From Paraburkholderia megapolitana (GTDB lineage: Bacteria; Pseudomonadota; Gammaproteobacteria; Burkholderiales; Burkholderiaceae), in assembly GCF_007556815.1 (NCBI RefSeq), contig NZ_CP041743.1:1116001-1180000 (forward strand): a DNA stretch of 64,000 bases, given 5' to 3'. How positions within the stretch are numbered: position 1 is the stretch's first letter; each line of letters starts with the position of its first letter. The notes under the pieces were generated by a model that saw nothing but the letters and a program-made list of their open reading frames with translations, did no database searches and was not told the origin of the DNA. Both the position numbers and the translations under genes were made by a program. Shown one piece after another: positions 1-64,000 of this stretch.

Positions 1-102
1 CGCCTTGGCGGCGAAGTACAGATAGCGACGGTTTGCCTGCGATTCGCCGGCAAACGCTGCCTTAAGGTTGTCCTCTGTCTTCGTTCCCTTGAGTTGCGAC
101 AT
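1..102 (-). CDS. Rubrerythrin, N-terminal fragment (runs off the window)
   Basis: Only the first 34 codons lie in the window; the gene continues beyond base 1. The translation starts MSQLKGTKTEDNLKAAF and continues with GESQANRRYLYFAAKA, the first ferritin-like helix of rubrerythrins, where the Glu of GESQ is a diiron ligand. The ATG at 102-100 is preceded by a strong AGGAGG Shine-Dalgarno (bases 108-113 on the complement). Family members are cytoplasmic diiron peroxide reductases in oxidative-stress defence. The rubredoxin-like C-terminus cannot be checked here. Confidence 0.85.
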   Translation of the reverse strand, partial: MSQLKGTKTEDNLKAAFAGESQANRRYLYFAAKA

Positions 103-347
103 CTAAACCTCCTGGAAAGCCGTGTATGTGGGGTGCGCGAGGGGGGTAAAGCGAACGATCGTCTGTCCGATGTCCACGTAAGCGATGCAACGACAGCGGG
201 GCACGCGGTCCGCCAGCGTGTATCTAAATCTAGAAGCTGGGCAAGGGGTTCCCCAATTGTGTTTTTCAATCCCACCGATAGCCGCACACCTTGCATAATG
301 CGCACCCCCGTCTACACTCGTATAGCTATACCCTCGGTGGAATTGCC

Positions 348-707
348 ATGCGACTCACCATCCTGATCAACGGTTCCGATCCCACCGTCAACCACGATTA
401 CGCCGTGCTCTGGCTCGATACCGATGAACATCGGTGGTCGCGCGAAGCGCATGACGGAATCGATCTGCCCCCGTGGGGCGAAGTGCGCGATGTCGACGGC
501 GTCACGACGCTGTGCGCGCCGAGCACCGATGCACCGCTGTGCACGCTGCGCGGTCTGTCGGTCGACCGCAGGCAGCGCGTCAGCTCTGCGCAAGGTCCGG
601 CTGCGTGGTCGTGCGTGCAGGCCCATACGCCGGCTACCGGCTACTGGCGTCTGCAGGCAGTCGATCGACAGACCGTGCATGCTGAACACAGCGTGTTCAG
701 CCGCTGA
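348..707 (+). CDS. Hypothetical protein, 119 aa
   Basis: I do not recognise a family. The start at 348 (MRLTILINGSDPTVNHDYAV) is preferred over an upstream in-frame codon at 291, because the upstream extension looks like non-coding sequence. The protein is soluble and rich in Asp, Arg and Trp, with no signal peptide or membrane segment. It stands alone between the rubrerythrin gene, which is transcribed away from it, and the membrane protein that starts at 885. The frame has good third-position GC, so it is probably real. Function unknown. Confidence 0.55.
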   Translation: MRLTILINGSDPTVNHDYAVLWLDTDEHRWSREAHDGIDLPPWGEVRDVDGVTTLCAPSTDAPLCTLRGLSVDRRQRVSSAQGPAAWSCVQAHTPATGYWRLQAVDRQTVHAEHSVFSR

Positions 708-884
708 ACCGCTCTCGCTGCGTCGCACCGTTCTTGTGTTGCAGGTATCCGTCAGCTACGTCGGCGGCGTACGCCTGCCTTGACAGACGCTGAGCCTCCT
801 CTCGATACTCCGGGCTATTCGATCTTTTCGCCGTGTCCACTGCAAGCAGCATGCCGCGTGACACGTCGAAATCCGGGGGAATGG

Positions 885-2204
885 ATGCGGCATCCTGCAG
901 AAAACCTGCTTGCACGACGCAGCCGATGGCTCACGCATGCGATCAGTGTGCTGGCCCTGGCTGCGTTAGCTATCTTCGCTACGTTTTCGCTTACGGCCCA
1001 CGCCGCCGCATCGGATGCAAACGCTCCGGACGCCGATGCCTGCAAGCTCGTGCAGGAAGCCAATGCCGAGCAACTGATCGTGCCGGCCGACAATGAGACC
1101 GACACGGACACCGTGATCGACCGCTCGTCGAGTCACCCGGAGCCGGGCAAGTCCAACTGCTTCTGGCAGACGCATAAAAGCGGCGCCGCGAGCAATACGT
1201 CGCCGGACGCCACGCTCTCACTCGACTTCTATCACTTCGTCGATGCCGCCCATGCGCAGGCGAACACCCGCGATCTCGGCGTACCCCCGATCCCGCCACT
1301 GTTCATCACCACCGACGATCCCACCGACCGGATCTTCCGTATATCCGGCAACGAGATCGCCGCGCTGCATGGTTCTGACGTCGCGGTAGTGCATGCGGAA
1401 ACGCCCGCGACCATTTCGAATCATGCGGCCTGGAGTGCGCGTCTGGAGGCGCTGGCACTGGGCGCGGCCGGTGCGCACGTGCATGCGTCGGCCAACGCAA
1501 ACTCAAATGCAGGCGCAGGCGCAAGTACCGGCGAAACCGCCGCATGGCGTCCCGCAGCACACGCCGCGCCTGCTATCGGCGCCACACTGGCGCTACCCCT
1601 GCACGTGCTATGGGCGCTGATCCGCTGGCGTTTCTTGATGCCGCCCGTTCTCATTGCACTGATACTCGCCTCTGCCGTATTTCTGAAAGGTCTGCGTCGC
1701 CACTTTGGCTGGTTGATCCCACTGGCCGTGGTACTGACCGTCGTGAACATCATCTTCGGCCCGTACCTCGGTGTGCTGCTCATTTATCGCATGGGCGAGC
1801 AGGGTCAGGCAGCTGTTACCAGTACTTACGGGACCAGCACGAGATATAACAATCACCGTGTCATCGGTTACAACGTGCTGCTGCGCACCGCCGATGGCAA
1901 GGTTGTCGAAACCACGTTCGAAGACGACGACCTGAACATCTATGCGCCGCACAACTCAGCGTTTTATCCACATGAGGGCGATGAATTTACGGTGCGCTAT
2001 GTAGCGGGCTTTCCAGGCGATTTCGTGATCGTCAGCGACGACGACAGTCCGTGGGCGAAGCGGATGCGTTGCCGCGTATTAACCCGCGACGCATTCGCCG
2101 CGCAGGAAAAACAGCGCTTTGCGCCGGACTCGGCCGCCTTCCGTGACGCTGCGAAGGCCGCAGACCAGGCACTGCAAGCCGCTGGCTGCGACGTGAATCA
2201 GTAA
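885..2204 (+). CDS. Membrane protein with signal peptide and C-terminal DUF3592-like domain, 439 aa
   Basis: The frame is open from a TTG at 780, but the ATG at 885 has a GGGGGA ribosome site at 875-880 and is followed directly by a hydrophobic leader (about residues 15-40, ending AHAA), so I choose it. A polar, Ala/Asp-rich extracytoplasmic segment of about 190 residues follows, then three closely spaced hydrophobic helices (about 235-300). The C-terminal part (about 300-385) resembles DUF3592-type domains, with the YNVLLRTADG and VRYVAGFPGD strands. Function is unknown. A rho-independent terminator follows the gene at 2302-2332. The DUF3592 assignment is by general appearance only. Confidence 0.65.
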   Translation: MRHPAENLLARRSRWLTHAISVLALAALAIFATFSLTAHAAASDANAPDADACKLVQEANAEQLIVPADNETDTDTVIDRSSSHPEPGKSNCFWQTHKSGAASNTSPDATLSLDFYHFVDAAHAQANTRDLGVPPIPPLFITTDDPTDRIFRISGNEIAALHGSDVAVVHAETPATISNHAAWSARLEALALGAAGAHVHASANANSNAGAGASTGETAAWRPAAHAAPAIGATLALPLHVLWALIRWRFLMPPVLIALILASAVFLKGLRRHFGWLIPLAVVLTVVNIIFGPYLGVLLIYRMGEQGQAAVTSTYGTSTRYNNHRVIGYNVLLRTADGKVVETTFEDDDLNIYAPHNSAFYPHEGDEFTVRYVAGFPGDFVIVSDDDSPWAKRMRCRVLTRDAFAAQEKQRFAPDSAAFRDAAKAADQALQAAGCDVNQ

Positions 2205-2301
2205 GGTCGAGTAATTAGAACCGGAAGTGCGAGTCGCGCTGAGGCACGCGGATTTAAGCCGTGCTTAAGAGTCGATCCCTAGAGTGGGAAATCCACGCAT
2301 T

Positions 2302-2332
2302 GGGGTCGCCGAGAGGCGGCCCGTTTTTTTTT
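2302..2332 (+). terminator. Rho-independent terminator
   Basis: GGGTCGCC (2303-2310), loop GAGA, GGCGGCCC (2315-2322), then G and nine T residues. The stem has a single G-T mismatch. It closes the transcript of the membrane protein ending at 2204 and lies just before the convergent Crp/Fnr gene. Confidence 0.85.
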
Positions 2333-2344
2333 GCCGCAGTAGTT

Positions 2345-3070
2345 TCAACGCGGCGCGAGGCTGGCAAGCTCAGCCAGCTTCTGCGCATCGACGATTTCGA
2401 TTTCGGCGTAACGCAGCTGCAATGCGCCCTGCATCTCGAACTGCCGCAAGATCTGGTTCGTTGTTTGCCGCGACAGCGCGAGCATCATCGCGAGGTCTTC
2501 CTGCGGCACCTTGAGTACGCGCCGCAGCGTGCCCGACTCTCCATAGCCGCCGGCCATCAGCAGCAGACGCCGCGCCACGCGTTGTGCGGCCGGCAGCAGC
2601 GCGGCCTCCTCGATCGCATCGAAAGCGAAGCGCAGCTTTTGCGTGAGTAACAGGCCGAACGCATGCCACCATTCGGGCGTACCTTCGAGCATCGCCGCAA
2701 GCGCCGCGCGCCGCACATGAAACAGCACTGAGTCGCGCTCAGCATAAGCGTCGTGTGTACGCTCACGGCCGTCGAACAGCGTAATCTCGCCGAACCAGTT
2801 GACCGGTTCGATCACGGCGAGCAGCGCTTCTTTGCCCGCGAAACTGGCCGCGCCGATGCGCATCAGGCCATCGAGCACACAATAGAGGCCATCGTCGGGA
2901 TCGTTGCGCATGAAAAGCCGCTCGCCGGCTGCGAGCCGCTGCAGGCGGCCCGATTCCACCAGTTGCGCACGCAACGCCTCCGGTGCAGCGCGAAACCACG
3001 CGCTGCGCTCGAGCGTCGCGATCAGTGCGGCGCCTGCAAACGGCTCGGACGGCGAGGCACGCGAGGCCAT
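2345..3070 (-). CDS. Crp/Fnr-family transcriptional regulator, 241 aa
   Basis: The N-terminal half (about residues 20-140) is a cyclic-nucleotide-binding-type beta-roll (GERLFMRNDPDDGLYCVLDG, then a GEITLFDGRERTHDAYAERD segment). The C-terminal part holds a winged HTH with recognition region LALSRQTTNQILRQFEMQG (about 195-215). There is no N-terminal Cys cluster, so it is not an FNR-type iron-sulfur sensor. It diverges from the Mpo1-like gene at 3177 across about 106 bp, so it may control that gene. The effector is unknown. The start ATG at 3070 fits the usual 220-245 aa family length. Confidence 0.85.
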   Translation of the reverse strand: MASRASPSEPFAGAALIATLERSAWFRAAPEALRAQLVESGRLQRLAAGERLFMRNDPDDGLYCVLDGLMRIGAASFAGKEALLAVIEPVNWFGEITLFDGRERTHDAYAERDSVLFHVRRAALAAMLEGTPEWWHAFGLLLTQKLRFAFDAIEEAALLPAAQRVARRLLLMAGGYGESGTLRRVLKVPQEDLAMMLALSRQTTNQILRQFEMQGALQLRYAEIEIVDAQKLAELASLAPR

Positions 3071-3176
3071 GGGGACCTGTCTCCTGGGTGGGCAGTTATG
3101 CCGGATTGTCGGCTAGCTGAAGGTTTTATTACCGGTTGCCCGCGATTATGAGGGCTTTGCATCAGGAGCGTCACTC

Positions 3177-3719
3177 ATGAGAACGCTAACCGAACAACTC
3201 ACCCAGTACGCCGCTTATCACCGGGACCGGCGCAATATCGCCACGCACTTCGTCGGCATTCCGATGATCGTACTCGCGCTGGCCGTGCTACTGAGCCGGC
3301 CGTCGTGGGCGATCGGCGGGCTGCCGTTCATGCTGTCGCCGGCATGGGTGCTGTTCGTCGGGGCAACCGTCTATTACCTCGTGCTCGACGTGCCGCTCGG
3401 CGTGATGATGGCGATTTTCTCCGCGCTGTGTCTCGCTGTGGGCCGCTGGCTCGCCACGCAGTCCACGGTAACGTGGCTCGTTGCCGGCATCGGTCTGTTC
3501 GTGGTCGGCTGGGTCTTTCAGTTTGTCGGTCATGCCTACGAAGGTCGCAAGCCGGCCTTCGTCGACGACGTGATGGGCCTGCTGGTCGGCCCGCTGTTCG
3601 TGCTCGCCGAAGCGCTGTTCGGTTTTGGCTGGCGACCGTCGCTGCGTGAAGCGATCGAAGCGCAGGTCGGACCGACCCGCATCAACCCGGGCCGCACCGC
3701 GGCGCATTCAGGGCACTGA
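3177..3719 (+). CDS. Mpo1-like / DUF962 membrane protein, 180 aa
   Basis: The protein matches the DUF962 (Mpo1/YGL010w) family. The N-terminal motif YHRDRRNIATHFVGIPMI and the later QFVGHAYEGRKPAFVDD carry the conserved histidines, and there are four hydrophobic segments between about residues 30 and 155. Yeast Mpo1 is an iron-dependent dioxygenase that alpha-oxidises 2-hydroxy fatty acids at the ER membrane. The bacterial members are little studied, so a lipid-related role is inference. The gene is divergent from the Crp/Fnr regulator and tail-to-tail with rarD. Confidence 0.8.
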   Translation: MRTLTEQLTQYAAYHRDRRNIATHFVGIPMIVLALAVLLSRPSWAIGGLPFMLSPAWVLFVGATVYYLVLDVPLGVMMAIFSALCLAVGRWLATQSTVTWLVAGIGLFVVGWVFQFVGHAYEGRKPAFVDDVMGLLVGPLFVLAEALFGFGWRPSLREAIEAQVGPTRINPGRTAAHSGH

Positions 3720-3733
3720 GACCCCACTCAAGC

Positions 3734-4657
3734 TCAACGGGGCGCGAAGCGCACGAGCCGCACGCCATGCAGTGCGGTCAGTGCGACTGCGATCCAGATC
3801 GGTATATAGGTGGCGAGTTGCTGCGCGGACAGCGTCTCGCCGAGCAGCGTCACGGAAACGAGCACCAGCAGTACCGGTTCGACGTAACCGAGAATACCGA
3901 ACAGCGCCATCGGCAGCAGACGGCTCGCCTTCAGATTCGACGCGAGCGCGCACGCACTCAGCATGCCCAGTCCGGGTAACAGCAAACACCACATGTCCAC
4001 GCGGCCAGCGATTCGCGCGAGCGAACCGCCGGTGACGATCAGCACGACTGCGACCGGCAACAGCAGAAGCATCTCGAGCGCAAAAGCGGTCAGCGAGTCC
4101 GCGTTGATCTTGCGGCGCAACACGAAGTACGGCGGATAACCGAGCGCGACCAGCAGCGTCGGCCACGAGAACGCACCGGTCACCCATAGCTCGTGTGCAA
4201 CGCCGACGGCTGCGCAGGCGACCGCCAGCCACTGCAGCCCATCGAGTCGCTCGCGAAAATAGAAGCGGCCGACCAGCACCATCGTCAGCGGCAACAGGAA
4301 ATAGCCCAGCGATACTTCGAGCATCCGCCCGTGCAGGGGCGCCCAGAGGAATAACCACAGTTGCGCGCCGAGCAATGCCGCGCTGACGAGCAAAGCGAGA
4401 GCAACGTACGGTCGGCCCACCGCGCGCATCGCGAGAGCAAGCAATTGCGGAAGGCGGCCGCGCAACGCGAGCAGGAGCAGCGCACCGGGCACGGTCCAGA
4501 CGACACGCCACGCGAAGATATCGAGGCCGGTAAGCGGTGCGAGCAGCGTCGCATACGCCGACAGCAGCGCAAACAACGTCGACGCCCCCACCGAAAGCGC
4601 TATACCGCGGCCGGGTTCCTCGTGATTGGGCGGATTTTTGGAGCTTGCAGCGCTCAT
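3734..4657 (-). CDS. rarD: RarD-type EamA-family transporter, 307 aa
   Basis: The sequence has about ten hydrophobic segments, arranged as two EamA-like halves. The opening GIALSVGASTLFALLSAYAT, the segment DIFAWRVVWTVPGALLLLA and LWAPLHGRMLEVSLGYFLLPL are typical of the RarD (chloramphenicol-sensitive protein) branch. RarD proteins are inner-membrane drug/metabolite-type transporters with poorly defined substrates. The ATG at 4657 gives about the usual family length (about 295-310 aa). It is convergent with the Mpo1-like gene (14 bp gap), and its upstream region is shared with egtD. Confidence 0.85.
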   Translation of the reverse strand: MSAASSKNPPNHEEPGRGIALSVGASTLFALLSAYATLLAPLTGLDIFAWRVVWTVPGALLLLALRGRLPQLLALAMRAVGRPYVALALLVSAALLGAQLWLFLWAPLHGRMLEVSLGYFLLPLTMVLVGRFYFRERLDGLQWLAVACAAVGVAHELWVTGAFSWPTLLVALGYPPYFVLRRKINADSLTAFALEMLLLLPVAVVLIVTGGSLARIAGRVDMWCLLLPGLGMLSACALASNLKASRLLPMALFGILGYVEPVLLVLVSVTLLGETLSAQQLATYIPIWIAVALTALHGVRLVRFAPR

Positions 4658-5197
4658 CGGCGGTCCTGCGGGTTCTGCACAGGCGGGCGGTTCGTCGCTG
4701 TACAGAGCGGCGCGATGCTGCGGTGTTTCATCAGAGGTTTATCCCGGCGCGCAGCATGTCGCACGATCAAGGCGCACGCTGTCATTTCAGTTTCAATTCA
4801 ACGCGGCATTCTAGACGGATTCGCCGTTGTCAGCGCCGCGGTAGCGTTATGCACCGCACATTCAGTCCGTGCGAATCGGCGGCAAATGGACTAGAACATA
4901 ACTTCATGTCGCGCCGGCGCGACCTGGATCGGCGATATCGGCCCTATCGGTCGCATCGATCCAGCCGCGAAGCAAGCGCGTTTCTTGCTACATCGTTTTT
5001 TCACCATCGGGCTCGCCCGGAGGCCCCGACCCACGGCCGGCCCCGAACCCTTGCTACGAGCCCGCGCTTCCCGTGGCGTCTGCGCCCCTCGCTGCACACC
5101 GCGCATTTGCCCCGCATCATGGCCGCACACGCGGCACCTCAACGCCGGACTGACACCGCCCCCGCGGCCCGGCGAAACACCGATCACTGGAGAACGC
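4658..5197. other. 540-bp divergent intergenic region between rarD and egtD
   Basis: No convincing gene. An in-frame extension of egtD is open from 4985, but its translation (Arg/Pro-rich, low complexity) does not look like protein. The region contains a perfect 16-bp palindrome, GTCGCGCCGGCGCGAC, at 4908-4923, and must hold the promoters for both flanking genes. An EgtB gene, often next to egtD, is not present. Confidence 0.6.
4908..4923. promoter_or_regulatory. 16-bp perfect palindrome, possible operator
   Basis: GTCGCGCCGGCGCGAC is perfectly self-complementary and lies 275 bp before egtD and about 250 bp before rarD. In GC-rich DNA such a palindrome can arise by chance, so the operator role is weakly supported. 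Confidence 0.25.
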
Positions 5198-6166
5198 ATG
5201 ACTCAGCCTGCCCTCTCGCCCGACGTATCGCCCGCCTTCGCCGCCGAAGTCCGCGCTGGCCTGACCCACGCCCCGCAAAAGGAATTGCCGTCGAAATACC
5301 TGTACGACGAAGTCGGCTCTGCGCTGTTCGAAGTCATCACCGTGTTGCCCGAGTACGGCGTGACGCGCGCCGAAGAACGTCTGATGGCGCAGCACGCCGC
5401 AGACATCGTCGCGCACCTGCCGCACGACGTGACCGTCGCCGAACTCGGCAGCGGCAGCGGACGCAAAACGCGCCGCATTCTGGAAGCACTCTGTAAAAAA
5501 CGCCCTACTTCTTACTGCCCGATTGAAATTTCGCGCACCGCGCTGCAGTTGTGCCGGCGCGAACTCGGTGATATCGAACGGATTTCGATTGTCGGTTACG
5601 AGCGCGATTATCTTGCCGGGCTCGCGGAAGTAAGCCGCCAGCGTGCGGCCGGCGAGCGGCTGCTGGTGCTGTTTCTCGGCAGCACGATCGGTAACTTCGC
5701 ACGGCTCGCGGCGACGCGCTTTCTGCGCGAGATCCACGCCATGCTTGCCCCCGGCGATGCCCTGCTGCTCGGCACCGACCTCGACAAACCGGTGCCCGTG
5801 CTGCTCGCCGCCTACGACGATCCGATCGGTGTCACTGCCGCGTTCAACCTGAACCTGCTCGCGCGCATCAATCGCGAACTGGGTGGCGACTTCCCGCTCG
5901 AGGCGTTCGAACATGTCGCGCGCTTTAACCGCGACGCGCGCAGCATCGAGATGCATCTGCGCGCCACCCGCCGCGTGAGCGCCCATGTTCGCGCCGCGCA
6001 GCTGACGGTTACGCTCGAGGAAGGCGAAACGATCTGGACCGAGAGCAGCCACAAATACCTTGCGGAAGAGGTCGACGCGATGGCGCACGACGCGGGCTTT
6101 GCGTGCGAGCATCAGTGGCTCGAGCGGGACTGGGGGTTTGCGGAGAGCCTGCTCGTCGCGCGCTGA
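5198..6166 (+). CDS. egtD: L-histidine N-alpha-methyltransferase EgtD, 322 aa
   Basis: EgtD uses SAM to trimethylate histidine to hercynine, the first step of ergothioneine synthesis. The N-terminal KYLYDEVGSALFEVIT segment, the SAM-binding AELGSGSGRKTRRILEAL motif (about residues 81-98), FLGSTIGNFAR and the C-terminal WTESSHKYLAEEVDAMA segment are all typical of the family. The ATG at 5198 is chosen because the protein then matches the usual length (about 320 aa) and follows GGAGAAC. No EgtB sulfoxide synthase gene is next to it, so the second step must be encoded elsewhere, or hercynine may be the end product. Confidence 0.9.
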   Translation: MTQPALSPDVSPAFAAEVRAGLTHAPQKELPSKYLYDEVGSALFEVITVLPEYGVTRAEERLMAQHAADIVAHLPHDVTVAELGSGSGRKTRRILEALCKKRPTSYCPIEISRTALQLCRRELGDIERISIVGYERDYLAGLAEVSRQRAAGERLLVLFLGSTIGNFARLAATRFLREIHAMLAPGDALLLGTDLDKPVPVLLAAYDDPIGVTAAFNLNLLARINRELGGDFPLEAFEHVARFNRDARSIEMHLRATRRVSAHVRAAQLTVTLEEGETIWTESSHKYLAEEVDAMAHDAGFACEHQWLERDWGFAESLLVAR

Positions 6167-6190
6167 GCTGATAGAGCCAGCAGATGTTCC

Positions 6191-6214
6191 CGATCGCGGC
6201 GTGCGCCGCGATCG
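6191..6214. terminator. Hairpin between convergent egtD and acylphosphatase genes
   Basis: CGATCGCGGC, loop GTGC, GCCGCGATCG: a perfect 10-bp GC-rich stem lying exactly between two converging stop codons. There is no strong T tract, so its role as a bidirectional terminator is likely but not certain. Confidence 0.5.
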
Positions 6215-6215
6215 A

Positions 6216-6512
6216 TCAATGCTGCTCGAAACGTTCGAAGCGTTTTTCAGTGACGCGTTCTTCGCCGGTCACTTCGCTCACGCGGGCGGCCGGCGGCCCG
6301 TGGCGCAGCCACGACAGCATCCGGTCCACCTGGTTGGCCGTGCCCTGCAGCATCGCTTCGACTGAACCGTCTTCGAGGTTCGCAACCCACCCCCGAATAC
6401 CGAGCGCGTGCGCCTGACGCACGGTCGCGTGGCGAAAACCGACGCCCTGCACGACACCACGCACGCGTACGTAATACGTTTCGATCCGCGCATCCAGATC
6501 GGGACCCGTCAT
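6216..6512 (-). CDS. Acylphosphatase, 98 aa
   Basis: Acylphosphatases hydrolyse the carboxyl-phosphate bond of acyl phosphates. The signature VVQGVGFRHATVRQA (about residues 18-32) holds the catalytic Arg, and GWVANLEDGSVEAMLQG (about 40-56) holds the catalytic Asn. The ATG at 6512 has a GAGGAG ribosome site on the complement and gives the normal size of about 90-100 aa, so I prefer it to the ATG at 6530. The C-terminus is slightly extended and charged. It is convergent with egtD and divergent from hpnA. Confidence 0.9.
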   Translation of the reverse strand: MTGPDLDARIETYYVRVRGVVQGVGFRHATVRQAHALGIRGWVANLEDGSVEAMLQGTANQVDRMLSWLRHGPPAARVSEVTGEERVTEKRFERFEQH

Positions 6513-6671
6513 GACTTCAGCTCCTCGCAAAAACTTTCAAGCCGGCATTCTAGTCGCGTCGCGGCGTTTACGTATTGGGCGTGTTGCGCGCATTACCCTC
6601 TCGCGCCACGCGACACGCCAGCGCCGCGCCACGTACAATCCGACGACTTATTTGCCATCACCGGAACCAGA

Positions 6672-7682
6672 ATGACCGATCAGACCCGCGATCTCGTGCT
6701 CATCACCGGCGCCTCGGGCTTTGTCGGCTCGGCGGTCGCGCGCATCGCGCAGGAAAAAGGTTTTGCAGTGCGCGTCCTCGTACGCGCCACCAGCCCGAGA
6801 CGCAACGTCGAAGCACTCGACGCGGAAGTCGTCGTGGGCGACATGCGCGACGAAGCATCGATGCGCGCTGCCCTGCGCGGCGTGCGCTACCTGCTGCACG
6901 TCGCTGCCGACTACCGGCTGTGGGCGCCCGATCCGCTCGAGATCGAACGCGCGAATCTCGAAGGCGCCGAAGCGACGATGCGTGCGGCGCTGAAGGAAGG
7001 CGTCGAACGTATCGTGTACACGAGCAGCGTCGCGACGCTGAAGGTGACGAGCTCGGGCGCTTCCGCCGACGAAACCTCGCCGCTCACGCCCGAACGCGCG
7101 ATCGGCGTCTACAAGCGCAGCAAGGTGCTGGCCGAGCGCGCCGTGGAACGGATGATCGCGCAGGACGGTCTGCCGGCCGTGATCGTCAACCCGTCGACGC
7201 CAATCGGCCCGCGCGATGTCAAACCCACACCGACCGGCCGCATCATCGTCGAAGCGGCGCTCGGCAAGCTGCCCGCGTTCGTCGATACCGGCCTGAATCT
7301 CGTGCACGTCGACGATGTCGCCGCCGGACACTTTCTCGCGCTCGAACGCGGCAAGATCGGCGAGCGCTACATCCTCGGCGGAGAAAATCTGCCGCTGCAG
7401 ACGATGCTCGCGGATATCGCCACGCTCACCGGCCGCAAGCCGCCAACCATCGCCCTGCCGCGCTGGCCGCTCTATCCGCTCGCGCTCGGCGCCGAGATGG
7501 TCGCGAAATTCACGAAGCGCGAGCCATTCGTCACCGTCGACGGTTTGCGGATGTCGAAGAACAAGATGTATTTCTCGTCGGCGAAAGCGGAACGCGAACT
7601 CGGTTACCGCGCGCGGCCATACCGCGAAGGGTTGAGCGATGCGATCGACTGGTTCAGGCAGGCGGGGTATCTAAATCGCTGA
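6672..7682 (+). CDS. hpnA: Hopanoid-associated sugar epimerase HpnA, 336 aa
   Basis: This is an extended short-chain dehydrogenase/epimerase. It has a Rossmann glycine motif TGASGFVG (about residues 10-17), an SSVATL strand, the YKRSK active-site Tyr-Lys pair (about 149-153) and a NPSTPIGPRDVKPTPTGRI segment characteristic of HpnA. HpnA is encoded in hopanoid clusters and is proposed to act on the sugar part of the hopanoid side chain; its exact reaction is not settled. The ATG at 6672 is used because the upstream reading frame to 6408 overlaps the divergent acylphosphatase gene and is not protein-like. It opens the hopanoid region. Confidence 0.88.
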   Translation: MTDQTRDLVLITGASGFVGSAVARIAQEKGFAVRVLVRATSPRRNVEALDAEVVVGDMRDEASMRAALRGVRYLLHVAADYRLWAPDPLEIERANLEGAEATMRAALKEGVERIVYTSSVATLKVTSSGASADETSPLTPERAIGVYKRSKVLAERAVERMIAQDGLPAVIVNPSTPIGPRDVKPTPTGRIIVEAALGKLPAFVDTGLNLVHVDDVAAGHFLALERGKIGERYILGGENLPLQTMLADIATLTGRKPPTIALPRWPLYPLALGAEMVAKFTKREPFVTVDGLRMSKNKMYFSSAKAERELGYRARPYREGLSDAIDWFRQAGYLNR

Positions 7683-7775
7683 GCCGGCGTGCCGGGCCGC
7701 CCGCGTGAGCATTTTGTTACAGCGTCGGCTGACCCGCAGCGAGTAAAATCGCGGGTCCTATGAGAGAACCATCGC

Positions 7776-8312
7776 ATGAATCTTGACGAACAGATCGGCG
7801 CGCTCGAAGCGGGCGTCGATCAGATCAACCAGCTTATCGAGGCTGCCGCTACACCGCAGGCCGAGACAACGCCCGCGAGCGCCACGCAACCTGGCAACGC
7901 TGAAGCGACAGCAGAAGCGCAGCTGCCTGCGGCCGCGCCCGCCGAATCTGACACAGCCGACGCAGCCAACGCGATCGATGCAGCCGACCAGCCCACGCTG
8001 AAAATCAACCGCCCGAATCGCGACGAAATCACGATGACGATCGGCGACCAGACCGTATCGCTGCATCCCACACAGGTCGGCCAGTTGATCGAAGAACTCG
8101 CGAACGCGCGCGCATCGATGCAACCCGAACCACCGGCAAACCTGCCGCCTGGCTGGCGCTTCGTCTCGACGAAAAACCCGGTAATGGCCGTGCAGAAGCA
8201 ATCGAACGGCGACCGTCTGCTAGTGATGCGTCATACCGGTCATGGCTGGGTGCCGTTCACGTTCTCGCCGGATATGGTGATTCAGCTGTATATGCTGCTC
8301 ACGCAGCGCTGA
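7776..8312 (+). CDS. Conserved-looking hypothetical protein inside the hopanoid region, 178 aa
   Basis: I do not recognise a family. The first 25 residues (MNLDEQIGALEAGVDQINQL) look like an amphipathic helix. An Ala/Glu/Pro/Thr-rich linker (about 25-75) follows, then a compact C-terminal part (about 80-178) with Trp and aromatic residues (LPPGWRFVSTKNPVMAVQ, RHTGHGWVPFTFSPDMVIQL). There is no signal peptide or membrane segment. It lies 93 bp after hpnA and is convergent with the lytic transglycosylase. A TAAAAT hexamer at 7744-7749 may be the -10 of its own promoter. A link to hopanoids is by position only. Confidence 0.65.
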   Translation: MNLDEQIGALEAGVDQINQLIEAAATPQAETTPASATQPGNAEATAEAQLPAAAPAESDTADAANAIDAADQPTLKINRPNRDEITMTIGDQTVSLHPTQVGQLIEELANARASMQPEPPANLPPGWRFVSTKNPVMAVQKQSNGDRLLVMRHTGHGWVPFTFSPDMVIQLYMLLTQR

Positions 8313-8345
8313 TGCGCGTCGCTCAGCGTGAAGCCGAAGCGCTGC

Positions 8346-9167
8346 TCACGGTGAAACCGGCAACGGCGGCGGAAACAGCCCGCCACTCAGTCCACTCACG
8401 GTAGCAGGCGCGGCGGGCAGGCCGCTGCCCGACGCCGAAGAAACGTTGCCCAGCCAGACGACCGGGCCGATACAGAAGGTGGTCCAGCGGGTATCGCATG
8501 CGCCGCCCTGGTCGGACCGGAATGCGGTGCCGGATGCGGTACGAAAGACGGCAGGCAACATCGCACGGTCGGCATCGTCGTCTCCGACCACCCCCGCGAA
8601 CGCCTTCGTACGCTGACTCACCATCTGCGCATACGCCTTCGATCCGCCATACGATTTGAGCGCCGCATTCAGATCGCCGCCCGCCGAACGGCGGTATCCA
8701 TAGAGAATCGCGGAGCCGACCTCGATGTTGGTATCGGGCTGCGTCAGATCCTTCACGTGTCGCAACAGATCACGATGCGCGCCCGGCACGACCTGCATCA
8801 GCCCGGTCGCGCCGTTCGTGCCTTTGGCCTTTTCCTTGAAGCGCGACTCGATCGAAATGATGGCGAGCAACAACGCCGGCGGTAGCGCGTACTTTTCCGA
8901 AGACGCATTCACGGCCTTCGCAATCTGCTCCGCCTTGTCTCTCGCCACGCCGAACTTGCGCGTCAGATAGTCGGTCATGCGCTGACGAAGGTGCTCGCTA
9001 TTGTCTTGCGCGGCGCTGTGGCCCGTCACGCTATCGCTGGCCTGCTGCGTATCGGATCGACCGGCGGGGAATTGACCAGCGGGCGGCGTGCCCTGCGCGC
9101 TCTCGCTGGCCAGACCGCCCTGGATCAATCCGAGCGTGAGGGCGAGTGCGCAGAGCAGGCGGTTCAT
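8346..9167 (-). CDS. Lytic transglycosylase (SLT domain), 273 aa
   Basis: A signal peptide at residues 1-20 (MNRLLCALALTLGLIQGGLA) points to the periplasm. The SLT core starts around residue 85: YALPPALLLAIISIESRFKE carries the catalytic Glu in IESRF, and TNGATGLMQVVPGAHRD and SAILYGYRRSAGGDLNAALKSYGG are the usual family motifs. These enzymes cleave peptidoglycan to 1,6-anhydromuropeptides. The frame is open far upstream, but the start at 9167 follows the end of hpnB by 14 bp and begins the signal peptide. It is the last gene of an hpnC-hpnB-slt operon, an unusual partner for hopanoid genes. Confidence 0.88.
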   Translation of the reverse strand: MNRLLCALALTLGLIQGGLASESAQGTPPAGQFPAGRSDTQQASDSVTGHSAAQDNSEHLRQRMTDYLTRKFGVARDKAEQIAKAVNASSEKYALPPALLLAIISIESRFKEKAKGTNGATGLMQVVPGAHRDLLRHVKDLTQPDTNIEVGSAILYGYRRSAGGDLNAALKSYGGSKAYAQMVSQRTKAFAGVVGDDDADRAMLPAVFRTASGTAFRSDQGGACDTRWTTFCIGPVVWLGNVSSASGSGLPAAPATVSGLSGGLFPPPLPVSP

Positions 9168-9181
9168 TTTCGCGGGACCGG

Positions 9182-10354
9182 TTAGCGTTCCTGGACCGGC
9201 GCCTGCACGCGCGCCTTCCACTGGCCACCCTTGCCGCGCCAGTAACGTACCGCCGACGCGAACGTCGCGCCGACATAGAACAGCGCGATGAGCGGCAGGA
9301 ACGGCGCCCACAGCGGCGAGCGGCCGTAATAGCGCAGCATCGGCGCGTAGGCGCAGCACATCGCCGCCCACGCGAGCCAGGCGGGCAGCCCGGTCGGACC
9401 GAGTGCAAGCGCCGCCAACGGCGGCAGCAGATAGATGATGGCCATGCCCGCCAGCGTACCCGCAAGCAGCCACGGCGAATAGCGCAGCTGGGTAAACGCG
9501 GTGCGCGCGATCATGTTCCAGATATCGCGCCAGCTGTCGTACGGACGCAGCGAGACGCTGCGCGCCGCCACATCGAGGCGGATCGGATGACGGCCAGCAC
9601 CGCGATGCTTGATACGCGCTGCGAGGCTGCAATCGTCGATGAGCTCGGCGCGGATCGATTCGATCCCACCCGCTTCTTCGAGCGCCGTGCGCCGCACCAG
9701 CATGCAACCGCCGGCGGCTGCCGCCGTCCGGTTGCGCGGATTGTTGACCCACGCGAACGGATACAGCTTCGCGAAGAAAAACACGAACGCCGGAATCAGC
9801 GCCTTTTCCCAGAACGAGTCGCAACGCAGCCGGACCATTAGCGAGACGAGATCGCGCTGTTCGGCGTCGGCGCGCTCGACCAGTTGCGCGACGGCATCGG
9901 TGGGATGGCCGATATCGGCATCGGTGAGCAGCAGGAAATCGGCGGGCACGCCGAGCGTACGGACCGCCTCGATGCCTTGCGACTGCGCCCACACCTTGCC
10001 GGACCAGCCGGCGGGCAGCGGTTTCGCGGCAATCACGGTCAGGCGATCGGGGCATTGCAGTTGCAGCGCCGCGGCACGGGCTGCATCGGCGGTGCCGTCG
10101 GTGCTGTGGTCGTCGACGACGATCACATGGAACGCGCCCGCATATTCCTGCGTGAGCAGCGACGAAACCGCCTCGGCGATTACGTCGGCCTCATTGCGCG
10201 CCGGGACGACGGCGGCGACCGCCGGCCACGTCTCGCGCGGCTGCACGGTAAGCGACGGCGCCGGCCGCGCACGCCAGAAACCGCCGCGCGCGAACAGCAA
10301 CACACACCAGATCAGCAGCGAAACGCACGACAGTACAAACAGGATCGCCATCAT
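9182..10354 (-). CDS. hpnB: Hopene-associated glycosyltransferase HpnB, 390 aa
   Basis: This is a family-2 glycosyltransferase with an N-terminal membrane anchor (about residues 3-24), a nucleotide-sugar domain (AVVPARNEADVIAEAVSSLL at about 50-70, VIVVDDHSTDGTADAA, LLLTDADIGHPTDAVAQLV with the metal-binding DxD) and two or three hydrophobic helices near the C-terminus (about 310-375). HpnB is a conserved product of hopanoid clusters, and a role in side-chain glycosylation is presumed. The ATG at 10354 overlaps the hpnC stop (ATGA), which fixes the start and indicates translational coupling. Confidence 0.9.
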   Translation of the reverse strand: MMAILFVLSCVSLLIWCVLLFARGGFWRARPAPSLTVQPRETWPAVAAVVPARNEADVIAEAVSSLLTQEYAGAFHVIVVDDHSTDGTADAARAAALQLQCPDRLTVIAAKPLPAGWSGKVWAQSQGIEAVRTLGVPADFLLLTDADIGHPTDAVAQLVERADAEQRDLVSLMVRLRCDSFWEKALIPAFVFFFAKLYPFAWVNNPRNRTAAAAGGCMLVRRTALEEAGGIESIRAELIDDCSLAARIKHRGAGRHPIRLDVAARSVSLRPYDSWRDIWNMIARTAFTQLRYSPWLLAGTLAGMAIIYLLPPLAALALGPTGLPAWLAWAAMCCAYAPMLRYYGRSPLWAPFLPLIALFYVGATFASAVRYWRGKGGQWKARVQAPVQER

Positions 10355-11217
10355 GCACTGCCCTCGATAGACGGTACGCGCACGCCGACGCGCCGCGACA
10401 GCCACATCGCGAGCGAACGCACGCCGACGACACACCAGTCGAAAGCGCCAAGCGCCGGGCGATGGCGAAACACATCGTAGTTCGTCTTTTCGATCCGTTC
10501 GAGTATGCGCAGCGCGCCATGCGCGACGCCGCATAGTTCGAGGCCGAAGCGCCCAGGCATGCGCAACGCGAGCGGCGCGCCGCGCACGATCATCGCGCGG
10601 GCATAGGCGACTTCGTGCGCCATCAGTGCGCGCCAGGCATTGTCGGTTACGCCCTGGGCGATTTGCGCTTCGGTTACGCCGAAGCGCGCGAGGTCGGTTT
10701 GTGGCATGTAAATACGGCCCTTTTGCCAGTCTATGGCGACGTCCTGCCAGAAGTTGATCAGTTGCAGCGCCGTGCAGATCGAATCCGAATCGGCGAGATT
10801 GTCCGGTGTCGCCGCATCGAACAGATGCAGCATCAGATGCCCGACCGGATTCGCCGAACGCCGGCAATAGTCGAGTAGCGAAGGCCAATCGGCATAGCGG
10901 CTGGCGTCGATATCCTGATCGAACGCGGAGACCAGATCGTAGAACGGCTGCATCGGTAATTTGTATTGCGCGACCACCTTCGCCAGCTCGGCGAACAGCT
11001 GCGGGTGAACCGGCGCGGAGCGGCCGTCCGCCAAGGCATCGAGCCCGGCGCGAAAGTCGGCGAGGCGCGTATGGCGCTCAACGGGAGACCAGTCGCCTTC
11101 GTCGGCGATGTCGTCCGCGGTGCGCGCTACGTTGTAGATCACGTCGATCGGAGCGCGCAGCACCTTCGGCAGCAATATGCTTGCGACCGGAAGGTTTTCG
11201 TAGTGATCGACTTCCAT
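10351..11217 (-). CDS. hpnC: Squalene synthase-like protein HpnC, 288 aa
   Basis: The protein belongs to the trans-isoprenyl diphosphate synthase (phytoene/squalene synthase) family. It has the opening VDHYENLPVASILLPKVLR, the first Asp-rich motif TADDIADEGD (about residues 32-41) and the second LQLINFWQDVAIDWQKGR region (about 150-168). In the three-enzyme squalene route HpnD makes presqualene diphosphate, HpnC converts it to hydroxysqualene and HpnE reduces that to squalene. The stop overlaps hpnB (ATGA). The start ATG at 11217 matches the family N-terminus. The upstream 291 bp are shared with divergent ispH. Confidence 0.92.
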   Translation of the reverse strand: MEVDHYENLPVASILLPKVLRAPIDVIYNVARTADDIADEGDWSPVERHTRLADFRAGLDALADGRSAPVHPQLFAELAKVVAQYKLPMQPFYDLVSAFDQDIDASRYADWPSLLDYCRRSANPVGHLMLHLFDAATPDNLADSDSICTALQLINFWQDVAIDWQKGRIYMPQTDLARFGVTEAQIAQGVTDNAWRALMAHEVAYARAMIVRGAPLALRMPGRFGLELCGVAHGALRILERIEKTNYDVFRHRPALGAFDWCVVGVRSLAMWLSRRVGVRVPSIEGSA

Positions 11218-11248
11218 CCAGCGAGCCTCAAATCAATCCATACGGTAA

Positions 11249-11270
11249 TGCAGTTGTAAGAAAAACTGCA
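11249..11270. promoter_or_regulatory. Inverted repeat in the hpnC/ispH divergent promoter
   Basis: TGCAGTT (11249-11255), 8-bp AT-rich spacer, AACTGCA (11264-11270). The arms match perfectly. It lies 32 bp upstream of the hpnC start and about 240 bp before ispH, a position suited to an operator. No regulator can be named. Confidence 0.4.
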
Positions 11271-11508
11271 GGATCGTCTAGTTTAAGGGTTCCGCCCCGG
11301 CGATGCATGTGTCGAAATAGTCCGTTACCGCCTGTGTGGAGACCTGTTCCACGGAAGCAAACCGGCCCCGATAGCGTTAGAATGCGCGTTTAGTTTTGCG
11401 TACCGGCTTTTGCGTCGGTATCAGGACGCCAATATTAATGATGATCGCGGCGATAAAGCCGGCTTGCCGACTTCTTCGAAACCCGCGTCAGTCGGAGTTC
11501 GCCAGCCT

Positions 11509-12459
11509 ATGCGAGTCATCCTTGCCCAACCCCGCGGCTTTTGTGCGGGCGTGGTCCGCGCCATCGAAATCGTCGATCGCGCATTGCTGCAACATGGCGC
11601 ACCGGTTTATGTGCGCCACGAAATCGTCCATAACCGGCACGTCGTCGATAACCTGCGCCAGAAAGGCGCGCGCTTCGTCGAAGAACTCGATGAAGTGCCC
11701 GAGGGCGCAGTCGCGATTTTCAGCGCGCACGGTGTCGCGCAAACGGTCGAGCGCGCCGCCGAACAGCGCCGTCTCGACGTACTCGACGCGACCTGCCCGC
11801 TCGTCACCAAGGTCCACGTGCAGGGGCGGCAATATGTGTCGGCGGGACGCACGTTGATCCTGATCGGCCATGCAGGCCACCCGGAAGTGGAAGGCACGAT
11901 CGGACAGATTCCCGGCAAGGTGATCCTCGTGCAAAGCGAAGCCGAAGTCGCGACGCTCGAGCTGCCGCTCGACACGCCGCTCGCCTACGTGACGCAGACC
12001 ACACTGTCCGTCGACGACACGCGCGGCATCATCGATGCGCTGATGGCCCGTTTCAGCGACATCGTCGGTCCGGACACGCGCGACATCTGCTATGCGACGC
12101 AGAACCGCCAGGCCGCGGTACGCGAACTGAGCACCCAGGTCGACGTGCTGCTGGTGGTCGGCGCGACGAATAGCTCGAATTCGAACCGGCTGCGCGAGAT
12201 TGGCGGCGAAACCGGTGTGCCGAGTTATCTGGTCGCGGACGGCTCGGAAGTGAAGCCCGAATGGTTCGCGAATGCGCAGACCGTCGGCATCACGGCGGGC
12301 GCGTCGGCGCCGGAAGAAATGGTCAGGCACGTCATCGACGCGCTGCGTGCACTCGGTCCCGTCGATGTCACGACGATGGCTGGTCGCGAAGAGAAGGTCG
12401 AGTTCAAACTGCCGGCCAAGCTTGCCCAGCCGGTGGCCACAGGCGAAACGCAAACGTAA
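11509..12459 (+). CDS. ispH: 4-hydroxy-3-methylbut-2-enyl diphosphate reductase IspH, 316 aa
   Basis: IspH catalyses the last MEP-pathway step, giving IPP and DMAPP. The three cysteines that bind the iron-sulfur cluster are visible in [12 protein letters not shown] (C12), [12 protein letters not shown] (about C96) and [11 protein letters not shown] (about C198), with the conserved HEIVHN and SAHG segments. The start at 11509 is chosen because [12 protein letters not shown] is the normal N-terminus. Burkholderia commonly has a second ispH elsewhere, and a copy among hopanoid genes would boost isoprenoid supply; that reading is inference. It ends at a strong terminator shared with convergent hpnM. 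Confidence 0.93.
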
Positions 12460-12493
12460 GCGGCGATCAGGTCAGGTTGCCTGCCTACGACTG

Positions 12494-12528
12494 AAAGAGC
12501 GCAACGGCATCGACCGTCGCGCTCTTTT
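12494..12528. terminator. Bidirectional terminator between ispH and hpnM
   Basis: AAAGAGCGCAACGG (12494-12507), loop CATCGA, CCGTCGCGCTCTTT (12514-12527): a 14-bp stem with one mismatch, with A-rich 5' and T-rich 3' sides so that it can act in both directions. Confidence 0.85.
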
Positions 12529-12550
12529 CATTTCCTGCGACCTGAAAATT

Positions 12551-13156
12551 TCAGCCCGCGTTACGCGCGTTGTGGTTCGTGAGGAACTTGATCAGACCGT
12601 CGATCCCGCCTTTCGCGAGCTGGTCTGCAAATTGCGTCTGATACACCTGAATGAGCCATGCGCCCATCATGTTGATGTCGTAGACCTTCCAGCCGGACGG
12701 TGTCTTTTCCATCCGGTAGTCGATCGCATCGTCGCCGCCCTTGCTGATCACATGCGACTGGACGACGGTGTCCTGCGCAGATGCCGCCACGTTGACAGGC
12801 AGAAAGCGGAACGTCACGTCCTGATCGCGCAGCTGGGCCAACGAAGTCGCATAAGTGCGCACGAGCAGCAACTGGAATTGCTCGTACAACTGCTTCTGCT
12901 GATCGGGCGTTGCCGTGGTCCATGCCTTGCCGACCGCGATGCGCGTGGTGCGCTGGAAGTCGGTGGCGGGCACGAAGCGCGTTTCAACGAGTTGGGTAAT
13001 TTTCGCCATGTCGCCGCCGCGCGCCTGCGGGTCGGCCTTCATTGCGTTGACCGTGCCTTCGACGGCGTTCTTGACGATAGCATCGGGCGCACTTTGCGCG
13101 AAGGCCGCGGTCGACACCACGGCAGCAGCCAGAAAAGCAGAGAAATAACGTTTCAT
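12551..13156 (-). CDS. hpnM: HpnM, MlaC/Ttg2D-like periplasmic protein, 201 aa
   Basis: A signal peptide at residues 1-21 (MKRYFSAFLAAAVVSTAAFA) is followed by an MlaC-type (toluene tolerance Ttg2D) fold: AIVKNAVEGTVNAMKADPQA, the QRTTRIAVGKAWTTATPDQQ segment and the C-terminal WKVYDINMMGAWLIQVYQTQF, all typical. MlaC proteins carry lipids across the periplasm, and the hopanoid-cluster version HpnM is thought to serve hopanoid movement. The ATG at 13156 is chosen because it starts the signal peptide. It is divergent from hpnN, with about 175 bp between the starts. Confidence 0.88.
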   Translation of the reverse strand: MKRYFSAFLAAAVVSTAAFAQSAPDAIVKNAVEGTVNAMKADPQARGGDMAKITQLVETRFVPATDFQRTTRIAVGKAWTTATPDQQKQLYEQFQLLLVRTYATSLAQLRDQDVTFRFLPVNVAASAQDTVVQSHVISKGGDDAIDYRMEKTPSGWKVYDINMMGAWLIQVYQTQFADQLAKGGIDGLIKFLTNHNARNAG

Positions 13157-13331
13157 ACGCTCGCCAGAACAGGAAAAAAGAGCGCCGGACAACCCAAGGT
13201 TACCGGCGCGAACCAGTATACCGGCTTTGCCCCGCACAGCCTTGCAGCCCTAAGCGAGGGACAAGTCGCCGCATCGGTATACTTGTGACCTTCCTGTGAA
13301 CCCAGCATTCCGTGACAGGCCTTTTCGCCTC

Positions 13332-15959
13332 ATGCTCAAGTCTTCCATCGTCCGTCTCGTCGCCGTCTCGGTACGCTATCCGCTGCAGATCATCGCGCTG
13401 TCGCTGGTCCTCGCTGTCGCAAGCGGGTATTACGTCGCCCATCACTTCAAGATCAACACGGACATCAGCCGTCTCGTCGAAACGGACAAGCAGTGGTCGG
13501 CGCTCAGCGACTCGATGGACCAGGCTTTTCCGCAGCGCGGCACGACGCTGCTCGTCGTCGTCGAAGCCCAGGCGCCGGAATTCGCCGATGCCGCGGCCAA
13601 TGCGCTGACTGACGCCCTGCGCAAGGAGACCCGCGAATTCGTCGCGGTCTCGCAGCCTTCCGGCGGCCCGTTCTTCGAACGTAACGGCATGCTGTTCCCG
13701 TCGCTGAAAGACGTCGAATCGACGACCTCGCAGCTCGTCCAGGCGCGGCCGCTCGTCAATACGCTTGCGCACGATCCAAGCCTGACCGGACTGGCCGGCA
13801 CGCTGAACACGACGTTGCTGCTGCCGCTGCAGATCGGCCAGGTGAAGCTGCCCGACATGAGCCACTTGCTGTCGCAAAGCGCGATCACGCTCGACCGTGT
13901 GCTGGCAGGTCAGCCGGCAGCGTTCTCGTGGCGCGCGCTCGTCGACAAGGATGTCGCGACGAACCCGGCACGCGCGTTCATCACCGTGCAGCCGGTCGTC
14001 GACTTCGGCGCGCTCGAACCAGGCGCACGGGCGTCGAAGGCCATTCGCGCCGCGGCTGCATCACTCAATCTCGACACGCGCTACGGCGCGCAGGTCCGGC
14101 TCACCGGCGAGCAGCCGCTCGCCGACGAAGAGTTCGCGTCGGTGCAGGACGGTGCGGCGCTGAACGGTATCGCCACCTTCATCGTCGTACTGGTGATCCT
14201 CTGGCTCGCGCTGCGCTCGGGCCGTCTGATTCTCGCCGTGTTCGTCACGCTGTTCGTCGGACTCGCGATCACCGCGGCGCTCGGGCTCATGATGGTCGAC
14301 GCACTGAACATGATCTCGGTGGCGTTCATGGTGCTGTTCGTCGGGCTCGGTGTCGATTTCGGCGTGCAGTTCGGCGTCAAGTATCGCGAGGAGCGCCATC
14401 GCGACGACCGGCTTCCCGCCGCACTGGTGCAGACGGCGCACAGCATCGGCGTACCGCTGACGCTCGCGGCCATCGCCGTCGCCGAAAGCTTCTTCTCGTT
14501 CCTGCCCACCGCGTATCGCGGCGTGTCCGAACTCGGAAAGATCGCCGGCGTCGGGATGTTCGTCGCGTATCTGACCAACATGACGCTGCTGCCCGCCCTG
14601 ATCAAGGTGCTGAATCCGCCGGGCGAAGCGAGTTCGCCGGGGTTCCGGCAGCTCGCACCGGTCGACGATTTTCTCGACCGGCACCGCAAGCCAGTGCTGA
14701 TCGGCACGCTCATCGTCGTGATCGGCGCGCTGCCGCTACTCACGCATCTGCGCTTCGATTTCAACCCGCTGCATCTGAAGGACCCGCATACGGAATCGAT
14801 GGCGACGCTGCTGTCGTTGAAAGATTCGCCCGAGGCTGCGGTAAATGACGTGCACGTGCTCGCGTCGTCGCAGGCGGACGCGGCGCGCATCGTGGCGCAC
14901 CTTTCGACGTTGCCCGAAGTCGGCCGCATCACGACGCTCGCCACCTTTATCCCACCCGATCAGCCGCAGAAGATCGCGCTGATCGATGCGGCCGCGCAGC
15001 AGTTATTGCCCGCGCTCACGCAGACTCCCGCGCCGCCCGCCACCGACGCGGTGCGCGTGGCCGCGCTCAAACGCGCGGCGAACCAGTTGTCGCTCGCCGC
15101 CGACGACCATCCCGGCCCCGGCGCCGCCGAAGCGCAGCATCTGTCGGCCACGCTAATGAAGCTCGCCGCCGCCGACGCCGCCACCCGCGACCGCGCCGAG
15201 CACGCGATGTCGGATCCGCTTAAACTCGCGCTGCAGCAGCTCGCAGCACTGCTGCAGCCGACGTTGATCACGCAAGCCACGTTGCCGCCGCAGATCGTGC
15301 GCGACTGGCTCGCACCCGACGGCCGCGCGCTCGTCGACATCTCGCCGAAGATCGCCGCAGGCGCCGATCCCGGCGACGACACCGTGCTGCGCCGTTTCGC
15401 AAACGCGGTGAAGGCCGCCGAGCCCGGCGCGATCGGTGGACCGATCTCGATCCTGCATTCCGCCAACACGATCATCAAGGCGTTCCTGCAAGCCGCCGGC
15501 TGGTCGGTGCTGTCGATCACGATCCTGCTGTGGCTCACGCTGCGTCGTTTCGGCGACGTGCTGCGTACGCTGATTCCGCTGCTGGTGTCGGCGGTCGTGA
15601 CGCTGGAGCTGTGCGTGGTTTTCGACATGCCGCTCAACTTCGCGAATATCATCGCGCTGCCGCTGATGCTCGGCGTCGGCGTAGCTTTCAAGATTTACTT
15701 CGTGATGGCATGGCGCAACGGCCAGACCGGGCTGTTGCAGTCGAGCCTCACGCATGCAGTCATGTTCAGCGCCGCCACGACGGCGACCGCGTTCGGCAGC
15801 CTGTGGCTGTCGCACCATCCGGGTACGGCGAGCATGGGACGGCTGCTGGCGCTGTCGCTGCTCTGTACGCTGATCGGCGCGGTCGTTTTCCAGCCGGTAT
15901 TGATGGGTAAGCCGCGCCCGAAGCGCGCCAGGAAAAAATTGCAAGGGATTGACGGATGA
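13332..15959 (+). CDS. hpnN: HpnN, RND/MMPL-type hopanoid transporter, 875 aa
   Basis: This is an RND-superfamily permease of the MMPL type with a TM helix near residues 15-35, a large periplasmic loop (about 40-275), a block of TM helices (about 280-420, with [17 protein letters not shown] and [20 protein letters not shown]), a second periplasmic loop (about 450-715) and a second TM block (about 720-860). HpnN moves hopanoids to the outer membrane in Rhodopseudomonas and Burkholderia. A GTG at 13296 is also in frame, but the ATG at 13332 fits the family N-terminus. The stop overlaps the start of mlaA (ATGA), so both are one transcription unit. Confidence 0.92.
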
Positions 15960-17053
15960 AGATGCGAAACCCCGCACTGGCGCTGCTCGCAGCAGGCCTC
16001 GTCACGGGCTGTGCGACAGGCCCTGACAGAAAGCCAGGCGACCCCTTCGAGCCGGTGAATCGCGTGATCTTCAAGGCCAACGACGCGATCGACACGCACA
16101 TCGCCGTACCGATCGCCAAGGGCTACGAGAAAGTGACGCCGGAGCCGATCCGCACGGCGCTCACCAACTTCTTTGCGAATCTCGGCGATCTCGGCAATGC
16201 GGCCAACAACCTGCTGCAGCTGAACATCACCGACGCTACCGAAGACGTAATGCGCTTCGCGATGAATTCGGTGTTCGGCATAGGCGGCCTGATCGATTTC
16301 GCGACACCGGCCGGTCTGCCGAAGCACAACCAGGACTTCGGCCTGACGATGGGCCGCTGGGGCGTGCCGGCGGGCCCGTATCTGGTGCTGCCGCTGTTCG
16401 GCCCGAGTTCGGTACGCGACGGCATCGGCCTCGCGGTCGATGTGCGTTTCAATCCGCTGAACTACGCGGAGCCGGCGCTGCGCAATCCGCTGTATGTGGC
16501 GCAGTTCGTGAGCAAGCGCTCCGATCTGCTCGGCGCGACGGATCTGTTGCAGCAGGCCGCGCTCGACAAGTACACGTTCGTGCGCGACGCGTATACGCAG
16601 CAGCGGCAATCGCGCGTGCATCGCAACGGCTCCCCTGCGGCGCCGCTGCCGGATTATGGCGATCCGGATGCGCCAGCTTCGGGCGCGGCGGCGGGTGCTG
16701 CCGGTGGCTTGCCGAACTATGCGGACCCTGGTGAATCCGCGGCGCCTGCATCGGGTAGTGGCACGGGACAACCGGCGGTCAACGCTCCCAATTACAGCGA
16801 TCCTGGCGAATCGGCCAAACCCGCTCAATCAGCGTTGGGCACAGGCGCGGCACAACCGCCGGTCGATGTACCCAACTACAGCGACCCCGGCGCATCTGCC
16901 AAACCCGCTCAATCCGCGTCAGGCAATAGCGCAGCACAAGCACCGGTTAACGCGCCCGCCACCGCCACCGGCGCATCCACGAAAGTGGCTCAACCTTCGG
17001 CAAGCGGCGCAGCGGCGCCTGCTACAGCAGCGTCGACACCCGCTGCGCCGTAA
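15956..17053 (+). CDS. mlaA: MlaA/VacJ outer-membrane lipoprotein with repetitive C-terminal tail, 365 aa
   Basis: A lipoprotein signal with lipobox LVTGC (Cys19) precedes the MlaA core (about residues 25-225: [55 protein letters not shown]). MlaA is the outer-membrane part of the Mla phospholipid-transport system. Beyond residue about 225 the protein has an unusual Pro/Ala/Ser-rich tail built from degenerate units of about 25-28 residues that begin NYxDPGESAxPA. The ATG overlaps the hpnN stop. Linked to hpnN and near hpnM, it probably belongs to the hopanoid transport set; that is inference. Confidence 0.9.
16700..16960 (+). repeat. Degenerate tandem repeats in the mlaA 3' coding region
   Basis: Three units of about 75-84 bp encode peptides opening [24 protein letters not shown] and [12 protein letters not shown], each followed by Ser/Gly/Ala/Gln-rich linker ending in VNAP or VDVP. 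A weaker earlier unit starts [10 protein letters not shown]. The repeats keep frame throughout. Confidence 0.75.
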
Positions 17054-17092
17054 AACGTCGCCTGGCGGTCGTCCGCCGCTGCGCCTCAACAC

Positions 17093-17130
17093 AAAACAGC
17101 CCGACATGCTCATGCATGCCGGGCTGTTTT
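17093..17130. terminator. Bidirectional terminator between mlaA and hpnG
   Basis: AAAACAGCCCGACATG (17093-17108), loop CTCATG, CATGCCGGGCTGTTTT (17115-17130): a 16-bp stem with one mismatch, and A/T runs at both ends, placed between converging genes. Confidence 0.9.
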
Positions 17131-17170
17131 GCTGTGATCGACGGAAATACTGCCTGAGGCCGCTCCGTGC

Positions 17171-17875
17171 TCAGCGCGTCGTGAGGGGATGCAATGCGCC
17201 GGCCTCACCAAGTGCCCGACGCGCTCCGACCAGCGAGTTCCGCGCAGCACGCGCATCGCCGGCAAGCTGGAGCAACGCGCCCAGTTGCGACGGCTGGCGG
17301 ATCAGCTCGCGCAGGATCGGCGCGAGCGCGGTCCGGCCGTCGTCGCGCAACCCGGCGGTCGCCGCGGGCGGCAACGTGCGCCACGCCGGATCGACGATCG
17401 CGCGACATACCGCGAACGGCAATCCGTGCGCCGCAGCCGTTGCGCCCGCGACATGCGATTCCATATCGACTGCGAGCGCGCCCGTCGCCCGGTGCAGCGC
17501 GGCCTTCGCGGCGGCACCGGTAAGCGGCGCGGTCACCGCGGCCTGCAAGCCACGGTGCAAACGCGCACCGAGCGGCGTAGCGGCCAGCGCGGCAGCAATC
17601 AGGTCGCTCCACGATCGATCGGTGGCAAGACGGCCGAGTGGCCCATCGACCGCATCGGCCACGATCAGCGCGCCCGCCTTGAGCTCCGGTGCCAAACCAC
17701 CAGCCGTACCGAAACTGACGATGCCCGAACAGCCGCGCGCCACGGCCTCGTTCAGAGCGCGTTCGAGCAGATCGGCGCGCGCCGCGAATACCGTTTCGAC
17801 ACCTGCGCCACGCGCAATACGCGCCTCGAACGCCATGCCGGTCACGACGATGACCGGCAGTTGGGACGACGCCAT
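17171..17875 (-). CDS. hpnG: Hopanoid-associated nucleoside phosphorylase-like protein HpnG, 234 aa
   Basis: HpnG releases adenine from adenosylhopane to give ribosylhopane (established in Streptomyces/Methylobacterium-type pathways). The protein shows the nucleoside-phosphorylase pattern: VVTGMAFEARIARG at the N-terminus, GIVSFGTAGGLAPELKAG (about residues 49-66), VADAVDG, and ALAVDMESHVAGATAAAHGL (about 130-150), where MES is the substrate-binding motif. The start ATG at 17875 overlaps the shc stop by one base (TGATG). It is last in the hpnD-hpnE-shc-hpnG operon. Confidence 0.88.
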   Translation of the reverse strand: MASSQLPVIVVTGMAFEARIARGAGVETVFAARADLLERALNEAVARGCSGIVSFGTAGGLAPELKAGALIVADAVDGPLGRLATDRSWSDLIAAALAATPLGARLHRGLQAAVTAPLTGAAAKAALHRATGALAVDMESHVAGATAAAHGLPFAVCRAIVDPAWRTLPPAATAGLRDDGRTALAPILRELIRQPSQLGALLQLAGDARAARNSLVGARRALGEAGALHPLTTR

Positions 17876-19881
17876 CACATCCCGACCGCGACGCGCGTCT
17901 CGCCGTCGCGTTTCAACTGTCGATAGCGCGCCAGCGCCCACAGCGGGAAGAACTTGCGATACCCGTGATAGCGCAGATAGAACACGCGCGGAAAACCCGT
18001 TGCGGTGAAGCGCGTCTCGTCCCACAAGCCATGTTCGCGCTGCTCGCGCACCAGGTAAGCGATGCCGCGCGCGACCGCCGGATGATCGACGTCGCCGGTC
18101 GCCAGCAGGCCGAGCAACCCCCACGCGGTCTGCGACGCGGTACTCGGCGCCCGTTCGTAGCCGCGGTAGTCGAGCTTGTAGCTCGTGCCGTCCTCGCCCC
18201 AGCCGCCGTCGTCGTTCTGGATCGAGATCAGCCATTGCGCGGCGCGGCGCATGCGCGGGTCGTCGTGAGCAATACCGGCCGCGTTCAGCGAGCACAGCGC
18301 GGTCCACGTGCCGTACACGTAGTTCATGCCCCAGCGGCCGTACCAGCTGCCGTCCGGCAACTGCTCCTTGAGCACGTAGTCGAGCGCGCGTTGCGCCGGC
18401 TCGCTCGCAGCCGGCAGTTCGCCGAGCTGCGCGAGCATCGACAGACAGCGGCCCGATACATCGGCGGTGGGCGGATCGAGCAACGCACCGTGATCGGAGA
18501 ACGGAATGTTGTTCAGGTAGTACTGGGTGTTTTCCGGCTCGAATGCGCCCCAGCCACCGTCGCTGCTCTGCATGCCGACCACCCATTCGCGCGCACGCGC
18601 AATGGCTTCGCGATCGACATTCGAATGCGTGAGCGCGGCCGCGCGATGCATCGCCATCGCGACCACGGCCGTATCGTCGACGTCCGGGTAGTGCGGATTC
18701 GCGTACTGGAACGCCCAGCCGCCGGGACGGATGTTGGGGCGACGCGAGATCCAGTCGCCGCGCACATCGAGGATCTGCAGCGGGCGCAGCCATTGCAGCC
18801 CGCGCAGCGCCGCTTCTTCGGCGCGCGCGTCGCCGGTTTCGAGCAGCGCGTGCGCCACCAGCGACGTATCCCACACCGGCGACAGACAAGGCTGGCAATA
18901 CGCCTCGTCATCGTGGATCACCAGCAGCTTGTCGAGCGCGCGGCGCGCGGTAGCACGCTGCGGATGGTCGGCCGGATAGCCGAGCACGTCGTACATCATG
19001 ACGGCGTTCGCCATCGCCGGGAAAATCGCGCCGAGACCGTCTTCGCCGTTCAGCCGTTCATCGACGAACGCAACCGCTGCATCGACCGAGCGGCGCCGCG
19101 TGTGCTGCGGAAACAGCCCATCGACGAGGCGCAGCACACCATCCACTGCACGGAAAAACACAAACCAGCTCTGGCTCTGATGCCCAGCCTTCGGCAGCAG
19201 CCCGGTCGTAACCGGCGCGCCGCGAAACAGCTCGTCGATACGCACGCCAAGCGGATTGCGCGCGACCGGCCGCTTCGCGTTCAGCACCAGCAGCGGCACG
19301 ATCACCGTGCGCGCCCAGTACGACACCTTCGACAGGTGGAACGGAAACCACTTCGGCAGCAGCATGATCTCGACCGGCATCATCGGTACCGCGTACCACG
19401 ACACCACGCCGAACAGCGCGAGCATGATGCGCGTGAAGACGTTCGATGCTTCCGCGCCGCCGTGCGCGAGAATCGCCTCGCGGGCACGGCGCATGTGTTC
19501 GGCGTCTTCCGGATCGCCGATCATCTTCAGCGCGAAGTACGCCTTCACGCTCGCGCTGACGTCGAGCGCGCCGTCGGTGAAGAGCGGCCAGCCGCCGTCC
19601 GGCAGCTGGATACGGCGCAGATAACGCGCGATCTTCTGTTCGAGTTCGAGGTTCGGTGTTTCGCCGAGATAGTGGACGAGCAGCACGTATTCGGCGGGAA
19701 TCGTCGCGTCGGCTTCGAGTTCGTAGACCCAGTGGCCATCCGGACGCTGCGCGTCGAGAATCGCCGTGGTTGCGTGCTCGACGGCGGCATTGAGCGCGGC
19801 ATCCGGTACGCCGCCGCCGTGGGCAGCATCGGGCAGCGGCGCGGTCGCGTCGGTCGAGTGGGCAAGAGACAGGTCGTTCAT
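17875..19881 (-). CDS. shc: Squalene-hopene cyclase, 668 aa
   Basis: This enzyme cyclises squalene to hopene/diplopterol at the cytoplasmic membrane. The catalytic Asp motif is in YPDVDDTAVVAMAMH (about residues 394-408). Multiple QW-type motifs are visible: QLPDGGWPLFTDGALD near residue 95, MQSSDGGWGAFEPEN, QLPDGSWYGRWGMNYVYGTW and QNDDGGWGEDGTSY. The GYERAPSTASQTAWGLLGLL segment is standard for bacterial SHCs, and 668 aa is normal length. The start ATG overlaps the hpnE stop (ATGA) and the stop overlaps hpnG (TGATG), so the whole operon is translationally coupled. Confidence 0.96.
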   Translation of the reverse strand: MNDLSLAHSTDATAPLPDAAHGGGVPDAALNAAVEHATTAILDAQRPDGHWVYELEADATIPAEYVLLVHYLGETPNLELEQKIARYLRRIQLPDGGWPLFTDGALDVSASVKAYFALKMIGDPEDAEHMRRAREAILAHGGAEASNVFTRIMLALFGVVSWYAVPMMPVEIMLLPKWFPFHLSKVSYWARTVIVPLLVLNAKRPVARNPLGVRIDELFRGAPVTTGLLPKAGHQSQSWFVFFRAVDGVLRLVDGLFPQHTRRRSVDAAVAFVDERLNGEDGLGAIFPAMANAVMMYDVLGYPADHPQRATARRALDKLLVIHDDEAYCQPCLSPVWDTSLVAHALLETGDARAEEAALRGLQWLRPLQILDVRGDWISRRPNIRPGGWAFQYANPHYPDVDDTAVVAMAMHRAAALTHSNVDREAIARAREWVVGMQSSDGGWGAFEPENTQYYLNNIPFSDHGALLDPPTADVSGRCLSMLAQLGELPAASEPAQRALDYVLKEQLPDGSWYGRWGMNYVYGTWTALCSLNAAGIAHDDPRMRRAAQWLISIQNDDGGWGEDGTSYKLDYRGYERAPSTASQTAWGLLGLLATGDVDHPAVARGIAYLVREQREHGLWDETRFTATGFPRVFYLRYHGYRKFFPLWALARYRQLKRDGETRVAVGM

Positions 19882-21143
19882 CGGCGTTCCATCGGTTCGT
19901 TCAGGAGCGCATCCGCGGCCTTCTGGCCGGAACGGATCGCCCCTTCGATCGTCGCGGGCAGGCCGGTAGCCGTCCAGTCGCCCGCGAGCATCAGGTTATT
20001 CCAGCGAGTGCGCGTGCCGGGGCGGCGCATCTCTTCTTCGGGCAACGCGGCAAACGTCGCGCGCTTTTCGCTGACGATCTGCCAAGTCGGCATCGGCTCG
20101 ACCGGCAGGCTCGCCGCATGGGCCACTTCGGCCCACACGATCCGCGCGAGCTCTTCGCGCGGCATGTCGATCAGCCGGTCCGCGCCGCTGATCGTGACCG
20201 ACAGGCGGCCGTCGAAGGCAAACAGCCATTCGGCCGTCGAGTTCAGCAAGCCGAGCATCGGCGGGTGGCCGATGGGGGGATCGACGGCGAAATGCACGTT
20301 GACGATCGCCGTGAAGCGGCCCGGCGTCTGCACGCCGGGCACCAGCGTCTGCGCGACGTTGGGCGGTACCGCGAGCACCACCGCATCGCCATCCGCGAGT
20401 TCGATGCTCAGGTCGCCAAAGTCGAGCGCGGCGGCTCGCCCAGTCTCGGCAAATTCAATCGATTTTAGCTGCGAGCCAAGCCGGATCTCCGCACCGCCAT
20501 GCTGCAGCAGGCGCAGCGCGGGATCGACGAAGGCGCTCGCGAGGCCGTTGCGCGCCACCAGCGGCCGGCATGCCTGACCGCCCGCGGCCAGCGTTTCGCG
20601 GAGCACCGCGCCCGCCAGCTCAGCGGTACCGTCGCGCGGCTCGACATTCAGCACCGCGAGAAACAGCGGCCGCAGCAGGCGATCCCACAACGCGCCGTTA
20701 CAGCGCATCGTTTGCGCCATCGTGCGGCCCGGCTTGGCGAACAGCAGCGGTACGAGCGACAGATAATCGGCCGCATGCGTGCCGGGCACCCGCGCGGCGC
20801 CGTCGAAGACCCACAGCGGCACGCGTCCCGGCGAAAGTCGTACCGTCCAGCGTGCCTCGCTCGCCAGATCCATGAACGCATACTCGGGCTGTGCGGGGCC
20901 GACGAGTTCGTCGGCGGCACCGATCGCGCGCACGTAGTTGAGCGTCGCGTGATTGCCGGACAGCACGAGGTGATTGCCGTTATCGATCGTCGCGCCGAGT
21001 GTGCGGTCGTAATACGAGCGACAGCGCCCGCCCGCCTGGGCCGCCGCTTCGTGCAGCACCACCCGTGCACCGCGCCGCTGCAACTGGACGGCGGCGGCGA
21101 GACCGGCAAGACCTGCGCCGATCACGTGAACGAGTTTCGCCAT
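19878..21143 (-). CDS. hpnE: Hydroxysqualene dehydroxylase HpnE, 421 aa
   Basis: This flavoprotein of the amine oxidase/phytoene desaturase fold reduces hydroxysqualene to squalene. The N-terminal FAD-binding motif is HVIGAGLAGLAAAVQLQRRG (about residues 6-25), followed by AQAGGRCRSYYDRTLGATIDNG. The C-terminal FAD motif MLAGDWTATGLPATIEGAIR (about 385-405) is complete. The start at 21143 overlaps the hpnD stop (TGATG), and the stop overlaps shc (ATGA). Membership in the hpnC-hpnD-hpnE squalene set is strongly supported by the operon. Confidence 0.93.
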   Translation of the reverse strand: MAKLVHVIGAGLAGLAAAVQLQRRGARVVLHEAAAQAGGRCRSYYDRTLGATIDNGNHLVLSGNHATLNYVRAIGAADELVGPAQPEYAFMDLASEARWTVRLSPGRVPLWVFDGAARVPGTHAADYLSLVPLLFAKPGRTMAQTMRCNGALWDRLLRPLFLAVLNVEPRDGTAELAGAVLRETLAAGGQACRPLVARNGLASAFVDPALRLLQHGGAEIRLGSQLKSIEFAETGRAAALDFGDLSIELADGDAVVLAVPPNVAQTLVPGVQTPGRFTAIVNVHFAVDPPIGHPPMLGLLNSTAEWLFAFDGRLSVTISGADRLIDMPREELARIVWAEVAHAASLPVEPMPTWQIVSEKRATFAALPEEEMRRPGTRTRWNNLMLAGDWTATGLPATIEGAIRSGQKAADALLNEPMERR

Positions 21144-22036
21144 CAGAAGAAAGCGTAGCGGGCGACGATCCACAGTAGCCGCATACGCGGCTTGCTGACC
21201 TTCGTACGCGGAATGTCGAAGCCGCGGTCGACCGTGCGCTCGAGCAGACAGCGATACACACCGGACATGATGCGCGGCGCGCGCACGTGGTTGCGCGAGG
21301 CGGCGTCCATGATCGCGTCGGCGGCTGCGAAATGCTGCTTCGCGCGTTCGACGAGCGGCGCGCAGACACGCGGGATCGCGGGATCGTCGGCAATCGAAGT
21401 CGGGCTCGCGGCCGCGATACCTTCGCTCGCCAGCAGTTCGCGCGGCAGGTAGCAACGATTGATGCCGGCGTCTTCGTCAATGTCGCGCAGGATGTTCGTG
21501 AGCTGCAGCGCGCGTCCGAGGTGATGCGCGAGGTCGCGCCCCGGTTGCTCCTGCATCCCGAATATCCTCACCGATAGCCGCCCCGCCGAACTCGCGACGC
21601 GGTCGCAGTAGAGATCGAGGGTGGCTTCGTCGGGTGCGCAGATGTCTTCGGCGGCGTCCATCGCCATGCCGTCGATCATCGCGTGGAAGTCTTCGCGCTG
21701 GAGCTGGAACGTGTGGATGTGCCGCGTCAGCGCCGCGAGCGGCGCAGGTGGCGCACCCGCATAGCAGGCGTCGATATCGGCACGCCAGCGCTCGAGCGCG
21801 GCGGCGCGCTCGGCACGCGGCAGATCGCCGTCGGCGATGTCGTCGACGGCGCGGCAGAACGCGTACACCTGATACATCGCGTCGCGCTGCGCGGCCGGCA
21901 AGATGCGCATCGCCAGATAAAACGAGCTGCCTGACGTAACGGCAGCGGCATCGGTTGTTTGAGTATCGTCCACGACGAGATTGGAAACGGCCAAGACAAT
22001 CTCCGCTGAAGCGCCCAAAGGCGGTGAAGAAGTCAT
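21143..22036 (-). CDS. hpnD: Presqualene diphosphate synthase HpnD, 297 aa
   Basis: HpnD condenses two farnesyl diphosphates to presqualene diphosphate. It has the first Asp-rich motif FCRAVDDIADGDLP (about residues 58-71) and the second region GRALQLTNILRDIDEDAGIN (about 175-195), with NRCYLPRELL following, all typical of trans-isoprenyl diphosphate synthases. An N-terminal extension of about 30 residues (Thr/Ala/Ser-rich) precedes the SGSSFYLAMRILP motif. The ATG at 22036 is the first gene start of the minus-strand hopanoid operon; a second ATG downstream is possible. The 167-bp gap to the diguanylate cyclase gene presumably holds its promoter. Confidence 0.92.
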   Translation of the reverse strand: MTSSPPLGASAEIVLAVSNLVVDDTQTTDAAAVTSGSSFYLAMRILPAAQRDAMYQVYAFCRAVDDIADGDLPRAERAAALERWRADIDACYAGAPPAPLAALTRHIHTFQLQREDFHAMIDGMAMDAAEDICAPDEATLDLYCDRVASSAGRLSVRIFGMQEQPGRDLAHHLGRALQLTNILRDIDEDAGINRCYLPRELLASEGIAAASPTSIADDPAIPRVCAPLVERAKQHFAAADAIMDAASRNHVRAPRIMSGVYRCLLERTVDRGFDIPRTKVSKPRMRLLWIVARYAFF

Positions 22037-22203
22037 GCCTACCCGCAGGGCAAGCCGCCCGCGCGCGCGGACACGCGCGAAACCGGCTGGGACACCGGAA
22101 GCGGCGAAAAGTATACCAATCTTTGCCCTGACCCGCAGTTTGGGGGGCTATCGACGGTTTTCGCCTGGGCAGATGCGGCCCGACGGGCGCGCGCCACCTG
22201 CGT

Positions 22204-23142
22204 TCAGGCAAATGCGATGGAGCGGTTACGTCCCTGCCGTTTCGCGCTATACAGCGCGGCGTCGGCTTCGTTGATCAGCACCTCGTAGGTCGGCACGCCC
22301 GCGCGCGCCGCCGCCCCTCCGACGCTGGCCGTGACCGGCACGCTCACGCCCTGCACGTCGACCGGCGCATCGCCGATCGTGTGACGGATCTTCTCGGCGA
22401 CCTGCATCGCCACGCCGAGCGGCGTGCCCGGCAGCAGCAGCGCGAATTCCTCGCCGCCAAAACGGCCGAACGTATCTTCCACGCGCACCACATCCGCGAC
22501 CCGCTGTGCCATCTCGCGCAATACGCCATCGCCGACGACGTGGCCGAACTGATCGTTGATCGTCTTGAAGTGGTCGAGATCGAACAGCAGCACCGACAGA
22601 TCGCCGCCGTATCGCTGCCAGCGCGTGTATTCGTCGCTGAGCCTCGCCTCGAAGAAACGCCGGTTCGCGATGCCGGTCAGGCCGTCGCGGTCCGCGTATT
22701 CCTGCAGCTTCGCTACCGCCTCTTCGCGTTCGCGCTGCACGATGCTCACGTGCGTCACGTCGGATACGGTGACGCACACCGCCACCACTTCGCGCTCGCG
22801 CGTGAGCGGCATGAAGGTGCAGTCCTGCTGCATGAAGTCGACGCCGCCGGTAATCGGCCGGTCGTGGTCGAACCTGAACAGATAAGGGCGCTGCTCCCAC
22901 GAACTGAACGCGAAGCTGCCCAGCTGGAACACGCTCTCGAGCTTGCGGCTCAACCACGCGCGCGGCAGCTCAGGAAAATTGTCGAAGATCGGGCGCCCGA
23001 CTACTTTCTCCGCGGCGAGGCCACTGTGATCCTGCATGAAGCGATTCCACATCAGCACGTTCATCTCGCGGTCGAGCACGAAGATGCCGAAGCCGACCCG
23101 TTCGACAACCAGATCGCTGAGGGAAAGGGCCGGCGCATTCAT
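22204..23142 (-). CDS. PAS-GGDEF diguanylate cyclase, 312 aa
   Basis: An N-terminal PAS-like sensor (about residues 8-130: VVERVGFGIFVLDREMNVLMWN) precedes a GGDEF domain (about 145-310: DGLTGIANRRFFEARLSDE, LLFDLDHFKTINDQFGHVVGD, FGRFGGEEFALLLPG). The active-site GGEEF is intact, so c-di-GMP synthesis from two GTP is expected. No RxxD inhibitory site is evident before GGEEF. The ATG at 23142 overlaps the stop of the CheC gene (ATGA). It ends a receiver-CheC-DGC operon directly upstream of the hopanoid operon. Confidence 0.92.
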   Translation of the reverse strand: MNAPALSLSDLVVERVGFGIFVLDREMNVLMWNRFMQDHSGLAAEKVVGRPIFDNFPELPRAWLSRKLESVFQLGSFAFSSWEQRPYLFRFDHDRPITGGVDFMQQDCTFMPLTREREVVAVCVTVSDVTHVSIVQREREEAVAKLQEYADRDGLTGIANRRFFEARLSDEYTRWQRYGGDLSVLLFDLDHFKTINDQFGHVVGDGVLREMAQRVADVVRVEDTFGRFGGEEFALLLPGTPLGVAMQVAEKIRHTIGDAPVDVQGVSVPVTASVGGAAARAGVPTYEVLINEADAALYSAKRQGRNRSIAFA

Positions 23143-23762
23143 AAGCTGGACAGCAGCGCGTCGAGCGCGAGATTCATAAGGCGGATCGAATCTTCGGCCA
23201 TCAGCATCACGAAGTGCGCGCGAAAACTGTGGTCCTCGAGCGCGAAATTCACTTCGATCAGCAACGCAACTTCCCACGCGAGCACGCCGGGCTGAAACAC
23301 CTCGTCGAGCGACAGCGACGCACCCAGCATGCCTGGCGGCGAGAACACCGGGGTCCGGCCGAGCTGGTCGAGGATGCACGACACGCACGCGCCGGTCAGC
23401 GCGTTCGCGACGTCGAAAGTCAGCTCTTCCTCGTTCGTCGCCTCGTAGGCCGAACGCGGATAGGGATCGTTCACGAGTGCGCAAAGCTGCGCGATGCTGC
23501 CGCTGCGGCACAGCACCAGTGCCTCGCCCTTGATATCCGAACGAAAGCCCTGGCGCACGGCCGTGACCGGCTCGTCGATACCGGTCATCTCGCGCAGCGT
23601 GTCGGCTGCGTCGCTCACGGCCACGACCCGCACGCGCGGCACCGACAGCTCGATGAACGCATCGAGCAACCGCGCGAGACGCGTCGCGGCCTGCCCCATC
23701 GCCAGATTGGCGACCTCCTGCAGCGCATCGCGCTGATCTTCGGTGAGGACTGGCTCAGACAT
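23139..23762 (-). CDS. CheC-family phosphatase-like protein, 207 aa
   Basis: The opening DQRDALQEVANLAMGQAATRLARLL contains the CheC/CheX/FliY pattern (E-x3-N-x2-MG). A second copy, EEELTFDVANALTGACVSCIL (about residues 118-138), keeps the Asp and Asn but is less canonical. CheC proteins dephosphorylate CheY-type receivers. The likely partner is the stand-alone receiver encoded immediately upstream, which overlaps this gene by 8 bp. No motility genes are nearby, so the module may serve another phosphorelay; that is inference. Confidence 0.8.
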   Translation of the reverse strand: MSEPVLTEDQRDALQEVANLAMGQAATRLARLLDAFIELSVPRVRVVAVSDAADTLREMTGIDEPVTAVRQGFRSDIKGEALVLCRSGSIAQLCALVNDPYPRSAYEATNEEELTFDVANALTGACVSCILDQLGRTPVFSPPGMLGASLSLDEVFQPGVLAWEVALLIEVNFALEDHSFRAHFVMLMAEDSIRLMNLALDALLSSL

Positions 23763-24123
23763 ACAACCCGTACTCCTTGAGGACGGGCAGTACCGCCTCG
23801 GGGCTCACCGGCTTCGCGATGAACGCCGCCGCGCCGAGCGAGCGCACGCGTGCCTGGGCCATCGGCTGGACATCGGCGGAGACGACGATCACGAACGTAT
23901 TCAGATCTTCGTGCTGCAACGCTTCGAGCACCTGATAACCGGTCATATCCGGCATCGTCAGATCGAGAAACATCACCGACGCCTTGCCTGCGCGGTATAA
24001 CGCCAGCGCCTCGCGACCATTCGTCGCATAGTTGATGTCGACGTCCCACTCCGGCGGCAGTGCTCTCGTGAGCACCCTGCGGGCAAGCAGCGAATCGTCG
24101 GCGATCACGATGGGCAAAGGCAT
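23755..24123 (-). CDS. Single-domain response regulator (CheY-like), 122 aa
   Basis: A complete receiver with no output domain: the acidic pair is in IVIADDSLLARRVL (about residues 4-17), the phospho-acceptor Asp in VMFLDLTMPDMTGYQVL (about residue 54), then VVSAD and the conserved Lys in AAFIAKPVSPEAV (about 102). The ATG at 24123 begins MPLPIVIADD; the upstream extension to 24195 is not family-like. The 3' end overlaps the CheC gene, forming a three-gene signalling operon with the diguanylate cyclase. Its kinase may be the divergent hybrid kinase at 24434. Confidence 0.9.
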   Translation of the reverse strand: MPLPIVIADDSLLARRVLTRALPPEWDVDINYATNGREALALYRAGKASVMFLDLTMPDMTGYQVLEALQHEDLNTFVIVVSADVQPMAQARVRSLGAAAFIAKPVSPEAVLPVLKEYGLYV

Positions 24124-24433
24124 GGCGGCGGATCGGAATACCAGATGGGTTGGCGCGCCGGGGCGTGCGGCAGGCACGTGCGCCGGGTCGTGCACGTTAA
24201 CGGCGGCGCAATGGCACTTCTTTAGCCAGCGAGAGTGCTCTCGCGGACTCGCTGCTCACCTTCTACGAATAGAATTGCCCTTTATCCAGTCTCTTCATGG
24301 GATTTTCAAATTAATCTGCCCGCTAAATACGCCGTTTATACTTTTGTGTACGTTTGCGCTTCCGGATTCGTCCCGATCCTTGTCGTAAGATGAAAACCGG
24401 CCATACTTCCTGTGCATTTAAGCGCTACTTACG
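24124..24433. other. 310-bp divergent regulatory region
   Basis: No gene is evident. It contains an inverted repeat, GCGAGAG-TG-CTCTCGC, at 24229-24244, and an AT-richer stretch at 24270-24420 that is suited to promoters for the hybrid kinase on the plus strand. Both signalling units read away from it. Confidence 0.5.
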
Positions 24434-26695
24434 ATGACACCTGACCGGCCCGAACCGTCGCCCGCGAGCCGTCTTGCTTCTGCCAGGCAGGAGGACGCGC
24501 CGTTTCCGACGGTGCCCGAACACAACTTCGCCGTCCGGCGCGCCACGCTGATCGCGCTGCTCGTCGCCGCGATCGTGTTGCCATGCATCTACGTCTCGAT
24601 CATGGCCTTCAACGATCTGCGGGCACGCGAAGCCGATGCCACCGACGTCACGCTGCGTACCGTGCGCGTCGCCGAAGAGCACGCGCTGAAGGTGTTCGAC
24701 ATGAACGAGGCACTCGATGCACGTGTCGTCGATCTCGTACAGGACCTCGACGACCACGGCATTCGCGAAGCCGAAGGGGTCATCCACGAAAAACTGCGCG
24801 TGATGGGCGGCGGCTATCCGCAGGTTTCGGCGGTCTCGATCTTCGGCAGCGACGGGGCGTTGCTCGCAAGCAGCCGCTATTTCCCGGCGCCGCCGGCATC
24901 GATCCTCAATCGCGAGGATTTCACCGGGATTCGTGACGGCCGGGTCCTCGACCATGTCTCGCGCGTGATGATCGGCCAGGTCGCCGGGGAACAGGTGTTC
25001 AACACCGGGGTGGCGCGACGCGACGACAACGGCACCTTTGAGGGCGTCGTATCGGTGGCGCTGCGGCCCGGCTACTTCAGCGCGTTCTATCGCGAGCTGC
25101 TGGGCGGCAGCGACGCACCGATGACCATGTCCCTGCTGCGTAGCGACGGCGCAATTCTCGCGCACTACCCGGCACAGGTATCGGGATCCGCCACGGTCGA
25201 CCCGCGATCGCCGTTCGCCGCGGCGCTCGCGGAAGGTCGTCGCGACGGCGTGGTACGGACCCGCTCGAGCACCGACGGCGACAACCTGATTCTCGCGTTC
25301 CGGCGCGTCGGCGCCTACCCCGTGTACGTATCGTGCGGTTATCGCACCTCCGCGATCTGGGCCGAGTGGTACCGGCATCTGAGCGTACTGATCCTGTCGA
25401 TGTTCACGCCGTCCATCGTGCTGTGGTGCGTGATCTGGCTGTCGCTCAAGCGCCTCGGCGCCGAAGAGGAAGCGTGGGAGCGCTGGCAGGCCGAAGCGTC
25501 GATGCGCCGCTCGATCGAATCCGCGTACCGTCAGTCGCGCAAGATGGAGGCGCTCGGCAACCTGGTCGGCAGCGTCGCGCACGACTTCAACAACCTGCTG
25601 ATGATCGTCTCGGCGAACGTGCAGATCGTCCGCCGGCGCGGCGTGCCGGGGCTCGAACGCGAGCTGTCGGCGGTCGAGCGGGCGCTCAAGAGCGGCCAGT
25701 CGCTCACGCGGCAGCTGCTCGGCGTCGCGCGCAAGCAGCCGCTGCACAACGAGACGCTCGCCGTCGAACGCTGGCTGCCGTCGTGCCGCGAGTTGCTGCG
25801 GGCGTCGCTGGGCGCGAAGGTTTCGCTGGTGATGGACATCGGCATCGACGTATGGCCGATGCGCGTCGACGTCGCCGAACTCGAGCTCGCGCTGATCAAT
25901 ATCGCCGTCAATGCACGCGATGCGATGCCGAACGGCGGCCGCTTCACGGTGCGCGCGGCCAACATCAGTTTCCGCCATGAAGACGGCTTTCCGCTGATCG
26001 GCGAGTTCGTTCAGTTCTCGCTTGAAGATACCGGTGTGGGCATGCCGCCGGACGTGCTCGCGCGTGCCTTCGAACCGCTCTTCACGACCAAGCCGAAGGG
26101 CATGGGCACCGGCCTCGGGCTGCCGCAGGTGTTCGCGTTCTGCGAACGCTCGGGCGGCCTCGCGGCAATCGACAGCGCGATTGGCGCAGGCACGTCGGTG
26201 CGACTGTACCTGCCGCGGGCAGCCGCCGCGCCGGAATTCGAGCGGCCGCGCGAAGCCCCGCTCGAACACACCGGCACGCCGCACGGTTTGCGGATCCTGC
26301 TAGTAGAGGACAACGACGAGGTCGCCGCCGGCACCGAAGCGCTGCTGCAGATGATGGGCCACCAGGTGACGTGGGTGTTCAACGCAGACACCGCGCTGCG
26401 CCTGTTCGACGATGCACACGCGAAGCAGGCACGCACCGGCGAGCCGCTGCCGTTCGATCTGGTGATTTCCGACATCCACATGCCCGGCGCCATGAACGGC
26501 ATCGATCTCGCTGAAGCGGTTCAGGCGTTCGAAACGAAGCTGCCGGTGATTCTCGTCACGGGCTACGCGGAGGAGCTCGACCGGGCCCGTCATGTGGATG
26601 TGAAGGTGCTGTCGAAGCCGTTCGATATCGCGCTGCTCGAGCAGATCCTGCAGGCGATCCAGCGGGATCTGGCGCACGCGCAGCCTGAGACTTGA
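24434..26695 (+). CDS. Hybrid sensor histidine kinase with C-terminal receiver, 753 aa
   Basis: TM helix 1 (about residues 32-58), a large periplasmic sensor (about 60-300, PDC/Cache-like, with SVALRPGYFSAFYRELL and VYVSCGY) and TM helix 2 (about 312-338) are followed by a HisKA domain with GNLVGSVAHDFNNLLMIVSA (phospho-His about 384). The HATPase has the N box ALINIAVNARDAMPNGG, G1 EDTGVGMPPDVLARAFEPLFTT and G2 GMGTGLGLPQV. A receiver (about 615-745) holds the acidic motif LLVEDNDEVAAG and Asp in LVISDIHMPG. The HxFNN box is typical of kinases with integral receivers. It is divergent from the receiver-CheC-DGC operon. Confidence 0.9.
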   Translation: MTPDRPEPSPASRLASARQEDAPFPTVPEHNFAVRRATLIALLVAAIVLPCIYVSIMAFNDLRAREADATDVTLRTVRVAEEHALKVFDMNEALDARVVDLVQDLDDHGIREAEGVIHEKLRVMGGGYPQVSAVSIFGSDGALLASSRYFPAPPASILNREDFTGIRDGRVLDHVSRVMIGQVAGEQVFNTGVARRDDNGTFEGVVSVALRPGYFSAFYRELLGGSDAPMTMSLLRSDGAILAHYPAQVSGSATVDPRSPFAAALAEGRRDGVVRTRSSTDGDNLILAFRRVGAYPVYVSCGYRTSAIWAEWYRHLSVLILSMFTPSIVLWCVIWLSLKRLGAEEEAWERWQAEASMRRSIESAYRQSRKMEALGNLVGSVAHDFNNLLMIVSANVQIVRRRGVPGLERELSAVERALKSGQSLTRQLLGVARKQPLHNETLAVERWLPSCRELLRASLGAKVSLVMDIGIDVWPMRVDVAELELALINIAVNARDAMPNGGRFTVRAANISFRHEDGFPLIGEFVQFSLEDTGVGMPPDVLARAFEPLFTTKPKGMGTGLGLPQVFAFCERSGGLAAIDSAIGAGTSVRLYLPRAAAAPEFERPREAPLEHTGTPHGLRILLVEDNDEVAAGTEALLQMMGHQVTWVFNADTALRLFDDAHAKQARTGEPLPFDLVISDIHMPGAMNGIDLAEAVQAFETKLPVILVTGYAEELDRARHVDVKVLSKPFDIALLEQILQAIQRDLAHAQPET

Positions 26696-26717
26696 GCTTG
26701 TGTCTGGGTGTGACGGC

Positions 26718-26732
26718 CCCGTGCAACACGGG
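26718..26732 (+). terminator. Possible hairpin after the hybrid kinase
   Basis: CCCGTG, loop CAA (with one extra base), CACGGG, extendable outward with GACGG/CTGTC. There is no T run directly after, so the terminator role is tentative. Confidence 0.3.
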
Positions 26733-26912
26733 CTGTCGATTGTAGAAAATACGTCTGCCGTGCCCGATGCTCTTTTGCGGCGCCGTCGCGCGGCCTTGCT
26801 GCGCAAGGCTTGCCGGGCCGGCGGCCGAAGCGCCGCGCAACCGGCACGATGATTGCAGCCTGCTACCCGAGGAAGCGCGCCTCGCGCTTCGTTCCATTGC
26901 CGGGAGGCAGCC

Positions 26913-27830
26913 ATGAAACATATCGTGATCGGCCTGTTCGACAGGTATGCCGACGCCGAAGGCGCACGCGATACCCTCGTGCGGACCGGCTTCGCGCAAG
27001 CCGACATCGAGTTGCAGGCGAACCCCGAATCCACGCCCGACGCAACCGCTACGTCCGGTAGCGGCGCGGGCGTGCTCGCGAACATCGAACGCTTTCTGGC
27101 CAACCTGTTCGCCTCGGGGCCACGCACGGTGGAAGCGGAGCGCTACAGGGATGCCGTGCAGCGCGGAGCAGTGCTCGTCTGCGTGAACGCTGCCAGCGAA
27201 GCCCATGCGGAACTCGCCAGCCGGCTACTGACGAAGCTCGGCGCCACCGATGTCGGCGAACGCGCGCCGGGTTGGGAAGCGGCACTGGCCGATCCGGATG
27301 CGGGTCGCGAGCATTCGATACTCGACGAACTGGGGATCGGTGGCGCGGCCGCCGTCGCGCCAGTTACGCGCCCGCTTTCCACCGACGATACCGCCTTCGG
27401 TGTCATCGCCGCCGGGGCCGCACCGGGTTCAGGCGCCGTGCTGCGGCCCGACCCGCGCGACAGCGAACCGGCAGCCGCTGCCCGGCCATCGGCGGCACGC
27501 AGTCTCATACCGTCGACCGCCCCGATAGCCGATACGCCAGACGAGTTCATGGAGGATGAAGAGGACTTTCGCAGTCACTACGACGAGCAGTACGCCAGCG
27601 AGAATGCGCGCTATGAAGACTACGTACCCGCGTACCGGTACGGCGCAACGCTCGCGCGCGATGCGCGCTTTCACGACCGCTCATGGGACGAGCTGGAACT
27701 CGAGGCCCAGCACGATTGGGAAACGAACGGCACGCCCAGCGCAACCGACGAACCCGGCGAGACATGGGAACGCGTCAAGGCGGCCGTACGCCACGGCTGG
27801 GAGCGCGTGACGGGTCATCACCACGTGTGA
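26913..27830 (+). CDS. YsnF/GSP17M-like stress-type protein, 305 aa
   Basis: The N-terminal domain (MKHIVIGLFDRYADAEGARD, about residues 1-110) resembles general stress protein 17M / YsnF-type domains. The middle is an Ala/Pro/Thr-rich linker (about 115-215). The acidic-aromatic C-terminus (about 218-300) has HYDEQYASENARYEDYVPAY, then RDARFHDRSWDELELEAQHD and two similar Trp-Glu segments. There is no signal peptide. The ATG at 26913 follows GGGAGGC. Function is unknown; similar Burkholderiales proteins are often annotated as stress-related. It stands alone between the kinase and the FMN reductase. Confidence 0.65.
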   Translation: MKHIVIGLFDRYADAEGARDTLVRTGFAQADIELQANPESTPDATATSGSGAGVLANIERFLANLFASGPRTVEAERYRDAVQRGAVLVCVNAASEAHAELASRLLTKLGATDVGERAPGWEAALADPDAGREHSILDELGIGGAAAVAPVTRPLSTDDTAFGVIAAGAAPGSGAVLRPDPRDSEPAAAARPSAARSLIPSTAPIADTPDEFMEDEEDFRSHYDEQYASENARYEDYVPAYRYGATLARDARFHDRSWDELELEAQHDWETNGTPSATDEPGETWERVKAAVRHGWERVTGHHHV

Positions 27831-27892
27831 CGCACGGGAGCGGGCGGATGCCGCCCGCAGGCTTTGCCTCCGTAGCGCTTTGAAAGCCGGAT

Positions 27893-28447
27893 TCAGCCTG
27901 CGTGATGATGCGCGACCCACGCGACGTAGCGATCCACGAACGACTGCAGGTACGCCCGCGTATCGTCGTTGAGGATGGCGCCGCTCTCGTCGATCCGAGA
28001 GACATCGTGCTTGATGAACATTTCCGGTTGCCCGAGCGTGGGCACGTCGAGATAGGCAAGCACATTGCGCAGATGCTGCTGCGCCAGCGCCGTGCCGATC
28101 GCCCCCGGCGACGTACCGATGACCGCGCCTGGCTTGCCCGCCCACACGCTCTTGCCCCACGGGCGCGAACCCCAGTCGAGCGCATTCTTCAGCACGCCCG
28201 GGATCGAGCGGTTGTATTCGGGGGTGACAAACAGCAAGCCGTCGGCGGCTTCGATGCGTCGCTTGAAGTGTTGCGCCACCTCGGGAAACTCGGCGTCGTA
28301 GTCCTGGCTGTAGAGCGGCAGCGAACCGATGTCGAGGAACTCGAACGACAGATCGTCGGGGGCCAGCGAAGTCAGCGCGTGCGCAAGCTGCCGGTTGGTC
28401 GAGTCGCGGCGCAGGCTGCCGACAATGATCGCGATGTGGTGAGCCAT
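27893..28447 (-). CDS. NADPH-dependent FMN reductase, 184 aa
   Basis: This is a flavodoxin-like fold oxidoreductase of the chromate/azo reductase (YieF/ChrR-like) group. The phosphate-binding loop IIVGSLRRDSTNRQLAHAL is at residues 6-24, FVTPEYNRSIPGVLKNALDW (about 72-91) is the family signature, and GTSPGAIGTALAQQHLR follows. These dimeric enzymes bind FMN and reduce quinones or metals with NAD(P)H. The ATG at 28447 is preceded by AAGGAAAAG. An upstream in-frame codon at 28492 would add a non-family extension. It is transcribed away from the DnaA-box region. Confidence 0.9.
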   Translation of the reverse strand: MAHHIAIIVGSLRRDSTNRQLAHALTSLAPDDLSFEFLDIGSLPLYSQDYDAEFPEVAQHFKRRIEAADGLLFVTPEYNRSIPGVLKNALDWGSRPWGKSVWAGKPGAVIGTSPGAIGTALAQQHLRNVLAYLDVPTLGQPEMFIKHDVSRIDESGAILNDDTRAYLQSFVDRYVAWVAHHHAG

Positions 28448-28986
28448 CTTCTTTTCCTTGAGGGTGGAGCGCTCGAAGCGCGGGAAGGCCAAGTGTAATC
28501 ATAGGCAAAGACAACCCGAACCGGACTGCCGACGATGCGGTTTGGGGAGCTTCGGTGGATAACCTGGATGCCACGGAAGATATCCACAATTTCGCTGAAT
28601 AACCTTGTGGATAAGTTAGCGCCCGACCTTGTCCATCAAGCCAGGCTCCGGTCCTCACGGGTTTGCAGCACGGGGATTGATTCGTGGCGATGGCGTGACA
28701 ATCCCGTGAAAACCGGGCGCGCATGAGGTCGGTTAAGGGAAATTGAAAGAAAAACTGCCGACGCTGTCATCTCGGCGCCCGAAGCCCGACCAATCGCAGA
28801 AGCTTTCGGGAAAACAGACTGAACGCGGATGGTCGAAAGCGGCAACGTGCGGGAAAATGGGTGACGAACCGGAAACAGGTACCTCACCCATCTCGCCATG
28901 AACACGATTGATCATCCGCAGCATCCGTCTGGAGACCGCGACACCGGTGCGTCGTCGTCACGTCGACTCTTTTCGCTGGAGTCGGC
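28448..28986. other. 539-bp non-coding region with a DnaA-box cluster
   Basis: No credible gene. Between 28555 and 28615 there are three DnaA-box-like 9-mers (separate entry), and at 28669-28708 a near-perfect inverted repeat (CACGGGGATTG with CAATCCCGTG). It lies between the start of the FMN reductase and the start of the sigma factor gene, so promoters for both are expected here. Confidence 0.55.
28555..28615. promoter_or_regulatory. Cluster of three DnaA-box-like sites
   Basis: TGTGGATAA at 28606-28614 is the exact complement of the consensus TTATCCACA. GTGGATAAC at 28556-28563 (complement TTATCCAC) and ATATCCACA at 28580-28588 each differ by one base. Three sites within about 60 bp is far above chance in GC-rich DNA. 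They may mark a DnaA-controlled promoter or an origin accessory element; they lie 4.2 kb from parA. Confidence 0.6.
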
Positions 28987-29595
28987 ATGACCGCCGCTGC
29001 GGGTCCGGCGTTCGACGACCCCGTCTATCTGGCGCAGTTGCGGCGCGATCTGCTGCGTTTTGCACGCTTGCAGCTACGCGACGCGGCCGCGGCCGAAGAC
29101 GCGGTCCAGGAAGCGCTGGCCGCCGCGTGGACGCAGGCCGACCGGTTCGCCGCGCAATCGGAGCACAAGACATGGGTATTCGGCATCCTGCGTCACAAGC
29201 TGGTCGACACGCTGCGGGCCCGTCAACGGACGGTCAACCTGTCGTCGCTGGAAGCGGAACTCGATGGCGAGTCGTTGCTGGATCGTGAGCTCTTCAAGGA
29301 CAACGGCCACTGGTCGCGCGAAGCGAAGCCCCGTCCGTGGCCGACGCCCGAGCACGCGTTGCGGCAGCAGCAGTTCTGGACGCTGTTCGAGATGTGTCTC
29401 AATCATCTGCCGGAACAGATCGGGCGGGTGTTCATGATGCGCGAGTTCCTCGATCTCGAGACCGCGGATATCTGCAAGGAACTGCAGATGTCGGCCAACC
29501 ACTGCAGCGTGCTGATTTACCGTGCGCGTCTACGATTGCGCACCTGTCTCACCGAGAAAGGTCTTTCCAGCGAGGATGCGAATGGGGAAGTGTAA
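28987..29595 (+). CDS. ECF-type RNA polymerase sigma factor, 202 aa
   Basis: Sigma region 2 covers about residues 12-85 (YLAQLRRDLLRFARLQLRDA, AAEDAVQEALAAAWTQADRF, SEHKTWVFGILRHKLVDTLR). Region 4 covers about 130-190 (MCLNHLPEQIGRVFMMREFL, DLETADICKELQMSANHCSV, LIYRARLRLR). The linker between them is longer than in minimal ECF sigmas. It overlaps by 14 bp a small zinc-binding protein likely to be its anti-sigma factor. Known members respond to envelope or oxidative stress, but the signal here is unknown. The start ATG follows GGAGTC. Confidence 0.88.
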   Translation: MTAAAGPAFDDPVYLAQLRRDLLRFARLQLRDAAAAEDAVQEALAAAWTQADRFAAQSEHKTWVFGILRHKLVDTLRARQRTVNLSSLEAELDGESLLDRELFKDNGHWSREAKPRPWPTPEHALRQQQFWTLFEMCLNHLPEQIGRVFMMREFLDLETADICKELQMSANHCSVLIYRARLRLRTCLTEKGLSSEDANGEV

Positions 29596-29785
29596 GAACA
29601 TCACGCGGCTGCTGTCCGATGCGCTGGATCGACCGTTGGGGGTCGGCGAATGGCTCGCGATCAAGGTTCATCTGCCGACCTGCAGCGGCTGCCGCAATTA
29701 CCGCAAACACATCGCGTTGCTGCGTGCAGCGGCGCGGGAAGCGGGGGGCCTTGACGGTGCCGGTAGCGTGCAGGCCGACGAATGA
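29582..29785 (+). CDS. Small zinc-finger anti-sigma-like protein, 67 aa
   Basis: The protein contains HLPTCSGCRNY (about residues 30-40), the H-x3-C-x2-C zinc motif of zf-HC2/ZAS anti-sigma domains. The length is about that of a lone ZAS domain, and there is no membrane segment, so it should be cytosolic. The ATG at 29582 lies inside the last codons of the sigma gene, a coupling usual for sigma/anti-sigma pairs. Regulation of the sigma factor by this protein is inferred from motif and position. Confidence 0.8.
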   Translation: MGKCKNITRLLSDALDRPLGVGEWLAIKVHLPTCSGCRNYRKHIALLRAAAREAGGLDGAGSVQADE

Positions 29786-29847
29786 TGCGCGGTGTGCTGC
29801 GTTGCGTGCGTTGTCTTGAGTTGTCGCCGAGGACAAGCCTCACGATG

Positions 29848-30138
29848 TCAGCGCTCGCCGGGCGGTGTCGTGCGATAGCGCTCGAAGAACGCTGCGTGGC
29901 TTTCCTGATTGATCGACGCTGGATGCCGCTGCGTAGCCGCAGGGTGCTTCGCGAGCATTGCGCGTGGGCGGATCGGCCGGTGCTGGAAATTGCCGCCGCA
30001 ATTCGGACACACGTTGCGTAACGTGCTCAACGCACAGACCTCGCAAAACGTGCATTCGTAGCTGCAGATCATCGCGTCGGGCGCATCCGCCGATAGCGAT
30101 TTGCCGCATCCTTCACAGGACGGTCTCAGTTCGAGCAT
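29848..30138 (-). CDS. DUF1272 cysteine-rich protein, 96 aa
   Basis: MLELRPSCEGCGKSLSADAP opens the protein, and CSYECTFCEVCA and NVCPNCGGNFQHRP follow, giving four Cys pairs typical of DUF1272 and consistent with bound zinc. The last 35 residues are a polar tail. Function is unknown. It is convergent with the anti-sigma gene. The ATG at 30138 gives the normal N-terminus. Confidence 0.85.
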   Translation of the reverse strand: MLELRPSCEGCGKSLSADAPDAMICSYECTFCEVCALSTLRNVCPNCGGNFQHRPIRPRAMLAKHPAATQRHPASINQESHAAFFERYRTTPPGER

Positions 30139-30261
30139 CGTGGGCTCCGTGTGGGTTTTATCGATGGCAATGTGATGCGCCTGCCTAGCTTACGCGGTCC
30201 ACGTGTGACCGCTGCGCCATCGCACCTTCAATTGCTGCCAGTTGCCGCGCCCCTCGCTGCG

Positions 30262-31638
30262 TCAGGTCAATAGCCCCCACAGCGCGAGCGTCAACACGAG
30301 TCCGACCACCGAGACGATGGTTTGCAAGATCGACCAGACGAACACGGTCTGCTTCAGTTGCAGACCGAAGTACTCGCGCACCATCCAGAAGCCCGCATCG
30401 TTCACGTGACAGAAGAACACCGAGCCGGCACCGATCGCGAGCGCCATCAGGGAGTTGTGCGTGACGCTGAGACCGGCGACGACGGGCGCCACGATGCCCG
30501 CCGTCGTCGTGGTCGCGACCGTTGCCGACCCGGTGGCCTGGCGCAGTGCGACGGCGATCAGCCAGGCGAGCAGGATCAGCGGCAGATGTGCGCCGATCGC
30601 GATCTTGCCGATCGTCGTGCTGATGCCGGCAATGACGAGTGCCTGCTTCAGGCCGCCGCCGGCGCCGATCGTCAGCAGCAGCGCGGCGATCGGCGGCAGG
30701 CTCTTGCGCAGGATGCCGCCGACGCGCTCACGCGGCATGCCGCGCGACCAGCCCAGCGCGACAATGGCGAAGAGCACGGTCAAGCCGAGTGCAACGAGCG
30801 GTTCGCCGAGAAAATCGAGCGCATTCGAGAGGAAGGTATCGGGTGCGAGCCATAGCTTCGCCACCGTGCGGCCGAGCATCAGCACGACCGGCAGCAGGAT
30901 CGTGATCAGCGAGATCGGGAAGCCGGGCAATTCGCCGTCTGGCGCTTTCGCCGCGAACAGCTTGCCCATCTCCTCCGGCTCGACGACATGCATCCGCTTC
31001 GACAGCCACATACCGTACAGCGGACCGGCCAGAATGACGGCCGGCACCGCGACGATCAGACCGAGGCCGAGCGTGACGCCAAGATCGGCGTGCAAGGCGC
31101 TGATCGCGATCAGCGGACCTGGATGCGGCGGTAGCAGCGCATGCAACGTCGTCAGGCCGGCCAGCGCGGGAATCGCGATACGCAGGACAGGCTGTTGCGA
31201 ACGGCGCGCCATCACGAAGATGATCGGCACCATCATCACGAGACCGACTTCGAAGAAAAGCGGCAACCCGATGATGATTGCGACGAGCGCCATCATCCAC
31301 GGCAAACGACGCGGCGTGGAGTGATCGAGGATCGTTGATACGAGTCGGTCCGCCGCGCCCGATTCGGCCATCAGTGCGCCCAGCATCGCACCCAGCGCGA
31401 TGATGAGGCCGACGTCGCCGAGCAAGGCGCCCGCCCCTTTGCTGAAGGCGCTGGCAATGGCTTCGAGCGGCAGTCCGGCGCTGAAGCCGGCAGCGAACGT
31501 GCCGACGAGGATCGACAGGAACGGCGCCAGCTTCAATGCGCTGATGAAAACGATGATCAGCACGAGCCCGAGTGCGCACGAAAGGATCAGCCGGGTGTCG
31601 TGGGGGGACCACGGAGTGAGTGTTGTCGTCAGATGCAC
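30262..31638 (-). CDS. Gluconate:H+ symporter family (GntP) permease, 458 aa
   Basis: The protein has 12 or more hydrophobic helices. The segments LSILVGTFAAGFSAGLPLEA, KGAGALLGDVGLIIALGAML, GLPLFFEVGLVMMVPIIFVM and LLPPHPGPLIAISALHAD are signatures of the GntP family (gluconate, fructuronate, serine and related acids). The substrate cannot be chosen from sequence, and no kinase or dehydrogenase is adjacent. I use the GTG at 31638 as start because it follows AAAGGGA and gives the usual length of about 450 aa; an upstream codon at 31725 would add a hydrophilic non-family extension. Confidence 0.88.
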   Translation of the reverse strand: MHLTTTLTPWSPHDTRLILSCALGLVLIIVFISALKLAPFLSILVGTFAAGFSAGLPLEAIASAFSKGAGALLGDVGLIIALGAMLGALMAESGAADRLVSTILDHSTPRRLPWMMALVAIIIGLPLFFEVGLVMMVPIIFVMARRSQQPVLRIAIPALAGLTTLHALLPPHPGPLIAISALHADLGVTLGLGLIVAVPAVILAGPLYGMWLSKRMHVVEPEEMGKLFAAKAPDGELPGFPISLITILLPVVLMLGRTVAKLWLAPDTFLSNALDFLGEPLVALGLTVLFAIVALGWSRGMPRERVGGILRKSLPPIAALLLTIGAGGGLKQALVIAGISTTIGKIAIGAHLPLILLAWLIAVALRQATGSATVATTTTAGIVAPVVAGLSVTHNSLMALAIGAGSVFFCHVNDAGFWMVREYFGLQLKQTVFVWSILQTIVSVVGLVLTLALWGLLT

Positions 31639-31970
31639 AGCGTCCCTTTCTGGTTTTCGGGTCGATCTTGTTGCGAATTCGATTGTGTTGCGAATTGCGG
31701 TATGCGGCGGTCCACGGTGGTTCATGCAGGTGTGTGGCTGGCGCAGATTGTAGCGGCACGTCGTGTCGTTGCGGCGGCGAACCCGGCGGCGGTTAAGGAT
31801 GCTCCGTGTGGCGTCGTACTCGCTTTGGCGGCGCGTTGGCTGCGGGAAAAGCGGCTGTGATCGAGGGTCTGTCGGCGTGGCGCTTCACGGGGAGTCTCGG
31901 GCAGTTGGTGAAACGACTGAACGGCGATTGAACCTTCGGATTTGAAGATTTCGGAGATCTTTTCGATTTC
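31639..31970. other. 332-bp intergenic region between arsC and gntP-type genes
   Basis: No gene or clear hairpin was seen. It must carry the promoter of the GntP-type permease. The part next to arsC (31925-31970) is AT-rich with repeated GATTT/AGATCTT words but no convincing terminator. Confidence 0.45.
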
Positions 31971-32330
31971 CTAGTCGAATAAGGTTTTTATGTTTTCCGG
32001 CGGCCGGCCGATCGCGGCGCGGCCGTCTCTCACGACGATTGGACGTTGCAGCAGGATCGGATGAGCTTCGATCGCCTGGTATAGCTGGTCGTCTGTGAGA
32101 TCCGAATCTCCAAGGTTCAGTGCCTTGTATTCGGCCTCGGTCTGTCTCAACAGATCGCGTGGCGAGCAGTTCAACATCCTGACGAGCTTTTTCAGTTGGG
32201 CGGCCGTCAATGGATGCTTCAGGTACTCGACGATTTCGACCGGTTCATTCGTCGCGTTATACGTCTGCTCGACCAGCTGGCAGGCTTCCCTGGACTTCGA
32301 GCAACGGGGGTTGTGATAGATCGTGATCAT
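31971..32330 (-). CDS. arsC: Arsenate reductase (glutaredoxin-coupled ArsC), 119 aa
   Basis: The thioredoxin-fold ArsC family is recognised by IYHNPRCSKSREACQLVEQ with catalytic Cys10, the NCSPRDLLRQTEAEY segment (about residues 54-68) and LLQRPIVVRDGRAAIGRP (about 92-109), whose Arg residues stabilise the arsenate adduct. It reduces arsenate to arsenite using glutathione and glutaredoxin. No arsR, arsB or acr3 is adjacent, so it is probably a housekeeping copy; relatives such as YfgD have similar sequence and unclear roles. It is the last ordinary gene before the replicon core. Confidence 0.85.
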   Translation of the reverse strand: MITIYHNPRCSKSREACQLVEQTYNATNEPVEIVEYLKHPLTAAQLKKLVRMLNCSPRDLLRQTEAEYKALNLGDSDLTDDQLYQAIEAHPILLQRPIVVRDGRAAIGRPPENIKTLFD

Positions 32331-32602
32331 CGATGGTTCTTTCGTCGGGTTTTTGGCGGTGGGCGCTGCCGTTCGTGCGAAAGCGTGAGTTAGTGGGTAG
32401 TTGGGCCGCGCGGGACCTTCGCTCAGTGGAACTGGAGCGATCGGCCGATGAGTAGGCCCTTTTGATCAGGCACGCGCGATCGTTGCGCCAATTGATTGCG
32501 CTTCCCATCGTCCGCTCACTTCGAATCAGGTATTGCTCCAGCCCGGCAGCTATTTTCCCACTTTCCCGCTAGCACCCTCCGTTAGCCAGAGGCGGATGTG
32601 AC

Positions 32603-32616
32603 TTTATGCGCATAAA
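32603..32616. promoter_or_regulatory. Candidate parS centromere site 1
   Basis: TTTATGCGCATAAA is a perfect 14-bp palindrome. The same 14-mer recurs at 32722 and 33502, all around parA. From memory, the ParB site of Burkholderia secondary chromosomes has this core (GTTTATGCGCATAAAC); here the outermost bases differ. Confidence 0.85.
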
Positions 32617-32721
32617 ACCCGGTCCTCGGACGAGCACCTGTCGCTACCGGCGTGAGACACACACCTCACTGCACAACCAAATTGCCTTCATAGAGACTGC
32701 GTAGCCTCTGAGCCGGGGCAC

Positions 32722-32735
32722 TTTATGCGCATAAA
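32722..32735. promoter_or_regulatory. Candidate parS centromere site 2
   Basis: Second exact copy of the palindrome TTTATGCGCATAAA, about 100 bp before the parA start and therefore also placed to let ParB control the parA promoter. Confidence 0.85.
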
Positions 32736-32837
32736 ACCTCCCCCGAACGGCCAGTTCGTCGTGTCCTAACGACAAAAAGATTGATATTGAAATTCATCAC
32801 GGTAAAATCCATCAGCTTCTAAAAACGGAGGTGAACG

Positions 32838-33500
32838 TTGGCTGCAGAAATCATCGCGGTAACTCAGCAGAAGGGCGGGGTCGGGAAAAGCACAATCGCG
32901 ATGCACCTTGGCGCTGCTTTCCATGAAAAAGGTAAGCGAGTCCTTGTAGTAGATGCCGACGGGCAAAATACCCTCATCCATTGGGCTAGCGCGTCGTCTG
33001 ACGGCGAATCCGGCATCCCATTCCCGGTCGTCAACCTCTCTGAAGCCGGCGGCCAGATTCATCGCGAGATCAAGAAGTTCGTCGGCGATTACGATCTGAT
33101 CGTCGTCGACTGTCCTCCGTCCATCACGGAAAAGGTCTCTGGCGTCGTTCTCCTCGCCGCTACCATCGCGGTTATTCCCACCTCTTCATCTCCCGCGGAT
33201 TACTGGTCGAGCGTAGGTCTCGTCAAACTGATCCAGCAGGCTCAGGTGATGAACGAAGATCTGAAGGCCGTTTTCCTGCTGAACAAGACCGAAGAAAAGC
33301 GGATGTTGACGCGCGAACTGAAGCGCGCGCTGGAAGAATTGGGCTTCCCTCTACTCAAGACACAGATCCCCACCCGTGAAGCCTACAAACAGGCGATGGC
33401 GCTCGGCCAGACCGTTCTGCAAATGAACGATCGAGGAGCCAGGCTCGCGAGCCTTGAAATCCGGGCATGCGCCGACGAGATCGCCGCCTTGCTCCCCTGA
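32838..33500 (+). CDS. parA: Chromosome/plasmid partition ATPase ParA, 220 aa
   Basis: ParA drives segregation by ATP-dependent binding to DNA and ParB. The deviant Walker A motif QQKGGVGKSTIAMHL (about residues 10-24), Walker A' VLVVDADGQNT and Walker B LIVVDCPPS are intact. There is no N-terminal HTH, so this is a short ParA. The start is a TTG at 32838 placed correctly after GGAGGTG; no ATG fits. It forms an operon with parB, and the 24-bp gap between them contains a parS copy. Three parS-like sites near the gene suggest autoregulation. Confidence 0.92.
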   Translation: MAAEIIAVTQQKGGVGKSTIAMHLGAAFHEKGKRVLVVDADGQNTLIHWASASSDGESGIPFPVVNLSEAGGQIHREIKKFVGDYDLIVVDCPPSITEKVSGVVLLAATIAVIPTSSSPADYWSSVGLVKLIQQAQVMNEDLKAVFLLNKTEEKRMLTRELKRALEELGFPLLKTQIPTREAYKQAMALGQTVLQMNDRGARLASLEIRACADEIAALLP

Positions 33501-33501
33501 A

Positions 33502-33515
33502 TTTATGCGCATAAA
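33502..33515. promoter_or_regulatory. Candidate parS centromere site 3 between parA and parB
   Basis: Third exact copy of TTTATGCGCATAAA, placed 1 bp after the parA stop and 9 bp before the parB start. ParB bound here would sit within its own operon. Confidence 0.85.
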
Positions 33516-33524
33516 GGACCCTGA

Positions 33525-34604
33525 ATGAAACCCTCCCAGTTCGCCAAAGGCTTTCAAGCGCGTCCGGACACGACCAGCAGCGAGAAACGGACCGCACTCG
33601 ATCGTCTGAATGCAATCGACGGCCTCGTGCAACCCGGTTCGACAAAGAACAATGAAATCGCCGGTCGCTCGAGTCAGCCGGCCAGCGTCTCCGCTGTTGC
33701 CGCTATATCCAGCGACGCAGCCGAGTCCACCGAGCATGCTAATGAATCACCGGCCTACCGGGCATGGCGTCTTGAGCACGGCTATCGTCCAGGGCAAGTT
33801 ATCGAGCTTGCACTCAAAGCGATCAAACCGAGTCCGTTTAATCCGCGGCATTTTTATTTGAAGTCGTCTATCGCGGAACTGGCGGTCAATCTCGCCAAAC
33901 AGGGACAGCAACAGGCCATTCATGTCATCCCCGACTACGACAATCCCGGCAGCTATTTCGTCAGCGACGGCGGCCGCCGGGTACGCGCGCTCAAGGAAGC
34001 CAACAAGGAGACGGTGAAGGCGATCGTCGTAGATCTGCCCATCGGCATCGAAAGCTATAAACTCGGCTACGATCTCAACGTCCAGCGCGACTCGCAAACG
34101 GTTTTCGATAACGCCGTAGTCTGGAAACGCTTTCTCGATGACGGCCATTTTCAAAGCCAGAAAGAGCTGGCCGAACATCTGGGTCTCGATGAATCGACGG
34201 TCGCGGTCGCACTGTCGATCGCCAAGTTACCCGAAGTCGTCATGCACGAAATGGTTGTGCGAACGGACCGGTTCGGCTCGAACATGGCCTATCAGGTCGG
34301 CCGCTACCACTCGGCACGCGGCGCCGACTCGACGCTTCGTCTGATCAACAAGATCCTCTCGGACGATCTGAGCACCCGCCAGGTCGCCGATATCGTGAAG
34401 GGCAGGGCGAGCCCGCAGGAAAGCACCAAACCGGCCGGCCGCCAGCGCTACGCTCAGCGACTCGAAATCAAGCTGGAAGGGGTGTCGGTCGGGGATCTGA
34501 AGTCTTATGGCGACGATCGCCTCGAACTCCGGCTGCGGGGTCTGTCGAGAGAGAAGCGGGATGACATCCTGAAGCAAATCGAACAGATTCTGCTGCTCAA
34601 ATAG
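33525..34604 (+). CDS. parB: Partition protein ParB, 359 aa
   Basis: ParB binds parS and stimulates ParA. Residues about 1-85 are a polar N-terminal region. The ParB/Srx-like domain follows (about 88-185: IKPSPFNPRHFYLKSSIAEL, KQGQQQAIHVIPDY, SYFVSDGGRRVRALKEA). An HTH follows at about 205-235 (QSQKELAEHLGLDESTVAVA), then the C-terminal dimerisation part, ending LKQIEQILLLK. The GGRR segment corresponds to the conserved Arg patch (GERR in many ParBs). It ends at a strong hairpin shared with convergent repA. Confidence 0.92.
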   Translation: MKPSQFAKGFQARPDTTSSEKRTALDRLNAIDGLVQPGSTKNNEIAGRSSQPASVSAVAAISSDAAESTEHANESPAYRAWRLEHGYRPGQVIELALKAIKPSPFNPRHFYLKSSIAELAVNLAKQGQQQAIHVIPDYDNPGSYFVSDGGRRVRALKEANKETVKAIVVDLPIGIESYKLGYDLNVQRDSQTVFDNAVVWKRFLDDGHFQSQKELAEHLGLDESTVAVALSIAKLPEVVMHEMVVRTDRFGSNMAYQVGRYHSARGADSTLRLINKILSDDLSTRQVADIVKGRASPQESTKPAGRQRYAQRLEIKLEGVSVGDLKSYGDDRLELRLRGLSREKRDDILKQIEQILLLK

Positions 34605-34605
34605 A

Positions 34606-34637
34606 CGTGGTTGCCGCTGCCGTCAGCGGTAACCACG
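34606..34637. terminator. Bidirectional hairpin between parB and repA
   Basis: CGTGGTTGCCGCTG (34606-34619), loop CCGT, CAGCGGTAACCACG (34624-34637): a 14-bp stem with one G-T pair, starting next to the parB stop and 22 bp beyond the repA stop. It lacks a clear T tract. Confidence 0.65.
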
Positions 34638-34659
34638 GTCTCCGCGTTCAGCCGCGAAT

Positions 34660-36018
34660 TCAGGCCGCCCGGGATTGGCTCAGGGTGAACGCGAGCAGAT
34701 CGCCGTCGGTCGGTTCACCCCACGTGCGGCGCGCCAGCCAGTCGAAGAACGCGGTCTCGCCGAGCTTCGAATCCAGACCGCGCCGGCGCCAGTCGTCGCG
34801 CATGTGGCCGCCTAGTGTCGGCAATTCGTCCTCTTCGAACGACTGCCGGGCCACGTCCCGCTCCGTCTCACCCTGTTCGTCGTACAGCGCTCGCGCTTCC
34901 TTGCGGCGATAGGCCGAGTATTCGCCGAGCAGACGCGCCTTCAGATCGTCGGCAGGCGCGCCCGGCAGCGCCTTGGCGCCACCGCCGCTGCTCACGACCT
35001 GCAGTTCCTCGACCGGCGGCGCATAGCCCTTCTTCAGCGCGTCCTTGAAGAGCGCCGGGGCGCTGCGGACCGGCGGCAGCGCGGTGCTGCGCATGCGCTG
35101 CTCGGTCATCTGCAGGGCAGCCCGAATCCGGTTTTCCTCGCTGTCGGCGTACAGGGTTTGCGCTTCCTTCAACGGAATACCGATCTTGACCATCCGGTCG
35201 ACGAGGGTGCTGTCGAAGACATTGGGGTGCTCGTCGAGCGCGAGCATCGGCTGTTTGCGCTCGGTGACGCGGAACTGGATCTCGGCCACCCGTCGGCCTT
35301 CGCGGTGCTCGATCAGCTCGACGAAAATGTTGGTCACCGCGTTCACTTCCGCGATGGCCGGCCTCAGGTAGTCACGCTTGAAGTATTTGTACTCGCGCTT
35401 GGCTTCGTCGCCGGCTTCCGTATCGGGCGTGCCGGACAGGATGGGGCGCCACCATTCCCACGACTCGCGCATCGTCAGATGGCTGGGATTGGTCAGGTAG
35501 CGAACACAGATCTCATAGAGTGCGAGACCCGCGCTGCTGCGCAACTGGCTCTGGAACTGCAGGCTCAGACGCGCGTACTGAACCGGGTCGAGCAGCTTCT
35601 TCTTGATCTTCGGCGCAAACGAGAATTCGACCCAGACCCGGCGCGTAGCGGGATCTTCCAGAATTTCCGCGTCGGCGATCAGCGTGGAGATGCCCCACTT
35701 GCGGCCCGGCTTCTGGCTCGACGTCCCCGTGCTCCATTCGACCTGCACCGACACCATGCGCCGCAGGTGCTCCTTGACGAGCGCCGTGTCGTTCGAATCG
35801 AACGCCGAATTGGCCACGATGTCCGACAGCAGCGCCCGGTAGGTATCGCCGGACTCGTCGGCCTGCTGGGCAACGGCCAGCAGCACATTGAACAGCTTTC
35901 GGGTCAGCAGTGTGATCTTGCCGCTTTTCGGCTGGATCGCGATCGCCTCGACGGCTTTACGCAGTTCCGCCGAACTCGGACTCACCACATCGGTTTTCTT
36001 CGCGCGCTTCGTAGCCAT
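34660..36018 (-). CDS. repA: Replication initiation protein (plasmid-type RepA/Rep_3-like), 452 aa
   Basis: The N-terminal two-thirds look like an initiator with tandem winged helices: KITLLTRKLFNVLLAVAQQA (about residues 34-53), WGISTLIADAEILEDPATRR, then LYEICVRYLTNPSHLTMRES. WWRPILSGTP and YKYFKRDYLRPAIAEVNAVT (about 205-225) correspond to the second DNA-binding region of Rep_3-type initiators. The remaining 190 residues form a charged tail. The gene reads away from about 20 iterons lying directly upstream, the classic layout of an iteron replicon. It is convergent with parAB. Confidence 0.85.
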   Translation of the reverse strand: MATKRAKKTDVVSPSSAELRKAVEAIAIQPKSGKITLLTRKLFNVLLAVAQQADESGDTYRALLSDIVANSAFDSNDTALVKEHLRRMVSVQVEWSTGTSSQKPGRKWGISTLIADAEILEDPATRRVWVEFSFAPKIKKKLLDPVQYARLSLQFQSQLRSSAGLALYEICVRYLTNPSHLTMRESWEWWRPILSGTPDTEAGDEAKREYKYFKRDYLRPAIAEVNAVTNIFVELIEHREGRRVAEIQFRVTERKQPMLALDEHPNVFDSTLVDRMVKIGIPLKEAQTLYADSEENRIRAALQMTEQRMRSTALPPVRSAPALFKDALKKGYAPPVEELQVVSSGGGAKALPGAPADDLKARLLGEYSAYRRKEARALYDEQGETERDVARQSFEEDELPTLGGHMRDDWRRRGLDSKLGETAFFDWLARRTWGEPTDGDLLAFTLSQSRAA

Positions 36019-36138
36019 ACCGTCGGGTCGAGGAGAGATTTTTGCAGAGAATACCGGCTGGGGTGATGTGCGTCTATAGGGCCGATCTCACCATTTCGGG
36101 TGAAGCGGGTTTACGGATCGTCACTCACCTCGACCGCC

Positions 36139-36266
36139 TCCCGAAGATCCTCACCTTCAGGATTTTGGGCGATCCGCCGACACCGTTGTGCCCCGGACAT
36201 TCCACAAATTCCGCATCGATTACCGATGCATCCGACCGCTTCGCGCCCATCCCGTATCGGCTCACC
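36139..36266 (+). repeat. Two outlying iterons next to repA
   Basis: TCCCGAAGATCCTCACC at 36139-36155 and TCCCGTATCGGCTCACC at 36250-36266 match the 17-bp motif of the main array. Their closeness to repA (120-250 bp from its start) would let the initiator repress its own promoter. Confidence 0.7.
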
Positions 36267-36620
36267 AATCAATTTGTCGTAATTCTGCGACGGAAAATGC
36301 GCACGAAACTTGAGGCGTTTTCCTGGCGGCGTCCCTGACGGCAACCATGGAAAACAAAACCGGGCGCTATCTCAAGGCCGCCGGGACGTGCGACCCGATA
36401 ACGGCTCGACCGCCTCTGGCAAAGGCTCACTCAGGATAGGCGCAGCAGCCACGGAGAGCGGCCTGTCATCACTGTCCGACCGTCCTCCCGGAAACTCAGG
36501 GCGATCGCCGCCACCCGTGCCCATAGCAGTCGAGACGCTTCAGAGGTCGCGCCTCCCCGGTGTCTGCAGCAAGAAACCTCGATCACCGAACCTCAGCCAA
36601 TCGCAGGAACAAAGTGTCGC

Positions 36621-37477
36621 TCCCGCAAACCCTCACCTTAAGTATCCGGGCGTGCCATGCGAAGCGAAAGGACGACCCCGTGTTCACAATGGATAGACCG
36701 TCCAGGGGTCCCGAAAACCCTCACCTAACGCGTGATCGAACGATCCTGCCGGAGAACCGCTACCCGGAACCCTCGCTCCCGGAAACACTCACCATTCGAG
36801 ATCCCTGGGAAAATATCCAGTCATTTCCGGGACTTATGAAGGAAACACAACATGCAACATGAGCCCACTGATCCCGAAAAGCCTCACCTTAAGAACATTC
36901 AGGCGCGCAGAAACCATCGTTTCGCTGCCCCCGCAAAGCCTCACCTCAGCGGATTCATGTGTTCGTAGCCGGCCTTCACCATTCAGTCTCCTGCGCGCTT
37001 TCGCCGTAAGTGACCGCAAACTTGTTCCCGTATTCGCTCACCCTTGAGCCTCCAGAGAACAAAAATGCCTCCCGAAAAGCCTCACCCATCGCCCATGAGC
37101 CGTTATTTTGATGCAACCGGATTGCCTCAACGACGCTCCCGAAATCCCTCACCTTTGGCATTTCAGCATGACCATCGATGAACTACCCTTGGTCGAATCA
37201 GAGTCCGTCCACGGGCCGACACTCCCGAAAAATCTCACCTGAACCCCGGAAACCCTTGTTTTTCGGGGCTTTCAGCCCTTCGACTCCCGAATAGCCTCAC
37301 GTCCGTGCCCCGTTTTGTCCCGGTAAGGCTCACCTTGGCTATCCGGACCCTCCCATTCACGCCCAAAACCGAATCAGAAACACCTCCCGAAAAACCTCAC
37401 CGTCAGGATTTCCGGCATCGAAGCAAGGATTGGACACATCAAGGGAGAGCGGGAACCAGGTCCCGCAAAACCTCACC
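36621..37477 (+). repeat. Dispersed iteron array, 13 copies
   Basis: Copies of the motif TCCCGNAAANCCTCACC begin at 36621, 36709, 36777, 36872, 36929, 37026, 37070, 37137, 37223, 37285, 37318, 37385 and 37461, all on the plus strand. TCCCG and CTCACC are nearly constant, and the trailing bases are often TTNNG. Spacings range from 33 to 97 bp and several are multiples of about 11 bp. Such sites bind the replication initiator; widely spaced copies often act in copy-number control by initiator titration and pairing (family knowledge). Confidence 0.85.
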
Positions 37478-37504
37478 TTTGGAGATCCCGATTATCTGGA
37501 CCGC

Positions 37505-37610
37505 CCCTGAACCCACTCACTTGGTGTCCCGCAGTGACTCACCCACGCTCCTGAACCCCATCACCCGCGCGTCCCGGATGGACTCACCATCTGTCCCGCA
37601 AAGCCTCACC
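37505..37610 (+). repeat. Phased core iterons, 5 copies at 22-23 bp intervals
   Basis: Units start at 37505, 37527, 37549, 37572 and 37594, i.e. steps of 22, 22, 23 and 22 bp (two helical turns). Three units have the full TCCCG...CTCACC form, and those at 37505 and 37549 have CCTG in place of CCCG. The cluster directly borders the AT-rich segment, the geometry of a core origin where initiator molecules line up on one DNA face. Confidence 0.85.
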
Positions 37611-37611
37611 T

Positions 37612-37941
37612 CATACCGCTGGAACCCTTACCAGGTAAAGGTTTGCCATGGCGTTAACGTTTTTAACTAGGTTCAAGGGTGTTTACTTTTATTACTCTCA
37701 AGCAGTTGGAACCCGTGCTTCAGTAAAAAAGCATCTCCCCTCCGGCGTGGAACAGTGCCAAATCATTGGGAAGTTGTAAAAATCAAAACAAAACAATGAC
37801 TTAACTGCCATACTTCGCTTTGTTTCACGGAAAACCTTAGATCACAGAGGTATAACGTGAAGGGCAGGCCCATTGCATGACATGTATCTCGCGTAGATAG
37901 CTCTGTTACAGCAAAAAGTAGCATTCACTACGTAATTTGTT
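37612..37941. other. AT-rich segment, candidate DNA unwinding element
   Basis: This stretch is markedly AT-rich against its GC-rich surroundings, with runs such as GTTAACGTTTTTAACTAGG near 37651 and AAAATCAAAACAAAACAATG near 37780. Lying immediately beside the phased iterons, it is the natural place for strand opening. It also contains the kfrA-like promoter; an inverted pair CTACG (37928-37932) and CGTAG (37951-37955) precedes that gene's start and could be an operator. Confidence 0.6.
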
Positions 37942-37974
37942 ATGATTCGTCGTAGCCAAACACTGGAACGGCAT

Positions 37975-39180
37975 ATGAATCTAGATCAGGAACGTCAGGC
38001 AATCCGCGAAGAACTCAAACTACTACGCGAAAGCGGTGCCCGGCGACAGGATCTTTCCCTGCATGCGTGCAAGCGCCTCTTCTTCGATCTGGGCATCCGC
38101 CCGTCCATGGCGGCGGTAAGAGATCTCACCCAAACAGGCAGTGCCAGCGATATTCCCAAAGACATCGACAGCTTCTGGGAACGCATTCGTTCGACCTCAC
38201 AGACCCGCGTCGGAGCCGGTGCGATTCCCGAAGCGCTCGAGACGCGTGCCGGCGAACTGCTCGGCGCACTGTTCGACGAAGCGCTCAATCAGGCCCGTTC
38301 GACGCTCGACGCCGAGCGCAGCGAAATGCACGCCGAGCTTTCCGCCGCGAAACAGGCTGTACGTGAGGCGGAGATTCGCCGCGAAGCGTCGGATGAAGCG
38401 GTGCAGCGCAGCGAAGACCGGGCACAGGCCGCCGGCGAACGAATTCGGATACTCGAGGCCGATATCGCTACCGCCAATACGCACGGCGCAGTCCATCACG
38501 AAGGGCTGCAGACCGCGGTGCGCCGGCTGGAAGCCGAAAACGAAACGCTGCAAAAGCGTGTGGATACCGAGCAATCGACAAATGCAGCTTTACGCGACCG
38601 AATCGACGCTTTGCACGTCGAAATGCGCCAAAGTACCGAGCATTATGCGCAACAGATCAAGGACGCGATTGCCGAAGCAGAGCGCCGCGTCAAACCGATG
38701 CTGGTCGAGCTGGATTCGTTGCGCAGCATGGCCGCGACCTATCAGGCCGGCGTCAGGGACAACAGCCGGAAAGAGTTCGATTTCATCCAGCAGCTCGCGG
38801 CGGCGAAGGCGCGCGGCGATCGGCTTGACGCCCAGTTGCGCGAGCAGTCGGATGAAATCGACCGCCTGACCCAGGAGACCGCACAGTTGCATGCCCAGCA
38901 AGGGATCGACGCGAATGTCGGCGGACTGTTGTGGTCGCTTGCGTCGACGGGACGCTTGAGCGCCGGGGAGCTTACCCGGATTGGCACCGCGGCCGATGGA
39001 CACGTTGCGCTTCCGCAGCATTGCCCAAAGTGTTCGGAGGGTGAGCCGGAGCTCTCGCAGGTCGATCACCGGTACGAACTCTTCTGCCCGGAATGCGACC
39101 ACACCTCCGGGCCGGGCGATTCCCGGCTGGAGGCGGTTACCCGCTTCATTTCCGCTGCTATCGACACCTCCGCAGCGTGA
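37975..39180 (+). CDS. KfrA-like DNA-binding coiled-coil protein with C-terminal zinc ribbon, 401 aa
   Basis: The N-terminal region (about residues 1-110: ERQAIREELKLLRESGARRQ, then DLSLHACKRLFFDLGIRPSM) matches the KfrA_N plasmid DNA-binding domain. Residues about 110-315 are a long Glu/Ala/Arg-rich coiled coil. The end holds HCPKCSEGEPELSQVDHRYE followed by LFCPECDHTSG, a Cys4 zinc-ribbon pattern not expected in classical KfrA. KfrA proteins aid plasmid stability. I prefer the ATG at 37975 (GGAACGG before it) over the ATG at 37942, which lacks a ribosome site. Two inverted iterons follow the stop. Confidence 0.8.
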   Translation: MNLDQERQAIREELKLLRESGARRQDLSLHACKRLFFDLGIRPSMAAVRDLTQTGSASDIPKDIDSFWERIRSTSQTRVGAGAIPEALETRAGELLGALFDEALNQARSTLDAERSEMHAELSAAKQAVREAEIRREASDEAVQRSEDRAQAAGERIRILEADIATANTHGAVHHEGLQTAVRRLEAENETLQKRVDTEQSTNAALRDRIDALHVEMRQSTEHYAQQIKDAIAEAERRVKPMLVELDSLRSMAATYQAGVRDNSRKEFDFIQQLAAAKARGDRLDAQLREQSDEIDRLTQETAQLHAQQGIDANVGGLLWSLASTGRLSAGELTRIGTAADGHVALPQHCPKCSEGEPELSQVDHRYELFCPECDHTSGPGDSRLEAVTRFISAAIDTSAA

Positions 39181-39214
39181 TTTTTGCGAGGCCCGAATGG
39201 CCGAAACCCCTAAA

Positions 39215-39255
39215 GGTGAGGGAATTCGGGACCTAGAAGGTGAGGCAGTTCGGGA
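39215..39255 (-). repeat. Pair of inverted-orientation iterons after the kfrA-like gene
   Basis: GGTGAGGGAATTCGGGA at 39215-39231 and GGTGAGGCAGTTCGGGA at 39239-39255 are the complement of the iteron motif, spaced 24 bp apart. They lie 1.6 kb from the core array, in the gap between the kfrA-like and recombinase-like genes. Confidence 0.8.
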
Positions 39256-39261
39256 CGCGAA

Positions 39262-40320
39262 TCAGGCGGGTGGTTTGACTGACGGGGCATCGGCGGGAGC
39301 GCCTGGGTCTGGTTCGCTACCGTTACCCGCCACCGATTCCTGCTTTTCCGCCCACGCTTTCCACGCCCGATGCAGCCGGTTCGCGGAAACCGCCTGAGCG
39401 AACCCCAGCCACTGCCCGACCAGTTCCGGCGCCACCCCGCTTTCGAACAGATCGGCCGCGAAAGTGTTGCGCAGCGTATGTGGGCTTGCCCGCGCGGCCC
39501 TTGCTTCCGCGATTCCAGACGCTTCGACTTGCGCGTCCACTGCGCGAAGCACGGTCGCCTTGTGCATCGGCCGGCCGGCGGGCGACGCCGGAAAGACCAG
39601 ATCTCCCGTCTGCCCGGAAAGTCGACGCTCTGCCAGCCACGCATCGAGGATGGCTACAGCAAACGGCGACAGCCGGGTACGCCGCGTCAACGATGGATCG
39701 GGCGCGTCGACCGTAACCCACTGGGAGCCGGCACTCACGCAACTAACCGAGAGCATTGCCGCCTCTCCTGTCTTGATTCCGCCACCGAGAAAGAGCGCGG
39801 TGAGCGCGCGGTCGCGACGCTCTCGCCAGCGTTGAGAGTTCGACAAGGTCACGACCGGTGAGAACAACTGGGCGATCAGCGTTGCCCGTTCAGCGGCACT
39901 CAGAAAACCGGTGGGTTCATTATCGCGTGCGTCGCGCCACGCGGCTTCGCCGTCCTGCGCGATGAAGCGCGCGGGATTGGTCGATGCCAGTTCGATCGAA
40001 CGCACGTGATCGAGAACCCGCTCGATCAGTCGTAAATAGCGGACACGCTGTGGTTTTCGTACTGGCAGTTGCGCGACGAATTCCGCGATGGTCGGCATAT
40101 CGACCGTGATCAGATGCTTGTGCCGAAGGTTGAGCCAGTCGAGGAAGAAGCCCCATTGAGCACGATATACGTCGGCGGACGAACGGCGCAGACGCTGGCT
40201 CGCGAGCCATGTATCGAATGCGGTGTGTGGATCGCGACGCCATGCCTCACGTTCCTGATCGAAGAGATCGGTGGCGTGCGGACGAGGATGCCCGGTACTT
40301 GAGGCGGTCGGCGAGGACAT
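39262..40320 (-). CDS. Tyrosine recombinase-like protein with degenerate active site, 352 aa
   Basis: The N-terminal SAM-like domain (about residues 15-125: FDTWLASQRLRRSSADVYRA, QWGFFLDWLNLRHKHLITVD) and the C-terminal catalytic fold (about 150-330) are those of phage-integrase-family recombinases. The HxxR motif is kept in SPHTLRNTFAADLFESG. The first catalytic Arg is replaced by Lys in LGGGIKTGEAAML, the usual LGH His by Phe in WLGFAQ, and the nucleophilic Tyr position falls in SANRLHRAW without a Tyr. Strand-exchange activity is therefore doubtful. The start ATG at 40320 is preceded by a weak GAGA. Its stop lies beside the inverted iterons. Confidence 0.8.
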   Translation of the reverse strand: MSSPTASSTGHPRPHATDLFDQEREAWRRDPHTAFDTWLASQRLRRSSADVYRAQWGFFLDWLNLRHKHLITVDMPTIAEFVAQLPVRKPQRVRYLRLIERVLDHVRSIELASTNPARFIAQDGEAAWRDARDNEPTGFLSAAERATLIAQLFSPVVTLSNSQRWRERRDRALTALFLGGGIKTGEAAMLSVSCVSAGSQWVTVDAPDPSLTRRTRLSPFAVAILDAWLAERRLSGQTGDLVFPASPAGRPMHKATVLRAVDAQVEASGIAEARAARASPHTLRNTFAADLFESGVAPELVGQWLGFAQAVSANRLHRAWKAWAEKQESVAGNGSEPDPGAPADAPSVKPPA

Positions 40321-40472
40321 GATCTCTATTTCAGTTAGTTGCGTAATTGTAGGATATCTGCAGGTCGTCACAGGGCACTCAGGTGATATCGCCGTCGAAA
40401 GAACCTGACTGGTGAGACTTTCCAGGAGATCGCCCACACGCAGTGCCGAGAGGCGGCCGAGCCCGCCGGACG

Positions 40473-40874
40473 CTAGCCGCCCCAGGGTCGCCCGCGCCTC
40501 GGTTGTGCACGACGGCGCGTTTGTGACGACGCGAGTTGTGTTGCCGCGCGGCGCTCGGCCTCTTCATAGGCTGTGACCGCAAACGCGAACACGGCTGGCA
40601 GCGCATTCGACGCGCCGAAGCTGACCGGATCGTCCGTTTCGGGGTAAGACAGGCCGCTTGGCCGCTGAAACAGGCTCAACATGATTTCGTCATGCCGGCT
40701 TGCGAGGCCGAGATCGGCCAGCGCTTCGGCTTCGATTGCGTGCAGCAGCCGCCACGTGAGCGGCACGCCGCGCACAATGTAGCGTGCTGAGATATTGCGG
40801 ACGATATGTTCGAGGTCGCGCGCCGCGGTCTGGAAGCGCCGGGCGGCCAGGTCGTGATCGGTGGGGTCGTTCAT
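40473..40874 (-). CDS. Hypothetical protein, 133 aa
   Basis: I do not recognise a family. The protein is alpha-helical looking (DLAARRFQTAARDLEHIVRN, PLTWRLLHAIEAEALADLGL) and has a basic C-terminal tail ending QTRRRAQPRRGRPWGG that could touch nucleic acid. The ATG at 40874 follows GGAGCC; an earlier in-frame codon at 40928 has no ribosome site. It sits between the recombinase-like gene and the kbl regulator, so it may belong to the replicon block. Confidence 0.6.
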   Translation of the reverse strand: MNDPTDHDLAARRFQTAARDLEHIVRNISARYIVRGVPLTWRLLHAIEAEALADLGLASRHDEIMLSLFQRPSGLSYPETDDPVSFGASNALPAVFAFAVTAYEEAERRAATQLASSQTRRRAQPRRGRPWGG

Positions 40875-40983
40875 GTTCGGCTCCGGTCGTCGGGCATCTA
40901 CTGTACAAACATACAGTGATTGCCGCAACCTCGGCTTATTGGCTAACGCATGATGCGTGACCGGCCCTGCTCACTGGAGATGC

Positions 40984-41598
40984 TTATCCATGGATCACGA
41001 TCAGCAACGCCTTGGCCTCCCCCTTGCCGGCATTGCGGATCGCGTGCGGTTCGTCTGCGACATAACGGGCGGTGTCCGCGGTTTTCAGGCGCTTCGTCGC
41101 GCCGGCCGCTTCCACCTCGATCGTGCCGTGCAGGACCGTGAGATGCTCGCGGGTGCCAGGTTCGTGTGCGTTCGACACCAGAGCGCCCCCGGCCTGCAGC
41201 GTCAACTCGTACCATTCGAACTTCCCTGCCAGTTCGATCGGCCCCCACACGCGCAACTGGTAGCCGGCATCGTGACCGCTCAAGGTCGGGATTTCGTGCG
41301 GGCCGGACACGGCAATCGCTTCGGGCGCCTTCTGCACGGCGAACAGCGAATCGAGGCTGACGCCGAGCGCGTGGGTCAGGCGCCAGGCGACGGCAATCGT
41401 CGGATTAGCCTTGTCGCGCTCGATTTCCGACAGCATCGATTTCGACACGCCCGCCGCGCGCGACAGATCGTCGAGCGTCATGCGGCGCTCGCTGCGCAGC
41501 CGCTGGATCTGCTCGCCGACGCGCGGCGGCGCCGCGAGCGAAGCAGCGGCTGTGGGAGCGGCGGGCGATGCCGGACGCCGGCTTGTCGAACTTGCCAT
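40984..41598 (-). CDS. XRE-cupin transcriptional regulator, 204 aa
   Basis: An Ala/Ser-rich N-terminus is followed by an XRE helix-turn-helix (about residues 28-85: IQRLRSERRMTLDDLSRAAG, VSKSMLSEIERDKANPTIAV) and a C-terminal cupin domain (about 105-200: KFEWYELTLQAGGALVSNAH, EPGTREHLTVLHGTIEV, DEPHAIRNAGKGEAKALLIV). The cupin probably senses a small metabolite. It is divergent from kbl across 184 bp containing two perfect palindromes, so it most likely controls the kbl-tdh operon and itself. Confidence 0.88.
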   Translation of the reverse strand: MASSTSRRPASPAAPTAAASLAAPPRVGEQIQRLRSERRMTLDDLSRAAGVSKSMLSEIERDKANPTIAVAWRLTHALGVSLDSLFAVQKAPEAIAVSGPHEIPTLSGHDAGYQLRVWGPIELAGKFEWYELTLQAGGALVSNAHEPGTREHLTVLHGTIEVEAAGATKRLKTADTARYVADEPHAIRNAGKGEAKALLIVIHG

Positions 41599-41622
41599 TT
41601 ACTGACCTATCGTTTAGAGTTG

Positions 41623-41636
41623 TTCGATATATCGAA
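41623..41636. promoter_or_regulatory. Perfect 14-bp palindrome, likely XRE-cupin operator 1
   Basis: TTCGATATATCGAA lies 25 bp upstream of the regulator's start codon and about 150 bp before kbl. The CGATATATCG core is the style of site bound by XRE-type dimers. Confidence 0.6.
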
Positions 41637-41652
41637 TTCTAGTTCGGAAAAG

Positions 41653-41664
41653 CGAAAATTTTCG
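41653..41664. promoter_or_regulatory. Perfect 12-bp palindrome, likely XRE-cupin operator 2
   Basis: CGAAAATTTTCG shares the CGA...TCG frame with operator 1, and the two centres are about 29 bp apart (roughly three helical turns). It lies between the regulator and kbl. Confidence 0.5.
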
Positions 41665-41782
41665 ATAAAACTGACAGCCGACTATAGCAGGACACGACGC
41701 GGGCGAGTACGTTTACCCTCCCTCGAGCGATCGCAGAATCAATCTGTCGTGCCGCCGGCCCACCCTTTCAGGAGCCCGATTC

Positions 41783-42982
41783 ATGCGTGACGCCTATCTT
41801 TCCCATTTGCGCGGGACACTCGAACAGATCCGCGCAGACGGTTTTCACAAGACCGAGCGCGTGATCGACAGCCCGCAGTCGGCGGAGATCCGCCTGACCG
41901 CCGGCAACGGCGTACTGAATTTCTGCGCGAACAACTACCTGGGTCTTGCCAACGACGCACGCCTGATCGAAGCCGCCAAAGCCGGTCTCGACAACGACGG
42001 CTTCGGCATGGCGTCGGTGCGGTTTATCTGCGGCACGCAGACCGTGCACAAGCAACTGGAACGCGCACTCGCAGATTTTCTCCACACCGACGACTGCATT
42101 CTGTATTCGAGCTGCTTCGATGCGAACGGCGGCCTGTTCGAAACGCTGCTCGATGAATCCGACGCGATCATCAGCGACGAACTGAATCACGCGAGCATCA
42201 TCGATGGCGTGCGTCTGTCGAAAGCGAAGCGCTTTCGCTACAAGAACAACGATCTCGCCGATCTCGAGGCGAAGCTACGCGAAGCCGATGCAGCGGGCGC
42301 GCGCTTCAAGCTGATTGCCACCGACGGCGTATTTTCGATGGACGGCATCATCGCAGACCTCGCCGGCATCTGCGATCTCGCCGATCGTTACGGCGCGCTC
42401 GTGATGGTAGACGACTCGCACGCGGTCGGCTTTATCGGCGAACATGGTCGCGGCGCGCCCGAATATTGCGGCGTGCTGTCGCGCGTCGACATCATCACCG
42501 GTACGCTCGGCAAGGCACTCGGTGGCGCGTCCGGTGGCTACGTTGCCGCGCGCAGCGAAGTCATTGAACTGCTGCGCCAGCGCTCACGTCCTTACCTGTT
42601 CTCCAACACGCTCACGCCGAGCATCGCAGCCGCGTCGTTGAAAGTGCTCGAACTGCTCGCCAGCGACGAAGGTGCGCAACTGCGCGAACGCGTACGCGCG
42701 AACGGCGCCCACTTCCGCGGCGCGATGAGCGCACTCGGTTTTACGCTCGTACCCGGCGAACACCCGATCATTCCCGTGATGCTTGGCGACGCGCAACTCG
42801 CATCGCGCATGGCCGATGCACTGCTGCAGGAGGGCGTTTACGTGATCGGCTTCTCGTACCCGGTCGTGCCGAAAGGCCGCGCGCGCATCCGCACGCAGAT
42901 GAGCGCGGCGCATACGCCCGCACAGATCGACCAGGCTGTCGATGCATTCGCCCGTGTCGGCCGCTCGCTCGGCATCATTTGA
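41783..42982 (+). CDS. kbl: 2-amino-3-ketobutyrate CoA ligase (glycine C-acetyltransferase), 399 aa
   Basis: Kbl cleaves 2-amino-3-ketobutyrate with CoA to glycine and acetyl-CoA, the second step of threonine degradation. It is a PLP enzyme of the alpha-oxoamine synthase group. [20 protein letters not shown] (about residues 44-63), [14 protein letters not shown] [19 protein letters not shown], the [19 protein letters not shown]-interacting segment (about 210) and [18 protein letters not shown] with the PLP lysine (about 243) are clear. Length 399 aa is standard. It is 16 bp upstream of tdh in one operon. Confidence 0.96.
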
Positions 42983-42998
42983 AGAATCAGAGGCACAT

Positions 42999-44030
42999 AT
43001 GAAAGCACTTGCAAAACTCGAACGCGGGCCTGGCCTCACGCTTACGCGCGTGAAAAAACCTGAAGTCGGCCACAACGACGTGATGATCCGCATCACGCGC
43101 ACGGCGATCTGCGGCACCGATATTCATATCTGGAAGTGGGACGACTGGGCGCAGAAAACGATTCCTGTGCCGATGCACGTCGGCCACGAATACGTCGGCG
43201 AAATCGTCGAGATGGGCCAGGAAGTACGGGGTTTTTCGATTGGCGACCGGGTGTCCGGTGAAGGACACATCACGTGCGGCTTCTGCCGCAACTGTCGCGC
43301 GGGTCGACGCCATCTGTGTCGCAATACAGTGGGCGTCGGTGTGAATCGTGAAGGCGCATTCGCCGAGTTTCTGGTGATCCCCGCGTTCAACGCGTTCAAG
43401 ATTCCGGCTGATATCTCCGACGATCTCGCCGCGATTTTCGATCCGTTCGGCAACGCAACGCACACGGCGCTGTCGTTCAATCTGGTCGGCGAAGATGTGT
43501 TGATTACCGGTGCTGGACCGATCGGCATCATGGCCGTGGCGATCGCGAAGCATGTCGGTGCGCGCAACGTCGTGATCACCGACGTCAACGACTACCGGCT
43601 CGAACTCGCGCGCAAGATGGGTGCGACCCGCGTGGTGAACGTATTGCGCGAATCGTTGCGCGATGTGATGGACGATCTGCACATGACCGAGGGCTTCGAT
43701 GTGGGCCTCGAAATGTCCGGTGTGCCGAGCGGGTTCACGAGCATGCTCGAAGCGATGAATCACGGCGGCAAGATTGCGCTGCTTGGTATTCTGCCCTCGC
43801 AGACCGCGATCGACTGGACCCAGGTGATCTTCAAGGGCCTCGAAATCAAGGGCGTCTATGGCCGGGAGATGTTCGAGACCTGGTACAAGATGGTCGCGAT
43901 GCTGCAAAGCGGGCTCGACCTCTCGCCGATCCTCACGCACCGCTTCCCCGTCGACGACTATCAGGAAGCGTTCGCCACAATGCTCTCGGGCGAAAGCGGC
44001 AAGGTGATCCTCGACTGGACTGCCGCGTAA
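42999..44030 (+). CDS. tdh: L-threonine 3-dehydrogenase, 343 aa
   Basis: Tdh oxidises threonine to 2-amino-3-ketobutyrate with NAD+. This is a zinc-dependent medium-chain dehydrogenase: catalytic zinc ligands in [15 protein letters not shown] (Cys about 38) and [11 protein letters not shown], a structural-zinc Cys cluster in [15 protein letters not shown] (about 92-106), and the Rossmann motif [20 protein letters not shown] (about 168-187). The ATG at 42999 follows AGAGGCA and gives the family N-terminus [13 protein letters not shown]. The frame open from 42942 overlaps kbl and is not used. Confidence 0.96.
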
Positions 44031-44053
44031 TTACCGTTTGGCCGCGGGCTGGT

Positions 44054-44722
44054 TTAGTTGCCAGCTGGCGGCCGCACAAACTCCGCCTGAATCCGCACGT
44101 GCACATCGTCGCCGACCGCGGGGTACCAGGTTCCCAATCCAAACTTCGCGCGGCTAAAGCGGCCTTCCGCTGAAAAGCCGAGCGTGTCCTGCTTCGTCAG
44201 CGGATCGGGTGAGAAACCGTTGAACGTGACGTCGAGCGTGATGGGCTGCGTCACATCGCGGATCGTCAGATTGCCGGTGAGTGTGCCGCGCGCGTCGCCG
44301 GTGCGCTCGAACCGCGTGCTGACAAAGCGGATTTGCGGATGATTCGCGGCATCGAACATATCCGCGCCTTTGACGAGCCGGTCGAGGATCGGCACATTCG
44401 TGTCGACGCTATTGGCATCGATCGCGACCGTCACCTGACTCTTGTCCAGTCCGCCCTGATTCCAGTCGAGTTGCGCGTCCACACGATCGAAGCGCATCGT
44501 GAAGCGTGAATATTTCAAATGATCGACGTCGAAGATCACGCTCCAGTGGTGCGGATCGAGCGTGTATTGCCCGGTTGGCACGCGAGCTTCCGTCTGGCTG
44601 ACCGAATGCGTCACGATCTGGAGCGGCGTGCACGCTGTGAGCACAGCCACAGCGGCTACAGCTGCCATCGCGATCGCTGAAAATGTACGTGTGAAAACAG
44701 CGCGGACTGAAAGCGGGTTCAT
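44054..44722 (-). CDS. YceI-family lipoprotein, 222 aa
   Basis: The signal peptide ends in a lipobox-like VAVLTAC (Cys about 31), predicting a lipoprotein in the periplasm. The YceI beta-barrel follows: YTLDPHHWSVIFDVDHLKYS (about residues 53-72), DKSQVTVAIDANSVDTNVPI, HPQIRFVSTRFE and GFSAEGRFSRAKFGLGTWYP. YceI proteins bind isoprenoid or other amphiphilic lipids. That could be relevant in a hopanoid-rich genome, but no specific link is shown. The ATG at 44722 begins the signal peptide. It is tail-to-tail with tdh. Confidence 0.88.
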   Translation of the reverse strand: MNPLSVRAVFTRTFSAIAMAAVAAVAVLTACTPLQIVTHSVSQTEARVPTGQYTLDPHHWSVIFDVDHLKYSRFTMRFDRVDAQLDWNQGGLDKSQVTVAIDANSVDTNVPILDRLVKGADMFDAANHPQIRFVSTRFERTGDARGTLTGNLTIRDVTQPITLDVTFNGFSPDPLTKQDTLGFSAEGRFSRAKFGLGTWYPAVGDDVHVRIQAEFVRPPAGN

Positions 44723-44845
44723 GAACGGGTATCCGGTGAAGGGAGCGATGCCACGATAACCGATCTGGCGTAATCGTGACGCCACCGCTCATTTGCGGCT
44801 GCACACGGCAGCAAGACACTACATCGAACATGGGTTGCTTGACGC

Positions 44846-44865
44846 GGTGGAATGATCGTTCTACC
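44846..44865. promoter_or_regulatory. Palindromic operator before the TetR gene
   Basis: GGTGGAATGATCGTTCTACC is a 20-bp inverted repeat with two mismatched pairs, centred on GATC, ending 8 bp before the TetR start codon. This is the usual size and place for a TetR autoregulatory site; the divergent yceI promoter is also near. Confidence 0.6.
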
Positions 44866-44873
44866 GTTCACAC

Positions 44874-45518
44874 ATGACGACCTCCACTGACCCGCAAACT
44901 ACCGCCGGCGCACGCGAACGACTGCTCGACGCAGCCGAAGCGCTGATCTACGCAGACGGCATCCACGCCACCGGTGTGGATGCGATCGTCCGGTTGTCCG
45001 GCACCGCACGCAAAAGCTTCTATACCCATTTCGAATCGAAGGACGCGCTCGTTGCTGCCGCGCTGGAGCGGCGCGACGAACGCTGGATGAACTGGTTCAT
45101 CGCCGGTACCGAGCAACGTGGGCGTACTCCGCGCACCCGTCTGCTCGGCATGTTCGACGTGTTGCGCGAGTGGTTCGCCTCCGACAACTTTCATGGCTGC
45201 GCCTTCCTGAACGCATCCGGTGAAATCGCCGAGGCAGACGACCCGATCCGTGTCGTCGCGCGCGAGCACAAGGAGCGCCTGCTCGATTTCGTGCGTTCGG
45301 TGTGCGATGAATACGCGGCGTCAGGTGGCGTGAGCGGTAGAGGTGCCGCGCGCCTGTCCCGTCAGTGGTTGATCCTGATCGACGGGGCGATCGGGGTGGC
45401 ACTCGTCAGCGGCGACCCCGATGCGGCGCTCGATGCCCGCGCCGCAGCCGAACAACTGCTCGATGCCGCGTCTGCATCAGTGGCAACGCGCTCGCACACG
45501 CGACGCGAATCAACCTGA
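44874..45518 (+). CDS. TetR-family transcriptional regulator, 214 aa
   Basis: The N-terminal HTH (about residues 13-60: RERLLDAAEALIYADGIHAT, GVDAIVRLSGTARKSFYTHF) is a clear TetR domain. The C-terminal ligand domain has GCAFLNASGEIAEADDPIRV and LSRQWLILIDGAIGVALVSG, a subtype commonly next to small redox or detoxification genes. It is followed after 36 bp by a DUF1348 gene that it may regulate. A palindrome just before its start suggests autorepression. Confidence 0.9.
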   Translation: MTTSTDPQTTAGARERLLDAAEALIYADGIHATGVDAIVRLSGTARKSFYTHFESKDALVAAALERRDERWMNWFIAGTEQRGRTPRTRLLGMFDVLREWFASDNFHGCAFLNASGEIAEADDPIRVVAREHKERLLDFVRSVCDEYAASGGVSGRGAARLSRQWLILIDGAIGVALVSGDPDAALDARAAAEQLLDAASASVATRSHTRREST

Positions 45519-45554
45519 TCTGTACCCACCTTAGCGACAACCCAAGGACCCACC

Positions 45555-46034
45555 ATGAGCGACCCGATCGAAACCCGTCCCCCCGTTCCGCCGTTCACAC
45601 GCGAAACCGCGATCCAGAAAGTGCGAGCCGCCGAAGACGGCTGGAACACCCGCGATCCCGAGCGCGTATCGCTGGCCTATACGCCGCAGAGCGTATGGCG
45701 CAATCGCGCGGAATTCGTCACGGGGCGCGCGGAAATCGCCGGGCTGTTGCGCCGTAAGTGGGCGAAGGAGCTGGACTACCGGTTGATCAAGGAGCTGTGG
45801 GCGTTCACCGACAATCGCATCGCGGTGCGCTTCGCTTACGAATGGCACGACGATTCCGGCAGCTGGTTTCGCTCGTACGGCAACGAGAACTGGGAGTTCG
45901 ACGAGCATGGCTTGATGGCGCGTCGCCATGCGAGCATCAACGATCTGCCGATCCGCGAAGCCGATCGCCTGTACCGCTGGCCGCTCGGGCGCCGTCCCGA
46001 CGATCATCCGGGGTTGTCGGACCTCGGTCTCTGA
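45555..46034 (+). CDS. DUF1348 / NTF2-like protein, 159 aa
   Basis: The protein has the NTF2-like fold signature of DUF1348: [20 protein letters not shown] (about residues 23-42), [19 protein letters not shown], then [20 protein letters not shown] and [20 protein letters not shown]. It is likely a small cytoplasmic protein of unknown activity. The ATG at 45555 is 36 bp after the TetR stop, so the two are probably co-transcribed. Confidence 0.88.
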
Positions 46035-46070
46035 AACACGTTGCGCTATCAGACGCCGATCCCCCTTGCC

Positions 46071-46093
46071 GTGAATGCCCGAGCGGCATTCAC
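46071..46093 (+). terminator. Hairpin after the DUF1348 gene
   Basis: GTGAATGCC, loop CGAGC, GGCATTCAC: a perfect 9-bp stem 37 bp after the stop codon. There is no T tract, so terminator function is uncertain. Confidence 0.4.
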
Positions 46094-46295
46094 CGGCCTG
46101 CCATCAGGCTCCGCTATCGTTCTTCCTCCTGATTGCTGACGGCGATGCGCTTGCCGTCGCAGGTCCCGTACCCGTCGTCCAGAGTAAGCCCTCCACCGTG
46201 CCGCAGCGCGTTGTGAGGTACAGTGCGACGGGCACAGCCCGACTCAATCGACATCACCATCGTGACACCGGCGCTCGACCGGTGACGGAGAAGAC

Positions 46296-46820
46296 ATGCG
46301 CTTTTGGCATACGAGAAACAGAACAAGGCGCGTGGTTGCGCTTGCCGCATTCGTCGCCGGTCTGGCGACGACCTCCCTCGCTCATGCAGCCGACTGGTGC
46401 AGCGGCGGCGTCTGGGTCGACGCGATGCTCGGCTCGTATCACATCGACCCCGATCCCGGTAAGCATTTCGAGCAGTTCAATCCAGGCCTCGGCGTCGAAT
46501 GCTGGCTCGGTAACGAATGGGCGGTAACAGGCGGCGGCTTTCGCAATTCGCTGCGTCGTCCGTCGTGGTACGGCGGCGGTGTCTGGGCACCGGAGTTTCT
46601 GCATTGGGGCTACGTCCGGCTCGCCGCGATGGGCGGCATCATCTCCGGCTACAACTACGGCAACTGGGGCCTCGGCCGCAATCACACGATCGGCCCTGTT
46701 GCAGCGCCGATCGTGATGGTGGAATACAAGCGCGTGGGGGCAAACTTCATCGTCATCCCGCCGATTCCTTCCGACGATCTTCCGTTCACGATCGGCTTTC
46801 AGGTGAAGGTGCGGTTCTAG
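46296..46820 (+). CDS. Predicted outer-membrane beta-barrel protein, 174 aa
   Basis: The signal peptide at residues 1-31 (RVVALAAFVAGLATTSLAHA) is followed by alternating aromatic strands (WCSGGVWVDAMLGSYHIDP, FEQFNPGLGVECWLGNEWAV, GGGVWAPEFLHWGYVRLAAM) and a C-terminal Phe (IGFQVKVRF), typical of small outer-membrane barrels. The overall look is of the PagP/PagL size class, but I do not see firm catalytic motifs. Function is unknown. Its 3' end overlaps the convergent CoA-transferase stop by 4 bp. Confidence 0.65.
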   Translation: MRFWHTRNRTRRVVALAAFVAGLATTSLAHAADWCSGGVWVDAMLGSYHIDPDPGKHFEQFNPGLGVECWLGNEWAVTGGGFRNSLRRPSWYGGGVWAPEFLHWGYVRLAAMGGIISGYNYGNWGLGRNHTIGPVAAPIVMVEYKRVGANFIVIPPIPSDDLPFTIGFQVKVRF

Positions 46821-48283
46821 CCTGCATGCGTGCCTGACGACTCGCGAGGCAGCCACTCCGCGCGATTGCCTCCGAGTACCGGAATCGTTTTGTCCCAGCG
46901 AGGCGGCGTTTCAGACATACGGATGACCGGCCCGAGGCTTCGCAGATCGCCGAACGGCGTGCCGTAGTCGTCCACGGCGTACTGGTTGAACGCCTCCGGC
47001 GATAAACGTCCAGGCGCGTTTTCAAAACGGTCGATCAATCCCTGCCGTTGCAACAGCATGGCGGACTGGCATAGCGACACCTGCACGTGATAACTGCCGC
47101 CTTCCCGTGCCCGACGGGCAAGCGCCAGCATCGTGCCAAAAGCCGCCAGGAAGCCGGTGAGAAAATCGCACAGATACACGGGCGTCAGCTTCGGGCGCCC
47201 CGCTTTCGTCGCGGTACCCTGGATGTCGCATACGCCCGTCACGGCCTGAGCCACCTGATCCCAGCCGGCCCGGTCCGCGAACGGGCCGCCGGAGCCGTAA
47301 CAGTTCACGCTGACGTGGACGAGACCCGGACGTAGCTTCACCAGATCATCGATACCCAGACCGTGTGAGGCGAGACGATGCGGCCGATAACCGTCGATGA
47401 ACACATCGGTGTCGCCGACAAGCTCTCTTAACCGGGCAGCATCGGTCGGCACGTTGATGTCGAGGAAGCAGCTTCGCTTCCCGTGGCTCGTATCGCGTAC
47501 GAAGGGCGGCACCTGAGGCAGTTGCGGCGCCGTCACCATCAGGACGTCGGCACCGTGCTCCGCCAGACCGATGCCGGTCGTCGGCCCCGCGAGGATGCGG
47601 GTCAAGTCGAGTACGCGAATACCGGAAGCCGGCTGCGTACCGCCAGCCGGTAACGGCAACGGCTCGCTGTCGGCCACCCTGGTAATTTCGACGACAGGAC
47701 GGGACGCGAGATAGGCGCCGTGTGGATGCTCGAGCCATTCCTCGGGTGTGCGTACGATTCCGCCGCAGGCATTGGCCGCAGCGATCGCTTCTTCCAGATC
47801 GTCGGCTCGCCAGCGGCGCACCGCTGCAGCCACCGACTCCGGCGTTTTCTCGCATTGCAGCACGTCGAGGACACGACGCTCGAGATGTGGCAGGTTGAAA
47901 TGTGGCAAGAACCAGCGTCCGTCGGCGGTCTGCCAGGGCTGGGTAAGCGCCACCATCTGTTCAAGCGAGTCCGCGATCGGCGCCGGCCGATATTCCCCGT
48001 CAGTTCCTCTGACGAGCGTCATATCTTCCCCACCCAGGGACGTTGCCGCCGCTGCCATGATGTCGACACCGATAGACTGTCGACGCCCGGTTCGCAATTC
48101 CCACAGGTCATTTGCCGCAACCGCTCGTGCGGCGAGCGCGCTCGCCAACGTCTCGCCGATCCGGAAAGGCGACGCAAACATCGGGTCAGCACCCGTGATA
48201 GCGACTTCGTTTTGCGAAATGTCCTTGCCCGCGCGGATCGCCATCAGTTCGCGGAATGCTTCCGGTTTTTCTGTCATCGTCAT
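46817..48283 (-). CDS. CaiB/BaiF-family CoA-transferase, 488 aa
   Basis: Family III CoA-transferase motifs are seen in the second half: VLDLTRILAGPTTGIGLAEH (about residues 235-254), LDINVPTDAARLRELVGDTD, VFIDGYRPHRLASHGLG (about 300-316) and LVHVSVNCYGSGGPFADRAG. The N-terminal 220 residues are a divergent extra half, so the protein is longer than frc-type enzymes (about 430 aa). The acyl substrate is unknown; a link to oxalate through the decarboxylase 4 kb away is speculative. The ATG at 48283 follows AAAGGAT. It is divergent from a LysR gene that likely controls it. Confidence 0.85.
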   Translation of the reverse strand: MTMTEKPEAFRELMAIRAGKDISQNEVAITGADPMFASPFRIGETLASALAARAVAANDLWELRTGRRQSIGVDIMAAAATSLGGEDMTLVRGTDGEYRPAPIADSLEQMVALTQPWQTADGRWFLPHFNLPHLERRVLDVLQCEKTPESVAAAVRRWRADDLEEAIAAANACGGIVRTPEEWLEHPHGAYLASRPVVEITRVADSEPLPLPAGGTQPASGIRVLDLTRILAGPTTGIGLAEHGADVLMVTAPQLPQVPPFVRDTSHGKRSCFLDINVPTDAARLRELVGDTDVFIDGYRPHRLASHGLGIDDLVKLRPGLVHVSVNCYGSGGPFADRAGWDQVAQAVTGVCDIQGTATKAGRPKLTPVYLCDFLTGFLAAFGTMLALARRAREGGSYHVQVSLCQSAMLLQRQGLIDRFENAPGRLSPEAFNQYAVDDYGTPFGDLRSLGPVIRMSETPPRWDKTIPVLGGNRAEWLPRESSGTHAG

Positions 48284-48377
48284 GATCCATATCCTTTGTT
48301 TGATCTTCGATCGCGTCCGATACGCAACCAGCACTTGCAGAATCGACGTACTGAGCTTAGCATCTCGATTAGAGAAT

Positions 48378-48394
48378 AACAAAGTTAACTTGTT
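48378..48394. promoter_or_regulatory. AT-rich near-palindrome in the CoA-transferase/lysR intergenic region
   Basis: AACAAAGTTAACTTGTT is centred on GTTAAC with one inserted A in the left arm. It lies 18 bp before the LysR start and about 95 bp before the CoA-transferase start, the expected position for an autoregulating LysR protein. Confidence 0.4.
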
Positions 48395-48411
48395 CTTAAT
48401 TTGAGAAATAC

Positions 48412-49293
48412 ATGGATCACTCGACTCTGGAAATTTTTTGCGCCGTTGCGGAGGAGCTCAGCATCACCCGGGCAGCCCAGCGGCTCGGCCGGGTGCAGTC
48501 CAACGTCACGACGCGCGTTCAACAGCTCGAAGAAGAACTCGGCGTGACGCTGTTCGTGCGGGAAAACAAGAGAATGCAGTTGTCACCGCAGGGTGAAAAA
48601 TTTCTCGGCTACGCAAAGGGGATGCTGGCGCTGGCAGAAGAAGCGCGTCAGATACTTCGCCCCGGGCAACCCGAAGGTCTGCTGCGCATAGGGGCAATGG
48701 AAAGCACGGTCGCGAGCCGTCTGCCGGAGCCGCTCGCTCGCTATCACCAGATGTGGCCTGGCGTGCAGCTTCGGTTGAGTACCGCCCCGTCTCGCCAGCT
48801 CATCGATGCATTGAAAGATCGCACGCTCGACTGCGCATTCGCGGCGCTTCCGCTCTCAACCGGTGAGACGCCGCAGGACCTGGCCGAACTGGGGCTGACG
48901 GGAGTTCGGGTCTACACCGAGCAACTGGTGCTGGTGTTGCCGCCGGACCACCCGACGGTACGAGAGGCGTCCGATTTGAGAATCCATTCTCTCGCGGCGT
49001 TTAAACAGGGCTGCACCTATCGATCGATCGCGGAAGACTGGTTGCGTTCGCAACCGACCGACACCGTCATCGATATCCAGGAGGTCGGTTCGTATCACGC
49101 CATGCTGGCTTGTGTCGCTTCGGGCTCGTGCATCAGTTTTATCCCACGCAGCGTGATCGAACTGGCGCCCGAAACAACCCGGCTACGCCAGAAGCCAATC
49201 GGCAACGCCGATACATGGATGATCTGGCGCAACGGCTATGAAACACCTGCGCTTAGCGCATTGCGCGAAGCGTTAGCGTTAGCCCATGACTGA
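48412..49293 (+). CDS. LysR-family regulator divergent from the CoA-transferase, 293 aa
   Basis: A winged HTH is at residues 2-60 (STLEIFCAVAEELSITRAAQ, RLGRVQSNVTTRVQQLEEEL), and a periplasmic-binding-protein-like effector domain at about 90-290 (GLLRIGAMESTVASRLPEPL, LVLVLPPDHPTVREASDL). Sequence features such as the early MES motif and the C-terminal GSCISFIPRSVIELAP resemble the PtrR/YneJ-type subgroup. It probably activates the divergent CoA-transferase gene. Its stop codon is immediately followed by an isolated iteron of the replication origin. Confidence 0.88.
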   Translation: MDHSTLEIFCAVAEELSITRAAQRLGRVQSNVTTRVQQLEEELGVTLFVRENKRMQLSPQGEKFLGYAKGMLALAEEARQILRPGQPEGLLRIGAMESTVASRLPEPLARYHQMWPGVQLRLSTAPSRQLIDALKDRTLDCAFAALPLSTGETPQDLAELGLTGVRVYTEQLVLVLPPDHPTVREASDLRIHSLAAFKQGCTYRSIAEDWLRSQPTDTVIDIQEVGSYHAMLACVASGSCISFIPRSVIELAPETTRLRQKPIGNADTWMIWRNGYETPALSALREALALAHD

Positions 49294-49693
49294 AGGTGAG
49301 ATTTTTCGGGAGCACGGTGGCGGGCAACTGAAGACGCTGACGCACCGGAACGCGCCACAAAGGCATGAGTCACGCTACCGATGCCAGTCGCATGATTCCA
49401 TTATTTGCGAAGCCGCAAATATCCATTTCCAGATCCAGAAATTTACGAAAATTACGCGCCGCTGGTTGCCAATCAACCGGATCGATCTGCGTCGCATGGG
49501 GATTAGTCGATAGACGGCGATACTTTCGTTTAGCGAAACGGTGTCGACATTGCATTGCCAGGTCATCGCACTGAAGATGAAAAACTTGCAATGTTCATGA
49601 CATGCCTGTCGATGCCATGCGCGGTTTATTCTAGGGCCGCTTCAACCGATTCAACCGACTCTCCGGTTAGCCCCCAACCTCACGCAGATCACT
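49294..49693. other. 400-bp gap between two lysR genes, with an isolated iteron
   Basis: No credible gene. The iteron at 49295-49311 is described separately. The section 49380-49620 is less GC-rich than its neighbours and probably holds the promoter of the next LysR gene. Small frames here lack ribosome sites. Confidence 0.55.
49295..49311 (-). repeat. Isolated iteron copy 11.7 kb from the origin array
   Basis: GGTGAGATTTTTCGGGA is the exact complement of the array member at 37223-37239 (TCCCGAAAAATCTCACC), and its flanking TTCAG matches the trailing bases of array members. It lies 1 bp after a LysR stop codon. An exact 17-bp match outside the array is very unlikely by chance. Confidence 0.75.
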
Positions 49694-50593
49694 GTGAAGA
49701 ACGCTACTTTGCGTCAACTCAAGACTTTCGAAACCGTTGCACGTCGCCTGAGTTTTGCCCGCGCGGCAAACGAGTTGCATCTATCGCCGCCAGCAGTGTC
49801 GACGCAGATCAAGCATCTGGAAGAGCATGCGGGCGTTGCGCTCTTCGAGCAGCTCGGAAAGAAAATCTACCTCACACCCGCAGGGCAGGAGATGCTCCAC
49901 CACAGTCGCGCGATCATTCACTGCTTCCGCGAAGCCGAAGAGACTCTGGCGAAGATAAGGAGCCTCGCTGGAGGTAGCCTGAGCGTCGGAGTGATCAGCA
50001 CGGGGGGATATCACTTGCCGCGGCTGCTGGCCGGGTTTTCGAACCGGAACGAAGCGGTCGAACTGGATCTGATGATTGAGAATCACGACGGTCTGCTGTG
50101 CCGTCTGGAGGAGAACCGGATCGATCTTGCCATCATGGTCGACGCACCGACGGAGTCGAAATTCATCAGCACGCCCTTCGCGCCGCACGCGTTTTTCATC
50201 GTTGCGTCGCCGCAGCATCCGCAGGTTGGCAAGCACCACATCGACCTTTCCGAACTGAGGAACGAACGATTTGTCGTGCGTGAAGAAGGTTCGGACACGT
50301 GGTATGCGATGCAGCAGTGCTTCAACGGTCGACTCGCACTGAATGATCCGTTGCAAATCAGTAATACCGAGGCCATCAAGCAAGCCGTGATCGCCGGCAT
50401 GGGCATCAGTTTCCTGTCTGCCCACACAGTCGCGCTGGAATTGCAGGCCGGTGTGCTTGCCGTGCTCGATGTCGCGGGTTTTCCGGTGCTGCGAAAGTGG
50501 CATGTCGTCCACCGGGCGGACAAGCAACTGGCACCCGTCGCTCAGGCCTTCAAGGCGTTTTTGCTCGCAGAAGGTGCGACGTATGCCAGTTGA
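49694..50593 (+). CDS. LysR-family regulator (CbbR-like), 299 aa
   Basis: The HTH at residues 5-62 (TLRQLKTFETVARRLSFARA, ANELHLSPPAVSTQIKHLEE) and effector domain at about 92-290 (GGSLSVGVISTGGYHLPRLL, NRIDLAIMVDAPTESKFIST) resemble CbbR-type LysR proteins. The start is a GTG at 49694 directly before the family-like KNATLRQLKTFE. It is convergent with the Mn transporter gene, so its target is not obvious; nearby oxalate/Mn genes are candidates. Confidence 0.85.
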   Translation: MKNATLRQLKTFETVARRLSFARAANELHLSPPAVSTQIKHLEEHAGVALFEQLGKKIYLTPAGQEMLHHSRAIIHCFREAEETLAKIRSLAGGSLSVGVISTGGYHLPRLLAGFSNRNEAVELDLMIENHDGLLCRLEENRIDLAIMVDAPTESKFISTPFAPHAFFIVASPQHPQVGKHHIDLSELRNERFVVREEGSDTWYAMQQCFNGRLALNDPLQISNTEAIKQAVIAGMGISFLSAHTVALELQAGVLAVLDVAGFPVLRKWHVVHRADKQLAPVAQAFKAFLLAEGATYAS

Positions 50594-50630
50594 TGAAGTA
50601 CCGCCGGTCACCCATCGGCTGGGATTCCAC

Positions 50631-51932
50631 TCAGGACAGAACCTGCTTGAGCAAGTCCAGGTTCAGCGCGACGATCAGGATCGTGGCGAGCGTCGCAATC
50701 ACGATCGTCGTTTTGCCGGCCGCGAATGTGCCCATGACACCGCGACGTGACGAGAGCACGACGAGGGCGACCAGCGGGATCGGTAGAAAGAAGCTGAGCG
50801 CCACCTGGCTGATCACCATCGCATTGACCACATTGAAATGCAGGCCGATCACGAAAGCCGGTGCCATGGTCATGATGCGGCGCGCCCAGACCGGAATCCT
50901 GAAGTCGACGAAGCCTTGCATGATGACCTGACCAGCCATCGTGCCGACCACCGAGCTCGACATGCCCGATGCCATGAGCGAGATCAGGAAAACGGTAGCG
51001 GCGCCCACGCCAAGCAGCGGAATCAGCGAGTGATACGCCACGCTGATATCCGAAATGCCGTCCGCGGAGCGTGGAAATACAGCCGCCGACATCATCACCA
51101 TCGCGAGATTCACGAAGCCGGCCATGCCGAGCGCGATCAGGACTTCGCGGTTCGAAAACCACAGGAGCCGGCTGCGTTCCGCGTCATTGCGCGCAGGGGT
51201 ACGGTTCTGCGTGAGCCCCGAATGAAGGAACAGCGTGTGCGGCATGATCGTGGCGCCGATGATGCCGACGGCGAGCGTAATCGCATTGCTTCCGTGCAAA
51301 CGCGGCACGATGCTACCGATCAGCGTGGCGTGCCAGTCGGGCGGCGCAATGAAGAGTTCGCACACGTAGCTCAATCCGATCACCGCGACGAGCGCCGCGA
51401 TGACGAGCTCGAGCGGACGAAAACCTCCACGGTCGAGCAACAGGATGATCATCGTTACGATACCGGTGACTATCAGACCGCAGAGCAGGGACACATGAAA
51501 CAGCAGCGATATGCCTAAGGCGCCGCCCAGAAACTCCGCGATATCGGTCGCCATTGCGGCGATCTCCGAGCCGCACCACATTGCCAGCACGATGGGCTTC
51601 GGGAATTGCTCGCGACACAGCTCCGCCAGGTTGCGGCCCGTGACGATGCCGAGCTTCGCGGACATCGCCTGAAACAGCATGGCGACGACGTTCGCAATGA
51701 CGACGACCCACAGCAGTTCATACCCGCAAGACGAACCCGCCTGAATGTTCGTCGCAAAGTTGCCCGGGTCCATATAACCGACCGAGGCAATCACCGCGGG
51801 GCCGACGAACGGCAGAAACGCGAGTAGACCTTTGCGGCGCCCCGTCAGCACGTCGCGCACAGCGAGTTCGGTCTGTTGTGTCGCGCCCGATATCGACGCG
51901 GCGCTCGCTTGAAATAGTTTGAGTGGAAACAT
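50631..51932 (-). CDS. mntH: Nramp-family divalent metal (Mn/Fe) transporter, 433 aa
   Basis: Eleven hydrophobic helices are predicted. The Nramp hallmarks are present: the metal-binding DPGN in GYMDPGNFATNIQAGSS (about residues 54-70) and MPH in IGATIMPHTLFLHSGLT (about 225-241). These proteins import Mn2+ or Fe2+ with protons across the inner membrane. It lies 83 bp beyond an oxalate decarboxylase gene on the same strand; that enzyme needs Mn, so shared expression makes sense. The ATG at 51932 fits the family length. Confidence 0.92.
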   Translation of the reverse strand: MFPLKLFQASAASISGATQQTELAVRDVLTGRRKGLLAFLPFVGPAVIASVGYMDPGNFATNIQAGSSCGYELLWVVVIANVVAMLFQAMSAKLGIVTGRNLAELCREQFPKPIVLAMWCGSEIAAMATDIAEFLGGALGISLLFHVSLLCGLIVTGIVTMIILLLDRGGFRPLELVIAALVAVIGLSYVCELFIAPPDWHATLIGSIVPRLHGSNAITLAVGIIGATIMPHTLFLHSGLTQNRTPARNDAERSRLLWFSNREVLIALGMAGFVNLAMVMMSAAVFPRSADGISDISVAYHSLIPLLGVGAATVFLISLMASGMSSSVVGTMAGQVIMQGFVDFRIPVWARRIMTMAPAFVIGLHFNVVNAMVISQVALSFFLPIPLVALVVLSSRRGVMGTFAAGKTTIVIATLATILIVALNLDLLKQVLS

Positions 51933-52015
51933 CGTGTGACCCTGGACTCATCGAAAGGGAACCCGGAGCAGGCAGTGCTCCGGGTGGCGACGCAATAAGA
52001 CGTTGATCGAATCCG

Positions 52016-53272
52016 TCAAACCGGCAGGACGTCGGGCCGGCTGTTCGGGAACTTCGCGAGTGTCTCGGCCGTGATGTTCAGATGCTCCATGACCATCTTC
52101 GGCGGCGTATGGGTCAGCCAGTCCGACAACGACACTTCAGCGAAGTGATCGGCCTTGAATATCTCGAGGAAGACGAGGTCGGTGTTGCCCGTGTTTTGCA
52201 CGTAGTGACCAAGGCTCTTCTTCACATAGCCGATGTCGCCGGCGCGGAAGTCGGCGGTCGCCGCTTTCGGACCTGTGTCGAACACCGTCATGCGTGCTTC
52301 GCCCTTGATGTAGTACTGCCATTCGTCGGCGTTCGGATGCCAGTGCAGCTCGCGCATGCCACCCGGGTGGATCGTGACCAGTGCGGCGGCGACGTTGGCG
52401 GACGCCGTGAAATTCCGGCTGTCGGCGATCTGCACCATGCCGCCTTTGGTGCGCTTTGTCGGCGGCAGATCGCTGAGCGAGAAGATGAACGGATGGGCAG
52501 GCTGGCCGAGCGGTGTCTGCACCGCGCGTTGGGCAGCATTCAACGGTCCGGGGTCATCGCCCTGGAAGATCCATAGATTGTCGACGGGGATGTTTTTGAA
52601 CGCGTCCGCGGTGACGTTGAAGTTGGCGGCGAGCACATCGGGTGGCGTATGCGCGATCCAGTCGGTCAGCAGCAGCGTGTTGAATTCGGAGGCGTGGCCG
52701 TTATCGAACGCGAGCAGAAATTCCGCACCCGTAGGCCCCAGACCCTGCAGTGAATGCGGCAGGCCTGGCGGGAAGTACCACAGGTCGCCGGTCTTTACGT
52801 CGGCCACCTGCGGGCGACCTTGTTCGTCGAGGATCGTGATGCGGCACTTGCCGTCGAGCATGATCGCCCACTCGGCTTGCTGGTGCCAGTGCATCTCGCG
52901 GATGCCGTTAGCGGCGAGGCGCATGTTCACGCCGGAGATGTCTTCGGAAATCGCGAAGTCGTCTTGCGTCACTTCGCGCGCCCAGCCGCCATTCTGAAAG
53001 CGCGTGTGCGCATTGTTGAACGAGGCCCAGAACAGCGGCATGCCATTGATGTCCGTCGCAGGCGGATTCTGAAACGAAGGAAACTGACCGGCTAGTGCCG
53101 GATTTTGCGGGCCAGGATCGTTCAGGCTCGTCGGGCTCTTTGCGTTGATCTGCCCTTCGGGCGGCCGGTCCGGATTGCCGAACGAAGCAGCTTTGGCCGA
53201 AGCGGCCACGCCGAGCGCCGCAGCGGAAGCGGCCGCGCCCACGAGTATTTTGCGTCGTGACAGGTCAGTCAT
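52016..53272 (-). CDS. oxdC: Tat-exported bicupin oxalate decarboxylase, 418 aa
   Basis: OxdC converts oxalate to formate and CO2 with Mn and O2. A twin-arginine signal (LSRRKILVGAAASAAALGVA, residues 4-23) predicts export. Cupin 1 has the metal motif MHWHQQAEWAIMLDGKCRI and GDLWYFPPGLPHSLQ. Cupin 2 has LHWHPNADEWQYYIKGEARM and GDIGYVKKSLGHYVQNTG. The active-site lid reads ASEFNT, keeping the Glu that separates decarboxylases (SENS) from oxidases. It closely resembles Bacillus OxdC along its length. It is followed by mntH and preceded by a two-component system on the same strand. Confidence 0.93.
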   Translation of the reverse strand: MTDLSRRKILVGAAASAAALGVAASAKAASFGNPDRPPEGQINAKSPTSLNDPGPQNPALAGQFPSFQNPPATDINGMPLFWASFNNAHTRFQNGGWAREVTQDDFAISEDISGVNMRLAANGIREMHWHQQAEWAIMLDGKCRITILDEQGRPQVADVKTGDLWYFPPGLPHSLQGLGPTGAEFLLAFDNGHASEFNTLLLTDWIAHTPPDVLAANFNVTADAFKNIPVDNLWIFQGDDPGPLNAAQRAVQTPLGQPAHPFIFSLSDLPPTKRTKGGMVQIADSRNFTASANVAAALVTIHPGGMRELHWHPNADEWQYYIKGEARMTVFDTGPKAATADFRAGDIGYVKKSLGHYVQNTGNTDLVFLEIFKADHFAEVSLSDWLTHTPPKMVMEHLNITAETLAKFPNSRPDVLPV

Positions 53273-53547
53273 GATTCGTTACCTCTCGGGATTCAAGTTT
53301 TAAAAAGAAACCGCGCACGAGTCGTGTTACCAGGCGATGGCAATCGACATCGTCCTGATTGAACTGATCAAGAGCTTGTTAGCGCGGCAGTGTCTGGATG
53401 ACGATGGCCGGAACTGAGGGTGTGGTACCCAGATCTCGAAGGTGGAATCGTCGGTTCGGATGCGGCTGTATCGAGCGGCATCCTTGAGGAAATACTAGTG
53501 AGGTGCGCGGCGTTACGACAGTCAAACTTCTTGAACGAAACGATAAG

Positions 53548-54942
53548 TCAAACGTTAACGTTCTGGATGGAGAAGTCCTTGCCGGCTTCGATACGCGGCA
53601 GACTCACGCGAATGCCCGTGCCATGCGTGGGCGGTTCGAAATAAGTGGCGCGGCCACCGTGCATCACGGCGATCTCTCGCACGATGCTGAGGCCGAGGCC
53701 GGCTCCCGAGCCATGGCGCGTATAGCGCGAGAAAGACTCGAACATCTGGTCCCGCCACGCAGGCGGGATGCCTGGGCCGGTGTCGGCGAATTCCATCAGA
53801 ACATGAGCGGCTTCCGTCCTGACGGTCACCGTGAGCGTAATGGCATCGCCGCCGTGCTTGATCGCGTTTTGCACGAGGTTGACGATGACCCGCTTGAGCG
53901 AAGCGGCGTCACCGGAAACCTCGAGTCGCTCGGTACCGCAGACAAATTCGACGTCGTGGCCCGCGGCGAGAACAACGGGCGCGAGATCGGCCAGTGTTTC
54001 GCTGACCAGCGCGACGAGGTTCAGCGGTTCCATGCGCGGTATGGTGCTTTTGAGCGCCTGGAGATCAAGCAGCGCGTCGGTCAGCTCGCCGAGACGCTCG
54101 ACGTCCTGCTCGAGCTTCACCTTCAGCGGCCCGCTCTCCAGTGCGTCGAGACGTGCCCGGATGATGGCGACCGGTGTGCGCAATTCGTGGGCCGCGTTTG
54201 CAATGAAGCGATCCTGCTGTGCGCGTCCGGCGTCGAGGCGTTCGAGCGCGGCATTGAATGCGCGCACCAGCGGCGCAATCTCACGCGGTAGACCCTCTTC
54301 GGGCAGACGCAGACCCTGACGATTGATGTCGACGTAGCGTGCAAGCTGCACGACGTCCTTCAGCCTGCGCAGCGCCAATGCAACCACAACCGGAATGGCC
54401 ACGATATTGACGAGCAGCAGGGGCAGAAAAAACGGCGCTTCCAGATACTGCAGCACGGCGATGCCGGCGCCTTTCCAGATCGGCATCAGCGGGCCGCCGC
54501 CATAGACGATCTGCGCCTCGCCGAGATGCGTACGCATCGTCTTGAACTTGCACGAGAGGTTGTCGTGCTCGCTGATATCCGTGACGTCTCCGCTGAAAAG
54601 ACGGGGCAACGTGGCGACTATGGATGCGCATGGGGCAGAGACCTGCCCCATGCTGACCTGATCGCCGCTCTGGTCACGCACGATGAACCACAATCCAGGC
54701 GCTTCACGCTTGAGCGCTTCGAGCTCCGCGGTGGACTTCAGAACGAGACGACCACCGGATGTGCGCGACACTGCTGCGACGATGGTGCTGTCGATACGCC
54801 CATCCATCACATAGCCGGAAAGATCCCACTGCAGAAAATTCGTCAGCGTCAGCAGCCCCGATGCAATCGCGACAGTCAGCAACGTCCCGATCAGCGTCAC
54901 CGAAATGCGCTGGGTAATGGACAGGTTCCGCAGATATTTCAT
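53548..54942 (-). CDS. Sensor histidine kinase, 464 aa
   Basis: TM1 (about residues 11-33), a periplasmic loop of about 130 residues with two Cys (GQVSAPCASIV and HDNLSCKFKT) and TM2 (about 165-190) are followed by a HAMP region, a HisKA box ANAAHELRTPVAIIRARLDA (His about 250), N box RVIVNLVQNAIKHGG, G1 ADTGPGIPPAWRDQMFESFS and G2 GSGAGLGLSIVREI. It is cognate to the regulator upstream, whose stop overlaps its ATG (ATGA). The signal is unknown. Confidence 0.92.
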   Translation of the reverse strand: MKYLRNLSITQRISVTLIGTLLTVAIASGLLTLTNFLQWDLSGYVMDGRIDSTIVAAVSRTSGGRLVLKSTAELEALKREAPGLWFIVRDQSGDQVSMGQVSAPCASIVATLPRLFSGDVTDISEHDNLSCKFKTMRTHLGEAQIVYGGGPLMPIWKGAGIAVLQYLEAPFFLPLLLVNIVAIPVVVALALRRLKDVVQLARYVDINRQGLRLPEEGLPREIAPLVRAFNAALERLDAGRAQQDRFIANAAHELRTPVAIIRARLDALESGPLKVKLEQDVERLGELTDALLDLQALKSTIPRMEPLNLVALVSETLADLAPVVLAAGHDVEFVCGTERLEVSGDAASLKRVIVNLVQNAIKHGGDAITLTVTVRTEAAHVLMEFADTGPGIPPAWRDQMFESFSRYTRHGSGAGLGLSIVREIAVMHGGRATYFEPPTHGTGIRVSLPRIEAGKDFSIQNVNV

Positions 54943-55613
54943 TCTGTCGTGGACAGTAGATAACCGATGCCGCGAACCGGCCGGATCTCGACACCGGCGC
55001 CGCGCTGCGCGAGTTTGCTGCGCAGGCGGGAGATGTGCGTGTCCAGCGCGTTCGAATGAATGTCTTCGTTCAGACCATAGACACGTGCGACGAGCTGATC
55101 GCGTCGTACCGTTTTGCCTGCGCTTTCGACGAGTGCCTGTAGTGCGAGCAATTCGCGCCTCGGTAGATCGAGTGGCTCGCCATGAATGGTAGCGACGAGT
55201 GAAACAAGGTCGATTTCGAGCTCGCCCACGGTGATCTTATGCGTCTGCATGACCGGTGAGCGGCGCGCGAGTGCACGCAGGCGTGCGGTCAGCTCGTCCA
55301 TCGAAAAGGGTTTGGCCAGATAGTCGTCGGCGCCTGCATCGAGCCCTTCGACGCGTGCCGTGATTTCGCTTGCCGCCGTTAAAACGATGACTGGAATGCC
55401 CGGAACCGCTGCGCGCAGATCGGGAATGACGGTCAGCCCATCGCCATCGGGCAGACCCCGGTCGAGGAGTACCACCTTGTACTGACACTCGCGAATCGCA
55501 TAGCGTGCCTGGCTCAGCGTCGACACGCAATCGACGGCGATGTTGCGCTTGTCCAGCGCATTCTCGATCGCGGAGGCCAGTTCGAGTTCGTCTTCGATGA
55601 GCAGGATACGCAT
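54939..55613 (-). CDS. OmpR/PhoB-family response regulator, 224 aa
   Basis: The receiver (about residues 1-118) has the acidic pair in MRILLIEDELELASAIENAL, phospho-Asp in KVVLLDRGLPDGDGLTVI (about 51) and Lys in DDYLAKPFSMDEL. The winged-helix output domain (about 128-220) has PLDLPRRELLALQALVESAG and HSNALDTHISRLRSKLAQRG. The ATG at 55613 begins the receiver; an upstream codon at 55700 adds non-family sequence. It is divergent from a MipA/OmpV gene whose promoter carries a direct-repeat site suited to this regulator type. Confidence 0.92.
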   Translation of the reverse strand: MRILLIEDELELASAIENALDKRNIAVDCVSTLSQARYAIRECQYKVVLLDRGLPDGDGLTVIPDLRAAVPGIPVIVLTAASEITARVEGLDAGADDYLAKPFSMDELTARLRALARRSPVMQTHKITVGELEIDLVSLVATIHGEPLDLPRRELLALQALVESAGKTVRRDQLVARVYGLNEDIHSNALDTHISRLRSKLAQRGAGVEIRPVRGIGYLLSTTE

Positions 55614-55715
55614 GGGTGGCGGGTGGGTTGCAGCGAAGGGTCGACTGCATTGTGAGTCGTCGGCGAGCCGGTGGCAACCGCGCATTCGTGCCTTCCGCAA
55701 GGCGCGAGGACAGGT

Positions 55716-55745
55716 AATGTTCCCACAATGTTGGGTCGGTAGAAT
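55716..55745 (+). promoter_or_regulatory. Direct-repeat operator and -10 box upstream of mipA
   Basis: AATGTT (55716-55721), 5 bp, AATGTT (55727-55732), 7 bp, TAGAAT (55740-55745). The half-sites repeat every 11 bp, the usual pattern for OmpR/PhoB-type regulators, and sit where the -35 box would be. The same arrangement recurs at 58792-58821. Confidence 0.7.
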
Positions 55746-55862
55746 CCGCAGCGTCGTTGCACCATCACTCTCGGACGCCGGCCGTTGTGGCTGTGCGCCT
55801 CGTCGTTACACGCCCGTGCGTTCATGCACGCCGGGTAGTTTTACTGTCTCCGGATATCTCTG

Positions 55863-56642
55863 ATGAAGTTACGTTCTGCTTTTTACCTTGTCCTGGCGTT
55901 GGCCGGTTTTGCTGTTTCGTCGGCTGCTTTCGCCGACGGTTACGACGTCACGGTAGGCGCCGGCGTCGACCTCGCTCCGCGGTATCTCGGCAGCAACGAG
56001 TATCACTTCACGCCGATCCCGTACCTCAATGTGGTGACGCCGGTAGGCATCTACATCGACACGACGCGCGGCGTCGGGTACACGCTGAATCTGCCGCACA
56101 ACTTCTATATCGACGCTTCGTTGAACTATGCCATCGGTCGCAAGGACAGCAACGAGTCGTTCGGAAGCGGTTCGGACACGCTGCGCGGCATGGGCGATGT
56201 ACCGAATGCGCTAATCACGTCCCTGACGGCGGGTTACCGTTTCGCGAATGTGGGCTCGGTAAGCGTCGGTGCGGACATACCGCTCAGCAATCGCAGCATC
56301 GGCGATTCGTATCGCGTCGCTGTCGAGGTACCGTTGATGGTGACGGCGTCGGATGTGCTGACGACGAAGGCGGTCGCGCATATCGGCTCGTCGGATTACA
56401 ACCAGACGATGTTTGGCGTAACCGGGTCGCAAAGCGCGGCCTCAGGCATCCGGAAATATAGCGTTGGCGGCGGTTTCAATGCGGTCGATGTCGGCCTGAC
56501 CTGGACGCACATGTTCAACAAACATTGGTCGGTCTCGACATCGGGCGTACTGACGCGTTTCGTCGGCGATTCCGCGGATAGTCCGATTGTGCAAGGTCGT
56601 GTGTCGGCGAATCTGGCGACGATTGCGAGCTACAAGTTCTAG
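55863..56642 (+). CDS. MipA/OmpV-family outer-membrane protein, 259 aa
   Basis: The signal peptide at residues 1-22 (SAFYLVLALAGFAVSSAAFA) precedes a beta-barrel of the MipA/OmpV family: DLAPRYLGSNEYHFTPIPYL (about residues 37-56), YIDTTRGVGYTLNLPHNFYI, and DVGLTWTHMFNKHWSVSTSG (about 213-232). It ends in Phe. Members act as scaffolds or porin-like proteins and are often under two-component control during antimicrobial-peptide stress. It is divergent from the two-component genes. A perfect 13-bp terminator hairpin follows. Confidence 0.9.
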   Translation: MKLRSAFYLVLALAGFAVSSAAFADGYDVTVGAGVDLAPRYLGSNEYHFTPIPYLNVVTPVGIYIDTTRGVGYTLNLPHNFYIDASLNYAIGRKDSNESFGSGSDTLRGMGDVPNALITSLTAGYRFANVGSVSVGADIPLSNRSIGDSYRVAVEVPLMVTASDVLTTKAVAHIGSSDYNQTMFGVTGSQSAASGIRKYSVGGGFNAVDVGLTWTHMFNKHWSVSTSGVLTRFVGDSADSPIVQGRVSANLATIASYKF

Positions 56643-56996
56643 GTTTTGCGTCGGTCAATCGCCGCGGACAATTCGGAACCTCAACCTGGTCTTGCCGGCC
56701 AGGTTGAGGTTTTCCTTTTGTCGAACCGACACGACATCAGAGTTTCGTATGTTTAGGTAAACAAACAAAAAATGCGCGAAACTACGCATTGAAAATACAC
56801 CTTCATTAATACACTCTTGTATTGCCGTTTATTCTCAAATCCAGTTAGTAAAAACTTCTGCGAACAGGCAGACAAGCACCGACCACGAGTGGCAGCCAGA
56901 TCTGTCTGGCCGGCTGCTGCGTGCAGAATCAGATATCAAAAAAATGCCCTAGGAAATCTATCAAATATTCGAAAGAAATTCTGACGGAGACACACC
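56643..56996. other. 354-bp intergenic region, AT-rich in its second half
   Basis: After the mipA terminator (56677-56715), the stretch 56740-56995 is distinctly AT-rich for this genome (for instance AAACAAACAAAAAATGCGCG near 56759) and should contain the promoter of the next gene. No ORF or regulator site could be named. GACGGAG at 56982-56988 is the ribosome site for the ATG at 56997. Confidence 0.55.
56677..56715 (+). terminator. Rho-independent terminator of mipA
   Basis: AACCTCAACCTGG (56677-56689), 9-bp loop, CCAGGTTGAGGTT (56699-56711) with a following T-rich tract (TTTCCTTTTG). The 13-bp stem is perfect. Confidence 0.9.
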
Positions 56997-58715
56997 ATGA
57001 CAACGATTGTGCGTGGTTCTGTGAAGAACAGTGTGATGCAGGCAATCAAGTATGCGATGTCCGGAGTGGTTCTTGTTTTTCTTGCTGCGTGTAGTGGCTC
57101 TTCAGTAGATTCATCCCCGCCCGATATCGCCGGTACCGCTGCTCAACGCTCGAATGTTGCGGGCCTCAGCGCTGCGCAGTATGCAAACGCTTTCGTCACA
57201 CGGCAAGGTTCACAGTTGATGGTTGCTGGGCATCCGTTTCGGTTCTCGGGCGGGAACATCGAGTACCTCGGATTGAAGAACTACGGCCCTATACCGTCGA
57301 CGTCGATACCCGTCGGTAGTTATAGCTATCCGACGCAATACGAGGTGGACGATGCGCTCGCCACCATCCATGAAATGGGCGCCACCGTGGTCCGTGCCCA
57401 GACGCTTGGCGATACGGTTGGATGTCCGCTGTGTATCGAACCGGCGCTGGGCGTGTTCAATAACACTGCATTCGCGCAAATGGATATGGTGGTTGCCGAA
57501 GCGCGAAAATACGGCATCAAGCTGATTGGCGAGTTCGATGGCGATGCAAACGGAAGTGCATCGGGCAATCAGAGTCATAACTGGTGGTGCACCTGGCGCA
57601 ACATCTCCGCGGCCAGTTGCGCAGCGGCGTTCTTTACCAACGCGGACCTGATCGGAGATTACGAGCGGCACATGCAGACGGTACTGAACCACGTCAATCC
57701 GCTGACGGGTCTCGCCTATAAGGACGACCCGACGTTCGTCGGATGGGTGGATGGCAATGTACTCAATATTGCCGGGGCCACGGCGTCCAGCACCGGCCTC
57801 GTGTTTACGTCAGCGGTATCCGATCAACAATTTACTGCCTGGTTGGGGACCGTATCGGGTTACTTCAAGTCCATCGATAGCAAGCAGTTGTTCATCGACA
57901 ATAGCGGAGACGTAGTCAACCTTCCGGCGTCGTCCATACTCACTGTGTCCAGCGTCGATGTGTATGGTGAGGAATGGTATCCGCACTGGTTTTCGGTTCC
58001 GGCGTACAACGAAAAGGCCACAGGCAATTCGCCAGGAATTCACTCAATCGCGGCACAGGTCGTAGCCGCCGGCAAGGTCTATGCGCTGATCGAGTACGGT
58101 TGGGACAATACCGACTATCAAACCACGACGGCACTCCAGACATTCCTGGGCGGCGTTGCTTCCGATCAAAACATAGCGGGAAACAATTTCTGGGCACTCG
58201 TCGGTCATGCGAGTGGGCAGGGATGGCTGCCGATTCCAGCGAACGAAGGATGCCAGCCGAATTGCGAAACGACCGAAGACGGTAACTGGTGGGCGCTCTA
58301 CTACACGGGTATCACCACGCTTTCCAACACCGCCGCGGACATGGCTCAACGGGCCCAGATGCTGCGCAATTCCAGCTATACCGTGGATGGATTGTCTGCT
58401 CCACCTGCGCATGAACTCGTTGGCGCACCGGTGATTACTTCTACCGCCGGTGGGCACGTCGAATTTCAGGGCGCGGCGGGTTCTCCCACCTACTCTGTCC
58501 AGATGCAGCAACCCAACGGCAGCTGGTCCACGCCATGTACGAACTGCACAACCGATGCGACGGGCGGCTGGGTCGATACGAGCGCAACGGCTACGCCGTG
58601 CTATCGCGTCGTTGGCGTGAATCTGGATGGCGTTCCAGGCACACCGTCTGCGCCTGCGGGCAGCGGATGTCCGGCATCGGTGGCAAACCGTCAGCAGCCG
58701 AAGAGCGGGACGTAG
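56997..58715 (+). CDS. GH5-like (mannanase-type) secreted lipoprotein with altered active site, 572 aa
   Basis: A lipobox VFLAACSG (Cys about 32) predicts a lipoprotein. Residues about 75-400 follow the GH5 endo-mannanase pattern: GHPFRFSGGNIEYLGLKNYG, LATIHEMGATVVRAQTLGDT, VAEARKYGIKLIGEFDGDAN, NPLTGLAYKDDPTFVGWVDG, then YALIEYGWDNTD with the nucleophile Glu (about 366). The acid/base position, normally NE at the end of strand 4, reads WVDGNVLN, i.e. no Glu. The C-terminal 100 residues form a separate Ser/Thr-rich domain with paired Cys. It has an AT-rich promoter region and may be a recent acquisition; the substrate is unknown. Confidence 0.75.
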   Translation: MTTIVRGSVKNSVMQAIKYAMSGVVLVFLAACSGSSVDSSPPDIAGTAAQRSNVAGLSAAQYANAFVTRQGSQLMVAGHPFRFSGGNIEYLGLKNYGPIPSTSIPVGSYSYPTQYEVDDALATIHEMGATVVRAQTLGDTVGCPLCIEPALGVFNNTAFAQMDMVVAEARKYGIKLIGEFDGDANGSASGNQSHNWWCTWRNISAASCAAAFFTNADLIGDYERHMQTVLNHVNPLTGLAYKDDPTFVGWVDGNVLNIAGATASSTGLVFTSAVSDQQFTAWLGTVSGYFKSIDSKQLFIDNSGDVVNLPASSILTVSSVDVYGEEWYPHWFSVPAYNEKATGNSPGIHSIAAQVVAAGKVYALIEYGWDNTDYQTTTALQTFLGGVASDQNIAGNNFWALVGHASGQGWLPIPANEGCQPNCETTEDGNWWALYYTGITTLSNTAADMAQRAQMLRNSSYTVDGLSAPPAHELVGAPVITSTAGGHVEFQGAAGSPTYSVQMQQPNGSWSTPCTNCTTDATGGWVDTSATATPCYRVVGVNLDGVPGTPSAPAGSGCPASVANRQQPKSGT

Positions 58716-58740
58716 TCTTTGCGTGACGGTGTCGAGAGCC

Positions 58741-58766
58741 GGTGCCGGGCGAGTTCGCCCGGCACC
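58741..58766 (+). terminator. Terminator after the GH5-like gene
   Basis: GGTGCCGGGCGA, two-base loop, TCGCCCGGCACC: a perfect 12-bp GC-rich stem (58741-58752 with 58755-58766), with TTTTT 10 bp further on. Confidence 0.75.
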
Positions 58767-58791
58767 CTGATTACGTTTTTCTGCTGGCGGC

Positions 58792-58821
58792 AATGTTCCG
58801 ACAATGTTGGTTCTGCATAAT
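58792..58821 (+). promoter_or_regulatory. Direct-repeat operator and -10 box upstream of the DUF4410 gene
   Basis: AATGTT (58792-58797), 5 bp, AATGTT (58803-58808), 7 bp, CATAAT (58816-58821). Spacing is identical to the site at 55716-55745, and the 19-bp core differs at a single base (CCCAC against CCGAC). Confidence 0.7.
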
Positions 58822-58869
58822 CGGGCGCTGAACAACGCCAGACATCTCGCATTACCGCATCACGTCACC

Positions 58870-59553
58870 ATGAACCGGATCGAATCGCACGCCGCGCGAC
58901 TGCTCGTCCTTGCAGCGCTCTTTGTCCTTGCCGGTTGCGCCGGTACACACGTAAAAAGTGTGCAGACCGCGCCTCTAGCCACGCAAATCCCCGCGCCGCG
59001 AACCGTTGCCGTGATCGTGGAAAACGTCGCGCCGCCGCTGCAGGACGCTTCCGCTCAAAAGCAGCAGCTCAATGACGCCAACCAGGTAATCAACCGCCTG
59101 AACGAGGGCTTGATAGCGTTCCTCAAGTCGCGAAACCTGACGATTGTCTCGCCTGCCGCACATCCCGATCTCACGCTTCACTGCAACGTACTCGAGGTTC
59201 GAGGCGGTACAGAGTGGCTGCGCATCCTGATCGGCTATGGCGCGGGTCGTGCGGCCCTGCGAACGCGCGTCACGCTGTTCGGTTCGGCTGTCACCGCGCA
59301 ACCCCTGGTCATCTTCGAAACGGAGAGCACCACAGGCAAGCTCCCAGGCGCGGGTTTTGGCCTCGCGTCGAGTAACGCCGTGGCCGCCGGCGGCGCTGCG
59401 CTAAGTATTCCTGGAGGCCTGCGACAAGGCCTCGCCGCGGAAGCGAACGATAGCATCGAGCACATCGGCAACGAGCTGGGCAAGTACTTCAAGTCACAGA
59501 ACTGGCCGTCCGCTGAAGCAAATAACGGGCATCTGTCGAACGAACAACGCTAG
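58870..59553 (+). CDS. DUF4410-type lipoprotein, 227 aa
   Basis: The signal peptide has lipobox VLAGCAG (Cys about 22). The rest fits DUF4410-like proteins: RTVAVIVENVAPPLQDASAQ (about residues 44-63), NQVINRLNEGLIAFLKSRNL, then LTLHCNVLEVRGGTEWLRIL and the Gly-rich IGYGAGRAALRTRVTLFGSA (about 115-140). Function is unknown. The ATG at 58870 is chosen because it starts the signal peptide; the frame open from 58804 covers the promoter. Its promoter carries the same direct-repeat site as mipA, so it is likely under the same response regulator. Confidence 0.8.
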   Translation: MNRIESHAARLLVLAALFVLAGCAGTHVKSVQTAPLATQIPAPRTVAVIVENVAPPLQDASAQKQQLNDANQVINRLNEGLIAFLKSRNLTIVSPAAHPDLTLHCNVLEVRGGTEWLRILIGYGAGRAALRTRVTLFGSAVTAQPLVIFETESTTGKLPGAGFGLASSNAVAAGGAALSIPGGLRQGLAAEANDSIEHIGNELGKYFKSQNWPSAEANNGHLSNEQR

Positions 59554-59690
59554 CCACAACCGGCGGCCCACCGGATATAAACAGCACCTGGTGCAATGTT
59601 TTGTATCCCCCGTACGACCGGATACATTACGACACAAAACCCCGCGCGGCTTGCGCTATAAAGCAGCCATTGCTCGATGCGGAGAATGAA

Positions 59691-60062
59691 ATGAGTGCTG
59701 GATTGCTGCTGGGATCGTGCCACTGCGGCGCGGTCAAATTCGAGGTGCGCACGGCCGTTACGCCAGCGACGCGCTGCAATTGCAGCCTGTGTCGCCGCAA
59801 GGGCGCCATGATGTCACCGCTCGTCGACGCGGATCACCTGAGCGTACTGAGCGGCAGCGAAGCACTCACGCTCTATCAGTTCAATACACACGTAGCGAGA
59901 CACTACTTCTGCCGCCACTGCGGCATCTATCCGTTCCACCAGACCCGCAAGTCGCCACATCAGTGGCGGATCAACCTCGGTTGTCTTGAAGGCGTCGATC
60001 CCTATGCGCTCGAAGCGACTGTCGCCGACGGCGCGAGCCTGTCCGTCGTGGAGGACGCATGA
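59691..60062 (+). CDS. GFA/CENP-V-family (Mss4-like) zinc protein, 123 aa
   Basis: The zinc motifs of the GFA family are complete: GSCHCGAVKFEV (about residues 8-19), RCNCSLCRRKGAMM (about 28-41), and YFCRHCGIYPFHQTRKSPHQ (about 73-92). GRINLGCL-like WRINLGCLEGVDPYALEA closes the domain. Relatives include glutathione-dependent formaldehyde-activating enzyme, though most members have unknown substrates. The ATG at 59691 follows GGAGAATG. Its stop overlaps the start of a small downstream ORF (ATGA). Confidence 0.85.
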   Translation: MSAGLLLGSCHCGAVKFEVRTAVTPATRCNCSLCRRKGAMMSPLVDADHLSVLSGSEALTLYQFNTHVARHYFCRHCGIYPFHQTRKSPHQWRINLGCLEGVDPYALEATVADGASLSVVEDA

Positions 60063-60181
60063 AGCGCCTGCTTGCCATGCTGGCCCTGATCGCGGGCGGT
60101 TTAGCGACCGAGGCGGTGTACCCGCTCAACTGCACGCTGATCGACGCTGCGCGGGTGCAGGTCAAACGGCGAAGGGTATGA
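60059..60181 (+). CDS. Possible small protein, 40 aa
   Basis: A 41-codon frame whose ATG overlaps the GFA stop (ATGA) encodes MKRLLAMLALIAGGLATEAV, continuing with about 20 polar residues, one Cys, and a basic end. The hydrophobic N-terminus could be a signal or anchor. It ends 7 bp before the next response-regulator start, so all genes here may be one operon. No family is recognised, and it could be a non-coding gap that is open by chance. Confidence 0.4.
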   Translation: MKRLLAMLALIAGGLATEAVYPLNCTLIDAARVQVKRRRV

Positions 60182-60188
60182 TTGACCG

Positions 60189-60929
60189 ATGGAAAAGACC
60201 GACCACGTCCTGATCGTCGATGACGATCGCGGTATCCGCGAACTGCTCGCCGGCTACCTCGAGAAAAACGGCATGCGCGTGTCGCTGGCCGCGAACGGCC
60301 GCGAAATGCGCGCCGCGCTCGAGTACGGCGCCCCCGACCTGATCGTGCTCGACCTGATGCTGCCGGGCGACGACGGCCTGGTGCTGTGCAGGGAACTGCG
60401 CGCGGGCAAGTTTCGCTCGGTGCCCGTGCTGATGCTGACGGCTCGCGGCGAAGAAACCGATCGTATCGTCGGCCTCGAGATGGGCGCCGACGACTACCTG
60501 GCCAAGCCGTTCGCGGTGCGTGAGCTGTTCGCGCGGATTCGCTCGGTGCTGCGCCGCGCGCGCATGCTGCCGCCCGGCATGGAGGTCAGTGAGACCGTAC
60601 AGATGCTGAGCTTCGGCGAGTGGCGGCTCGATACGACGGCCCGCCATCTGCTCGATGCAGAAGACACGATGGTTGCACTGAGCGGTGCGGAATACCGCCT
60701 GCTGCGCGTGTTTCTCGACAATGCGCAGCGCGTGTTGACGCGCGACCAGTTGCTCAATCTGACCCAGGGCCGCCAGTCCGATCCGTTCGACCGTTCGATC
60801 GATCTAATGGTGAGCCGGTTGCGTCAGCGCCTGCGCGATGTTGCGCGCGAGCCGCGTTACATCAAGACGCTGCGCAGCGAAGGCTACGTCTTCTGCGCAG
60901 CGGTGACGACGACTGAAGGTCCGCAATGA
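60189..60929 (+). CDS. OmpR-family response regulator, 246 aa
   Basis: The receiver (about residues 1-122) has VLIVDDDRGIRELLAGYLEK, phospho-Asp in LIVLDLMLPGDDGLVLC (about 56) and Lys in DDYLAKPFAVRELFARI (about 106). The winged-helix output domain (about 140-240) has ALSGAEYRLLRVFLDNAQRV and DPFDRSIDLMVSRLRQRLRD. The pattern is of the OmpR/RstA type. The stop overlaps the kinase start (ATGA). Targets are unknown. Confidence 0.93.
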   Translation: MEKTDHVLIVDDDRGIRELLAGYLEKNGMRVSLAANGREMRAALEYGAPDLIVLDLMLPGDDGLVLCRELRAGKFRSVPVLMLTARGEETDRIVGLEMGADDYLAKPFAVRELFARIRSVLRRARMLPPGMEVSETVQMLSFGEWRLDTTARHLLDAEDTMVALSGAEYRLLRVFLDNAQRVLTRDQLLNLTQGRQSDPFDRSIDLMVSRLRQRLRDVAREPRYIKTLRSEGYVFCAAVTTTEGPQ

Positions 60930-62254
60930 ACTGGCAGTCGCTGCGGGCGGTCTGGCGTGGACCGCGTACGTTGTTTGCAAGGCTGGCGTTGATTCTCTGC
61001 GTCGGACTCGCACTGGCGCAGACCTTGTCGTTCTGGCTCACGATGACCGAGCGCGATCAGGCGACCACCAACATGATGATGGGATACATCGAGCGCGAGG
61101 TGACGAGCTCGGTGGCGCTGCTCGATCATCTGCCGCCGTCCGAACGCGCTGCATGGCTGCCGCGTCTCGCGCGACGCAGCTACCAGTTCATGCTTGAACC
61201 CGGTGCCACCGGAGCACCGCCGGACGCACGTCTGTCGGCCCGCGTGGCGGCGTCGATTGAGGACGGCATCGGCAAGCACTATGCGGTGAGTGCTAACGCC
61301 GTGCCTGGCGACAGTGAGCATTTGCAGGTGCATCTGCGCTTGAGCGACGGCACGCCGCTTACCATCGACATGCATCCGATGTCCGGGGTCCCGCTGTCGC
61401 GCTGGCTGCCGCTCGTGCTGATCCTTGAACTGATCGTGCTGGCGGCCTGCTGCTGGCTGGCCGTGCGGCTCGCGACGCGACCGCTGCACGATCTGGCGGA
61501 AGCCGCCGACGCGCTCGGCCCCGACCTGAAAGCAGCACGACTAGCGGAGAACGGACCATCCGAAGTGGCGCGCGCCGCGCGGGCGTTCAACGCCATGCAG
61601 GACCGTATTGCAACTTATATGACCGAGCGCATCCAGATTCTCGCGTCGATCTCGCACGATCTGCAGACCCCGATTACACGCATGCGTTTGCGCATCGACG
61701 TGATGGACGATCGCGAGCAGCACGCAAAACTGCGGCAGGACCTGCAGGAAATGGAAAACCTCGTGAAGGAGGGGGTCACGTATGCGCGCACGCTGCACGG
61801 TTCGGCCGAAGTACCGTGCCGCACCGATCTCGACGCGCTGCTCGACAGCATGGTGTTCGACTACGTCGACGCCGGCAAGGATGTGTCGCTGGAAGGGCGC
61901 ATCGACGCGGCGCTGGTTACGCGGCCCCAGGCGTTGCGACGGATAGTCGGCAACCTCGTCGACAACGCGCTGAAGTTCGGCGGGTCAGCCGCGCTTCGCG
62001 TGACGGCGCAGCAGGAAGGGGCGGTGACGATCGCGGTACTCGATAACGGCCCGGGTATTCCGCCCGAATCGCTCGAATCGGTGTTCGAGCCGTTCTATCG
62101 CGTCGAGACGTCGCGCAACCGTCACACCGGTGGGACCGGACTTGGGCTTGCGATCGCCCGGCAGCTTGCTCTTGCGCTGGATGCGACGCTCACGTTGCAG
62201 AACCGTCCCGAAGGCGGGCTCGAAGCACGGCTGACGATGAAGCGCGCACGCTAG
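60926..62254 (+). CDS. Sensor histidine kinase (EnvZ-type organisation), 442 aa
   Basis: TM1 (about residues 15-37), a periplasmic loop of about 110 residues, TM2 (about 155-178), HAMP (about 178-232: ATRPLHDLAEAADALGPDLK) and HisKA with ILASISHDLQTPITRMRLRI (His about 244) are followed by the HATPase: RIVGNLVDNALKFGGSAALR, LDNGPGIPPESLESVFEPFY and HTGGTGLGLAIARQ. It pairs with the regulator just upstream. The last 4 bp overlap the convergent gene. Confidence 0.93.
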   Translation: MNWQSLRAVWRGPRTLFARLALILCVGLALAQTLSFWLTMTERDQATTNMMMGYIEREVTSSVALLDHLPPSERAAWLPRLARRSYQFMLEPGATGAPPDARLSARVAASIEDGIGKHYAVSANAVPGDSEHLQVHLRLSDGTPLTIDMHPMSGVPLSRWLPLVLILELIVLAACCWLAVRLATRPLHDLAEAADALGPDLKAARLAENGPSEVARAARAFNAMQDRIATYMTERIQILASISHDLQTPITRMRLRIDVMDDREQHAKLRQDLQEMENLVKEGVTYARTLHGSAEVPCRTDLDALLDSMVFDYVDAGKDVSLEGRIDAALVTRPQALRRIVGNLVDNALKFGGSAALRVTAQQEGAVTIAVLDNGPGIPPESLESVFEPFYRVETSRNRHTGGTGLGLAIARQLALALDATLTLQNRPEGGLEARLTMKRAR

Positions 62255-62802
62255 TAGCCGCGCGATGGTCCGCGTGCCAGCGCCGTCAAACATGCGGATT
62301 TCACCTGACTCAGTGCAGGGTCGTCGACGGCGGCCACTGCTGCGCTTCTTTTTTCTCCATACCCTTCGGCCTCGCGCGGAAATGCCTTGATCGGGTACGG
62401 ATACCGGCTGTTGCAAACGCGTGCAAGATCGAGTGCCGCTCCGTGATCGGCGTTGAGGGCGGCCAATACCGCCGGTGCATTTCTCAACAGCGCGTAAGAC
62501 AGGGCGTTAGCGAGATCGTAGGCAGCTCCTTCTCCTGCGGAGAGCGCCGGCGCCAGTTCGATCCAGGCAGTCTCCCCGTCACGGATGCGAGTGACAATTC
62601 CCCACCAGCGGTCATTGCGCATCAGCACGGCAACGGTTGCTTTTGCACCGCGGGCCTGAATGGATGATTGAATCCCACTCACGGTTGGCTCGACAGATAC
62701 CGCGCCGGCAGCGATCGCGGGCGGACACAGCAGAGCGCTCATGAGCGTCAGGAACGACCCCAAACCGATTAACCGACAGGAAGGAAACACGAACGGAATC
62801 AT
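62251..62802 (-). CDS. Hypothetical secreted protein, 183 aa
   Basis: I do not recognise a family. The start at 62802 gives a signal-like N-terminus (MIPFVFPSCRLIGLGSFLTL, cleavage probably after AIAAG near residue 33); the frame upstream is open but covers the divergent promoter. The mature part contains GAKATVAVLMRNDRWWGIVT (about residues 52-71) and two Cys (ARVCNSRYPYPIKAFP and VKSACLTALA) that could form a disulfide. It is convergent with the kinase and divergent from the amidase gene. Confidence 0.6.
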   Translation of the reverse strand: MIPFVFPSCRLIGLGSFLTLMSALLCPPAIAAGAVSVEPTVSGIQSSIQARGAKATVAVLMRNDRWWGIVTRIRDGETAWIELAPALSAGEGAAYDLANALSYALLRNAPAVLAALNADHGAALDLARVCNSRYPYPIKAFPREAEGYGEKRSAAVAAVDDPALSQVKSACLTALARGPSRGY

Positions 62803-62919
62803 GAAATCAGGCCCGGGAGGGAATTGCGGTATCCGCGCACAACGATTATCTTGCGATCGATGAGAAACGCAAACGGTTGTTCGAGCAGACCTGTTCGAGA
62901 GAACCTTCAGGAAAGCCAG

Positions 62920-63633
62920 ATGAAAAGATCGATTCAACATGGGCTGTCGTTTGTACGTTTTCCCCACCGCCTGTGTGCAGCGCTCGCGCTGTGCATCGCA
63001 TTGCCGTGCAGCGCCGCCTACATCATCGTCGACACCGGTCACACGCCGCAGCATCCGGGCGCAACCGGTGCGAGCGGCCGCGTCGAGTATCGCTACAACC
63101 TCGATCTGAGCGCCGCGGTAACGAAGGATCTGCAAGATCACGGCGACCGCGTGCTGCGCACATCCGCGGACGGCAGGGAGATCGCGCTGCAGGACCGCTC
63201 AACGGCCGCGCCCGATGCGAACTTCTTCATCTCGATTCATCACGACTCGATCCAGCAGGCGTGGATCGACGCGGGACGTCAGCGCGAATTCCGCGGTTAT
63301 TCGATTTTCGTTTCGCAACGCAATCCGCACTACGAGCAGAGCTTGCGTTGCGCAAAAGCGATCGGCGAGCGGATGCTGGCCGCCGGCGAAAAACCGTCGC
63401 TGTATCACGCGACGCCGATTCATGGCGAGAACCGGCCGTTGATCGACGAGCGGCTCGGTATTCATCGCTTCGACGATCTCGTCGTGCTGAAGACCGCGCC
63501 GATGCCGGCCGTGTTGGTCGAAGCAGGTGTGATCGTCAATCCCGATGAAGAAGCGCGTCTTGCGCAACCCGATACCATTGCGCACCTCGCGCACGCGATT
63601 GCCGACGGTGTCGATGCGTGCCAGGCGCATTGA
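62920..63633 (+). CDS. N-acetylmuramoyl-L-alanine amidase (Amidase_3), 237 aa
   Basis: A signal peptide (about residues 1-30, ending PCSAAY) directs the enzyme to the periplasm. The zinc amidase motifs are VDTGHTPQHPGATGASGRVE (first His and Glu ligands, about residues 33-52), FFISIHHDSIQQ (second His, about 105-116) and the catalytic Glu in AVLVEAGVIVNPDEEARL (about 200). It cleaves stem peptides from MurNAc during wall turnover or cell separation. The ATG at 62920 follows GAAAG and starts the signal peptide; the extension to 62824 is not credible. Confidence 0.88.
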   Translation: MKRSIQHGLSFVRFPHRLCAALALCIALPCSAAYIIVDTGHTPQHPGATGASGRVEYRYNLDLSAAVTKDLQDHGDRVLRTSADGREIALQDRSTAAPDANFFISIHHDSIQQAWIDAGRQREFRGYSIFVSQRNPHYEQSLRCAKAIGERMLAAGEKPSLYHATPIHGENRPLIDERLGIHRFDDLVVLKTAPMPAVLVEAGVIVNPDEEARLAQPDTIAHLAHAIADGVDACQAH

Positions 63634-63692
63634 ATGCACGGACACCGTGCGGGTAGCGGTGCGCAGAGCCTTATCACCAGGGAGACCTTGTC

Positions 63693-64000
63693 ATGAAGCA
63701 ACTCGCTTTGGCGCTCGTCGCCGTGTCGTTGCCGTTCGGTGCGCATGCGGCCGGCTGTGCGAAGCCGCGTAACGCGTTCGATCAGGTTTACTGCATGAGC
63801 ACCCAGTTCGTGCAAACGGATCGCGACCTGAACGCCGAATACACGCGGCTCAGAAACGCGCTGCCGCCTGCCCAGCAGGATGCGCTCCGGCACGGGCAGC
63901 TTGCGTGGATCAGGCAGCGCGATACGACCTGCAGCGATGAAAAGCAGAGCGGCTACTTCGTGAACTTGCAGTGTGCGGCCGACATGACGCAGCAGCGGCT
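63693..64000 (+). CDS. LprI/DUF1311-like secreted protein, truncated by the window end
   Basis: The ATG at 63693 follows GGGAGA. The signal peptide (MKQLALALVAVSLPFGAHA) precedes a Cys-containing domain (GCAKPRNAFDQVYCMSTQFV, then RDLNAEYTRLRNALPPAQQD and LRHGQLAWIRQRDTTCSDE) matching DUF1311/LprI, the lysozyme-inhibitor-like family of periplasmic proteins. The reading frame is still open at base 64000, so the C-terminus is missing. It lies 59 bp after the amidase on the same strand and may be co-transcribed with it. Confidence 0.8.
   Translation, partial: MKQLALALVAVSLPFGAHAAGCAKPRNAFDQVYCMSTQFVQTDRDLNAEYTRLRNALPPAQQDALRHGQLAWIRQRDTTCSDEKQSGYFVNLQCAADMTQQR

Follow-up and report, generated by a model that had tools for sequence, protein, structure and literature searches.

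A plasmid-type origin on the chromid

The window, the whole stretch of 64,000 bp analysed here, corresponds to positions 1,116,001-1,180,000 of a 3,016,794-bp contig of Paraburkholderia megapolitana, whose genome (7.63 Mb) is assembled in three contigs. It contains the chromid origin, ori2. On the forward strand, genes for a ParA-like ATPase (32838..33500) and a ParB-like protein (33525..34604) precede the reverse-strand gene for RepA (34660..36018), an initiator of the Rep3 family in which both Rep3_N and Rep3_C score above the curated cut-offs (PF01051, 45.4 bits for a cut-off of 22.4; PF21205, 40.1 bits for a cut-off of 21.1). Next comes the origin iteron array (36139..37610), made of 11 exact matches to GGTGAGNNNNTKCGGGA and of degenerate copies, all on the reverse strand. 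A gene for a KfrA_N-domain protein (37942..39180, forward strand) separates the array from a doublet of outward-pointing, forward-strand iterons (39215..39231 and 39239..39255). Since the array adjoins a Rep3 initiator and ParA-like, ParB-like and KfrA_N proteins, ori2 is of the plasmid type, and it has the makings of a Rep3 iteron replicon, with Rep3 WH1 and WH2 domains and direct iterons beside the rep gene. All 20 relatives likewise have the array next to repA and on its strand, which makes 21 genomes with the present one. An inverted copy 1.2-2.2 kb past the array is present in 68 of the 79 named relatives' loci that reach that far.

Upstream of and within the par region, a palindrome, TTTATGCGCATAAA, which we presume may be parS, occurs at 32603..32616, 32722-32735 and 33502-33515; read by eye, it differs from the iteron. 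The best solved relative of RepA is the pi protein (2nra), a weak match (E=0.0062). A protein search with RepA gave only close relatives among the best 120 of 562 matches, and did not diversify the alignment; an AlphaFold2 model from 9 close sequences was too poor for use (mean pLDDT 46.7, pTM 0.26). A tyrosine-recombinase (Phage_integrase) gene also adjoins ori2 (39262-40437, reverse strand); a stretch 59% identical to it lies at a like place in a genome of another genus (G174, L203:1615-2646).

An exact iteron behind a lysR gene

The iteron under study, GGTGAGATTTTTCGGGA, occupies 49295..49311 on the forward strand and points outward. It starts 1 bp past the stop of a lysR-family gene (48412..49293, forward strand), as the first-pass annotation of this DNA had stated. 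Equally correct were its descriptions of the site as an exact copy, inverted relative to the array and 11.7 kb outside the origin: all 17 of 17 bases match the reverse-strand array iteron at 37223..37239, and 11,701 bp separate the site from the last exact array iteron (37594). Two other claims fell. The copy is not lone, as further exact copies are present in the window at 39215 (+), 39239 (+) and 21556 (-), and the contig carries three others past the end of the window, at C1:1199293, 1293571 and 1323472; a scan of the genome returned 19 exact matches to GGTGAGNNNNTKCGGGA. Nor is a TTCAG-type flank shared with the array, since the array twin is followed by TGAAC and, by eye, no array copy reads ACCTTCAG; the flank common to some copies is ACCTT. 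A search of the window tolerating up to 3 mismatches gave 14 matches, for 0.15 expected from shuffled sequence.

A DNA search of 144 genus genomes found the lysR gene with its site at full length in two only, P. megapolitana and its closest relative, P. acidicola (G039). Any match at all was seen in 119 genomes, and most of the others were short pieces of lysR-type genes. Measured against the first-pass annotation's own refuting condition, absence of the site from close relatives, the outcome is mixed: the iteron is identical in P. acidicola, and the full-length lysR locus is confined to these two of the 144 genomes. The intergenic DNA near the site is itself 172/188 identical between the two genomes, so that 17 of 17 matching bases are expected with a probability of about 0.22. 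Past +9.2 kb, gene order is no longer shared with the other species; the focal copy lies beyond this point and had no syntenic anchor in the 7 other genomes of an eight-genome synteny test. The focal copy is therefore lineage-specific and carries no selection signal of its own. It does have the orientation, the position class and the extended flank (AA before, GC after) of the other copies outside the array, hereafter called satellites.

Between +9.2 and +126.8 kb from ori2, the C1 contig has about 117 kb where genome G142 has 14 kb with eight exact satellites. This segment contains two exact outward copies of its own.

The motif accompanies RepA

Eighteen of the 19 exact matches in the genome are on the 3.0-Mb chromid C1 (1.137 to 1.323 Mb), none of them more than 170 kb from ori2, and one is on C3; the reversed control gave none. 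Allowing one mismatch, 45 matches were found versus 14 in the reversed control. At that level C3 has 12 matches which, with a whole-genome control of 14, look like chance, and exact matches off the chromid stay near chance. Sites of the origin type thus lie outside the origin, on the same replicon and near it, as in a titration locus.

Among 60 genomes of the family, at least three motif matches (3-28) were present in exactly the 19 that have a RepA of at least 77% identity, and the other 41 had 0-2 matches, so that the motif goes with RepA in 19/19 versus 0/41 genomes. RepA and a short array persist in two reduced genomes, G150 and G170, whose chromid contigs measure 72 and 66 kb; their three exact matches all belong to the array. 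No KfrA match was found in the 16-19 kb fetched from each; because the array remains there without a nearby KfrA match, the motif follows RepA rather than KfrA in these genomes. In G187, with a contig of 790 kb, four copies lie outside the array. Within the genus, 39 genomes, including the present one, have 9-31 matches each, for a total of 12 in the reversed control.

Satellites as a class are retained

Satellites surround ori2 in P. megapolitana and in all 20 related genomes mapped, and their retention was followed by synteny in eight genomes. Of 581 site-genome pairs, 168 had no syntenic anchor. Among the 413 anchored ones, an exact copy in the same orientation was present in the matching interval in 389, and none in 24; an opposite-only copy was never seen. 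Control 17-mers from nearby intergenic DNA, under the same 13-position mask, were found in 284 of 3941 cases (7%). The intervals extend up to 12 kb, so that a match need not be the ortholog, and the genomes are related.

A home-made gene caller placed in intergenic DNA 89 of the 97 exact copies that nine genomes have outside their arrays, for a called coding fraction of 0.71-0.81. The flank is also more regular than in the array: each of the three A residues before the motif is present at 0.86, 0.86 and 0.96 in 90 satellites versus 0.43, 0.55 and 0.72 in 657 array copies. Because this flank is stronger than in the array, satellites do not resemble decayed array copies. Judged by these sequence comparisons, the satellite class appears to be maintained by selection, and the class is neither weaker than the array nor lost between species, as remnants of rearrangement should be.

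Seven of the eight non-intergenic copies are one and the same, located inside a gene of the squalene/phytoene synthase family. In the window, this outward satellite of the repA side (21556..21572, reverse strand) lies within the SQS_PSY-family gene 21143-22036, where it reads, in rare codons, GTG AGG ATA TTC GGG. All 21 genomes have a copy on the repA side at a distance of 12-19.5 kb. Where the gene was read, in nine genomes, it has TCG GTG AGG ATA TTC GGG ATG at this place, AGG being kept in 9/9 and ATA in 8/9 (ATT in G024), codons that account for 2.6% of Arg and 2.2% of Ile codons, respectively. Of the 214 codons of this gene whose residue is invariant, only 86 are the same throughout the nine genomes.

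Satellites mostly point outward

Orientation was scored in 21 genus genomes of few contigs (2-10, P. megapolitana included), with direction set by the array strand; array strand and repA position agree in all 21. On the ori2 contigs, 280 copies lie outside the array. Up to 250 kb on the kfrA side, 169 are outward and 36 inward, and on the repA side 24 of 25 are outward, with one inward; 50 copies are farther than 250 kb from the array. Of the 147 copies of the kfrA side that lie up to 50 kb out, 140 are outward. The seven inward ones belong to five of the 21 genomes (G059, G026, G040 with two, G011 with two, and G020). In nine assembled genomes, the same interval has 63 outward exact copies and no inward one, and copies without a syntenic anchor (9 in G024, 2 in G000, the present genome) are outward too. 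One inward copy appears in G000, at +49.2 kb, once a mismatch is tolerated.

Base composition predicts an outward to inward ratio of 1.27:1, and 400 permuted patterns gave 8 matches, 4 each way. GC skew was rejected as the cause of polarity, as it predicts this ratio only. Gene direction was rejected likewise, because the distal pair described below opposes both its neighbours. The motif is not KOPS, whose sequence is different (PMC4948915).

Polarity is not universal, and exceptions exist. It is absent from three genomes of genus g10, whose kfrA side has as many inward as outward copies (7 each). In three genomes of genus g12, all 13 copies of the kfrA side are outward; for the repA side, two of the three have 13 outward copies and 4 inward ones, the distant matches of G154 being left out. 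In 80 named relatives' loci, covering at most 10 kb per side, contig permitting, the ratio of outward to inward copies is 89 to 4 on the kfrA side and 1 to 7 on the repA side. Seven Caballeronia-type loci (L089, L101, L102, L110, L111, L112 and L115) also run counter to the general polarity, with a shared inward copy at about 10 kb on the repA side.

Confinement to the chromid is also imperfect. Besides the 50 distant copies on ori2 contigs, the 21 genomes have 18 exact matches on other contigs, versus 4 reversed-control matches in whole genomes; this mild excess may hide real sites on chromosomes or plasmids.

An origin-facing pair and other remote sites

Much of the inward remainder belongs to a single locus, a distal pair of origin-facing iterons 327-365 bp apart, 54-270 kb out, present at least in part in 15 of the 21 genomes. 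In P. megapolitana the pair is at C1:1323472 and 1323837. Orthology was shown by blastn in 10 genomes (L119-L127 and L138, P. megapolitana and P. acidicola included); it was taken from the synteny interval test in G142, G022, G057 and G065, and from spacing alone in G108. In 7 of the 10 genomes linked by blastn, both 17-mers are exact and the intergenic sequence around them has diverged too far for a good alignment; two others have one exact iteron and one with a mismatch, and G024 has a single one. Except in G042, this locus is farther from ori2 than any outward copy counted up to 250 kb (14 of the 15 genomes); in some genomes scattered copies lie farther out. In the nine genomes examined, the pair opposes both flanking genes. 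In L126 these are a beta-lactamase-family gene on one side, and a pair formed by an aldo/keto reductase and an aldehyde dehydrogenase gene on the other.

Farther away, 1.3-2.0 Mb from ori2, a divergent iteron pair with a spacing of 99-261 bp is present in 8 of the 21 genomes; in the seven of these replicons that have a normal size, the distance is about 0.41-0.47 of the replicon. The five loci fetched (L128-L132) are linked by blastn, and an M23 peptidase gene is nearby in L129. A crude regular expression for dif had no match in loci L119-L138, which does not prove its absence. Genus g12 has a second cluster about 150 kb from ori2 (G174, L204:9271-12788; a like cluster in G190), with five or six copies outward and two inward about 3 kb apart. 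In G174 it surrounds an 818-residue CoA-ligase/acetyltransferase gene.

Discussion

We consider it rather likely that the iteron behind lysR is one of a set of origin-type sites lying outside the array on the chromid and pointing mostly outward, that it binds RepA, and that the set would titrate or handcuff RepA, restraining re-initiation at ori2. Forks are reported to move at about 33 kb/min on both c1 and c2 of B. cenocepacia (PMC4948915). At this speed, the forks would reach satellites up to 50 kb out no later than about 1.5 min after firing, and the focal site would be duplicated within the first minute of replication. Because these satellites would be copied early, RepA sites would double soon after firing; the additional sites, if RepA binds them, would take up the protein or tether the array, in the manner proposed for RctB of V. 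cholerae (PMC3937223), and RepA so titrated or handcuffed would keep ori2 from firing twice. The titration load should be moderate, given that each genome has only 4-14 copies within 250 kb beside 4-12 in the array. Of the two ideas put forward in the first-pass annotation, a remote regulatory site or a remnant of rearrangement, the former is the better one and is partly supported, through the synteny of the class, a flank consensus stronger than in the array and co-occurrence with RepA.

Titration alone predicts no polarity, and leaves the orientation bias and the origin-facing pair unexplained. These two features could tentatively be taken to favour an involvement of the replication fork. 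In one orientation, bound RepA would let the outgoing fork pass, and the origin-facing pair would pause or mark it, making the satellites a polar timing device rather than a passive sink. This we regard as possible, though doubtful. It fits the near-complete outward bias on both sides of the array, measured along a direction on which array strand and repA position always agree, and far above what base composition or permuted patterns give. It fits as well the outward orientation of unanchored copies, the place of the origin-facing copy or pair beyond all outward ones within 250 kb in 14 of 15 genomes, and its opposition to both flanking genes. A left-right asymmetry of dosage near the origin of B. 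cenocepacia c2 goes in the same direction (PMC4948915). The fork reading is weakened by the seven inward copies within 50 kb and the additional mismatched one in P. megapolitana, by the seven Caballeronia-type loci, and by the lack of polarity in g10. Furthermore, we know of no polar fork block by a Rep3 protein. Extending it, one may speculate, with little assurance, that the fork senses the direction of conserved RepA sites around Burkholderiaceae chromid origins. These would point outward close to the origin, an origin-facing pair would mark the end of the field, a divergent pair would lie in the half towards the terminus, and the passage of the fork over RepA-bound sites would itself time or limit initiation.

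The other explanations appear weaker still. The motif might be bound by another protein, KfrA or a nucleoid organiser, array and satellites then organising the origin domain rather than controlling initiation. The location of kfrA between the array and the inverted copies in the window would suit such a role, which is nevertheless improbable given that motif presence follows RepA (19/19 versus 0/41), that the array persists without a detectable nearby KfrA in G150 and G170, and that the parS-like palindrome is a different sequence. That the focal copy is a neutral remnant of array rearrangement or duplication seems quite unlikely: it does lie past the synteny break at +9.2 kb, in a lineage-specific segment, with its lysR locus at full length in only 2 of 144 genomes, and taken alone it may be neutral, but it shows the orientation and extended flank of a class that matches the consensus better than the array does and is retained far beyond control DNA, and which the remnant idea fits poorly. 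Least probable of all, and by our estimate very unlikely, is a local regulator site for the adjacent lysR or the downstream genes. It would account for a position 1 bp past one lysR stop and upstream of a second lysR gene; in the nine genomes, however, satellites are found between convergent, divergent and tandem neighbours alike.

Initiator-type sites away from an origin have known counterparts, to which RepA titration by the satellites can be compared. In E. coli, datA gathers DnaA boxes in one locus, whereas the present sites are single or paired Rep3-type iterons spread over tens to hundreds of kb. The likeness is that datA, too, is an origin-proximal locus of initiator-binding sites proposed to limit re-initiation (cited in PMC6090056 and PMC3937223). 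V. cholerae has extra-origin RctB sites in a region of 74 kb, which lies 40 kb from its ori2 (Baek and Chattoraj 2014, PMC3937223). They are iteron-type sites of a secondary chromosome, outside the origin, near it and on the same replicon, as here. Such ori2-type sites inhibit chrII replication (PMC3937223; PMC6090056), presumably by titration (PMC3937223), and we propose the same for the RepA satellites by analogy; deletion of the chrII-10 site gave no growth phenotype (PMC3937223). The two systems differ in initiator and motif, and for the present one initiator binding and inhibition are predictions. They differ also in that the satellites are mostly outward, conserved in the genus and extend to an origin-facing pair; the word "orientation" is absent from the main text of PMC3937223. 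The crtS site of V. cholerae, located on Chr1 (PMC6090056), is likewise a remote site controlling an initiator. In our genome, exact matches off the chromid are near chance (one, on C3); the 21 genomes together show the mild off-contig excess given above (18 versus 4), and an iteron pattern could miss a crtS-type site, because crtS is not an iteron.

Closer to our case, the c2 iteron that Du et al. (2016) described in B. cenocepacia J2315 has the consensus ctCCCGAAAAacCTCACCTtt, which is the present motif on the other strand; the authors also reported further remote c2 copies, including a cluster 140 kb away (PMC4948915). The available part of that paper describes no polarity, synteny test, rare-codon copy or distal pair. 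Extra-origin iterons in V. cholerae and remote c2 copies in B. cenocepacia are thus already known. A search by titles and beginnings of abstracts, mostly outside subscription journals, yielded no published report of iteron polarity, syntenic conservation, a distal pair or an in-gene copy, and within that literature these features appear new.

To our knowledge, no site that times the replication of large replicons has been found in Burkholderiaceae, and the satellites bear on the question of how replication is limited and timed in chromids outside Vibrio. A genus-wide, selected field of initiator-type sites provides named targets for the study of chromid replication control, and polarity together with the rare-codon iteron argues that the sites do more than soak up protein. 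Large replicons start after the chromosome and finish nearly together with it in most strains tested (PMC13342612). In two genomes, ori2 and its satellites are on a very large replicon (G024:C1, 6.68 of 6.7 Mb, and G100:C2, 6.58 Mb), as if chromosome and chromid had fused, and the satellites persist there.
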